A stretch of 35,948 nucleotides of DNA from Bacillota bacterium (GTDB taxonomy: Bacteria > Bacillota > DTU065): positions 1-35,948 of the forward strand of contig JAHDNZ010000070.1 of NCBI GenBank assembly GCA_018435125.1, read 5' to 3'. Each line of letters begins with the position of its first letter. The stretch's first letter is position 1. Under the pieces are notes generated by a model, which had not been told where the DNA came from, searched no databases, and saw nothing but the letters and a program-made list of their open reading frames with translations. Both the position numbers and the translations under genes were made by a program. Below are positions 1-35,948 of the stretch, in pieces.

Positions 1-38
1 AAGCTGGGAGCAAAATTAAGTCTGCTTCCAGCTTTTTT
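1..38 (+). terminator. Intrinsic terminator of a gene lying left of the window
   Basis: An 11-bp stem (arms 1-11 and 24-34, one G-T pair) is followed by a run of six T on the + strand. The gene it ends is outside the window. Confidence 0.7.
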
Positions 39-111
39 GTATTTGTTATTGTATGTGGTTGACTAAGGAATATTGTTTAAGCGTGAGTTTGTGATATTGG
101 GTGTGGTATCT

Positions 112-249
112 TTAACTATGGGAAACTCCGTTTTCCCATTTAGACACCGCTTGCGGACTGATATTTAGTATCTCAGCCAGATTTTCCTGTGTATAACCCT
201 TTTCTTTGCGAAGTGTTGAAATCTGTTTCCCGACTTTACTAATATCCAT
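112..249 (-). pseudogene. Truncated XRE (Cro/C1) helix-turn-helix protein
   Basis: This 45-residue reading frame starts at ATG 249 with a GGGAG Shine-Dalgarno about 8 nt upstream. It encodes almost exactly one Cro/C1 DNA-binding domain: a KQISTLRKEKGYTQENLAEI helix pair, then the hallmark SPQAVSKWENG. It stops a few residues later at a TAA, where full-length relatives usually continue into a TPR or sensor domain. The intact start and ribosome site with a lost C-terminus suggest a 3'-truncated remnant. A functional mini-repressor is possible but less likely. It was found by reading the - strand directly; similar domain sequence occurs at the N-terminus of the regulator at 21505-22296. Confidence 0.65.
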
Positions 250-330
250 ACAATTATCTCCCTACTTTCAAATTATCAACTTAATTTAATTATACCTGCT
301 CAGCGAAAAAAGCAGAATGTATGTTTGCTT

Positions 331-383
331 AAGATCTAAAAATAAAAACTCAACCTGGGGTTGAGTTTTTATTTTTAGATCTT
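331..383. repeat. Perfect 25-bp inverted repeat (strong hairpin)
   Basis: Arms 331-355 and 359-383 are exact reverse complements around the 3-nt loop TGG. It lies just downstream of the - strand fragment at 394-555 and between the two gene fragments. No clear external T-run is present on either side, although the arms themselves are T/A-rich. It may be a bidirectional terminator or the relic of a small palindromic element. Confidence 0.8.
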
Positions 384-393
384 ATTGATATAC

Positions 394-555
394 CTATTTG
401 TTCTTGTAAATGTTTTTGTTAGGTACTTCGTCTTCCCATCCCCATAAACTCCAAACCCAAAACTGATTAGGAGAGTAGCCGCTTTTAACAGCTTTGCTTT
501 TATGGTCAGTGATCCAATTTCGCCAATTGGGGTTTTCCCAAGCTTGTAAACGCAT
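394..555 (-). CDS. Trp-rich hypothetical fragment (53 aa)
   Basis: I do not recognise this protein. The frame from ATG 555 to TAG 394 gives 53 residues with an unusually protein-like, tryptophan-rich composition: seven Trp, including WENPNWRNW and FWVWSLWGWEDE. An overlapping longer frame (375-590) is less convincing in composition. No good Shine-Dalgarno precedes the ATG, and a stop lies only a few codons upstream. It is therefore probably the C-terminal remnant of a longer gene. The perfect 25-bp hairpin at 331-383 follows directly and could be its terminator. It may also be non-coding. Confidence 0.35.
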   Translation of the reverse strand: MRLQAWENPNWRNWITDHKSKAVKSGYSPNQFWVWSLWGWEDEVPNKNIYKNK

Positions 556-608
556 AGCCCACAATAGCTAACGTTCCTATTCATACTCAAACGAAAAACA
601 ATTCTATA

Positions 609-980
609 TCAGTCTCGTTCCTTTTTTGCATGGCGACACAAAGCGTCAAATGATTTTTTACTAATGTCATGCTCTATCTTACAGGCGTCCTCCCGAGCGG
701 TTTTTTCGTCTACTCCCAAATAAATCAGGAAATTTGTGAGCATCTTGTGTCGTTCATATATGCGCTCGGCGATTTCTAACCCTGTTTTGGTCAAAGTGAT
801 TAATCCTTCCTTGTCCATGGTGATATAGCCATTTTCCCGCAGACGCTTGGTGGCATAACTGACACTAGGCTTAGTGACGCCAAGTTGTTCTGCCACATCA
901 ATAGAGCGTATGAAGCCATGCTTTTGTTTCATCATCAGCATGGCTTCTAGATAATCCTCTGTTGACCTTTGTATCTTCAT
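609..980 (-). CDS. DtxR/MntR-family metal-dependent repressor of the feo locus
   Basis: This is a 123-residue transcription factor divergent from the feo genes. The winged helix-turn-helix begins at STEDYLEAMLM and includes the recognition region VTKPSVSYATKRL. The C-terminal half is the dimerisation/metal-binding domain. The pattern ACKIEH matches the DtxR/IdeR Cys-x2-Glu-His ligand set rather than the Glu-x2-Glu-His set of MntR, and an upstream His (YERHKM) is also present; this favours Fe(II) sensing. The SH3-like third domain of DtxR is absent, as in short family members. I chose the internal ATG at 980 because the predicted -10 box at 1012-1017 leaves almost no leader for the earlier starts (1007, 995) and the family starts close to this point. 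It probably represses itself and feo when iron is replete. Confidence 0.85.
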   Translation of the reverse strand: MKIQRSTEDYLEAMLMMKQKHGFIRSIDVAEQLGVTKPSVSYATKRLRENGYITMDKEGLITLTKTGLEIAERIYERHKMLTNFLIYLGVDEKTAREDACKIEHDISKKSFDALCRHAKKERD

Positions 981-1011
981 GGCAATTGGCACCATCTTTC
1001 TTGACAAGTTA

Positions 1012-1040
1012 AATATAGGTTAACATACTCTAACTATAAA
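1012..1040 (-). promoter_or_regulatory. Promoter of the DtxR-type gene with a degenerate operator in its spacer
   Basis: On the - strand a TTTATA box (1035-1040) and a TATATT box (1012-1017) are separated by exactly 17 nt. The spacer and its edge (1018-1035) read AGTTAGAGTATGTTAACC, a two-mismatch version of the GGTTAGA-N4-TCTAACC palindrome found in front of feoA and feoB. This fits negative autoregulation. Confidence 0.6.
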
Positions 1041-1067
1041 TGCAATAAATCTCCTGGTCGAGAAGTA

Positions 1068-1096
1068 TTGACAAGCGAAGTTAGAGATGCTAAACT
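1068..1096 (+). promoter_or_regulatory. feo operon promoter
   Basis: A consensus TTGACA (1068-1073) and a TAAACT box (1091-1096) are spaced by 17 nt. The spacer contains TTAG-AGATG-CTAA (1081-1093), a half-matching, one-base-shorter relative of the feo operators. The perfect operator at 1098-1127 begins at the expected transcription start. Confidence 0.65.
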
Positions 1097-1097
1097 A

Positions 1098-1127
1098 AAT
1101 TATGGTTAGAGGCGTCTAACCATAATT
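1098..1127. promoter_or_regulatory. DtxR-type operator 1 (perfect 13-bp arms)
   Basis: The core GGTTAGAGGCGTCTAACC lies at 1104-1121. The symmetry extends to 13 bp per arm (1098-1110 and 1115-1127) around the 4-nt centre GGCG. It overlaps the predicted start of transcription of feoA, a repressor position. Confidence 0.8.
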
Positions 1128-1137
1128 TTGACGCTTC

Positions 1138-1155
1138 GGTTAGATATCTCTAACC
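1138..1155. promoter_or_regulatory. DtxR-type operator 2
   Basis: GGTTAGATATCTCTAACC has the same 7-bp arms and 4-nt centre as operator 1. Its centre is 34 bp from that of operator 1, so two repressor dimers could bind side by side. Confidence 0.8.
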
Positions 1156-1178
1156 AACAAAATATGGAGGAGAAAACC

Positions 1179-1643
1179 ATGATATCATTAACACTTGCTA
1201 ATATTGGAGAAGAAAACATGATCGAAAAAATCGACGGAAAACTAGAAGTCAAAAAACACTTAGAAAATCTGGGCTTTGTTGTAGGAGGGAATGTTACAAT
1301 CATCTCTACAATGGGTGGCAACATTATTGTTAACGTCAAGGAAACCAGAGTAGCCATCAGCAAAGAAATGGCACAGAAAATATTGGTTTGTTCATTTAGT
1401 AGCAAAGGGAGGATAACATGTATGAAAACATTGAGGCAGAGCAAAATCGGTGATACAGTCAAAGTTCTTAAACTACACGGCAATGGAGCAGTCAAACGCC
1501 GTATTATGGACATGGGCATAACCAAAGGTGTAGATATCCACATCCGCAAAGTAGCACCCTTGGGTGATCCTGTGGAAGTAAATGTGCGTGGCTATGAGCT
1601 TTCAATTCGTAAAGCAGATGCGGAAATGATTGAAGTGGAATAA
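1179..1643 (+). CDS. feoA: Fused double FeoA protein (FeoA1-FeoA2)
   Basis: The 154-residue frame starts at ATG 1179, with GGAGGA about 8 nt upstream. An earlier in-frame start would run through operator 2. Residues 1-72 are one FeoA SH3-like domain (LANIGEENMIEKIDGKLEV, then VNVKETRVAISKEMAQKI). Residues 82-154 are a second (KIGDTVKVLKLHGNGAVKRR, ending KADAEMIEVE). FeoA is a small cytosolic partner of the FeoB ferrous-iron transporter. Many anaerobic Firmicutes carry feoA1 and feoA2 as separate genes. Here no stop separates them, and the 9-residue linker is encoded by what looks like the old ribosome site of feoA2 (AGGGAGGA, then ATG 1422). FeoA2 may therefore also be made alone from 1422. 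The gene is followed by operator 3 and feoB. Confidence 0.9.
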   Translation: MISLTLANIGEENMIEKIDGKLEVKKHLENLGFVVGGNVTIISTMGGNIIVNVKETRVAISKEMAQKILVCSFSSKGRITCMKTLRQSKIGDTVKVLKLHGNGAVKRRIMDMGITKGVDIHIRKVAPLGDPVEVNVRGYELSIRKADAEMIEVE

Positions 1644-1683
1644 CCATACTCTTGAAGATGCACTAAGTTTTTTTTTAACTGTC

Positions 1684-1701
1684 GGTTAGATGTGTCTAAC
1701 C
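1684..1701. promoter_or_regulatory. DtxR-type operator 3 in the feoA-feoB gap
   Basis: GGTTAGATGTGTCTAACC, with one more symmetric base pair on each side (1683-1702), lies 23 nt before the feoB start. It may control a second promoter or act as a roadblock. A 9-T tract at 1669-1677 precedes it. Confidence 0.8.
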
Positions 1702-1723
1702 GGGAAAGAGGGGAACATGAACC

Positions 1724-4135
1724 ATGGACTTGAGAATCGCCTTAGTAGGCAATCCAAATAGCGGTAAGACAACTCTTTTCAACGCACTCACCGGTTCCAA
1801 TCAGTTTATAGGTAACTGGCCCGGTGTTACAGTGGAGAAAAAGGAAGGTAAGCTAAAAAATAACAAGCGCGTGACCATTACTGACCTTCCTGGTATTTAC
1901 TCCCTTTCTCCCTATACGCTGGAGGAAGTGGTAGCAAGAAATTACTTGATTGAAAAACATCCCGACGCTATTTTGAACATTGTAGATGGCACTAACTTAG
2001 AGCGCAACCTGTACTTGACCACCCAACTCACCGAACTGGGTATTCCGATGGTCATAGCCATCAACATGATGGATGTGGTAAAAAAAAGCGGTGACAAAAT
2101 CAATACCATAGAGTTATCCAAAGAACTAGGATGCACAATCATAGAGATTTCAGCACTGAAGGGTACTGGCATCATAGACGCCGCAAAAGCAGCCATCGAC
2201 GCGGCAAAGAACTCCAAAACCGTTTCTCTGCATCCCTTCTCTGACCCAGTGGAACACATTTTGGAATGCATCGAGAAAATCGGTTTATATCATATGCCCC
2301 CCAAAAAACAACGTTGGTATGCCATCAAAATTTTTGAAAGTGATGATAAAATTCTCAGCCAAATAAATCTGGGCAAAGATGTTCTCGACCTTATAAAACA
2401 GCATATCAAAACTACTGAAGAGGAATTAGACGACAATGCCGAAAGCGTCATCGCTAACGAGCGTTACAACTACATCGCTGCTTTGATGAAAAAGTACTAC
2501 AAAAAGAAAAACGCCTGCAAACTCTCCATCTCAGACAAGATCGATAAAGTGATCACCAACCGCTGGGCAGCGCTACCTATCTTTACAGTGGTGATGTTTT
2601 TGGTCTACTTCGTGTCGGTCTCCACCATAGGCACCTGGGCTACCGATTGGGCCAATGATGGCGTATTCGGCGAAGGTTGGCATCTGTTCGGTATCGGTTC
2701 TGCCGCTTACATGAAGGCTACCGATGCTTATGTAGAACCTGGTGCAGTCGTAGAAGCCTTTAAGGTCGCAGCGGAAGATGCCGGCCTAGAGCCCGACGCA
2801 GCAGACGATTTAACCGTCACTGCCTACCTCTATGACGACAACGGTAATGTAGAAAAAGAGATACCCGTTTCCTACGCAATTTACACCAAGGCCGTTGCTA
2901 TTGAAAAGCCCAATCCCGCCAATTATGGCATATGGGTACCAGGTCTTCCGGTGCTTCTTGGCAACTGGCTAGAAAGCATCAACTGCGCCACATGGATGCA
3001 GGGCTTGTTGCTAGAAGGTATCGTAGCCGGCGTGGGAGCGGTACTGGGCTTTGTGCCCCAGATGTTGGTGCTGTTCCTGCTTCTGGCATTTTTAGAGGAC
3101 TGTGGCTACATGGCCCGTATCGCTTTTGTTATGGACCGTATTTTCCGTAAGTTTGGTCTTTCCGGCAAGAGCTTTATTCCCATGCTTGTTAGTACTGGCT
3201 GTGGTGTGCCTGGCATCATGGCCTCAAGAACCATTGAAAATCAGCGCGACCGGCGCATGACGATCATAACCACCACCTTTATACCTTGCGGAGCCAAGCT
3301 ACCTATCATCGCACTGATCGCAGGCGCGCTGTTTTACGGCGCGTGGTGGGTGGCTCCTAGTGCTTACTTTATCGGCATCGCCGCCATCGTCGTCTCTGGT
3401 ATTATGCTGAAAAAGACAAAGGTGTTCTCCGGTGAAGTTGCTCCCTTTGTTATGGAACTGCCTTCCTACCACTGGCCAACCATAAAAAACCTGCTCCACT
3501 CAATGTGGGAGCGTGGCTGGTCTTTTATCAAAAAAGCTGGTACCATCATCCTGCTGGCTACTATCTTAGTCTGGTTCACCGCGAACTTTGGCTGGACTGA
3601 AGGCAACTTCGGTATGGTAGAAATGAACGACAGTATTCTGGCTAAGATCGGCAACTCTATCTGTGTGATCTTCTCGCCCCTGGGTTGGGGTAACTGGCAG
3701 GGTGCTGTAGCCACCATCACTGGCCTTATTGCCAAGGAAAATGTCGTCGGCACCTTCGGCGTCCTATTCGGTGGCTTCGATGAAGTGGCCGAAAACGGCT
3801 GGCAGATTTGGGCCAACATCCGGTCTGTGTTTACGCCTCTTGCCGCCTATTCTTTTCTGGTTTTCAATCTCCTTTGTGCTCCTTGCTTTGCAGCTATGGG
3901 TGCTATCAAGCGTGAAATGAACAACGCAAAATGGACCTGGTTTGCCATCGGTTATCAGTGCGTATTTGCCTACGCCATTGCACTTGTAGTTTATCAGCTG
4001 GGTATGTTGTTTACAGGCTCTGGCAATGTTATCGGCTCTTCCGTAGCTTTTGCCATCATCGCTTTCATCCTCTATATGTTGTTTAAACCGTATAAAGAAT
4101 CCTATAAACTCATACCTAAGGTCAGCGTGAATTGA
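1724..4135 (+). CDS. feoB: FeoB ferrous iron transporter
   Basis: This 803-residue inner-membrane Fe(II) importer has a cytosolic N-terminal G domain. Visible motifs are GNPNSGKTT (G1, about 9-17), the GNWPGVTV switch region, DLPG (G3, 54-57), NMMD (G4, 114-117) and SALKG (G5, 143-147). A helical linker follows to about residue 270. The membrane domain then holds the two gate regions, including LVSTGCGVPGIMASRTIENQ with the conserved Cys and FIPCGAKLPI. A loop of about 100 residues after the first membrane helix (around 305-405) is longer than in E. coli FeoB. The start at 1724 follows GAGGGG; an ATG 8 nt earlier is out of frame. The middle and 3' end look more GC-rich than the genes at 5400 onward, which could mean recent acquisition. 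Confidence 0.97.
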   Translation: MDLRIALVGNPNSGKTTLFNALTGSNQFIGNWPGVTVEKKEGKLKNNKRVTITDLPGIYSLSPYTLEEVVARNYLIEKHPDAILNIVDGTNLERNLYLTTQLTELGIPMVIAINMMDVVKKSGDKINTIELSKELGCTIIEISALKGTGIIDAAKAAIDAAKNSKTVSLHPFSDPVEHILECIEKIGLYHMPPKKQRWYAIKIFESDDKILSQINLGKDVLDLIKQHIKTTEEELDDNAESVIANERYNYIAALMKKYYKKKNACKLSISDKIDKVITNRWAALPIFTVVMFLVYFVSVSTIGTWATDWANDGVFGEGWHLFGIGSAAYMKATDAYVEPGAVVEAFKVAAEDAGLEPDAADDLTVTAYLYDDNGNVEKEIPVSYAIYTKAVAIEKPNPANYGIWVPGLPVLLGNWLESINCATWMQGLLLEGIVAGVGAVLGFVPQMLVLFLLLAFLEDCGYMARIAFVMDRIFRKFGLSGKSFIPMLVSTGCGVPGIMASRTIENQRDRRMTIITTTFIPCGAKLPIIALIAGALFYGAWWVAPSAYFIGIAAIVVSGIMLKKTKVFSGEVAPFVMELPSYHWPTIKNLLHSMWERGWSFIKKAGTIILLATILVWFTANFGWTEGNFGMVEMNDSILAKIGNSICVIFSPLGWGNWQGAVATITGLIAKENVVGTFGVLFGGFDEVAENGWQIWANIRSVFTPLAAYSFLVFNLLCAPCFAAMGAIKREMNNAKWTWFAIGYQCVFAYAIALVVYQLGMLFTGSGNVIGSSVAFAIIAFILYMLFKPYKESYKLIPKVSVN

Positions 4136-4158
4136 TAAATCTAAAAGGAGGGGTTCCA

Positions 4159-4332
4159 ATGCTTTCCTGGCTCGCCGCAAATATTACCACAATCCTAATT
4201 GGTATGGTTTTGCTTGTAGTTGTAGTAGCCATCGTTGTATCTCTCATTAAAAATATGAGGAAAGACAAATCCTCCTGTGGCTGTGATTGCGCAAGCTGTC
4301 CTTTTAGCGGTACCTGTCATCAGAAAAGATAA
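4159..4332 (+). CDS. FeoB-associated Cys-rich membrane protein
   Basis: A 57-residue protein starts at ATG 4159 behind a strong AAAGGAGGG site; a longer frame from 4132 overlaps feoB and lacks this. It has one N-terminal membrane helix (about residues 6-29), a short basic stretch (KNMRKDK) and a C-terminal cysteine cluster CGCDCASCPFSGTC. This layout matches the FeoB-associated Cys-rich membrane protein family found directly after feoB in Firmicutes. The cysteines probably hold or relay Fe(II) at the cytosolic face of FeoB; that role is inferred from context. It is the last gene before the terminator at 4338. Confidence 0.85.
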   Translation: MLSWLAANITTILIGMVLLVVVVAIVVSLIKNMRKDKSSCGCDCASCPFSGTCHQKR

Positions 4333-4337
4333 AAAAA

Positions 4338-4376
4338 GGGAGAAGCAAGTTATGAATTGCTTCTCCCTCATCTTTT
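4338..4376 (+). terminator. Terminator of the feo operon
   Basis: An 11-bp stem (4338-4348 with 4357-4367, loop of 8) is followed by TCATCTTTT, 5 nt after the last feo stop codon. Confidence 0.8.
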
Positions 4377-4463
4377 AACCATAAACATCAAATAGTAACC
4401 AGATTCCAACGCAAGAAAGGCCATGAGATAATAGCCTTAAAGTTATAGAGGAGGCTGTTTTCC

Positions 4464-4589
4464 ATAGATAAAAAAAGAAGCAGAAACGATTGGATAGATA
4501 TTATCGGTGTATTTAATAATAGCGGACAATCAACAAAAGATTGGTGTAAAAGTAACGGACTAAATATTAATACTCGGTCTAGACAGTAA
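4464..4589 (+). pseudogene. IS66-type transposase accessory protein (TnpA-like) remnant
   Basis: Reading from 4464 gives 41 codons beginning IDKKRSRNDWIDIIGVF, then NNSGQSTKDWCKSNGLNINT. This resembles the N-terminal helix-turn-helix of the IS66 accessory protein, where W-x2-I-I, S-G-x-S and W/F-C are conserved. A good ribosome site (AGAGGAGG, 4447-4454) precedes it, but the expected start codon is ATA, probably a mutated ATG. The frame ends at a TAA (4587) after the first helix-turn-helix, just where relatives continue into a YW-R segment. No inverted terminal repeats or other IS66 genes are visible. It is an inactive insertion-sequence scar. Confidence 0.6.
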
Positions 4590-4601
4590 TTGAATCTTGT
4601 A

Positions 4602-5358
4602 CTATGTCTCTTCGGACACAGGTACATAGTTTTGGTCGCCTAGACGTTTAATACCAAAATCTGCAAACTGTGAATATATAACAGTTTTATGAGTTCCTTG
4701 GTTTACTTGTCTCCAAGTCTCCCCAACAACTAAGATATCTATTTCCCAATCTTTTGTATATTGTGCTTTATCTAACACAGTAGCTGACATCGAAGCATTC
4801 ATCAGCACCAATACACCAACTGTCCCATTGATTGCCAAACCACCTATAAACGATGTTAGACCCGTTCCTCCTATTAGAGTTCCTAGCCCACCTCCGATTA
4901 ACATACATCCGATTACATTACTCAAAGCCAAATCAAATTCTAAGCTTTTTTGTAATTCATACATTTGATCTCTATCTACTATCACCCTTTTTGAATAGAA
5001 TTCTACTTTCTCATAAGTGATTTGCCAATCCCCGTCAGTGTATTTTCGACTGTTGACTGTCATTTTATCTTCAGGTTTTGTGTTACCCCAATCCACTCCT
5101 CTCCCATCTGGATCCACAAATATCAGAGGGTTGTTGTTACAATACACATACCAATTCATTCCTTCCTGATAAGTGATCCTGTTTCTATAGTCACGTTGCT
5201 GAACTCATCGTATTCAAATGTTTTCACTATTTGCCCATTGGCATCTGTGACTGCCTTAACTGTCCCTACTAAATCCGTGTGATAGTAATATATCTGTGGC
5301 TGGTTATTTCCTTCCTTGACAATTTTAGCGATATATACCCCATTAAAATAAATGCTTT
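4602..5358 (-). pseudogene. RHS/YD-repeat gene remnant with toxin-like C-terminal tip
   Basis: Two frames together encode the end of an RHS protein. From 5358 to about 5160 the frame reads IYFNGVYIAKIVKEGNNQPQ and then YYYHTDLVGTVKAVTDANGQ, a YD repeat. From 5159 a second frame continues with MNWYVYCNNNPLIFVDPDG, the conserved end of the RHS core. The section expected between them (YYFGARWYDP-like and R-I-S-R-D) is missing, so a frameshifting deletion joined them. After DPDG comes a unique tip of about 166 residues. Its centre is a Gly-rich hydrophobic stretch (about residues 78-125) that could insert in membranes; the tip matches no family I know. The 5' part of the gene is absent, and no obvious immunity gene follows. 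Such tips are the toxins of polymorphic RHS systems; here it is a fossil. Confidence 0.75.
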
Positions 5359-5390
5359 AGGGGGTATGTTTGATCTATGTGTAAAGTCAG

Positions 5391-5416
5391 AAATAAAAAG
5401 GTGCCCTAAGGCACCT
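5391..5416 (-). terminator. Terminator of the PorV-like gene
   Basis: AGGTGCC/GGCACCT (5399-5405 and 5410-5416) is followed on the - strand by CTTTTTATTT, directly after the stop at 5420. Confidence 0.75.
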
Positions 5417-5419
5417 GAA

Positions 5420-6427
5420 TTAAAACTGAATCGCTAGACCTAAATTGGCTGCCATATCTTTTTGGAAAAACTTACTTCTAAGAGCTAAATCTGCCGCTAA
5501 AGGCCCTATCTTAACACCTAGACCTGCCGAATACTCCGGTTGCTTGAGACCTTCTTCGTCAGGAGTAAACATCGCACCACCACGGATTTTTAAAAGCCAG
5601 AAGATGGTTTGTTCAAAACCCAAACGCAGTTTTCCCTCTTTTTTAGCTGCGTTTAAGTTAATATCACCATAATCGAGTGCTAAAATACGGTTACCTTTAT
5701 CTAAAGTAAAAGCGAGGCCCAAATTGAGATTGGGATCTAAGGTCATCGGGGCTTGATTTTCCCCTTCCCAGATAATATTGGAATAGATATCTTTAACATT
5801 GAGACCCAAACTTAAGAAACCAAATTTGGCAAGAATACCAAAATCCAGTCCCATTCCCTGTCCATTAACAGAACTCTGTTTACTAATTACACCTGTTTCG
5901 TTAAAAAGATATTCTTCGTTCTTGGCATAGTTAACTTTAATATTTGTTCCAAAGGAAATATTCGGAAGCCTGCGATAGATGCTAGTAAGAGGTAGTGCTA
6001 AAGCTAGATTCGATGAGATTAACTGGTTGGCAACCATTTTGCCGGTTTGTCTGTCTGCTGTAACAGTATAGCAAGGTGTAAGCATTAGACCAAGTCTATT
6101 GGTTGCAAAACCTACCATCCCGCTTGCCGAAGTATTAAAACTTGTCTTGATGCCAGTTAAATCGTTGGGATCGGTAATATTATTTTCTTTTAAAAAGTAT
6201 GCTAAGATGTTTTGATATTTCTCTTCGTCCGCGAGTTCTAATTGTAGATTGCCAAGAATTGATATGTTCCTAATCTGGGTTAGGCCTGCAGGGTTTGCAA
6301 TAATCGCTGAGGTATCATTGGCAACAGCTGTAAAAGCTCCTCCCATGCCAAATGAGCGCACACCCTCTGCCCATACCCCTACTGCAATTAATAAGACTAG
6401 CAAAAAAATCCCACTTACCTTCTTCAT
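5420..6427 (-). CDS. PorV/TraF-like outer-membrane beta-barrel protein
   Basis: A 335-residue secreted protein. The start ATG at 6427 is chosen because AGGAGGGG lies 6 nt upstream and the signal peptide (MKKVSGIFLLVLLIAVGVWA) starts there. The mature N-terminus has FGMGGAFTAVANDTSAIIANP, a pattern typical of PorV, the TraF-like family and related FadL-type barrels. The rest alternates polar and hydrophobic residues as beta-strands, and the chain ends NLGLAIQF with a terminal Phe, like a BAM-recognised last strand. This implies an outer membrane. It begins 36 nt after the tsaD stop and may be cotranscribed with the tsa genes. The exact transport or anchoring role cannot be told. Confidence 0.75.
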   Translation of the reverse strand: MKKVSGIFLLVLLIAVGVWAEGVRSFGMGGAFTAVANDTSAIIANPAGLTQIRNISILGNLQLELADEEKYQNILAYFLKENNITDPNDLTGIKTSFNTSASGMVGFATNRLGLMLTPCYTVTADRQTGKMVANQLISSNLALALPLTSIYRRLPNISFGTNIKVNYAKNEEYLFNETGVISKQSSVNGQGMGLDFGILAKFGFLSLGLNVKDIYSNIIWEGENQAPMTLDPNLNLGLAFTLDKGNRILALDYGDINLNAAKKEGKLRLGFEQTIFWLLKIRGGAMFTPDEEGLKQPEYSAGLGVKIGPLAADLALRSKFFQKDMAANLGLAIQF

Positions 6428-6463
6428 AAAATCCCCTCCTGGTATATTAATTGCCAAATATTA

Positions 6464-7462
6464 TTAAAAACCGAGTCTGGGATCAGCATTTAAATCCCAG
6501 GCAGCCCTCTCACCTTCTAGAAAACGGTAATAACCAGTGCAAGCAATCATAGCTGCATTATCAGTGCAGAGAATTTTGGGTGGATAATAAAGCGTAAGGC
6601 CTTCTTTTTGGCAGGCCTTATTAAGCGCTGTTCTTAAAGCCTCATTACTGGCTACCCCACCTGAAAGCAGAACATTTTTAACCTGCTTTAATTTAGCAGC
6701 CCTAATGGTTTTTTCTACTAAAACCTCAATTACAGCAGCTTGGAAAGAAGCTGCCAAGTCATAGACATTGAGCTTTTCTTCTTTTTGCTCGGCGTTGTGT
6801 ACTAGATTTATTACCGCGGTTTTGAGTCCCGAAAAACTAAAATCTAATTCGTCTGCCAAAGCTTTGGGGAAAATATAACTGGTAGAGCCTTCTTTGGCTG
6901 CCTTTTCAATAGCAGGACCTCCAGGGTAACCAAGGCCTAGTACACGACTTATTTTATCATATGCCTCTCCGGCAGCATCATCTCTGGTCTGGCCCAAAAT
7001 CTCATAACTGCCTAGTTTTGTAATTGCCAATAAAGTGGTATGCCCCCCTGATACTGTTAAACATATAAGAGGTGGTTTAAGCTGTGGATAGGCTAAAAAG
7101 TTTGCATAAATATGACCTTCGATATGGTTTACGCCAATTAGAGGCAAATTCCTGCTATAGGCCAGTGCTTTAGCAGCAGAAAGACCTACCAACAAGCCCC
7201 CTACAAGTCCAGGGCCATATGTAACAGCTATACCATCTAACTCGTCAAGGGAGATATTAGCCTCTTTCAGAGCCTTTTTTATCACCGGGACGATAAACTC
7301 CAGATGTTTTCTTGAGGCAATCTCAGGTACTACTCCACCGTATTCTTTATGCCAGGGTATTTGAGTGGCAATGATATTAGAGAGGATCTCTCTTCCATCT
7401 CTTACTATAGCTGCTGCTGTTTCATCACAACTTGATTCTATTCCCAGGATATTAATGGACAT
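6464..7462 (-). CDS. tsaD: TsaD, tRNA N6-threonylcarbamoyladenosine synthase catalytic subunit
   Basis: This 332-residue cytosolic ASKHA-fold enzyme transfers the threonylcarbamoyl group from TC-AMP to A37 of ANN-decoding tRNAs. Visible features are the N-terminal GIESSCDETAAAIV phosphate loop, the metal-binding HIEGH (His113 and His117), SGGHTTL and the late LSGGVASNEALR and CTDNAAMIACTG segments, where the Asp is another metal ligand. Length is normal for bacterial TsaD. ATG 7462 follows GAGGTG. Its partners TsaB and TsaE are encoded upstream in the same orientation, so most of the t6A machinery is together; tsaC is not in this window. Confidence 0.97.
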   Translation of the reverse strand: MSINILGIESSCDETAAAIVRDGREILSNIIATQIPWHKEYGGVVPEIASRKHLEFIVPVIKKALKEANISLDELDGIAVTYGPGLVGGLLVGLSAAKALAYSRNLPLIGVNHIEGHIYANFLAYPQLKPPLICLTVSGGHTTLLAITKLGSYEILGQTRDDAAGEAYDKISRVLGLGYPGGPAIEKAAKEGSTSYIFPKALADELDFSFSGLKTAVINLVHNAEQKEEKLNVYDLAASFQAAVIEVLVEKTIRAAKLKQVKNVLLSGGVASNEALRTALNKACQKEGLTLYYPPKILCTDNAAMIACTGYYRFLEGERAAWDLNADPRLGF

Positions 7463-7506
7463 GTTGTCACCTCAAAAAACTTTGCTCTCTTTTTGATAGC
7501 TTAGAT

Positions 7507-7953
7507 TTATTTTAACATACACCACATAATCAAAGCATCCTCAGAGGTGTCACTGTAGTATTTTGGTCTAATACCTACCGGAGCAAAACCCATACTTTCA
7601 TAGAGCCTGCGGGCAATAATATTGCTAACCCTTACCTCTAGTGTTGCAGCCCGGCAATTTTCAAAGACAGCCTGTTCCAATAGGGTACTTATTAGTTTTT
7701 TCCCTATTCCTTGGCCTCTATATTCACTTAAAACTGCTAAGTTGGTTATATGAGCCTCATCTACAATCACCCACATACCACCATAGCCTACAATCTTGTC
7801 CTCTTTTTCAGCCACAAAATAGCGCGCCGTGTCATTGATAGATAATTCTACTCCCAGGGCTGCTTTTGACCAAGGGGTAGTAAAAGCCGAACTTTCAATC
7901 ATAGCTAAACTATCTAGATCATCAAAAGAGGCTCTGCGTATTTTCATGAGCAT
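7507..7953 (-). CDS. rimI: RimI-like ribosomal-protein-alanine N-acetyltransferase
   Basis: This 148-residue GNAT protein is predicted to acetylate the N-terminal alanine of ribosomal protein S18 using acetyl-CoA. The acetyl-CoA pyrophosphate loop is visible as EYRGQGIGKKLI (about residues 79-90), with VSNIIARRLYESMGF and a Tyr near the C-terminus as in the family. ATG codons at 7953 and 7947 are both possible; the second is better spaced from AGG. It sits between tsaB and tsaD, the usual Firmicute order. The substrate is inferred from context, since GNAT specificity is hard to read. Confidence 0.9.
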   Translation of the reverse strand: MLMKIRRASFDDLDSLAMIESSAFTTPWSKAALGVELSINDTARYFVAEKEDKIVGYGGMWVIVDEAHITNLAVLSEYRGQGIGKKLISTLLEQAVFENCRAATLEVRVSNIIARRLYESMGFAPVGIRPKYYSDTSEDALIMWCMLK

Positions 7954-7990
7954 TACCTGCCCTTTTTTCTTTCTCTCACCTTAATTATTA

Positions 7991-8665
7991 TTACTCTTTT
8001 TTATTTTCTGCTTCGGATTTGCGCAAATAGTTTGGCACTAAAAGATCAACATCTGCCGGCTTAGACATAAGTGCTCTAAGTGCAATTGTTGCTGGATGCA
8101 AAAAACTGTTGGTGCCTTTTACTATCCGACTAAAGGGAAATTTGGCTTTAATAATACTCTCTGCTGTTAGGGCTCCCTCTCCCACAAAAAAGAGCTTGTC
8201 TGTAGAAGGGATGTCTCCCAAAAACTCATCCAGCGGCATTGCTCTTGAGTCTTTAAAGCAAGTAAGACTATGCCCATCACTTTGCCAGATGGCTGCATAG
8301 ACTTCGTTTCTGCGAGCATTAAGGATAGGGCAGATTAGTCCCTCTAAATAGCCAAGCTGGCTGGCTAGTGCTTCAAGGGTATCTACTTTATATAACGGTA
8401 CCTGTAAACTAAAAGAGAGGGCCTTAGCTGTAGCCAGACCTATTCTAAGACCGGTAAATGAACCGGGGCCATAGGCTATAGCAATGGCCCCCAGATCATT
8501 TACAGTTATCCCAATTCCTTTTAAAACGCTGTCAATAGCGGGTATAACTCGCTCAGAGTGAGTCTTGCGTTCCAGATCCAAAACATACTCACCTAAGATT
8601 TTGTCTCCATCCACTACTGCAGCTCCACCGGTTTTGGTAGAGGTATCTATGGCTAAGCAAAGCAT
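7991..8665 (-). CDS. tsaB: TsaB, t6A biosynthesis scaffold subunit
   Basis: This 224-residue paralogue of TsaD bridges TsaD and TsaE in the threonylcarbamoyl transfer complex. It shows AIDTSTKTGGAAVV at the start and YGPGSFTGLRIGLATAKAL (about 65-83), the family signature. It lacks the HxEGH metal site of TsaD, as expected for the non-catalytic partner. Its start overlaps the end of tsaE by 13 nt, which indicates translational coupling. Confidence 0.96.
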   Translation of the reverse strand: MLCLAIDTSTKTGGAAVVDGDKILGEYVLDLERKTHSERVIPAIDSVLKGIGITVNDLGAIAIAYGPGSFTGLRIGLATAKALSFSLQVPLYKVDTLEALASQLGYLEGLICPILNARRNEVYAAIWQSDGHSLTCFKDSRAMPLDEFLGDIPSTDKLFFVGEGALTAESIIKAKFPFSRIVKGTNSFLHPATIALRALMSKPADVDLLVPNYLRKSEAENKKE

Positions 8666-9120
8666 GTAAATCGCTCCTTGATTTGGCTATAAAGATCCTG
8701 ATAACTCAGACTAGCTAACACTTCAATACTACGTCCGAGTTTATAGGGCAATAGTCGAATTGAAAGTCTCTCCTGGGGTAGATCGCCGCCTAAAAGCTCG
8801 GCCCACTCAATTACGGTAAGGCCATCTCCATAGATATGATCTAAAAGACCTAAATCCAATGCTTCCTTAGGGTCATCCAACCGGTAAAGGTCCCAGTGAT
8901 AAAGAGGGAGTTTTCCTAAATATTCTTGAACAAGGGTAAAGGTAGGACTGGTTACGCTTTTAGGATCAATCTCCAGAGATTTGGCTATTCCCTTTACCAG
9001 ATAGGTCTTACCAGCTCCTAAAGGACCACTGAGGCAAAAAAGGTCGCCTTCTCTTGCTAACTCTCCCAGTATCATACCTGCTCTTAGGGTGTCAGCTTCG
9101 GTTTGCAATGTGAAAATCAT
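8653..9120 (-). CDS. tsaE: TsaE, t6A biosynthesis P-loop ATPase
   Basis: This 155-residue ATPase is needed for multiple turnover of the TsaBD complex. The Walker A motif GPLGAGKT is at about 32-39. The family motifs SPTFTLVQEY and HWDLYRLDDP follow, and IEWAELLGGDLP is the Walker B-like region. Its ATG overlaps the stop of the small upstream gene in an ATGA junction, and its own end overlaps tsaB, so the three genes are translated as a unit. Confidence 0.96.
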   Translation of the reverse strand: MIFTLQTEADTLRAGMILGELAREGDLFCLSGPLGAGKTYLVKGIAKSLEIDPKSVTSPTFTLVQEYLGKLPLYHWDLYRLDDPKEALDLGLLDHIYGDGLTVIEWAELLGGDLPQERLSIRLLPYKLGRSIEVLASLSYQDLYSQIKERFTCFA

Positions 9121-9329
9121 TTATTATTTTTCTCCCCTAGGGATTTATATTGCACATAACAAAAGATACTCATCCCAGCTGTAATTAGTAAAAAAATCAA
9201 ACTGGCACTAAAGCGCTGCAAATAAACAACATCAATTAAAAATACCACCGCAAAAATTGCTAATAAGACACCATTAACTAACCAATAGGTCTTGCCAGGT
9301 TTTTTTAACCCTTGATCTTTTTTAGACAT
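9117..9329 (-). CDS. Small two-TM membrane protein in the tsa operon
   Basis: A 70-residue protein of no family I recognise. A basic N-terminus (about 1-15) is followed by two hydrophobic helices (about 16-34 and 43-59) and a polar, lysine-rich tail, so both ends probably face the cytosol. The start has GGAGGT at good spacing. The stop overlaps the tsaE ATG (ATGA), and the previous gene ends 8 nt before it, so it belongs to the operon. The position suggests a conserved lineage-specific passenger rather than a t6A factor. Confidence 0.7.
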   Translation of the reverse strand: MSKKDQGLKKPGKTYWLVNGVLLAIFAVVFLIDVVYLQRFSASLIFLLITAGMSIFCYVQYKSLGEKNNK

Positions 9330-9337
9330 AGAGTTTA

Positions 9338-10051
9338 TTACCTCCTTCTAGCAAGAGCTGCTTTACACAAAGCCTGAAATGGTTTTAGCATCGTTTCATC
9401 TTTTAGAGCCATCCATTCGGGATGCCACTGTAATCCCAGCACAAAGGTGTATTCTTTGGCTTCAATAGCTTCAATTATATTATCAGGTGCTGTAGCTGAT
9501 ACAATAAATCCAGGTGCAACATCTTTAACCGCTTGATGATGGCTAGAATTAACCCTAAGCTCATTCACACCAAAAATCTCATAAAGAAGAGTGTTACTTC
9601 GCAGTTTAATCTTATGAGTCGGATTATAGAAATTGGCCTCCTGCCCATGCTTTAGTGTTGTTTTTGGCTCGGTATAGATATCCTGATAGAGAGTCCCTCC
9701 GCAAGCTACATTAAGCAGCTGATGTCCTCTACAAATACCTAAAATCGGTAGATCTCTCTCGAAGGCCTTCTCACAGATTTTAAGATCATTTCTATCCCAC
9801 TCTAGGTCTACACTACCTAAAGCGCTTATCGGTTCTTCCCGGTAAAATGCAGGATCCACATCAATACCACCGGGAAATAAAAGCCCGTCGACAGCATTAA
9901 CATAAGACTCGGCGTCTAGTTCGGTAATTGGTAAAAGTAGCGGTACTCCTCCTGAGGAGGCTATGGCATCGGTATAAAGTTTATGTACATACATTGTCTG
10001 TTTATTACCTCGCCATTCTATCCCACATAAAATACCAATAATAGGTTTCAA
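9338..10051 (-). CDS. Class I glutamine amidotransferase-like hydrolase (PuuD/gamma-Glu-GABA hydrolase family)
   Basis: This 237-residue cytosolic enzyme belongs to the Peptidase_C26 family, whose members cleave gamma-glutamyl amides such as gamma-Glu-GABA. The catalytic nucleophile is Cys107 in GICRGHQLLNVACGG, and His210 and Glu212 (LQWHPEW) complete the triad. The oxyanion region is LLFPGGIDVDP (about 57-67). The start is TTG 10051 with GGAAGGG upstream. No putrescine pathway genes lie nearby, so the true substrate is open. It is spaced 8 nt from the next gene in what looks like one operon with tsaE. Confidence 0.88.
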   Translation of the reverse strand: MKPIIGILCGIEWRGNKQTMYVHKLYTDAIASSGGVPLLLPITELDAESYVNAVDGLLFPGGIDVDPAFYREEPISALGSVDLEWDRNDLKICEKAFERDLPILGICRGHQLLNVACGGTLYQDIYTEPKTTLKHGQEANFYNPTHKIKLRSNTLLYEIFGVNELRVNSSHHQAVKDVAPGFIVSATAPDNIIEAIEAKEYTFVLGLQWHPEWMALKDETMLKPFQALCKAALARRR

Positions 10052-10065
10052 TTGAATTCCCTTCC

Positions 10066-10533
10066 TTAAAAGTTTTCTTCTTTTAACTGCAATTTTTCAT
10101 TGGCCGAGTTTTTAATAGCATTAACTTGGTTATTATTAGATAAATCAAGCTCTTCTTCTTGCGTATTAAAGCCCAGGGACAATTTCAAGGCATCTTGAAC
10201 TTGGGCTAATTCCTCCGGTGAGAGTTTACCGATTTTTTCCTTAAGACGAGTTTTGTCTATGGTGCGAACCTGTTCAAGCAAAACCACCGAATCTTTATCC
10301 AGCGGTCCTTCTCGGGCCGCGAGCGGAACATGCGTAGGAAGTCTTGCCCGTTTATGTCTGGATGTTACTGCTGCCACAATTGTGGTTGGACTGTATTTAT
10401 TCCCAGTGTCATTTTGGAGAATTAATACCGGTCTTACTCCGCCCTGTTCCGAACCCACTACAGGATTTAGATTGGCAAAGTAGATCTCGCCTCTTTTAAC
10501 CCTAGGAATTTTTTGGATGCGTTTTTTAGCCAC
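10066..10533 (-). CDS. MazF/PemK-type endoribonuclease toxin, without a visible antitoxin
   Basis: A 155-residue MazF-fold RNase that would cut single-stranded RNA. Core motifs are [26 protein letters not shown] (shown here only as family landmarks [11 protein letters not shown] and [10 protein letters not shown]), then [13 protein letters not shown], and [15 protein letters not shown] with the conserved Q-x-R-T-I-D. I start it at GTG 10533, 6 nt after AAAGGGGGG. After the core (about residue 115) there is an extra polar tail of about 40 residues rich in Glu, Asn and Lys that normal MazF lacks. No MazE-like gene lies upstream: the roughly 400 bp before it are non-coding. It could be the housekeeping NdoA type with its antitoxin elsewhere. 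Confidence 0.88.
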
Positions 10534-10782
10534 CTTATTCCCCCCTTTCAAGTCAACCTTATTTATTTTAGTAAACTTGCTAGCCTATGCTTAATAAGCG
10601 CGTGTTAATCAAAAGTACTGCAATATCTTGAAGTTTCCTGCTTTTACAGTAGTATCTACTGGTTTTTCGTTCATTTAACTTTTAATATTTACTTTCTACG
10701 ATAAGATCAGAATTTACCGCCTTTTTAAAAAATACTTTAACATTAAGAGTATTACTCTTTGGACTCATCCTAATGATATGTA

Positions 10783-10815
10783 ATAAAAATGGACGAGTTA
10801 TAACCCCGTCCATTT
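10783..10815 (-). terminator. Terminator downstream of the isomerase gene
   Basis: AAATGGACG (10787-10795) pairs with CGTCCATTT (10807-10815). On the - strand the stem is followed by TTTATTA. It lies about 145 nt after the isomerase stop. Confidence 0.7.
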
Positions 10816-10850
10816 AGCTTAAAAACCATTGAGTTTTAAAACAAACTGGG

Positions 10851-10953
10851 GTTTGCTATCTTAGTAAACATCTTAAGTGCTTAAAAATGTGCCTCTAAAT
10901 TTATATGCTGCAGGTATAGCTTTAGAACGTCCCACAAACAGGGGATAGCAAAC
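10851..10953 (-). ncRNA. Possible structured 3' UTR closed by a 10-bp stem
   Basis: GTTTGCTATC (10851-10860) is the exact reverse complement of GATAGCAAAC (10944-10953). Together they would close an RNA domain of about 100 nt right after the isomerase stop codon. No known RNA family is recognised; chance pairing is possible. Confidence 0.25.
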
Positions 10954-10959
10954 TAACCT

Positions 10960-12012
10960 TTATAATTTCGCCAGTTCTTTTTTCAAATGATCAATAACTT
11001 TTACAGGAGTTGGATCCGCATGATTGAGCATAGCCAAGTACCAACTGACAAAATCCCCAAAATAGATCAGTGAGAACATTCTGGCAATATCACTTACACC
11101 TCGTGAACTCACTTCAGTAATACCATGGACATGAGGTCTAATAATCTCCGAAGTAACCTCAATCCGCTTTTTCATCCTAACATCCTCATTATCTCTAAGG
11201 ATCACTAAATGAATCTCCTGGGTTAACTTGGGGTTTTCCCAGCCAACAGTTTCATTGTGGTTTAGCTCTGAAAAAGCATTCCAGAAAGCAAGATGTTTGC
11301 TATTTTCGTTAATCTGACCTTTCCATCTTGAAGCGACAACACCACGAAAACCATCCGAGCCATAGATAAGAGGAATTCTAGCATAAAGTTTTTTAGCAAG
11401 AGTTTCAGCAAGGTTACCTGGTGTTGCCAGAGATAGTTCTGTTTTCATCTCTTTTAACAGCTTTAAGGTTTCTTCCACAGCCTCATTTTTATCACTAATA
11501 AAACCTAACCTATTAAACACCACTAAAATAGGAAAGAAGGAATACCCCAGAGCTGCTCGGGGTGAGATACCACCGGGAATTAGAATTAAGGGATAGTTGT
11601 TTGCTTTTGCAATCTCAGCAATCTTACCCCCTGTTGTGATACAGAGAATCCTGGCCTTTTTCTCTTTGGCTTCATTTAAGGCCGAAATAGTTTCTTCGGT
11701 ATTACCAGAGTAGCTTGAGGCTATAACCAGGGTCTTTTCGCCCACAAAAGCAGGTAGGTGGTATTCTCTGTTTACAAGCATAGGTATTTTAAGTTCATCT
11801 GCAAAAACTGCTCTAGCTAAATCGCCGCCAATTGCCGAGCCACCCATGCCTAAAAATATTAACGAATTAAATTTTTGAGCTTCCTTTTTTAGATCACCCA
11901 AATCAGCTTTTTTACCTATTTCGACAGCTTCCTGAACTTGAGCTGGAAATGTTTCAATTAATGAAAGCATACCTGTTGGATCAAATCTCTTTACTATCTC
12001 CGGAGTAAACAT
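10960..12012 (-). CDS. Bifunctional phosphoglucose/phosphomannose isomerase
   Basis: This 350-residue SIS-fold enzyme interconverts glucose-6-P, fructose-6-P and mannose-6-P. The first SIS domain shows GMGGSAIGGDLARAVF (about 55-70) and SSYSGNTEETI (phosphosugar binding). The C-terminal bact-PGI_C domain carries LNHNETVGW with the catalytic Glu and the final NHADPTPVKVIDHLKK with the catalytic His. The length fits the short archaeal/bacterial bifunctional type rather than classical GPI (about 450-550 residues). ATG 12012 follows AAAAGGGGGC. Gene context (a DedA gene 30 nt upstream) gives no further hint. Confidence 0.9.
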   Translation of the reverse strand: MFTPEIVKRFDPTGMLSLIETFPAQVQEAVEIGKKADLGDLKKEAQKFNSLIFLGMGGSAIGGDLARAVFADELKIPMLVNREYHLPAFVGEKTLVIASSYSGNTEETISALNEAKEKKARILCITTGGKIAEIAKANNYPLILIPGGISPRAALGYSFFPILVVFNRLGFISDKNEAVEETLKLLKEMKTELSLATPGNLAETLAKKLYARIPLIYGSDGFRGVVASRWKGQINENSKHLAFWNAFSELNHNETVGWENPKLTQEIHLVILRDNEDVRMKKRIEVTSEIIRPHVHGITEVSSRGVSDIARMFSLIYFGDFVSWYLAMLNHADPTPVKVIDHLKKELAKL

Positions 12013-12042
12013 AGACCTGCCCCCTTTTAAATACTACCAACT

Positions 12043-12714
12043 TTAATTTGACTTGGCTTCTTCTGTTTCGCTGTGTTTATCTGCTTGAGCAGCTGCTTTT
12101 TTCTGGCTGCGCCATTTTTGAAAATAGTGCCAGCCGGTAAGGCTAAGAATACACAAAACTATAGCTCCCCAAATAAGGTAGTCGGTGTTAGGGACAATCT
12201 TTTTCAAAACATCAACACCTTGAGCGGTTTTTAACCCCAGCCACAACCAAAACAAAGACCAGATTGTAGCACCTAAGGCGCTAAAGATAGTATATTCCAA
12301 AAGATTGTATTTCAAAAGTCCGGCTGCAATAATAGCCGGCGTTCTAATGGGTCCGAAAAGACGTCCCCAAAAAACAATACTAGAACCTTTTTTAGAAAAT
12401 TTTTCGCTGTAGTTATCAATACCATCTAGGCTTTTGCCAAAGAAACGACATATGCTGCCAATTAGAGGTCTGCCTCCAAAGCAGGCAATCAGATAACCAA
12501 CTAAATTACCTACTAAATTGCCTATCGCTGTTACCAGCCAGGCAGTAAGGAAAGACATCTTCCCCTGAAAAATAAGATAACCCGCAGCAAAGAAAAATAT
12601 TTGAACTGGCCCCGGCATGCCTGTTCCTTCAACAACTAAGCCTAAAAACAGACCCAAGTAGCCATAGACATTCACCATATTTGTAATGTAAGCATTCATA
12701 TTAGCCAAGGACAT
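12043..12714 (-). CDS. DedA-family membrane protein
   Basis: A 223-residue integral membrane protein of the SNARE-associated/DedA family, now thought to flip phospholipids such as undecaprenyl phosphate or phosphatidylethanolamine. Family landmarks are VEGTGMPGPVQIFFFAAGYL (re-entrant loop with conserved Glu and Pro), GNLVGNLVGYLIACFGGRPL and FWGRLFGPIRTPAIIAAG with the two essential Arg. Four or five membrane segments are visible, with a basic C-terminal tail. The start is uncertain: ATG 12714 has AGTAGGG almost touching it, while TTG 12708 is better spaced. Confidence 0.9.
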   Translation of the reverse strand: MSLANMNAYITNMVNVYGYLGLFLGLVVEGTGMPGPVQIFFFAAGYLIFQGKMSFLTAWLVTAIGNLVGNLVGYLIACFGGRPLIGSICRFFGKSLDGIDNYSEKFSKKGSSIVFWGRLFGPIRTPAIIAAGLLKYNLLEYTIFSALGATIWSLFWLWLGLKTAQGVDVLKKIVPNTDYLIWGAIVLCILSLTGWHYFQKWRSQKKAAAQADKHSETEEAKSN

Positions 12715-12751
12715 CCCTACTATCTATGTTTTTGAGTGTTTATCTATGTTT

Positions 12752-12780
12752 AGGATACCTTAATAACTGTTGCTTGTAAA
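12752..12780 (-). promoter_or_regulatory. Promoter of the dedA-isomerase transcript
   Basis: TTTACA (12775-12780) and TATCCT (12752-12757) are spaced by 17 nt on the - strand. The leader contains two copies of TATCTATGTTT (+ strand reading, 12721 and 12741) 20 bp apart. Confidence 0.5.
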
Positions 12781-12892
12781 GTTTACTCAGCTAGAATTGG
12801 CTACAAATAATAGCAACCATTAGCCAGTTTAGTTTTTAGTTGCTAAAAAGCCATAGTTAGCTCTCTAATTGCTAAACTCAGTTTGGGAAACT

Positions 12893-13477
12893 TTATCTGT
12901 TATTTAAATTAAGCCATTTAGATGCCACGGCAACCGGTTTATAATCAAGCATCTTTTCTATAAGTTCGGTTTCATTCCCCGAAACAAGCAGTAACTGTTT
13001 ATTTTCCGGAGGCATAAAGCCTTCGTCACAAGTTTTAACCAGCAGATCTAAAAGCGAGGCAAAAAAATTCTCTGTATTTAAAAGGCCAATTGGTTTTTGA
13101 TGGAGTCCCAGCTGGGCAAAACTAAGGGTCTCAAATAACTCCTCCAAGGTTCCAAGTCCTCCCGGCAGAGCAATAAAGCCATCGGAGAGTTCAAACATTG
13201 TTCGTTTTCTCTCCCGCATGTTTTCTACTTCAATCATTTTAGTTAAATTATGATGAACTATTTCCCGGCCAAAAAGGCCACGTGGGATTACCCCTATAAC
13301 CGAGCCCTGATTTTGCAAAACCTCATTAGCTACTGCTCCCATAAGGCCCACGTTTGAACCACCATAGATTAGCTCCAACCCTTTTTTGGCAATCACTTGC
13401 CCTAGTCTTTTGGCACTTTCTTTATATATTGGCTTAAACCCGATATTAGAACCGGAATAGACACAGATCCTTTCCAT
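12893..13477 (-). CDS. LOG-family nucleotide phosphoribohydrolase (TIGR00730 type)
   Basis: This 194-residue Rossmann-fold protein belongs to the LOG family, once misnamed lysine decarboxylase. Characterised members remove the base from cytokinin or purine nucleoside 5'-monophosphates. The two hallmarks are visible: YGGSNVGLMGAVANEVL (about 39-55) and PGGLGTLEELFE (about 103-114), which form the phosphate-binding and catalytic site; CVYSGSNIGF is the N-terminal strand-loop. ATG 13477 follows GGAGG. It stands alone between the dedA operon and serS. Bacterial substrate and role remain inferred. Confidence 0.9.
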   Translation of the reverse strand: MERICVYSGSNIGFKPIYKESAKRLGQVIAKKGLELIYGGSNVGLMGAVANEVLQNQGSVIGVIPRGLFGREIVHHNLTKMIEVENMRERKRTMFELSDGFIALPGGLGTLEELFETLSFAQLGLHQKPIGLLNTENFFASLLDLLVKTCDEGFMPPENKQLLLVSGNETELIEKMLDYKPVAVASKWLNLNNR

Positions 13478-13730
13478 CTATAGATATACCTCCATAAAAA
13501 AGTATGACCATTAGTTATCTATTATAAAGCATTTGGCCGCTTTTAGTTGTTTTTTTTACTCTGTATTTAAGCATACCCCATTTACGGGTTTTAGATCAAC
13601 TAAGAATTCTTTTATGCCTTAAACCAGTAAAAACAGTTATATTACATCCACCCCCAGAACAAACCCAGGCTTTATAATAAGTGGCATTTCTGCTAAGAAA
13701 GTTCACATTAATTGCTTTTTAGATGATTAC

Positions 13731-15011
13731 CTACATGGTAAGAATCTCTTTTTTGACCCATTTTCTTAAGACCTCAGGAACCAGAACACTACCATCATCC
13801 TGCTGGAACTGTTCTAGTATAGCAGGGAAAAGACGGCTGGTGGCAAGTCCGGAACCATTTAGGGTATGAACAAATTCCAGTTTTTTAGTAGTATTTCGTC
13901 TAAATCTCATTTTGCCTCGTCTGGCCTGGAAGTCCTTAGCATTGGAAACAGAACTAACCTCTTTATAGGTGTTCATGCTGGGCAGCCAAACTTCGATATC
14001 ATAGGTTTTGGCCATGGCAAAAGCGCAGTCTGCAGCAGCTAGCTTACTGACTCTATAATGGAGCCCTAAACCTTGCACGAGTTTTTCCGCCTTTTGGACC
14101 AAATCTTTGAAGGCTGCGTCTGAATCTTCAGGCCTGGTGTATTGGACCATTTCCACCTTGTTAAACTGATGGCCTCGAATCATGCCTTTTTCCTCAGCTC
14201 TATATCCCCCGGCCTCTTTTCGGTAGCAAGGTGTGTAAGCAAAATATTTTTTAGGCAGATCTTCTTCTTTTAAAATCTCGTTGCGGTGGAGATTAACTAG
14301 AGCTGTTTCAGCCGTAGGTAGCATAAACTGGGCAAAACCTCTGCCCTCACTTTCCTTGATAGCAAAAACATCATCTTCAAACTTGGGAAACTGACCTGCG
14401 GTATAACCACACTGATAGGTAAGAATATGGGGAAGCAGAATAAACTCATAGCCATCTTTTAGGTGTTCCTCGATAAAATAGTTCAGCAAAGCCCACTCTA
14501 AAAGAGCGCCTTCTTTTCTGTAGGCCCAAAAGCCGTTTCCACCAAGCTTAACACCTTTTTCATAATCGATAAGCTCCAAATCCTTGGCTAGTTTAAGATG
14601 GTCTTTGGCTTTAGAAGGCAATTCGGGCTTTTTACCCCACTCGCTGATTACCTTATTGTTTTCTTTACCTCCAGGCAAAAGGTCTTTATCCGGCAGGTTA
14701 GGCAGGCTATCCATAAAATTATTTATCTCTACCTCAAGTTCAGCTATTTGGGCATCAAGTTCCTTAATCCTGGCAGAAATTGCTTTTTGCTTAGCTAAAA
14801 CAAGCTGAATATCTTCTTCTTCTTCTTTAAGTTTCGAGATTGCAGCTGAAGCTTTGTTCTTTTCTGCTTTTAATCCTTCTGCTTCGCGCCTCAGTGCACA
14901 CTGCTTTTTATCCCACTCTAAAAACTCGCTAAAATCAACCTCACACAACTTCTTTTTTAGAGCCTTTTGCACCAAGTCAGGATCTTTTCTAATCAGGTTC
15001 AGATCCAACAT
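13731..15011 (-). CDS. serS: Seryl-tRNA synthetase
   Basis: This 426-residue class II synthetase charges tRNA-Ser. Residues about 30-105 are the antiparallel coiled-coil arm that binds the long variable arm of tRNA-Ser. Motif 2 is TPCYRKEAGGYRAEEKGMIRG, with the catalytic Arg and the FNKVEM that follows. Motif 3 is LNGSGLATSRLFPAILEQFQ, which differs from the usual LAVGRTLVAILENYQ but keeps the key Arg. ATG 15011 follows AAGGAGG. Its expression should be under the T-box just upstream. Confidence 0.97.
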   Translation of the reverse strand: MLDLNLIRKDPDLVQKALKKKLCEVDFSEFLEWDKKQCALRREAEGLKAEKNKASAAISKLKEEEEDIQLVLAKQKAISARIKELDAQIAELEVEINNFMDSLPNLPDKDLLPGGKENNKVISEWGKKPELPSKAKDHLKLAKDLELIDYEKGVKLGGNGFWAYRKEGALLEWALLNYFIEEHLKDGYEFILLPHILTYQCGYTAGQFPKFEDDVFAIKESEGRGFAQFMLPTAETALVNLHRNEILKEEDLPKKYFAYTPCYRKEAGGYRAEEKGMIRGHQFNKVEMVQYTRPEDSDAAFKDLVQKAEKLVQGLGLHYRVSKLAAADCAFAMAKTYDIEVWLPSMNTYKEVSSVSNAKDFQARRGKMRFRRNTTKKLEFVHTLNGSGLATSRLFPAILEQFQQDDGSVLVPEVLRKWVKKEILTM

Positions 15012-15072
15012 TTAATAATGCCTCCTTAATAAGTTTAAGAAAACTTAAGGCTTCTATTCATTGCCCTACCTA

Positions 15073-15340
15073 GAAAAAAAACCTCTCGTCTCTATGTTTG
15101 AGACGAGAGGTTTTTCCCGCGTTGCCACTCATATTGCCAAATTTGGCCGCTCTTTAGCGCATTAAGGAACGCCACCCCACTGGTTTTAACAGTAGCTAAG
15201 AAAGTGGAACAACTACCCTTTGGCATCGGTTTACACCCCCACCGACTCTCTTTGGCCTTAAGGCAGTATTTCCTTTCCTCACAGCTTTCTCTGGTAACAG
15301 TTTTATGGCTTCATTTTTACACAGCAAAACTCATCTATCA
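15073..15340 (-). ncRNA. Serine T-box riboswitch upstream of serS
   Basis: On the - strand the conserved T-box sequence GAGTGGCAACGCGGG (around 15117-15131) precedes a strong terminator (arms 15080-15092 and 15099-15111, with a run of T after it). In the TGGCA of the T-box (15123-15127) the variable base is C, which pairs with a G discriminator, as in tRNA-Ser. In Stem I the strand TGTTCCACTTTC, opposite a GTGAGG E-loop-like strand, gives the probable specifier codon UCC followed by A (15206-15208). Uncharged tRNA-Ser would stabilise the antiterminator and switch on serS. Confidence 0.9.
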
Positions 15341-15383
15341 ATAGCACCCTTTACTTTTATCTACTACTTAAGCTTGTAAAGGG

Positions 15384-16670
15384 CTATTTCTTTTTATCTT
15401 TTTTAGCTAGTTCGACTAAAAAACGGTTGTATTCTTTCCTTCTTCTTGCCATTTCTTCGTTCATATCTTTAGCGGCTTCTAGAACAGCTACTTTAGGATC
15501 TTCTTTTAGCATAACAGTTTTTTGCAAAGCCAGTCCAACGAAGCGGTATTGAACCAGGGCATTTACAGCATAGGGAACCGGCTCACACGCTTCGATTTGT
15601 CTGAAATAAACATCCCGTACCTCTTTAGGTAAATTAACGCTTTGCATAGCCTTTTTGTTAGCCGGAAGCCACAACCACCCGTTTATCTTGGCCATAATAG
15701 AATTAGAGATTTCGGCTAACACATCTTGGGAAAGAAACCACTTTAAGAACTGCCAAGCCTCTTCCTTGTTCTTAGAAGCAGCAGCTATGCCAAGTAGCAC
15801 ACTACCTGCGGAAGATCCATTATATAACTTTCCGTCCCTATATGTCCCTGGTACTAAATCAACTTTCCATTTTCCCTTAATATTAGGAGCAGCGAAAGAT
15901 AGTGTAGGATAGGCCCAAAGCCCGTCGACATAACTAATTTGTTCTCCCCTGATAAAAGGCTCCACACCCACTAATTGCAGAGGCAACTTGTGTTTAGTAA
16001 ATAGCTCAATATATTTGATAAAACCATTAACAGACTCTTTGGTATCTAGGGCACTAGTAAAGCCGTCTGCGCCAAAAAACTGGCCTCCGTTTTGGGTCAT
16101 TACGGTATAGGCAGCCCATATTTCATCATAGTTCATAAAAGCAAAAGTCTTACCCTTGGCAAGGGCTTTAGGTTGATAACTGCTAAGCTCCTCCCAGGTC
16201 TTTGGAATACTCATTCCCATCTCATTAAGCACATCAGTCCGGTAAACTCCTACCAATGCAGCTACGTCAATAGGCAGAGCAAATCTTCTGGCTTCAAACG
16301 AAAAAGGACCCATAACTGAGGAAAACAGTTCTTTTTCCAAAACAGCATATTCAGCAGGTTTAAAAGCAGCTAAGTCAATTAACCCGCCTCTTAAAGCAAA
16401 ATCAGCAATCTCCGAACCAAGACTAAAGATATCGGGTGTATCGCCACTAGCTAAGGCCATAAGAGATTTAGTGTAGTAATCACCCCAGGCCAAAGGAATA
16501 ATTTTAGCTCTGATACCGGTTTGAGGAGTAAATTGAGTATCAATTAATCCTTGAGCAATATTAGCCATTTCATTTCCCCAGCCTACCATCCAAAACTCGA
16601 TAGCTTTGCCTAAAGTCGTAATACTTAAAACTAAAATCAGAAGAATCATTAAAACCGTTCTTTTTTTCAT
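15384..16670 (-). CDS. Sugar ABC transporter substrate-binding protein (family 1)
   Basis: This 428-residue extracellular binding protein resembles MalE/UgpB-type proteins. An N-terminal signal peptide (about 1-23, MKKRTVLMILLILVLSITTL) lacks a lipobox Cys, so the protein would be free in a periplasm; Gram-positive homologues are normally lipoproteins. Conserved blocks are SGDTPDIFSLGSEIADFALRG, FALPIDVAALVGVYRTDVL, TWEELSSY and the KNKEEAWQFLKWFLSQ segment. The tail is lysine-rich. There are no permease genes next to it. The orphan ATPase at 19948-21060 could energise its partner permeases, encoded elsewhere. Confidence 0.88.
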   Translation of the reverse strand: MKKRTVLMILLILVLSITTLGKAIEFWMVGWGNEMANIAQGLIDTQFTPQTGIRAKIIPLAWGDYYTKSLMALASGDTPDIFSLGSEIADFALRGGLIDLAAFKPAEYAVLEKELFSSVMGPFSFEARRFALPIDVAALVGVYRTDVLNEMGMSIPKTWEELSSYQPKALAKGKTFAFMNYDEIWAAYTVMTQNGGQFFGADGFTSALDTKESVNGFIKYIELFTKHKLPLQLVGVEPFIRGEQISYVDGLWAYPTLSFAAPNIKGKWKVDLVPGTYRDGKLYNGSSAGSVLLGIAAASKNKEEAWQFLKWFLSQDVLAEISNSIMAKINGWLWLPANKKAMQSVNLPKEVRDVYFRQIEACEPVPYAVNALVQYRFVGLALQKTVMLKEDPKVAVLEAAKDMNEEMARRRKEYNRFLVELAKKDKKK

Positions 16671-16892
16671 ACCTTTAGTTTCACCCCTTTTTGTTTGTCT
16701 CTGATTAAGACTGTGACAAGTTCGAGGTAGATAACAGGAAATTTCAGTGTCGTAGTTTTCATATATACTATTTGCTATTCTATAACTAGTATAACAAGTA
16801 TACTTTTGAATAACTTGACATAAATCATGTTTTTATTGGTATCAAATAGTAAAATCCTCCTTTTTAGCTCCGTGCTTTCCTTTAATATACAT

Positions 16893-16919
16893 AAAAAAGC
16901 CCACAGGTGCCCCTGTGGG
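16893..16919 (-). terminator. Terminator of the beta-helix lipoprotein gene
   Basis: The stem is CCCACAGG (16900-16907) with CCTGTGGG (16912-16919). On the - strand it is followed by CTTTTTTAT. On the + strand TTTTG also follows, so it may act in both directions. The stem is nearly the same as that at 24351-24375. Confidence 0.75.
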
Positions 16920-16955
16920 TTTTGCTCAAATTATCTACTCGGGATAGAGAATAAA

Positions 16956-19634
16956 TTACATATCTCCTTTAAGGGTGTTTTGGGGTAAATTGTTGGAAAA
17001 AGTACTCGCAGCTTCAATGGCCGATGGTGTAGTGAGAATTTCACCTTTATTGTCTTTAATTACAGCATTTTTATAGTAGTAGAGTCCTCCTCCAAAAGGA
17101 CTGGTTCCCAAAGCCTGGTTGTCTGTGATGGTATTTTTACCTAAAGTAATACAGCTGGCATTATGGGCACAAATTGCTCCCCCGAAGGAATAGTTATTAG
17201 AACTGGTTCCATTTGGGCTTGCCTTATTATTGGAGATCACATTTTCAATTAAAGTTAGTTTTGCTGTTCCGCTGGCATAAATTGCTCCACCAGAAACTGA
17301 ACTTCCATTAGCCAGGTTGAAATTAATTTTATTTTTTATTAAAGTTAGTTCTGCTGTCCCGCTGGCACAAATTGCTCCCCCAAAAACAGAATTGGTTCCT
17401 TCACCAAAAACTTGATTTCTTTCAATGGTATTATTTGTAAGGATTAAATTGGAATCTAAAGCATAAATACCTCCTCCATATGAAGTAGCTTTATTATTAA
17501 CTATACTATTATTGTCTAGGAGTAACTGCGAGGATTTTTCTACAAAGATTGCCCCCCCACTATAATCACCGATATTATCAGTGAATAGATTATCGATTAA
17601 AGATATAGTAGAAGTGGAACCATAAAGCCCTCCACCTCTGCTACTTGAATAATTGCCCATGATGGTATTCTCTTTTAGAGTTAACGTTGAATTAAAACTT
17701 GCAACTGCTGCATAGGCACTACCACCATTATTTGATATCCAATTTCCTTCTAAATTAAGCACGGTGTTTTCAGAGGCATAAATTGCTCCACCATTTTCCA
17801 GGGTATTTGAGTCAATTGTATTATTAAGAAGTGTCATCTCTACAGAAGCAAAGATCATTAACCCTGTATACTTAGCCTGATTGGCAGTGATAATATTATC
17901 CTTTAACATACCCGTTGAGGTATTGGAAAAATAAAACACTCCTCCACCCTCAACATAATTTTGACAAATGCTATTTTTTTCGATACATAGATTTTTGGCA
18001 TTATTCGCTGAAATAAACCCCCATAAACCCGCATTATTGCTTTCTATAATACAGGAGTTAAGATTAATATTTTGGCTGTTTTCAATCTTCAACACACCTG
18101 TACAGTTTGTAAACTTAAAACCACTAAAGGTAATATTTTCAGCATTGTCTTTTACAGAAATACAAAAAGTATTGCTTCCTCCGCTAAGGATTGTACTATT
18201 GGTTTTGGTTTTGTCAAAAGGGTTTTCACTGGTGAGCACCAGATTTTTCTTGCCCTGAAAATTTATAGCTCCTTGATAAGTGCCAGGCGAAACCATGATG
18301 GTGTCCCCTTCATTGGAAGCATCAATTGCAGTTTGAATAGTTGCATATTTTGCGGGTACTCTCCTGACAACCTCTCTAAAAACAGCAGTCACGGTTTTAT
18401 TAGTAAGCATAGCTAGTGTTACAGGTTCTGTTCCGCTGGCATCTCCCTGCCAGCCTACAAAAATGTAGTCAGGATGAGCACTGGCCTCAAGTGTAACACT
18501 TTGGTCATATTCATAGCCGGTTCCATTATCATCAATGCTTTTTACAACCTGACCTTGACCTTCAATATTAATGGTTAAGGCATTCTTTTTTTTAGCTCTG
18601 ATTGGACCGGCCCAAGGACTGGTGTTGCCACCTGAAGCGACGGTAGATAGCCAATAGTAATAATTGTTTTCAGTTGCAAGTGGTGTATCGCTATAAGAAG
18701 TCCCGGTGATAACTTCCTGATTCAAAGTGGTTTTTTCTCCGGTTTCAGAAAAACTCCGGGCAATATTATAGCCGGCAACTCCCTCAATAGCTGCCCAGGA
18801 AACAGTGATGGCGTCATGCTCTACATTAACATTTAAGCCTGTGGGCTCAGCTATTAAAGTAAAAACAGCTCTAACCGTTGAAGCTTTAGTTAACATAATT
18901 TCAGCCACAGGATTTGTCCCTGAAAGATCTCCTTCCCAGCCTTGAAATTGCCAGTTTTCAACCGCAATAGCCTCAAGCCTAACACTTTGGTCATATTCAT
19001 AGCCGGTTCCATTGTCATCAATGCTTTTTACAACCTGGCCTTGACCTTCAGTATTAATGGTTAAGGTATTCTTTTTTTTGGCTCTGATTGGACCAACCCA
19101 GGGACTGGAGGTGCCCCCTAAAGCCACGGCAGATAGCCAATAGTAATAATTGTTTTCAGTTGCAAGTGGTATATCAGTATAAGATGTCCCGGTGATAGCT
19201 TCCTGATTTAAAGTGGTTTTTTCTCCGGTTTCAGAAAAACTCCGGGCAATATTATAGCCGGCAACTCCCTCGATGGCTGCCCAAGAAACAGTGATGGTGT
19301 CATGCTCTACATTAACATTTAAGCCTGTGGGCTCAGCTATTAAAGTAAAAACCGCTTTAACCGTTGAATCTTTAGTTAACTTAATTTCGGACACAGGATT
19401 TGTCCCTGAAAGATCGCCTTCCCAGCCTTGAAACTGCCAGTTTTCAGCCGCAATAGCTTCTAGTTTAACTACTGAATTTTTTTTATAACCTTTTTCGGAA
19501 TCATTGGGAGTTTTTTTAACCATTCCTTCGCCAACCACAGAGATAATAAGCTTCCTTTTACTGCCAAAACAACCACCAATTAATAAGGTAACCAAGACCA
19601 ATAACATAAGTAGGCAAACTAATTTTTTTGGCAC
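16956..19634 (-). CDS. Large surface lipoprotein: InlB-like/fibronectin III repeats plus right-handed beta-helix
   Basis: A protein of about 892 residues with a lipoprotein signal (VTLLIGGC, lipid-modified Cys near residue 23). Next come InlB B-repeat-like modules (WQFQGWEGDLSGTNPV), each followed by a fibronectin III-like module (EPTGLNVNVEHD to YYYWLSAV). This pair is present twice as a near-perfect 162-residue tandem (residues about 57-218 and 219-380). A third B-repeat (YIFVGWQGDASGTEPV) leads into about 460 residues of a DUF1565/NosD-like parallel beta-helix starting VPAKYATIQTAIDASNEGDT. Its rungs carry N-N/GGAIYAS motifs. Such helices often bind or cleave polysaccharides, or act as adhesins; no catalytic residues are evident. 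GTG 19634 has better spacing from GGGGGG than TTG 19637. Confidence 0.85.
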   Translation of the reverse strand: MPKKLVCLLMLLVLVTLLIGGCFGSKRKLIISVVGEGMVKKTPNDSEKGYKKNSVVKLEAIAAENWQFQGWEGDLSGTNPVSEIKLTKDSTVKAVFTLIAEPTGLNVNVEHDTITVSWAAIEGVAGYNIARSFSETGEKTTLNQEAITGTSYTDIPLATENNYYYWLSAVALGGTSSPWVGPIRAKKKNTLTINTEGQGQVVKSIDDNGTGYEYDQSVRLEAIAVENWQFQGWEGDLSGTNPVAEIMLTKASTVRAVFTLIAEPTGLNVNVEHDAITVSWAAIEGVAGYNIARSFSETGEKTTLNQEVITGTSYSDTPLATENNYYYWLSTVASGGNTSPWAGPIRAKKKNALTINIEGQGQVVKSIDDNGTGYEYDQSVTLEASAHPDYIFVGWQGDASGTEPVTLAMLTNKTVTAVFREVVRRVPAKYATIQTAIDASNEGDTIMVSPGTYQGAINFQGKKNLVLTSENPFDKTKTNSTILSGGSNTFCISVKDNAENITFSGFKFTNCTGVLKIENSQNINLNSCIIESNNAGLWGFISANNAKNLCIEKNSICQNYVEGGGVFYFSNTSTGMLKDNIITANQAKYTGLMIFASVEMTLLNNTIDSNTLENGGAIYASENTVLNLEGNWISNNGGSAYAAVASFNSTLTLKENTIMGNYSSSRGGGLYGSTSTISLIDNLFTDNIGDYSGGAIFVEKSSQLLLDNNSIVNNKATSYGGGIYALDSNLILTNNTIERNQVFGEGTNSVFGGAICASGTAELTLIKNKINFNLANGSSVSGGAIYASGTAKLTLIENVISNNKASPNGTSSNNYSFGGAICAHNASCITLGKNTITDNQALGTSPFGGGLYYYKNAVIKDNKGEILTTPSAIEAASTFSNNLPQNTLKGDM
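18498..19469 (-). repeat. Tandem 486-bp coding repeat
   Basis: Two in-frame copies (18984-19469 and 18498-18983) encode the InlB-like plus fibronectin III unit of the surface lipoprotein. The offset is 486 nt (for example GCTCTGATTGGACC at 18595 and 19081). The few differences are mostly single bases, so the duplication is recent or kept alike by gene conversion. Confidence 0.9.
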
Positions 19635-19947
19635 CAAGATACCCCCCAGATATTATCATTTAAAAGAGCCAGGTATATTTAAGTTTTATTGCTCTTATGA
19701 TCTTATTTGCTGCCTAAAACTTTTGTTTGTTGTAACTTTCCATATTATAAACATTACAGCATATGTATTTTATATTATTAACCGTTTTTATGCAATAGTT
19801 CTTCTGAATTGTTAAGCATTTATAATATTTCAGTTATTTGTAGCTAAAGAGACCCAATTGCTAGCTACTTAAAAAAGACTTTAACAGCATACCTACATTT
19901 ACAAAAAAAAGCTGCCAGTTAATTAATAACTGGCAGCTATTTTTTTC
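19635..19947. other. Intergenic region between msmX and the lipoprotein gene
   Basis: No gene was found. It holds the upstream region of the lipoprotein (its promoter was not resolved) and the msmX terminator listed next. Confidence 0.5.
19910..19938 (-). terminator. Bidirectional terminator after msmX
   Basis: Perfect 12-bp arms (19910-19921 and 19927-19938) with a 5-nt loop are flanked by eight A on one side and a T-run on the other, so the hairpin can work on both strands. It ends 9 nt from the msmX stop. Confidence 0.85.
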
Positions 19948-21060
19948 TTAGATAATCCGTTCTTCAGACTCACGGTCGAAGAGATGGACTTTTTTCATAT
20001 CAAAAGCAACTTCAATCTCGTCGCCTTCTAATGCTTCTGAATAGGCATCAACACGAGCAATAAATAGTTTGTCATCCTTGGCAAGGTAGAGGTGAATTTC
20101 AGATCCCATTGGCTCTAAAACTTCAACCTCAGCCTTAAACCTGGCATCAGAGGACATGTTGGGGCTTATAGCCACATCTTTAATATCTTCTGGACGAACA
20201 CCCAGAATAATTTCCTGATCAATATACTTGTCGAGATTTTCTATTTTCGCTGCTCTTTCCTTTGGCAGCTTAACCTTGAAAATCTCTGACTTCAGCCAGT
20301 ATTCGCCGCCTTCATGCAAGAGTACACAATCATCAAAGAAGTTCATGGCAGGGCTGCCGATAAAGCCGGCGACAAATACGTTATTAGGCAAATCGTAGAT
20401 CTCCAGGGGTTTGCCAACTTGCTGAATAAGTCCATCGCGCATAACTACAATGCGATCACCCATGGTCATAGCCTCTGTCTGGTCATGGGTAACATAGATA
20501 GTAGTTGTTTGCATACGCACATGGAGTTTACCGAGCTCAGATCTCATCTGGACACGAAGTTTGGCATCGAGGTTGGAAAGAGGTTCATCCATTAAAAAGA
20601 CCTTGGGTTCACGGACAATGGCACGTCCAAGCGCCACACGCTGTCTCTGACCACCAGAGAGCTGTTTGGGCTTACGATCCAGTAACTGCTCGATGTCAAG
20701 CATGAAAGCAGCTTGCTTAACACGTTTTTCGATATCTTCTTTAGGGAATTTACGTAGTTTTAATCCAAATGCCATGTTGTTGTAGACATTCATGTGGGGA
20801 TAAAGAGCATAATTTTGGAATACCATGGCAATGTCTCTGTCTTTAGGAGGAAGATCGGTAACATCTTTATCATCGATAATAATATTACCAGATGTAACTT
20901 CCTCTAGACCGGCAATCATTCTCAAGGTAGTGGATTTCCCGCAACCTGAGGGGCCTACAAGTACTACAAACTCCTTATCCTGGACAACCAGGTTAGCGTC
21001 GTTTACAGCAATGATGCCACCAAATTTCTTAGTAACATCCTCCAATACAACGTTGGCCAC
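19948..21060 (-). CDS. MsmX/UgpC-type ABC transporter ATP-binding subunit
   Basis: This 370-residue cytosolic ATPase drives carbohydrate ABC importers. It shows Walker A GPSGCGKST (about 35-43), Q-loop QNYALYPHM, signature LSGGQRQRVALGRAI, Walker B VFLMDEPLSNLDAKLR and H-loop THDQTEAMTMG. The C-terminal third is the MalK-type regulatory TOBE/OB region (LGVRPEDI and VEVLEPMGSE). The start is GTG 21060 with GGAGGAGAAT upstream. It stands alone, with no permease or binding-protein genes adjacent. In Firmicutes such orphan ATPases (MsmX) serve several sugar importers at once, and that is the likely role here. Confidence 0.93.
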   Translation of the reverse strand: MANVVLEDVTKKFGGIIAVNDANLVVQDKEFVVLVGPSGCGKSTTLRMIAGLEEVTSGNIIIDDKDVTDLPPKDRDIAMVFQNYALYPHMNVYNNMAFGLKLRKFPKEDIEKRVKQAAFMLDIEQLLDRKPKQLSGGQRQRVALGRAIVREPKVFLMDEPLSNLDAKLRVQMRSELGKLHVRMQTTTIYVTHDQTEAMTMGDRIVVMRDGLIQQVGKPLEIYDLPNNVFVAGFIGSPAMNFFDDCVLLHEGGEYWLKSEIFKVKLPKERAAKIENLDKYIDQEIILGVRPEDIKDVAISPNMSSDARFKAEVEVLEPMGSEIHLYLAKDDKLFIARVDAYSEALEGDEIEVAFDMKKVHLFDRESEERII

Positions 21061-21450
21061 TATATTCTCCTCCTCATAGTCAGTTCATAAATAACAAAAT
21101 AATTCTAGGGAATCTTAAAAACCCAGAAAGTACCCCTATTAAAGGTCTTTTATGCCAGACCTAGGGCTTAAAGGCGGGTGTTTATCTTTCCAGGGGACAA
21201 AAGACTCCATCTTCCCTTAACTTTTATTCAACGAGTAGAGACGTTATCCTGCATTGTTACTGGAGTTTTTATAAAAAGACGTCCCTAAACCGCAGTTAAG
21301 TTTTTCCACTTTACTTGTTATTGTTAGTAACTGAATGGTTTTAGTCTTTCTTGAGAAATCTTTCGACTTTATAAATAGGATCTCCTTTTTTTATTCTTCG
21401 ATTAAGTTAGCCAACTTTTATATGAGCCAAAACCATGGGACAGTCCTAAT
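21061..21450 (-). other. Long leader region of msmX
   Basis: These 390 bases hold no convincing gene. The region is too long for a simple promoter and ends in the msmX ribosome site, so a structured leader is possible. I could not match a known riboswitch. A short frame after AAAAAAAGGAG near 21380 lacks a start codon. Confidence 0.35.
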
Positions 21451-21493
21451 AAAAAACCGGCAGGAAAGTTTACCCTTTCTTTGCCGGTTTTTT
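21451..21493 (-). terminator. Terminator downstream of the XRE-TPR regulator (bidirectional shape)
   Basis: AAAAAACCGGCA (21451-21462) pairs with TGCCGGTTTTTT (21482-21493), with a second inner helix GGAAAG/CTTTCT. It lies 12 nt after the stop at 21505; U-runs exist for both strands. Confidence 0.8.
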
Positions 21494-21504
21494 TATTTAG
21501 TCTC

Positions 21505-22296
21505 TTAGTTTTTTATTCTGTTGATTGCTTCTTTAAAGTGGTCTTTATAAGCATTAAGCCAATCCTTGTCTAATCTAAAAACTTCCACCAGTTCTAAAGC
21601 CTTCTCGTATTCTTGGAGAGCCTTATCGTTTTGTCCAATTTTATGGTAATAAGCACCTATTTGATCCATCATTTCCAGCAGCATTTCATAAGAAATCCAT
21701 TTTTGTTTATTAGCTGATTCCAACTTAGGCTCTCCCCTAAGTAAATAGGCCTCTAAAGAAAGCTTGGTAAAGTAGATCTCCGGGATCTGACTTAAGATAG
21801 CTTTGGTATATTCATATTCACCTTTTTTTTCGTATAAAGTTGCCAAAATACGCAAAGCATCATATTTGATTTCATCATCACTGGTAGTTGCTGCTAGCCT
21901 ACTACTAAGATCAATACCTTCGTCTAGCCTCTGATCGAAATCCAGTACATATAAAAGATTGTTAATTAATACTTCATTGTTAGGAAACTGCTCTAACCCT
22001 TTTTGCAGAATCTCCTCACTTTTTTGGGGGTCTGATTTACGGTATTGGTAAGCTTTTTCGCAGATATCTCTAACCTGATTATCGATATCTTTAACATCAA
22101 AGCCAAAAAGATCATCAATGGTTGTTCTAAAAAAGCTAGCCAGAGTTGGTAACAATGAAATATCCGGAAGAGCAATATTATTTTCCCATTTGCTTACCGC
22201 TTGAAAGGAGACTCCCAGAAACTCAGCCAATTCCTCCTGGGTCAGGTTATGCTTTTTACGCAGTGCCTTGATTTTATGTCCTAGTGTCTGATTCAT
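21505..22296 (-). CDS. XRE-family transcriptional regulator with TPR repeats
   Basis: A 263-residue protein. Residues about 5-60 form a Cro/C1 helix-turn-helix (IKALRKKHNLTQEELAEFLG, then VSFQAVSKWENN). The rest is helical and TPR-like, for example IGQNDKALQEYEKALELVE near the end. Such proteins often sense a peptide or partner through the TPR domain. ATG 22296 is chosen because AGGTGATGG is just upstream; a longer frame to 22323 has no ribosome site. The fragment at 112-249 resembles its DNA-binding domain. The target is unknown; the 29-residue membrane peptide gene lies upstream in the same direction. Confidence 0.88.
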   Translation of the reverse strand: MNQTLGHKIKALRKKHNLTQEELAEFLGVSFQAVSKWENNIALPDISLLPTLASFFRTTIDDLFGFDVKDIDNQVRDICEKAYQYRKSDPQKSEEILQKGLEQFPNNEVLINNLLYVLDFDQRLDEGIDLSSRLAATTSDDEIKYDALRILATLYEKKGEYEYTKAILSQIPEIYFTKLSLEAYLLRGEPKLESANKQKWISYEMLLEMMDQIGAYYHKIGQNDKALQEYEKALELVEVFRLDKDWLNAYKDHFKEAINRIKN

Positions 22297-22477
22297 ACCA
22301 TCACCTAATTTAATCAAAGTCAATAGCTATTGCTGTGCTTATTATATCTTCCTGCAACAAGCAAAGCCATAACATGTTAAGTGAAAATAATTCAACCATT
22401 AGTTGAAAAGTGTTTATATTTCTATCCGCTCCTATTACCTTAAGCTAACAATTCAAGTAAATCGCCAGTCAAAAAAA

Positions 22478-22523
22478 TATACTAAACAGCCTCTCCCAAA
22501 AAAAAGAGAGGCTGTTTAGTATA
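22478..22523 (-). terminator. Strong terminator-like hairpin with 18-bp perfect arms
   Basis: Arms 22478-22495 and 22506-22523 are exact complements around the 10-nt loop. It lies 43 nt after the stop of the small membrane peptide gene, and a T7 stretch follows on the - strand (22471-22477). Confidence 0.75.
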
Positions 22524-22565
22524 AACCATTAGTTAATTAATAAGAGTTTATCTTTGCCATTTAGT

Positions 22566-22655
22566 TTAATCGAACATACCAATTAATAGCAAAATGAGAA
22601 TCAAAAAAAGCAAAGAAAAACCGCTATCATTTTTCTTTTTAGCTATTTCAGCCAT
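22566..22655 (-). CDS. 29-residue single-TM peptide, YjcZ-like
   Basis: A very short gene found by reading the - strand. AAAGGAGGATGATA supplies an excellent ribosome site for ATG 22655, and the stop is at 22566. The peptide has a charged start (MAEIAKKKNDS) and a hydrophobic helix GFSLLFLILILLLIGMF, ending in Asp. The layout resembles the short YjcZ-type membrane peptides of Bacilli, some of which are sporulation-related, but there is too little sequence to be sure. It has its own strong hairpin downstream (22478-22523), so it seems to be a separate transcription unit. Confidence 0.65.
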   Translation of the reverse strand: MAEIAKKKNDSGFSLLFLILILLLIGMFD

Positions 22656-23027
22656 TATCATCCTCCTTTCTTTATTTAGAAGGATCACTATAATATTATG
22701 GAATTAACAATAAATGGTGCTATGTCAAGTTTACCAATTTGGCAAAGCAGCTGTTTTATAGATATATCTTTTTAGATAGATTGTAAAACTCGCTTTCTTT
22801 TCGTAAATCGCTTTTTTTAATAATTCCCTTGAGAGCAAGTAATGACTCCTTTAATATCTCGGCCTAAATGTATATGCCTCTATTGCTACAATGAGGGTTT
22901 AGAGGATCTAATTTATACAATTATGCGATTTTTGTTCATGTCTTAAGTGAGGAAAATTGTTGTTCAACCTATTTTGTTACTTTATAGGCAAGCTTCTAAA
23001 AACTTGCTTAAGGCAACTTCCACTACT
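22656..23027. other. Intergenic region downstream of the sigma-factor gene
   Basis: No gene, repeat or strong terminator was found in these 372 bases. A weak GCAAG/CTTGC hairpin lies near 22988-23010. The promoter of the 29-residue peptide gene should be here. Confidence 0.4.
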
Positions 23028-24119
23028 CTAAATAAGCCAGGCTTCAAAGACTTCCACCGTTTCATCTATATCGGCATGTCCGGATTGGACTTCCTTTAGC
23101 ACCCACCTAAGCATATCATCGACTTCTTTAATAGTTACTTCTTTGGGAACATCAATTTTATTATCTACCAACCACTTAGTTGCCATATCTAAGTCAAAAC
23201 GACGCCAAGGATAATACCGAATGCAAGGCATACCCTGTTTAACCCATTTTAAAATGGTAAAGGGAGAGACTAATAGTCTCCTGGAGACATCGCGAATATC
23301 AATTAATTGAGCATGGTCTGGAATGCCCCAATCGGTATTTGGTATCTCCTTGAATGAGAGCGTTTCACTTTGGATTCTTTCCCTGGTCATTCTCATACCT
23401 GAACCCTTAAGTGTAATTCCGTAAAGTTTGGCATTGTTCTCCGCGTCAGCTTGCCTTATGTTGTGCCACCACATCACATTGGTATCTAAAATGGATGGAT
23501 CTTCTTCAACTGGTTTTATACAACTATCATTAAACTCTTGAATCCTTTTTGCAATTTCCCTTTTAATCCGCTCTTTAACCTCCATCTTAATCGTCCCTTC
23601 TTTTTGCATTAAGATAGCTTGAAGGAGTTGTCTGGCTGTATGCAGTCGGCTTTTTACTGTACCAAGAGGTATTTTTAAGGTATCTGCTATTTCGCTATCC
23701 GAAAATCCATATATTAGTGATAACACTACCACCTGCCTCTGCTTTGGTTTTAATCTAGCCAAAGCAGAGGCCAGTATTAAATTATCGATGGTAGCATTCC
23801 AGGGGTTAGTGGCAGTAACTAAAGTATCACTTAAACCTTGCTCCTGTAATCGGCTGCTATGCCTTTTGCAAGTTCTCCAGGCGAGTTTACGTAGCCAAGC
23901 CACAAATGCTTGAGGTGAACGTAACTTAGGTAAATCCAGATAAACCCGAAGAAAAATCTCTTGGCAAAGATCCTCGGCAGCTTTTTGATCTACACTTAGA
24001 GCCAGATTGTATACCCATGGTAGATGCTTTTCCATTAGCTGGGTAAAGGGTGGCTCCCTATTTCCGCTTTGAAATTCGGCCACTAAGACTGCATCTTGTA
24101 GGTAAGTATCTCTAGACAT
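23028..24119 (-). CDS. ECF-type sigma factor fused to an excisionase/MerR-like DNA-binding domain
   Basis: A 363-residue protein. Residues about 25-90 are sigma region 2 (QKAAEDLCQEIFLRVYLDL and WLRKLAWRTCKRH). Residues about 112-170 are region 4 (LKPKQRQVVVLSLIYGFSDS and IPLGTVKSRLHTARQLL). Normal ECF factors end here at about 170-190 residues. This one continues for another 190. The extension has a basic helix (180-195), a middle part of unknown type with WWHNIRQADAENN, and a helix-turn-helix of the excisionase (HTH_17) type at about 272-318 (IDIRDVSRRLLVSPFTILKW, then RRFDLDMATKWL). An acidic helical tail follows. No anti-sigma gene is adjacent. An internal ATG at residue 179 preceded by GAAGGG could also yield the C-terminal part alone. 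Confidence 0.85.
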   Translation of the reverse strand: MSRDTYLQDAVLVAEFQSGNREPPFTQLMEKHLPWVYNLALSVDQKAAEDLCQEIFLRVYLDLPKLRSPQAFVAWLRKLAWRTCKRHSSRLQEQGLSDTLVTATNPWNATIDNLILASALARLKPKQRQVVVLSLIYGFSDSEIADTLKIPLGTVKSRLHTARQLLQAILMQKEGTIKMEVKERIKREIAKRIQEFNDSCIKPVEEDPSILDTNVMWWHNIRQADAENNAKLYGITLKGSGMRMTRERIQSETLSFKEIPNTDWGIPDHAQLIDIRDVSRRLLVSPFTILKWVKQGMPCIRYYPWRRFDLDMATKWLVDNKIDVPKEVTIKEVDDMLRWVLKEVQSGHADIDETVEVFEAWLI

Positions 24120-24350
24120 AAATCATCTCTCCTATAAAGCCTCTTAATTAAGGAAGTGACATTGGGTTTCTAAATAGTTCAAATAATTTAGCTGCTTAGC
24201 CTTTTTTACGCCAAATGGTTTTGCCATAAATTTCCTGGCTGGGATTAAAAATAATTTCACTTTGGATGCATATCTTTCTTATTTCTGCTTAAAATACTTA
24301 TGAGGCAAAGATCATAATTAGGTTCCTTAATTGATCTTTTGTCCTTAATA

Positions 24351-24385
24351 CCCACAGGTGTCGCTCACCTGTGGGTTTTCTTTTT
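24351..24385 (+). terminator. + strand terminator without an annotated gene
   Basis: CCCACAGGTG (24351-24360) and CACCTGTGGG (24366-24375) are followed by TTTTCTTTTTG on the + strand. On the - strand no T-run follows. All genes nearby are on the - strand, so this may end an unrecognised small + strand RNA. Confidence 0.65.
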
Positions 24386-24473
24386 GTTTAAGCTATAACT
24401 AAAAGAGCTTTTTTTGCAAGTAAATAGCTTGGTTTGGGTTTTATACACCCTAATTTTAACATAGGTAAAAGAG

Positions 24474-24507
24474 AAGACCTTCGCTTTTGAAGCGAAGGTC
24501 TTTTATT
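24474..24507 (-). terminator. Terminator of the outer-membrane-like gene
   Basis: Perfect 12-bp arms (24474-24485 and 24491-24502) with a 5-nt loop lie 24 nt after the stop at 24526. The - strand continues CTCTTTT. Confidence 0.8.
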
Positions 24508-24525
24508 AAACTATAACTACTTAAC

Positions 24526-25818
24526 TTAGAAAGTAACCTTTACACCAGCTTCAGCAGAAGCGCCTTTAGCTGTGTTGTATGCACCCTTTAGAGTTAAACC
24601 GTTAGGAGCAGTATAGTTAGCATTGACTTCTCCAACAGGGTTTTGGGCCAAGCCTTCAAAGGCAACTGAAGCACCAAGACCTAAGTTCGGCAAACTCTCG
24701 ATGAGGTTAGTCTTGGCCTGAGCAGAAAGCTTATGCTTAACTGCTTTTTCAGGCTCTAAAGCTATTTCATAACGACCGGTAATGTTAGTCTTTTCAGCTG
24801 CAAAATCTCTTTCCGCTGATGCGGTTGTCTTTTTCATGGTAATAGCATTAAAACCATTAACATTGAGTTCTGTACCTGCGGCGAGTCTATTACCGGAAAG
24901 ATCAGTCTTGGCACCAAACTTAGCAAGACTTGTAGGTTGATCATAGGAAGCGGCTAGATCTACATCAGCAACCTCAGTCTGAACGCCTAAGTTTACACCA
25001 GTTTGACCCTTGTAAAGATCAACTGGGTTGATGGGGTTGCCCCAGGCATCTCTCTTTTGGCTACGATAGGTAGGATCAAAGTCAGCATCAACTGTTCTGT
25101 AACCAAAGTTAACTAAGGTCTTTTCGTTAACTTGCATAGCTCCGTCGAGTTTAAAAGCTTTTTGCATATCCTCTGCCTTAAAACTGGAAGCAAAAACGGA
25201 TTTCAAAGCCAGGTTATCAAGTGGTGAAAAACCTGCTTCAACAGCTAGAGCGGTCTCATTGTTTTTACCAGTAACCACAGTTAAAGCACTATCTACAGGA
25301 CCAATAAGACCGGAAGCTTTGATACCTTTTGCCTGGAAAGGACCTTCTATGGCGTTATCCCAGAGATAAAAACCACCCAGGTTAAATCCGGCTAGGTTTA
25401 TATCGGCAATAGAAACGCCTTCTCTTGACATCTCTGCTACCCAAGGGTTGTAGTTGATATCCAAATCGCCTAAACAAGTAGTTACTTCAGGACCGTTTTT
25501 CCAGTAAGAACCTTTACTTTCGATATACATTTTGTTAATTGCCAGGTTAAGGTTTTGAATTAAATTATCGGGTGTTCCAAAAGTATCGGTACCGGTAAGT
25601 TTCCAGGGCTGGATTTGGACAACAGCTTTTAATTTGTCTCCGCCGCCGGAAGCAAGCCCCATTTCTAACTGCACATTATTCAGAGAACGTAAACCGTTTG
25701 CTTTATCCCATTTGGAACTGTTTTCGACATAGCCTTTGAATCTTAAATCTTCAGCAAAAGCTGACAAACTCATTAATATCGCAAGCGCTAGAATACCAAA
25801 AATTTTAATTTTTTGCAT
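24526..25818 (-). CDS. Predicted outer-membrane beta-barrel protein
   Basis: A 430-residue secreted protein of no family I can name. The signal peptide is MQKIKIFGILALAILMSLSA with cleavage after AFA. The mature chain (EDLRFKGYVENSSKWDKANG onward) consists of many short amphipathic strands, with little cysteine, and ends ASAEAGVKVTF with a C-terminal Phe as in BAM substrates. Segments such as LVNFGYRTVDADFDP and VNLGVQTEVADVDLAASY look like adjacent barrel strands. ATG 25818 follows AGGGGG. It is a single-gene unit with its own terminator. Porin-like function is inferred; an S-layer or repeat protein is the alternative. Confidence 0.65.
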   Translation of the reverse strand: MQKIKIFGILALAILMSLSAFAEDLRFKGYVENSSKWDKANGLRSLNNVQLEMGLASGGGDKLKAVVQIQPWKLTGTDTFGTPDNLIQNLNLAINKMYIESKGSYWKNGPEVTTCLGDLDINYNPWVAEMSREGVSIADINLAGFNLGGFYLWDNAIEGPFQAKGIKASGLIGPVDSALTVVTGKNNETALAVEAGFSPLDNLALKSVFASSFKAEDMQKAFKLDGAMQVNEKTLVNFGYRTVDADFDPTYRSQKRDAWGNPINPVDLYKGQTGVNLGVQTEVADVDLAASYDQPTSLAKFGAKTDLSGNRLAAGTELNVNGFNAITMKKTTASAERDFAAEKTNITGRYEIALEPEKAVKHKLSAQAKTNLIESLPNLGLGASVAFEGLAQNPVGEVNANYTAPNGLTLKGAYNTAKGASAEAGVKVTF

Positions 25819-26132
25819 CTAATATTTTTCCCCCTAAGATTAAGTTTCCATAAACATATACAACTAAGAAGATAGTCTGCTAAGTGTTTTACTAATAAGA
25901 AACTGCATCTAGAAAGAGGCGAGCATCCTTGTTTCCTCTCTCTTTCTAATTGGTTAATTCATAGTCTGCACTTTTTATCAAGTGGTTTCATCTGATTGCC
26001 TGTGGGGGAGCACCTCCTTTTTTGGCTGATTAGATGACTTATATCAGTCACTTGATGCTAAACAAATTCACTAATTATAAGCTGTTCCCTTCAGGTACAT
26101 TTAGGTGCTTCTGTCAAGTGCTGGATAAAAAA
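25819..26132 (-). other. Long upstream region of the outer-membrane-like gene
   Basis: No gene was found. On the - strand a TATAAT box lies near 26075. A pairing AGAAAGAG with CTCTTTCT occurs around 25910-25950, and an AAAGGAGGT motif at about 26012-26020 has no usable frame behind it. Confidence 0.35.
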
Positions 26133-26155
26133 AAGGCGGAGTTTTTTTCCGCCTT
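26133..26155 (-). terminator. Terminator of the GH4 gene
   Basis: AAGGCGG (26133-26139) pairs with CCGCCTT (26149-26155). On the - strand it is followed by eight T. It overlaps the stop codon region of the GH4 gene. Confidence 0.8.
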
Positions 26156-27377
26156 AAAGCCAGCTTATTTGATTAATCCGTTTAATTTCCTGAAGCACGG
26201 CTTCCGCTTTATCCACCTCTCTTATCAGAGGATGAGATAAGAGTCCTTGTCTAAAGATCCTCTTAGAACGCTTGGCTATGCCGTCTACAATTAGTCTTTC
26301 GCTAGAGGAAACCGAAACAATGAGCCCTCTTATAACCTCCGGCATTTTTCCCTGCTCGATTCTTGTTATCTCCCCTTTTTCAATAACTACCGGAAGCTCA
26401 GCGACACTGTCTGGGCTGAGATCTGCTAAAGCACCTTGGTTTTTAGTAACCACAATGGCTTTAGTTTGCCCCCTGGTTGCTTTAAGAAAGGGCACAACTA
26501 CATCTTTATACCAGGGAACCGCTCTTTCTTTAAGAGCCTCGGGTTTTTCACCTTCAGATTTTTTATATTCAGCCTGTAGCTTAGCTTCGTTTTTATATAA
26601 CACTTCTCCACGTGTAGAAGATGCTTTCGCTTTATTATAAACGGCTGCAGTGTAGTAGTAGTAGCGAAGATACGCTACCGGCAAAAGGCCTAGAGTCTCT
26701 ATAAGAAGTGGATCTAGTCCAAGCTTTGGAGCAAGCTCTACAATATTTACATCTCTACCTTGATAGTTAAGTTCCCCTAAAAAAGATAGGTGATTGAGTC
26801 CATAATATTTGAAATTGATCTTGGGCCAAATAGCCGAAAGATCCTCATCTTTCCCGGTTAAAGCCTTTACTACTCCTTTAATTAAGGAGGTCGGTAAATC
26901 ACAAAAGCCTATGGCCTGAACCCCTAAGTAACGGTTAAAATAATCGATTACCATATTATTGGGATTTGTTAGAGCCAAAACTTTGGCTTTGGGAGCAACT
27001 AGTTTTAAGATCTGAGCAAATTCCTCCAGGTAAGGTAGTGTTCTTACCGCAAGAGAAGCTCCCCCGGGAATTATAGTTTCTTCACCAATTAACCCTAGTT
27101 CTAGGGGAAAACGTTCGTCCTCAGCTCTTTTTTGCATACCACCGATTCTAGCTTGTTGTAAAACATAGTCAGCTCCATCTAGAGCCTCTTTCAGATTCGT
27201 GGTAGCCAACACAGTTATTTTTTCACCGGCTATATTACCACATACTCTGGCTACATCCTTAAGTTTTTCTTCTGTCCTACCGTTTAATACCACTTCTACA
27301 TTAAGATCACTTGCATTTAATGCCTCTATTAGATGTGGTGTATAGTAACTACTACCTCCGATAACTGCTAATTTCAT
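26154..27377 (-). CDS. Glycoside hydrolase family 4 enzyme (6-phospho-glycosidase type)
   Basis: This 407-residue GH4 enzyme uses NAD+ and a divalent metal to cleave (phospho)glycosides through an oxidation-elimination mechanism. The N-terminal Rossmann fold starts KLAVIGGSSYYTPHLIEAL. Family blocks seen are GADYVLQQARIGGM, LTNPNNMVIDYF, GFCDLP with the metal-binding Cys, and YYGLNHLSFLGEL with the metal-binding His. ATG 27377 is favoured because GGGGTGA is 6 nt upstream; GTG 27386 is the alternative. Substrate (6-P-beta-glucoside or other) cannot be read. No PTS genes are nearby, so an unphosphorylated or ABC-imported sugar is possible. Confidence 0.88.
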   Translation of the reverse strand: MKLAVIGGSSYYTPHLIEALNASDLNVEVVLNGRTEEKLKDVARVCGNIAGEKITVLATTNLKEALDGADYVLQQARIGGMQKRAEDERFPLELGLIGEETIIPGGASLAVRTLPYLEEFAQILKLVAPKAKVLALTNPNNMVIDYFNRYLGVQAIGFCDLPTSLIKGVVKALTGKDEDLSAIWPKINFKYYGLNHLSFLGELNYQGRDVNIVELAPKLGLDPLLIETLGLLPVAYLRYYYYTAAVYNKAKASSTRGEVLYKNEAKLQAEYKKSEGEKPEALKERAVPWYKDVVVPFLKATRGQTKAIVVTKNQGALADLSPDSVAELPVVIEKGEITRIEQGKMPEVIRGLIVSVSSSERLIVDGIAKRSKRIFRQGLLSHPLIREVDKAEAVLQEIKRINQISWL

Positions 27378-27417
27378 AGACTTCACCCCGCTTTAGAACA
27401 ATTTTCTCTCTCAAAGA

Positions 27418-27462
27418 CTAAAAACCTGCCCGAGTTGCCCGCTACCTCTGGCAGGTTTTTAG
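27418..27462. repeat. 13-bp inverted repeat between divergent GH4 and galU genes
   Basis: CTAAAAACCTGCC (27418-27430) and GGCAGGTTTTTAG (27450-27462) are exact complements with a 19-nt loop. It sits between two divergent starts (27377 and 27513), where a terminator is not expected. It may be an operator, an attenuator in the galU leader, or a chance terminator-like remnant. Confidence 0.6.
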
Positions 27463-27512
27463 AAGTGTTTTCACGAATCAGTACAAAGATAACACTAAAA
27501 GGTGGTAGAATA

Positions 27513-28280
27513 ATGGCTTGTACAATCGCGGTGATACCTGCTGCTGGCTTGGGTACAAGGATGCGTCCCTTAACCTATTATGTGGCTAAAGAACTCCTTC
27601 CCCTAGGGAGTCTACCAGCCCTAGATTATATCATGCAAGAACTGGCAGAATGTGAGATTACCGATGCGGTATTAGTCAGTTCAGAAGACAAAAAACCATA
27701 TTTTGAGTTTTATGCCGGCGAGTGTCTAAAAAGATATGGCATTACCTGCCACATAACACTCCAAGAAAACCCTATGGGTCTTGGCCATGCAGTTTTATGC
27801 GCCAAGGAAGTTGTTGGCAATAACCAGTTTGTAGTAGCTCTGCCAGATGACATTTTAGTAAAAGAAAATGCTACAAAAAAGCTGATTGCTGCTGCTGATT
27901 CAGTTTGTGGTTCAGCGATTTTAGGTCTTAGGGTAGACAGGGAAGATGTGGAAAAATATGGTATTATAAAAGCTCAAAAAGATAGTCTCTTGGTAGATAG
28001 CTTTATCGAAAAGCCTAAAAAAAGTGAAGCCCCTTCCAACTTGGCAATTGTTGGACGCTACTGTTTTTCACCTCTTTTATGGGCTGAGCTTGAAGCACAT
28101 CTAGCTAAGAAACTAGCTACTAATGACCCCAAAGAATTAGATCTCACCGTGCCGATGAACAGTTTAATTGCCTCAGGTCAAAAAATTATAGTTTCAGAGT
28201 TTAATGGTATCAGGCATGATACCGGTAAGATGGACGGTTACCTTAAGGCCTTTTGTGAACTGGCCAATTCTAAGAGGTAA
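27513..28280 (+). CDS. galU: UTP-glucose-1-phosphate uridylyltransferase-like nucleotidyltransferase
   Basis: This 255-residue enzyme is predicted to make UDP-glucose (or a related NDP-sugar) from glucose-1-P. The nucleotide loop is PAAGLGTRMRPLTYYVAKELLPL (positions about 9-31, quoted in parts as AAGLGTRMRP and AKELLPL). Other family blocks are ENPMGLGHAVLCAKE, ALPDDILV with the metal-binding Asp, EKYGIIKA, FIEKPKK and HDTGKMDGYLKA. The usual TKAIPKE is TYYVAKE here, losing the first Lys but keeping the catalytic second Lys. It is shorter than GalU (about 290). ATG 27513 has AAAAGGTGG upstream; the frame extends further back without a start signal. It is one of few + strand genes. Confidence 0.85.
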   Translation: MACTIAVIPAAGLGTRMRPLTYYVAKELLPLGSLPALDYIMQELAECEITDAVLVSSEDKKPYFEFYAGECLKRYGITCHITLQENPMGLGHAVLCAKEVVGNNQFVVALPDDILVKENATKKLIAAADSVCGSAILGLRVDREDVEKYGIIKAQKDSLLVDSFIEKPKKSEAPSNLAIVGRYCFSPLLWAELEAHLAKKLATNDPKELDLTVPMNSLIASGQKIIVSEFNGIRHDTGKMDGYLKAFCELANSKR

Positions 28281-28350
28281 CCCCTAAAGATACGGTTATA
28301 TACTTTTAGTTTGAAGACCACTTCTTTAATCGCTTACTCTTTAACAACCA

Positions 28351-28388
28351 AAAAACAGGAGAGGAATTTAGTTACCCCTCCTGTTTTT
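28351..28388. terminator. Bidirectional terminator between convergent galU and the acidic lipoprotein gene
   Basis: AAAAACAGGAG (28351-28361) pairs with CTCCTGTTTTT (28378-28388). The A/T-rich ends give U-runs on both strands, as expected between convergent genes. Confidence 0.8.
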
Positions 28389-28427
28389 TCTGTAGTAATG
28401 ATATTTAATCAAAGCTTATCCAAATGA

Positions 28428-28688
28428 CTATTCTGCAATTAACTCGGCTTCTTCGGGAACTTCATCAGTAACTTCATCAGTAACTTCATCAGTAACTTCA
28501 TCAGTTACTTCATCAGTTACTTCCTCTTCAACTTCTTCTACTTCATCTTCTTCATAATCGAAGCTTGAATAATCATCGGTTTCATCAACTGCAGGCTCTT
28601 CCTTCTTCTTGCCACAACCAACCAACATAGTCACCATAAGCAAAGCAACTAAAACCAGAGCCAGGTACCTACGTAAAGATTTGTTCAT
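28428..28688 (-). CDS. Small acidic lipoprotein with TDEV repeats
   Basis: An 86-residue lipoprotein: basic start, hydrophobic segment and lipobox MLVGC (Cys25), then a strongly acidic mature part. After GKKKEEPAVDETDD come YEEDEVEEVEEE and five V-T-D-E units, ending PEEAELIAE. No folded domain is visible; it is probably an extended, negatively charged surface tether. The 12-nt DNA repeat (28459-28518) encodes the units, so gain or loss would change length by four residues without breaking the frame. ATG 28688 has no ribosome site of its own; translation seems coupled to the leader frame listed separately. Function unknown. Confidence 0.8.
   Translation of the reverse strand: MNKSLRRYLALVLVALLMVTMLVGCGKKKEEPAVDETDDYSSFDYEEDEVEEVEEEVTDEVTDEVTDEVTDEVTDEVPEEAELIAE
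28459..28518 (-). repeat. Five tandem 12-nt coding units
   Basis: Units of ACTTCATCAGTA/T (+ strand) repeat five times in a row, encoding V-T-D-E. The last two differ from the others by one base in the Val codon. Confidence 0.9.
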
Positions 28689-28719
28689 AATTTCGTGGTT
28701 TTTCTCATTGAAAAACCAC
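28685..28719 (-). promoter_or_regulatory. Hairpin with a 7-codon leader frame overlapping the lipoprotein start
   Basis: On the - strand, arms 28711-28719 and 28695-28703 form a perfect 9-bp stem. An ATG lies in its loop (28706-28708) and starts the frame MRKTTKL. The frame's TGA overlaps the lipoprotein ATG (ATGA at 28685-28688). An AGGTGG site for the leader ATG is partly buried in the stem, with GGAGGTGA just upstream. This looks like translational coupling gated by RNA structure. Confidence 0.55.
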
Positions 28720-29066
28720 CTTCACCTCCAAGTATTCTTTGATATTTTCGGGGCGATAGAACACCGAAAAACTACTACTACCTTAATACATTGTTTCTCC
28801 TACAACCTAAAAGACCTTGTTTGGGTTTATTACCCAGGTAAATTAAGCTTTATGTGCTAGCCAAACTAATTACTTTTATTTTAGAACTAACTCCAAATTC
28901 ACTATAACAACCCAACTAAATATTGTCAATACAGGTCTTTTTTTCCAATTCAAGGTTAATTTACCTATCCCACCTTCTATACTATTTATTATATTAGTTA
29001 CCTAAGACTTTTTTATTTCCTTCCTTAAAAGACAAATTAATCATAACACTAGCTAAAAAGAAAAAA
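28720..29066. other. Intergenic region between rnfB and the acidic lipoprotein gene
   Basis: No gene was found. It is AT-rich and must contain the lipoprotein promoter; no clear box pair was resolved. Confidence 0.45.
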
Positions 29067-29098
29067 AAGCAAACTGGAAGCTCTTTTTGAGCTTCCAG
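29067..29098 (-). terminator. Terminator of the rnf operon
   Basis: CTGGAAGCTC (29074-29083) and GAGCTTCCAG (29089-29098) form a perfect 10-bp stem. On the - strand it is followed by TTTGCTTTTTTTTC. It lies 9 nt after the rnfB stop. Confidence 0.85.
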
Positions 29099-29107
29099 CA
29101 GCTTTTT

Positions 29108-29947
29108 TTAATTACTTTTTGTATTTATAGCATTCCTAACAATAATAGCTTTGCCTTGCTGTTCAATGCAACCTACCGGACAAACCTCGACACACTTCCC
29201 ACAGTTTGTGCACTTAGAGTAATCTACTCCGGCCAGATTATTTAGAACATGAATGGCATCTGAAGGGCAAGCTTTCTCACAGCGCATACAACCAATACAA
29301 CCGACAGAACACCACTTACGTACCTGGGGTCCTTTTTCAATTGAACGGCAACGCACATGGACTCCCATAGAAACCGGTCTAAGTTCAATAATATCTTTCG
29401 GACAGGCTTCTACACATTTATTACAACCGGTGCATTTCTTTTCATCTACTTCCGGAAGGCCCTCTTCGCTTAATTTAAGAGCTCCAAAAAGACAGGCTTT
29501 AACGCAGTTGCCCAATCTCACACAGCCATAAACACAACCTTTAGGTCCTCCCGAAGCACCGACGGCAGCCCGGCAATCCTGCAGTCCGTCATAGAGCGAA
29601 CGGAGTTTAGCGTGTTCATAATCGCCACCGCACATTACCTGGGCGACTTTACGTTCCTCCATTTCATCGGCAGCTACCCCCATGATCTGGGCAATTCTAT
29701 CGGTAACGGCTCCTCCACCGGGAATACAACCATTGGTTGGCATTTCCCCTCTAGATACGGCTTCGGCAAAAGCTCTGCAACCAGCAGCCCCACAGGCACC
29801 ACAGTTTACTTTGGGCAATACCGCTTCGATCTCGTCGATATGAGGATCACTTTCAACAGCAAACTTCCTTGAAGCAAGGGCCAGACCAAGACCAAAGACT
29901 AGTCCGAGAGAGCCCATGCAAATCAAGGAGAGAATAAGCGGACTCAA
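29108..29947 (-). CDS. rnfB: RnfB, iron-sulfur subunit of the Rnf complex
   Basis: This 279-residue peripheral membrane subunit accepts electrons from reduced ferredoxin. An N-terminal helix (about 3-26) anchors it. Cys49, Cys52, Cys57 and Cys74 bind the first 4Fe-4S cluster (CGACGAAGC, then C). A Cys-rich middle (GCVYGCVRLGNCVKAC) and further ferredoxin-like motifs CTGCNKCVEACP, CSVGCIGCMRCEKACP and CTNCGKCVEVCP follow, matching the multi-cluster clostridial type. The start is probably TTG 29947 behind GAGGAGATG. It is the last gene of rnfCDGEAB, 14 nt after rnfA. Confidence 0.96.
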   Translation of the reverse strand: MSPLILSLICMGSLGLVFGLGLALASRKFAVESDPHIDEIEAVLPKVNCGACGAAGCRAFAEAVSRGEMPTNGCIPGGGAVTDRIAQIMGVAADEMEERKVAQVMCGGDYEHAKLRSLYDGLQDCRAAVGASGGPKGCVYGCVRLGNCVKACLFGALKLSEEGLPEVDEKKCTGCNKCVEACPKDIIELRPVSMGVHVRCRSIEKGPQVRKWCSVGCIGCMRCEKACPSDAIHVLNNLAGVDYSKCTNCGKCVEVCPVGCIEQQGKAIIVRNAINTKSN

Positions 29948-29961
29948 AATATCATCTCCTC

Positions 29962-30543
29962 TCAGCTAGGCAAAATTCCCGTAAAACCCATAAAAGCCAT
30001 CGCCATAATACCTGCGGTAATAAGGGCAATTGCCGGGCCACGGAAAGCTTCCGGAATCAAGTCTTCTTTCATATCTTCTCTTATGCCGGCCATTAGGGCC
30101 AAAGCTAAACTAAATCCGACACCGCCACCGAGTGCAAAAACTACGGTCTCAATAAAAGAGTAGTTTTCACGCACAGCCATAACGGCCAGACCTAAAACAG
30201 CACAATTAGTAGTGATAAGAGGTAGGAAAATACCTAAAGCCCGATGCAAGGCCGGAGTATTTTTCTTCATAACCATCTCAACAAACTGCACTAAAGTGGC
30301 AATGGTTAAAATGAACACAATGGTCTGCATATACTCAAGCTCAAAGGGGATAAGAATGTAGTGGTTAAGAAGCCAGGTTACAATACCGGACATAACCATT
30401 ACAAACGTGGTAGCAACACCCATACCTAATGAGGTTTTGATTTCCTTGGATACTCCCAAAAATGGGCAGTTGCCAAGAAACCTAGCTAAAACAAAGTTGT
30501 TTACCACCGCCGAACTGATAAAAAGCAGCAAGAGTTTTGGCAT
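29962..30543 (-). CDS. rnfA: RnfA, membrane subunit of the Rnf complex
   Basis: This 193-residue membrane protein has six predicted helices and is the partner of RnfE in the ion-conducting core. Typical blocks are NNFVLARFLGNCPFLGVSKE near the start, with the conserved Cys that helps hold an intramembrane Fe-S cluster, and LPLITTNCAVLGLAVM with the second conserved Cys. The start ATG follows GGGGGT. It sits 15 nt after rnfE in the operon. Confidence 0.96.
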   Translation of the reverse strand: MPKLLLLFISSAVVNNFVLARFLGNCPFLGVSKEIKTSLGMGVATTFVMVMSGIVTWLLNHYILIPFELEYMQTIVFILTIATLVQFVEMVMKKNTPALHRALGIFLPLITTNCAVLGLAVMAVRENYSFIETVVFALGGGVGFSLALALMAGIREDMKEDLIPEAFRGPAIALITAGIMAMAFMGFTGILPS

Positions 30544-30558
30544 TCTTTTTTACCCCCT

Positions 30559-31206
30559 TCAAGCTGCCAGAGTGCGGTCAGAGATCTTTTTTAGCTCTCT
30601 TTTCCGCTTGGCATTGATATTGAGGAAATTGACCAAAGCCACGAGAAAACCAAGAATAATAAATGCTCCCGGAGCTTGGCCGAAGATTTGGATAGGATGG
30701 AAGCCCTCACCAAAAACTGTATAGCCAAAGATGGCACCCTTGGCCAATAGCTCTCTGATAGCAGATAACAGTACTAAGCCCCAGGTAAAACCGACTCCCA
30801 TACCAAGACCATCTAGGGCTGAAGCCACAACACCGTTTCTGGAAGCAAAGGCTTCGGCACGGCCAAGAACGATACAGTTAACCACAATCAGAGGAATAAA
30901 GATGCCAAGCAGCCTATAGATATCCGGAAAATAGGCCTTCAAAGCTAAATCCACAATGGTAACAAAAGTCGCTACCACAATGATATAGCTTGGAAGTCTA
31001 ACCTCATCTGGAATCACCTTCCGAAGAAGTGAGATCAGAATGTTAGACATAACAATAACAAAAGTAGTGGCAATGCCCATCGCCAGTCCATTCATAGCGG
31101 TGGTAGAAACTGCCAGGGTAGGACAAAGACCGATTAACATCACAAAGTTGGGGTGCTCTTCCCATAAGCCTTTTATAAACTCATGCCCTAGATTCCTTTT
31201 TGCCAT
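30559..31206 (-). CDS. rnfE: RnfE, membrane subunit of the Rnf complex
   Basis: This 215-residue membrane protein is homologous to RnfA, with six helices in inverted topology. Landmarks are NFVMLIGLCPTLAVSTTAMN and IPLIVVNCIVLGRAEAFASR, each with the conserved Cys. I use ATG 31206, one base after the rnfG stop and 9 nt after AGGAGGG; a GTG at 31215 would overlap rnfG. With RnfA and RnfD it forms the membrane core that couples electron flow from ferredoxin to NAD+ with Na+ or H+ export. Confidence 0.95.
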   Translation of the reverse strand: MAKRNLGHEFIKGLWEEHPNFVMLIGLCPTLAVSTTAMNGLAMGIATTFVIVMSNILISLLRKVIPDEVRLPSYIIVVATFVTIVDLALKAYFPDIYRLLGIFIPLIVVNCIVLGRAEAFASRNGVVASALDGLGMGVGFTWGLVLLSAIRELLAKGAIFGYTVFGEGFHPIQIFGQAPGAFIILGFLVALVNFLNINAKRKRELKKISDRTLAA

Positions 31207-31207
31207 C

Positions 31208-32242
31208 TCAAGCACCCTCCTTTACTGTACCGTCAATTAAAAACTGTTCCAGATTCTTTAGGGCCTTTTGCAGCGCACTAGCTACTCCTTTAGAAGAAAT
31301 GGTAGCTCCGGCAACACCCTGAATGTCTTTACCTACTTCATAGGGGTTACCTACTGCTTTATCGGTAAACTGCGAGGTAAATTTCTCTCCGGTAATTAAC
31401 GATCCCAGCCCTGCGGTTTCAGACTGTTGCAACACGTCTATACCAAGCACTCTCTCTAAAGTGCCCTCTAAAGCCAACATGAGGACGATATCTCCACCGT
31501 AACCCTTAGCTTTAGAGATAACAGCGACCCCCACCAGTTTTCCCCCTGAAATGGCCTGATAGATCTCAAAGGCAGGAGTTTTTTCCGCAGCTGGTTCGTC
31601 ACTAGTACCAAGAGCACTCTCTTCCGGCTTGGAGACATCGACCTCGGTTGCAAATAGTGAGTCTAGATCATAATCGTCAGAGCTTTCAGAAGTGTCGTTA
31701 GTAGTTTTAGTATTTACATCGACATCAGCCGCAAAAAGCGCCTCTAAGTCATAATCATCAGTGTCAGGTTCTTCCTCTGGACCTACACTAACATCATCAA
31801 CTTCAATCCCAAAATCAGCCCAGTTAAACTCTTCTACCTCAGGCTCAGTTACGGTTTCTTCTTCGGGAGTGGTAATCTCTTCTTCGTCTAAGCCCTCCAA
31901 GCCCCAGGCAGACCAGTCAATATCAACCTCCGGTTCGTCTTTTGACTCAGCTTTAGCTACACTTTCCAGTGGTTTAGCGTCTGGATCCCATTTCCATTCA
32001 GCGTTTAGACCGTTTTCTTGTCTTACACTTTCTACCAGACTTTTAAGCTCTTTATAATTAGTAACTTTAGTAATCTGTGAACCCTCAGGCAAGAGTTTTT
32101 CCGCCACAATCCTCATCTTGTCGCTTTCTCTAGCCTTAATTATGGGTGAAAACTTCTCATTGGCCAGGGTCAAAATCGCACCTGAAACCAAAGAAATAGC
32201 CATTAAAACTATAACCATCCGAGCAATACTATTTTTTTTCAA
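31208..32242 (-). CDS. rnfG: RnfG, FMN-binding subunit with an acidic repeat insertion
   Basis: A 344-residue subunit, much longer than usual RnfG (about 180-220). The N-terminal helix (8-27) anchors it. The FMN domain (about 224-330) carries ETAGLGS and VAGATISSKG, where the Thr of GAT (about 314) binds FMN covalently. Between the helix and that domain, residues about 95-222 are a low-complexity acidic insert with four degenerate units: DIDWSAWGLEGLDEEE, FNWADFGIEVDD, DDYDLEALFAADVDV and DDYDLDSLFATEVDV. The insert lies outside the membrane. The start is TTG 32242, whose GGAGGTGA site overlaps the rnfD stop. Electron transfer should be normal; the insert's role is unknown. Confidence 0.93.
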   Translation of the reverse strand: MKKNSIARMVIVLMAISLVSGAILTLANEKFSPIIKARESDKMRIVAEKLLPEGSQITKVTNYKELKSLVESVRQENGLNAEWKWDPDAKPLESVAKAESKDEPEVDIDWSAWGLEGLDEEEITTPEEETVTEPEVEEFNWADFGIEVDDVSVGPEEEPDTDDYDLEALFAADVDVNTKTTNDTSESSDDYDLDSLFATEVDVSKPEESALGTSDEPAAEKTPAFEIYQAISGGKLVGVAVISKAKGYGGDIVLMLALEGTLERVLGIDVLQQSETAGLGSLITGEKFTSQFTDKAVGNPYEVGKDIQGVAGATISSKGVASALQKALKNLEQFLIDGTVKEGA

Positions 32243-32250
32243 TTAAAAGT

Positions 32251-33156
32251 TCACCTCCCGTAAATACGGGGTCTAGTGGCACGGTTAATAAGTGGGACGG
32301 TTGCATTCATAAGCAAGATAGAATAGCTGACACCCTCAGGCATTCCGGCACCATGACGAATCAGCATCACCAAAACCCCAATACCGATGCCAAAGATCCA
32401 CCTTCCCTTTGGTGTTACAGGAGAAGTCACCATGTCGGTGGCCATAAAAAGTGCCCCTAGCATGAGACCTCCGGCAAACAGTTGAGCCAGTGGATTAAGA
32501 CCCATTATTAAGGAGATAACTATCACGGTACCTAAAACACCGCTGACAATCCGGTAATCGATGTAACCTTTTATCAAAAGATACAACCCGCCGATTAATA
32601 AGGCAAAAGCCGAAGTCTCTCCGATACAGCCGGGTACAGATCCCCAAAAGAGATTGCTAAGAGGTATCTTGGTTGTAGCCGCAAGAGGCGTAGCCGAGGC
32701 AATGGCATCATAACCGGCAGGAGACAACCAATTGGTCATTATTGCCGGAAAAGAGGCTGTTAAAAAAACTCTCCCTACTAAAGCTGGGTTAAAGGGATTA
32801 GCCCCTAAGCCTCCATATACTTGCTTACCAATGATAATAGCCACTGCGCTTCCCAAAGCAGCTATCCAAAGGGGTACTGTAGGCGGCAGATTCAAAGCCA
32901 ACAGCATTCCAGTTACAATAGCTGAACCATCGGAGACTGTAAGAGGTATGCCTCTAAGTCTTTGCCAGATTACTTCTGTAGCTAAAGCTGCGCCAACTGA
33001 GGTTAAAACCACAGCCAGTGCCCGCCAGCCAAAGAAGAATACCCCCGCAGCTATGGCCGGAATTAAAGCTATAGCTACCGAGTACATAATTCTTTTTACC
33101 GTATCTTGTGCCCTAATATAAGGCGAAGAAGATACAATGAGCAGATCTTCAACCAT
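32251..33156 (-). CDS. rnfD: RnfD, membrane FMN subunit of the Rnf complex
   Basis: This 301-residue polytopic membrane protein is related to NqrB. Visible blocks are SDGSAIVTGMLLALNLPP, GLGANPFNPALVGRVFL (about 117-132) and the flavinylation motif SATPL (about 154-158), where Thr156 should carry FMN. ATG 33156 has GGAGGGATATGA upstream. It is placed 12 nt after rnfC and before rnfG. Confidence 0.96.
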   Translation of the reverse strand: MVEDLLIVSSSPYIRAQDTVKRIMYSVAIALIPAIAAGVFFFGWRALAVVLTSVGAALATEVIWQRLRGIPLTVSDGSAIVTGMLLALNLPPTVPLWIAALGSAVAIIIGKQVYGGLGANPFNPALVGRVFLTASFPAIMTNWLSPAGYDAIASATPLAATTKIPLSNLFWGSVPGCIGETSAFALLIGGLYLLIKGYIDYRIVSGVLGTVIVISLIMGLNPLAQLFAGGLMLGALFMATDMVTSPVTPKGRWIFGIGIGVLVMLIRHGAGMPEGVSYSILLMNATVPLINRATRPRIYGR

Positions 33157-33168
33157 TCATATCCCTCC

Positions 33169-34524
33169 TTAGGCTGTAGCTACAGGTGTAGATCTTTTAT
33201 GATTCTCAGCGTCACGTCTTTTTTGCATAGCAATTTCCATCTTGCCTACCTTAATCCACTGGACCAGATGACGTTTGGATGGACAGACATAAGAGCAGCA
33301 GCCACATTCGATGCAATCTAAAAGACCCATGGACTTAGCTTTGTCTAACCCACCTTTACTGACATACCTTTCAAGCATATTGGGCATTAAATGCATCGGA
33401 CAGTGGTCTACGCATCTAGCACACCTGATACAAGGATCCGGCTCTCCAATTACAGGACTCTCTTTTTCACTTAATATTAAAATACCCGAGGTCCCTTTTA
33501 CGACCGGTTCGTCTGTCTCATGAATAGCAATCCCCATCATAGGACCGCCGTAGATAATGCGGCCGATCTTTTCTTTGGTACCACCGACAACCTCAAGTAG
33601 TTTGTCCATGGTTGTTCCAATTGGAACAATGAAGTTACCTGGGTTATTAACAATGCTACCTGTAACCGTAACAGCTCTTTTAACAAGCGGCATACCGGTT
33701 TTAATAGCTTCGGCTATGGCAACAGCGGTACCCACATTGATAACTACAACACCCACCTCATAAGGCAATGTCCCCGAGGGTACTTCTCTATTTAGAACAG
33801 CTTTAATCAGCTGTTTTTCGCCACCTTGAGGGTATTTAGTCTTTAGCAGTACCACTTCGCAGTCTGAGCCACACCTGCTAGTTAAAAACTCTAAACAGTC
33901 TTTTTTGTTATCTTCAATACAGATCTTAATATGATCTGCGCCACAAGCTTTGGCTGCCGCTTTCATACCATAAAACAAATCGTCTGTCCGCTCCAGCAAA
34001 GTTCTGTGATCACAGCTTAGATACGGCTCACACTCAGCTGCGTTTATAAGCAGATATTCCACATCTTTCCCTTCTGGAACACAAAGCTTTACATGTGTCG
34101 GGAAAGTCGCACCTCCCAAACCTACAATGCCTGAATCGCGAACAATATCTACAATCTCTCTTGGAGTTAATTCCTCTAAGGGTTTATGAGGTTTAATGCT
34201 GGGATCTAGTTGATAGTTACCATCATTATTAATAAATATTGCCGGTCCTCTCAGACCGCTTGGAAGAAGTGTAGAGTCGATTTTTTGTACTGTACCCGAA
34301 ACACTGCTGTGAACCGCAGCACCGATATAAGCATCGGTATCAGCGATCTTTTGTCCAACCAGAACCTGGTCGCCTTTTTTTACAAGTGGTTTGGCCTCCG
34401 CTCCGATATGCATTTTTAGCGGAATAATAACCACATCCGAGGCTTTAACTTCCACAAACGACTTGCTACAGGTAAGTTCCTTGTGGTAGTTTGGATGGAC
34501 ACCTCCCTTAAACGACTTTAACAC
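33169..34524 (-). CDS. rnfC: RnfC, NADH-binding subunit of the Rnf complex
   Basis: This 451-residue cytosolic subunit exchanges electrons with NAD+/NADH. The Gly-rich GLGGATFPTHVKL (about 136-148) is the nucleotide/FMN site, with NAAECEPYLSCDH next to it. Two 4Fe-4S motifs lie near the C-terminus: CIRCARCVDHCP (365-376) and CIECGCCSYVCP (404-415). The start is GTG 34524 with GGAGGTGATTTAG upstream. It is the first gene of the operon, and its leader (34525-34665) contains an attenuator-like structure. Confidence 0.96.
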   Translation of the reverse strand: MLKSFKGGVHPNYHKELTCSKSFVEVKASDVVIIPLKMHIGAEAKPLVKKGDQVLVGQKIADTDAYIGAAVHSSVSGTVQKIDSTLLPSGLRGPAIFINNDGNYQLDPSIKPHKPLEELTPREIVDIVRDSGIVGLGGATFPTHVKLCVPEGKDVEYLLINAAECEPYLSCDHRTLLERTDDLFYGMKAAAKACGADHIKICIEDNKKDCLEFLTSRCGSDCEVVLLKTKYPQGGEKQLIKAVLNREVPSGTLPYEVGVVVINVGTAVAIAEAIKTGMPLVKRAVTVTGSIVNNPGNFIVPIGTTMDKLLEVVGGTKEKIGRIIYGGPMMGIAIHETDEPVVKGTSGILILSEKESPVIGEPDPCIRCARCVDHCPMHLMPNMLERYVSKGGLDKAKSMGLLDCIECGCCSYVCPSKRHLVQWIKVGKMEIAMQKRRDAENHKRSTPVATA

Positions 34525-34557
34525 CTAAATCACCTCCAAAAATCTATTAAAAACACT

Positions 34558-34600
34558 GAAAAAATGGTGGCCACAGCCACCTGCTATATCGTGGTTTACT
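34558..34600 (-). promoter_or_regulatory. Attenuator: terminator with a competing hairpin in the rnf leader
   Basis: On the - strand GGTGGC (34576-34581) pairs with GCCACC (34566-34571) around TGTG, followed by ATTTTTT, an intrinsic terminator about 35 nt before rnfC. An upstream CCAC (about 34590-34593) can instead pair with the GTGG of the terminator's first arm, so the two folds exclude each other. A further hairpin AACCTTC/GAAGGTT precedes it (about 34607-34630). The sensor is not recognised. Confidence 0.55.
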
Positions 34601-34670
34601 TATTTAACCTTCTACAACCCCGAAGGTTATCCTGCCTGCTTAATCTATAGATCACTTCTCCCATTTAAAA

Positions 34671-34699
34671 AAATTACACCAGAGTCTCCTATCTGTCAA
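34671..34699 (-). promoter_or_regulatory. rnf operon promoter
   Basis: On the - strand a perfect TTGACA (34694-34699) and TAATTT (34671-34676) are spaced by 17 nt. Transcription would start near 34664, giving a leader of about 140 nt before rnfC. Confidence 0.7.
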
Positions 34700-34876
34700 A
34701 TGTCTCTTTTAACTGAAAAACAAATATACTTCCCTCAGTATATTCGCTAAACCTAGCCGTTTATGAAAGTGACCAATAGCTAGTTTAGCTAAAATTATTA
34801 CCCCAAAGGCTTCAAGTATTAACCCTGTGGCGTTTTCTTAGCCTAATCTGCTAGAGAGTCAGAATGGCTAAGGCTT
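34700..34876. other. Region between the Crp/Fnr gene and the rnf promoter
   Basis: No gene was found. A CTTAGCC/GGCTAAG pairing around 34838-34872, followed by CTTTTATTT on the + strand, is the only clear hairpin. An AATATACT/AGTATATT repeat lies at 34722-34744. Confidence 0.4.
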
Positions 34877-35530
34877 TTATTTAAGCAAGGTAATCGAGTC
34901 TTTATCAAATAAAATAAGCCCATCTTTTTTCATTTTTGCCAATTCGCGTGATAAGGAAGTGCGTTGCACACCGATTTTTTCAGCTAAAGCCTTTTTGGTT
35001 ATCTCCAGCATAATATGTTTGGAATTTTGTTTCTTGCTTTCATATTTAAGGAAACTTAAGACACTTTCCCGAATCGTTTTGTTAACATAGTGCTTAATCT
35101 TATCTCCGAGTAAAAAGGTATGATCGGCAATAAATTCCAGATAGGTACGCAAAAAGAGAGGGTTGGTGCAAAGAAGATCAAATAACAGCTCTTTGCTAAT
35201 TTCCAGTAGCTTAGAGGGTGAATTTGAGGTTATAGTCAGTGGATAATAAGGATTTTTGGAAAACAGAAGGTTCCCACCTAAGATATCATCGTTATAAAAT
35301 TCAGCGATGCTTAGTAAATTCCCCGCCTCATCAATCCGCTCTACAACCACTTTACCCTCTAAAATGATCTCTAATTTTGAGCATTGTTCTCCCTCAAAAT
35401 GAATGATGCTTTTTTTCTTAAAACTCACAATCCTAAACGTTCCCCGGCGAAGAAAACTTTCTAAATCGTCTTTGGGCAAAGGTTTTAACAGGGTCAGGTT
35501 TTTAACTAAACTCAAAGCTTTTTCATCCAT
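34877..35530 (-). CDS. Crp/Fnr-family transcriptional regulator
   Basis: A 217-residue protein. Residues about 15-115 are the cyclic-nucleotide-binding-like jelly roll (EIILEGKVVVERIDEAGNLL, then FYNDDILGGNLLFS). A long dimer helix follows, then a winged helix-turn-helix at about 165-215 with recognition helix VQRTSLSRELAKMKKDGL. Fnr has E-x2-S-R in this helix; here the Glu is replaced by Arg. There is no four-Cys set for an Fnr-type 4Fe-4S cluster and no clear cAMP-binding Arg-Ser pair, so the effector is unknown. ATG 35530 follows AAAGGGG. It is divergent from a polyferredoxin gene and next to rnf, so a redox-linked role is likely. Confidence 0.9.
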   Translation of the reverse strand: MDEKALSLVKNLTLLKPLPKDDLESFLRRGTFRIVSFKKKSIIHFEGEQCSKLEIILEGKVVVERIDEAGNLLSIAEFYNDDILGGNLLFSKNPYYPLTITSNSPSKLLEISKELLFDLLCTNPLFLRTYLEFIADHTFLLGDKIKHYVNKTIRESVLSFLKYESKKQNSKHIMLEITKKALAEKIGVQRTSLSRELAKMKKDGLILFDKDSITLLK

Positions 35531-35547
35531 ATTAATGCCCCTTTGGA

Positions 35548-35561
35548 GTTACCAAGGTAAC
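35548..35561. promoter_or_regulatory. Crp/Fnr-type palindromic operator GTTAC-N4-GTAAC
   Basis: GTTACCAAGGTAAC has two 6-bp arms and fits the 5-4-5 layout of Fnr-family sites. It lies just upstream of the regulator's ribosome site and about 41.5 bp from the predicted + strand transcription start. Confidence 0.6.
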
Positions 35562-35573
35562 ACTTTTTTAAAT

Positions 35574-35603
35574 ATTATAATGCTATAATGATAAAAAAAT
35601 CAA
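35574..35603 (-). promoter_or_regulatory. Promoter of the Crp/Fnr gene
   Basis: On the - strand TTGATT (35598-35603) and TATAAT (35574-35579) are spaced by 18 nt. The operator at 35548-35561 then falls at about +5 to +18, a repressing position. Confidence 0.55.
35584..35589 (+). promoter_or_regulatory. -10 box of the polyferredoxin gene
   Basis: A perfect TATAAT lies at 35584-35589, but the -35 position (35561-35566, CACTTT) is poor. An activator is therefore likely needed. Confidence 0.5.
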
Positions 35604-35619
35604 CGAAAGAGGCCTGGTT

Positions 35620-35948
35620 ATGAGTTCAATTACCCTGGTGCGCATCCTGTTTTTGGCGCTTTTTATAATTTTAAGCTTAAATGGTAAAATGATGCTCTGG
35701 TTAATGCTTTTTGCCCTCAGTTTAGTCCTGGCCTTTATTTTTGGCCGAGTTTATTGCGGGTATATCTGCCCCCTAAACACTTTAATGATTCCCGTAGACT
35801 CTCTTTCAAAAAAGCTTAAGATCCAAACAAATAAGATACCAAAATGGTTAAGCTATGAAAAACTGCCCTGGATTTTTTTGGTTTTAAGTATAGCCATCAT
35901 GATACTTGGGAAAAAGGTGTTTCATAAAAACATTCCCATACTGCTGAT
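35620..35948 (+). CDS. NapH/YccM-like membrane polyferredoxin, partial at the right edge
   Basis: The frame starts at ATG 35620 with GAAAGAGG upstream and runs off the window after 109 codons. Two hydrophobic helices (about 5-20 and 24-41) lead into FGRVYCGYICPLNTLM, the C-x3-C-P signature of the Fer4_5 (NapH/CcoG/YccM) family. A third helix begins near residue 85. The downstream 4Fe-4S ferredoxin motifs would lie beyond the edge. These proteins pass electrons through the membrane or assemble metalloenzymes. It is divergent from the Crp/Fnr gene and may be activated by it. Confidence 0.75.
   Translation, partial: MSSITLVRILFLALFIILSLNGKMMLWLMLFALSLVLAFIFGRVYCGYICPLNTLMIPVDSLSKKLKIQTNKIPKWLSYEKLPWIFLVLSIAIMILGKKVFHKNIPILL

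Follow-up and report, generated by a model that had tools for sequence, protein, structure and literature searches.

Tandem SigA- and SigH-type promoter boxes and a conserved terminator in the leader of a Bacillota rnf operon

In the Bacillota genome analysed here, the rnf operon appears to be driven by tandem promoters of the SigA and SigH types and to carry, before rnfC, a conserved intrinsic terminator that transcripts from both promoters would have to read through, a reading to which we assign a probability of roughly 0.65. It draws on the conservation and order of these modules in related genomes, on the exact SigH spacing of the second box, on a genome that encodes SigH and has such boxes at spoVG and spo0A, and on the finding that the box turns up again before rnfC in other Bacillota families. 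Judged from sequence, a second promoter, of the SigH type, accounts for the conserved core of the leader better than a riboswitch does. Coordinates refer to the window, the whole 35,948-nt stretch of DNA that was analysed, which belongs to a draft genome of 91 contigs (G000); G001 and G003 denote the other rnf-bearing genomes of the family.

Organization and conservation of the rnf leader

The rnfCDGEAB operon, supported by Pfam matches, occupies positions 29108-34524 on the minus strand and opens with rnfC (33169..34524, minus strand), whose GTG start codon at 34524 is preceded by a ribosome-binding site, GGAGGTGA, read from the window sequence at 34530..34537 (minus strand). The protein encoded at the RnfG position (31208-32242, minus strand) is long at 344 amino acids, with an acidic insert before an FMN-binding domain that covers residues 247-329 only. 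A crp/fnr gene lies upstream of rnfC on the same strand and ends at 34877.

The distal module of the leader, P1 (34671..34699, minus strand), is a SigA-type promoter with TTGACA at 34699-34694, a 17-nt spacer and TAATTT at 34676-34671, and its transcripts are predicted to start at about 34665-34662. Across the three genomes it takes the form CATTTGACA-N17-TA..T, and an invariant TGGTGTA (34681-34675 in the window) overlaps its -10 region. The sequence-only reading had called this a strong promoter: the promoter-like arrangement holds and is kept in relatives, but the adjective is overstated because the -10 element is weak (three of six positions in the window, four of six in G001) despite a -35 element that is perfect in all three genomes. 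A promoter scan of the window did not list P1; in sampled DNA of the same genome, pairs of TTGAC-like and TA...T elements upstream of genes number 13 at a 17-nt gap, against 0-4 at other gaps. A 10-base palindrome, ATCTATAGAT, is found between P1 and the second promoter box (34650-34641, minus strand) and is not kept in G003.

Closest to the gene is an intrinsic terminator, GGTGGC-TGTG-GCCACC-A-TTTTTT (34559..34581, minus strand), placed between the promoters and rnfC, with a T-run that ends 34 nt before the GTG at 34524. Both the coordinates and the distance of about 35 nt given by the sequence-only reading are correct, and the element recurs in G001 and G003: all three leaders have a G+C-rich hairpin followed by a T-run, as an intrinsic terminator should, and its pairs form with a probability of 0.9 or more in each. 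In G001 the stem and the loop of the hairpin are both longer, and a U-A pair is replaced by U-G, as would be expected of a structure formed in RNA more than of a DNA operator. A GTG-started frame, VAVATIFSV..., runs through the terminator (34580-34530, minus strand) in G000 and G003, which differ there chiefly at third positions; the frame lacks a ribosome-binding site and is broken or absent in G001.

Among the five family genomes examined, three carry rnf, with RnfC identities to the window of 81% in G003 and 77% in G001. Comparison of their leaders, which the sequence-only reading had proposed as a check, reveals one module order common to all three, namely P1, then GCAGGA-N13/14-(T/A)GTAGAA, then the intrinsic terminator, then rnfC. 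The gene upstream is crp/fnr in the window and a different one at each of the G003 and G001 loci (L002 and L003); as the block accompanies rnfC whatever the upstream neighbour, its hairpin is not just the tail of the preceding gene. A scan of genome contigs for RnfC gave a best identity of about 51% and no more leaders of this type, and apart from the rnf leaders the family genomes yielded only short leader matches, the best of which (23 bases, in G001) was judged a chance match inside a coding gene, NfeD/ClpP-like by eye.

SigH-type boxes in the leader, the genome and the phylum

The second module, P2 (34610..34635, minus strand; contained in the window segment AAGCAGGCAGGATAACCTTCGGGGTTGTAGAAGG), has the form of a SigH-type promoter, with GCAGGA at 34635-34630 (AGGA at 34633-34630), 17 nt after the AGGA and then GAA at 34612-34610, and a start predicted at about 34603-34600. 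It lies inside what the sequence-only reading had taken for leader and was missed there. The gap between AGGA and GAA is 17 nt in G000 and G003 and 18 nt in G001, in agreement with SigH spacing; the -10 element reads GAAG, GAAG and GAAA in G000, G003 and G001, respectively, so that its fourth base departs from the GAAT consensus.

The composite GCAGG...GTAGAA is over-represented in the genome, with 34 occurrences against 5 for the reversed pattern, and many of the matches are coding. In 273 kb of the genome, GCAGG and GAA stand co-oriented upstream of genes at a gap of 18 in 11 cases and at a gap of 19 in 4, with 0-2 cases at any other gap, and no pair at gaps of 18 or 19 occurs elsewhere between genes; as the sample was drawn partly from regions that match GCAGG..GTAGAA, it is enriched in boxes, and the spacing profile rather than the frequency counts as evidence. 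Two half-sites at a fixed spacing that always face a gene argue for a promoter or another DNA site rather than an RNA domain. We also considered the composite as an RNA motif of a new kind and set this aside in favour of the SigH reading, given the many coding matches and the single spacing of the intergenic ones.

The genome encodes SigH (Spo0H), the sigma factor of transition phase and sporulation (TIGR02859, 378.6 bits against a cut-off of 294.8; G000:C6:19431-20024), as well as Spo0A. All five genomes of the family also encode a second SigH-like sigma factor (G000:C44:17722-18309 and its equivalents in G001-G004) that scores 236 bits, below the SigH cut-off, and either of the two could be the reader of the boxes. 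Known SigH targets offer a comparison: spoVG is one in B. subtilis, and in the family a SigH-type box precedes spoVG in G000, in G003 and, with a 16-nt gap, in G004, and precedes spo0A in G000, G001 and G002, lying 63-72 nt before the matched gene start in most of these genomes. The G000 examples are AAGCAGGACAAATAAGACAAGTGTTGAAATAA before spoVG and AGAAGGTATAATAAATTTTTTAGAGAATGA before spo0A, the latter with AGGT instead of AGGA. No box was seen at spoVG of G001 or at second spo0A-like genes, and spo0A of G003 is cut by a contig end. Within the window itself, box-like sites with SigH spacing also occur at 21227-21252 (minus strand; GCAGGATAACGTCTCTACTCGTTGAAT), before an ABC-transporter ATPase gene (19948-21060), and at 27404-27429 (minus strand; GCAGGTTTTTAGTCTTTGAGAGAGAA), before a glycosidase-like gene (26154-27386).

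The association with rnf extends to the phylum. In the 300 nt that precede rnfC at each of 112 other Bacillota loci, AGGA and GAAT are separated by 17 nt at 17 loci and by 18 nt at 9, and by any other gap at 0-2; at these two gaps the GAAT form is absent from the antisense strand of the same 112 loci and, outside Bacillota, from the sense strand at 62 rnfC loci. Counted by family, with one locus each and using simple patterns and gene starts taken from homology matches, AGGA-N17/18-GAA precedes rnfC in 17 of 51 other Bacillota families (300 shuffles gave a mean of 2.9 and a maximum of 8) and the GAAT form in 12 of 51 (shuffle 0.8, maximum 5). At the same loci the box is found before 11 of 45 rnfC genes and none of 31 other genes (Fisher p 0.002, with related loci not thinned), and upstream of groES, used as a control, the GAAT form occurs in 0 of 30 cases and the GAA form in 3 of 30, which is background level. 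In one family (f49; loci L009, L242, L243, L252, L259 and L264), the box lies about 185-210 nt before rnfC, against 80-120 nt in most other families, which suggests a longer leader there. A phylum-wide pattern that includes a ribosome-binding site mixed coding matches with likely boxes and was kept as a lead only.

The terminator has a narrower distribution. Any terminator within 140 nt of rnfC was found at only 3 of the 112 other Bacillota loci, none of them behind a SigH-type box, and among 14 sampled box-gene pairs of the G000 genome rnf is the only one with a terminator after the box. By these sequence comparisons, the association of the SigH-type box with rnf reaches beyond the window's family, whereas the terminator does not.

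Read-through, folding of the leader and alternative explanations

In the arrangement we favour, P1, as a promoter of the housekeeping (SigA) type, would transcribe toward rnfC, and P2, about 60 nt downstream and of the SigH type, would allow rnf to be raised when SigH is active, which by analogy with known SigH regulons may be in transition phase or under energy limitation. Provided that both promoters fire and the terminator works, as their sequences predict, the P1 and P2 transcripts would meet it after about 105 and 45 nt, respectively, and only those that read through, by a partial or regulated process, would express rnfCDGEAB; the terminator would thus serve either as a constant brake or as a regulated attenuator. 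Against this tandem model stand the position of the terminator some 25 nt after the predicted P2 start, which would waste most SigH transcripts unless it were leaky or regulated, the GAAG or GAAA in place of GAAT, the weak -10 element of P1, and the fact that this leader type is known from three leaders only. No antitermination factor was found in our analysis of the leader.

A regulated attenuator, in which a protein or small molecule acting on the leader RNA would switch between the terminator and an antiterminator, is compatible with a promoter at P2 and in our estimate possible if rather unlikely. The layout of promoter, terminator and gene that underlay the attenuator claim of the sequence-only reading holds in all three genomes with differing upstream genes, and a terminator between conserved promoters and the gene is otherwise rare at rnfC. 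The alternative pairing it described is also present in the window, where an ACCAC (34591..34595, minus strand) could act as an antiterminator arm by pairing with GTGG (34580-34577) in the left arm of the terminator (CCAC 34594-34591 with this GTGG), and in G003 (ACCAC with GTGGT); G001 has no such arm. A terminator-free fold costs 0.5 kcal/mol in the window, where the near equality of the two folds explains why a switch had been seen, but 6.6 kcal/mol in G003 and 7.3 kcal/mol in G001, so that the switch is not conserved and no mutually exclusive antiterminator is common to the three leaders. Nor was the claim of about 100 nt of structured RNA borne out by folding: the whole stretch has a z score of +0.53, with 140 of 200 shuffles folding at least as well, the three leaders without their terminators fold no better than chance (z of 0.28, 0.48 and -0.31 with single-base shuffles), and even the three transcripts that include the terminators reach z scores of only -0.79, -1.25 and -1.10. 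There is likewise no Rfam match to lend such a switch a sensor. A protein-controlled or simply leaky attenuator is possible.

The terminator may instead be passive, cutting rnf output by a constant factor or releasing a short transcript of some 45-105 nt while read-through goes unregulated, an explanation we consider about as likely as the regulated attenuator. It would account for a terminator that is stable in all three leaders, which have no conserved antiterminator and, when read by eye, no conserved open reading frame ahead of it; conservation of a purely wasteful feature over three genera would, on the other hand, be odd.

It is improbable that the hairpin ends the upstream crp/fnr transcript and that the true rnf promoter lies downstream of it. 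The crp/fnr gene is on the same strand and a terminator scan of the window lists none directly 3' of it, yet the order of P1, P2 and terminator is kept beside rnfC in G003 and G001 behind other genes, the 34 nt from the T-run to the start codon leave no room for a promoter of either type, SigA or SigH, together with a start, and both predicted starts fall upstream of the terminator.

Least credible is the Na+ or redox riboswitch that the sequence-only reading had put forward: the pump itself transports Na+ or H+, Na+ riboswitches occur at V-type ATPase genes of some clostridia and the Na+-I (DUF1646) class governs sodium-energetics genes in some Bacillota (PMC9337991), but neither the window nor the relatives' loci match any Rfam family at its cut-off, the Na+ class included (the only match at E up to 10 being a T-box with 11.9 bits and E 2.7 against a cut-off of 93), the leader has no structure beyond chance, and PMC9337991 says nothing of rnf in its text.

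Precedents and biological meaning

Leader-terminator attenuation and SigH promoters are both of already known kinds. As in known attenuators (trp/TRAP, riboswitches and ribosome-mediated systems), the rnf leader has a terminator between promoter and first gene that is kept in relatives; unlike them, it has no aptamer, no conserved leader reading frame and no antiterminator present in all three leaders. For the rnf cluster of Clostridium ljungdahlii, too, a start of transcription ahead of rnfC and a putative terminator in the rseC-rnfC interval have been reported, but there the terminator was read as the end of rseC (PMC9124969), whereas in the window's family it adjoins rnfC behind a different gene in each of the three genomes and follows both predicted promoters.

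The closest parallel for P2 comes from Sporomusa sphaeroides KIAC, in which AGGA and GAAT, 17-18 nt apart, precede 322 mapped starts, some of them at energy genes, and in which spo0A is named as a well-known SigH target; rnf is absent from the SigH targets in the text of that report (PMC12456013). The rnf leaders resemble these promoters in their -35 AGGA, -10 GAA and gap of 17 or 18 nt ahead of an energy-metabolism operon, in a genome that has SigH and Spo0A and bears the box also at spoVG and spo0A, and differ from them in a fourth -10 base that is G or A rather than T and in the intrinsic terminator that follows the box. Our literature search on rnf attenuation, on SigH and rnf, and on Na+ riboswitches and rnf returned nothing direct: no paper was found on SigH control of rnf or on an attenuator of that operon.

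For many anaerobes Rnf is a main complex of energy conservation, and little is known of what switches it on. That about one in three of the sampled Bacillota families have the box ahead of rnfC, with a spacing and specificity beyond those of the controls, suggests a testable rule, namely that SigH activity helps to set Rnf expression, and would extend the recent Sporomusa report in which SigH reaches carbon and energy genes. The case also illustrates that a second promoter inside a leader can pass for structured RNA. We put forward tentatively, at a little under even odds, that SigH is a recurrent regulator of Rnf across Bacillota, to which the window's lineage would have added a terminator behind tandem SigA- and SigH-type promoters as a read-through checkpoint, and that energy conservation may in this way be tied to the transition-phase programme.
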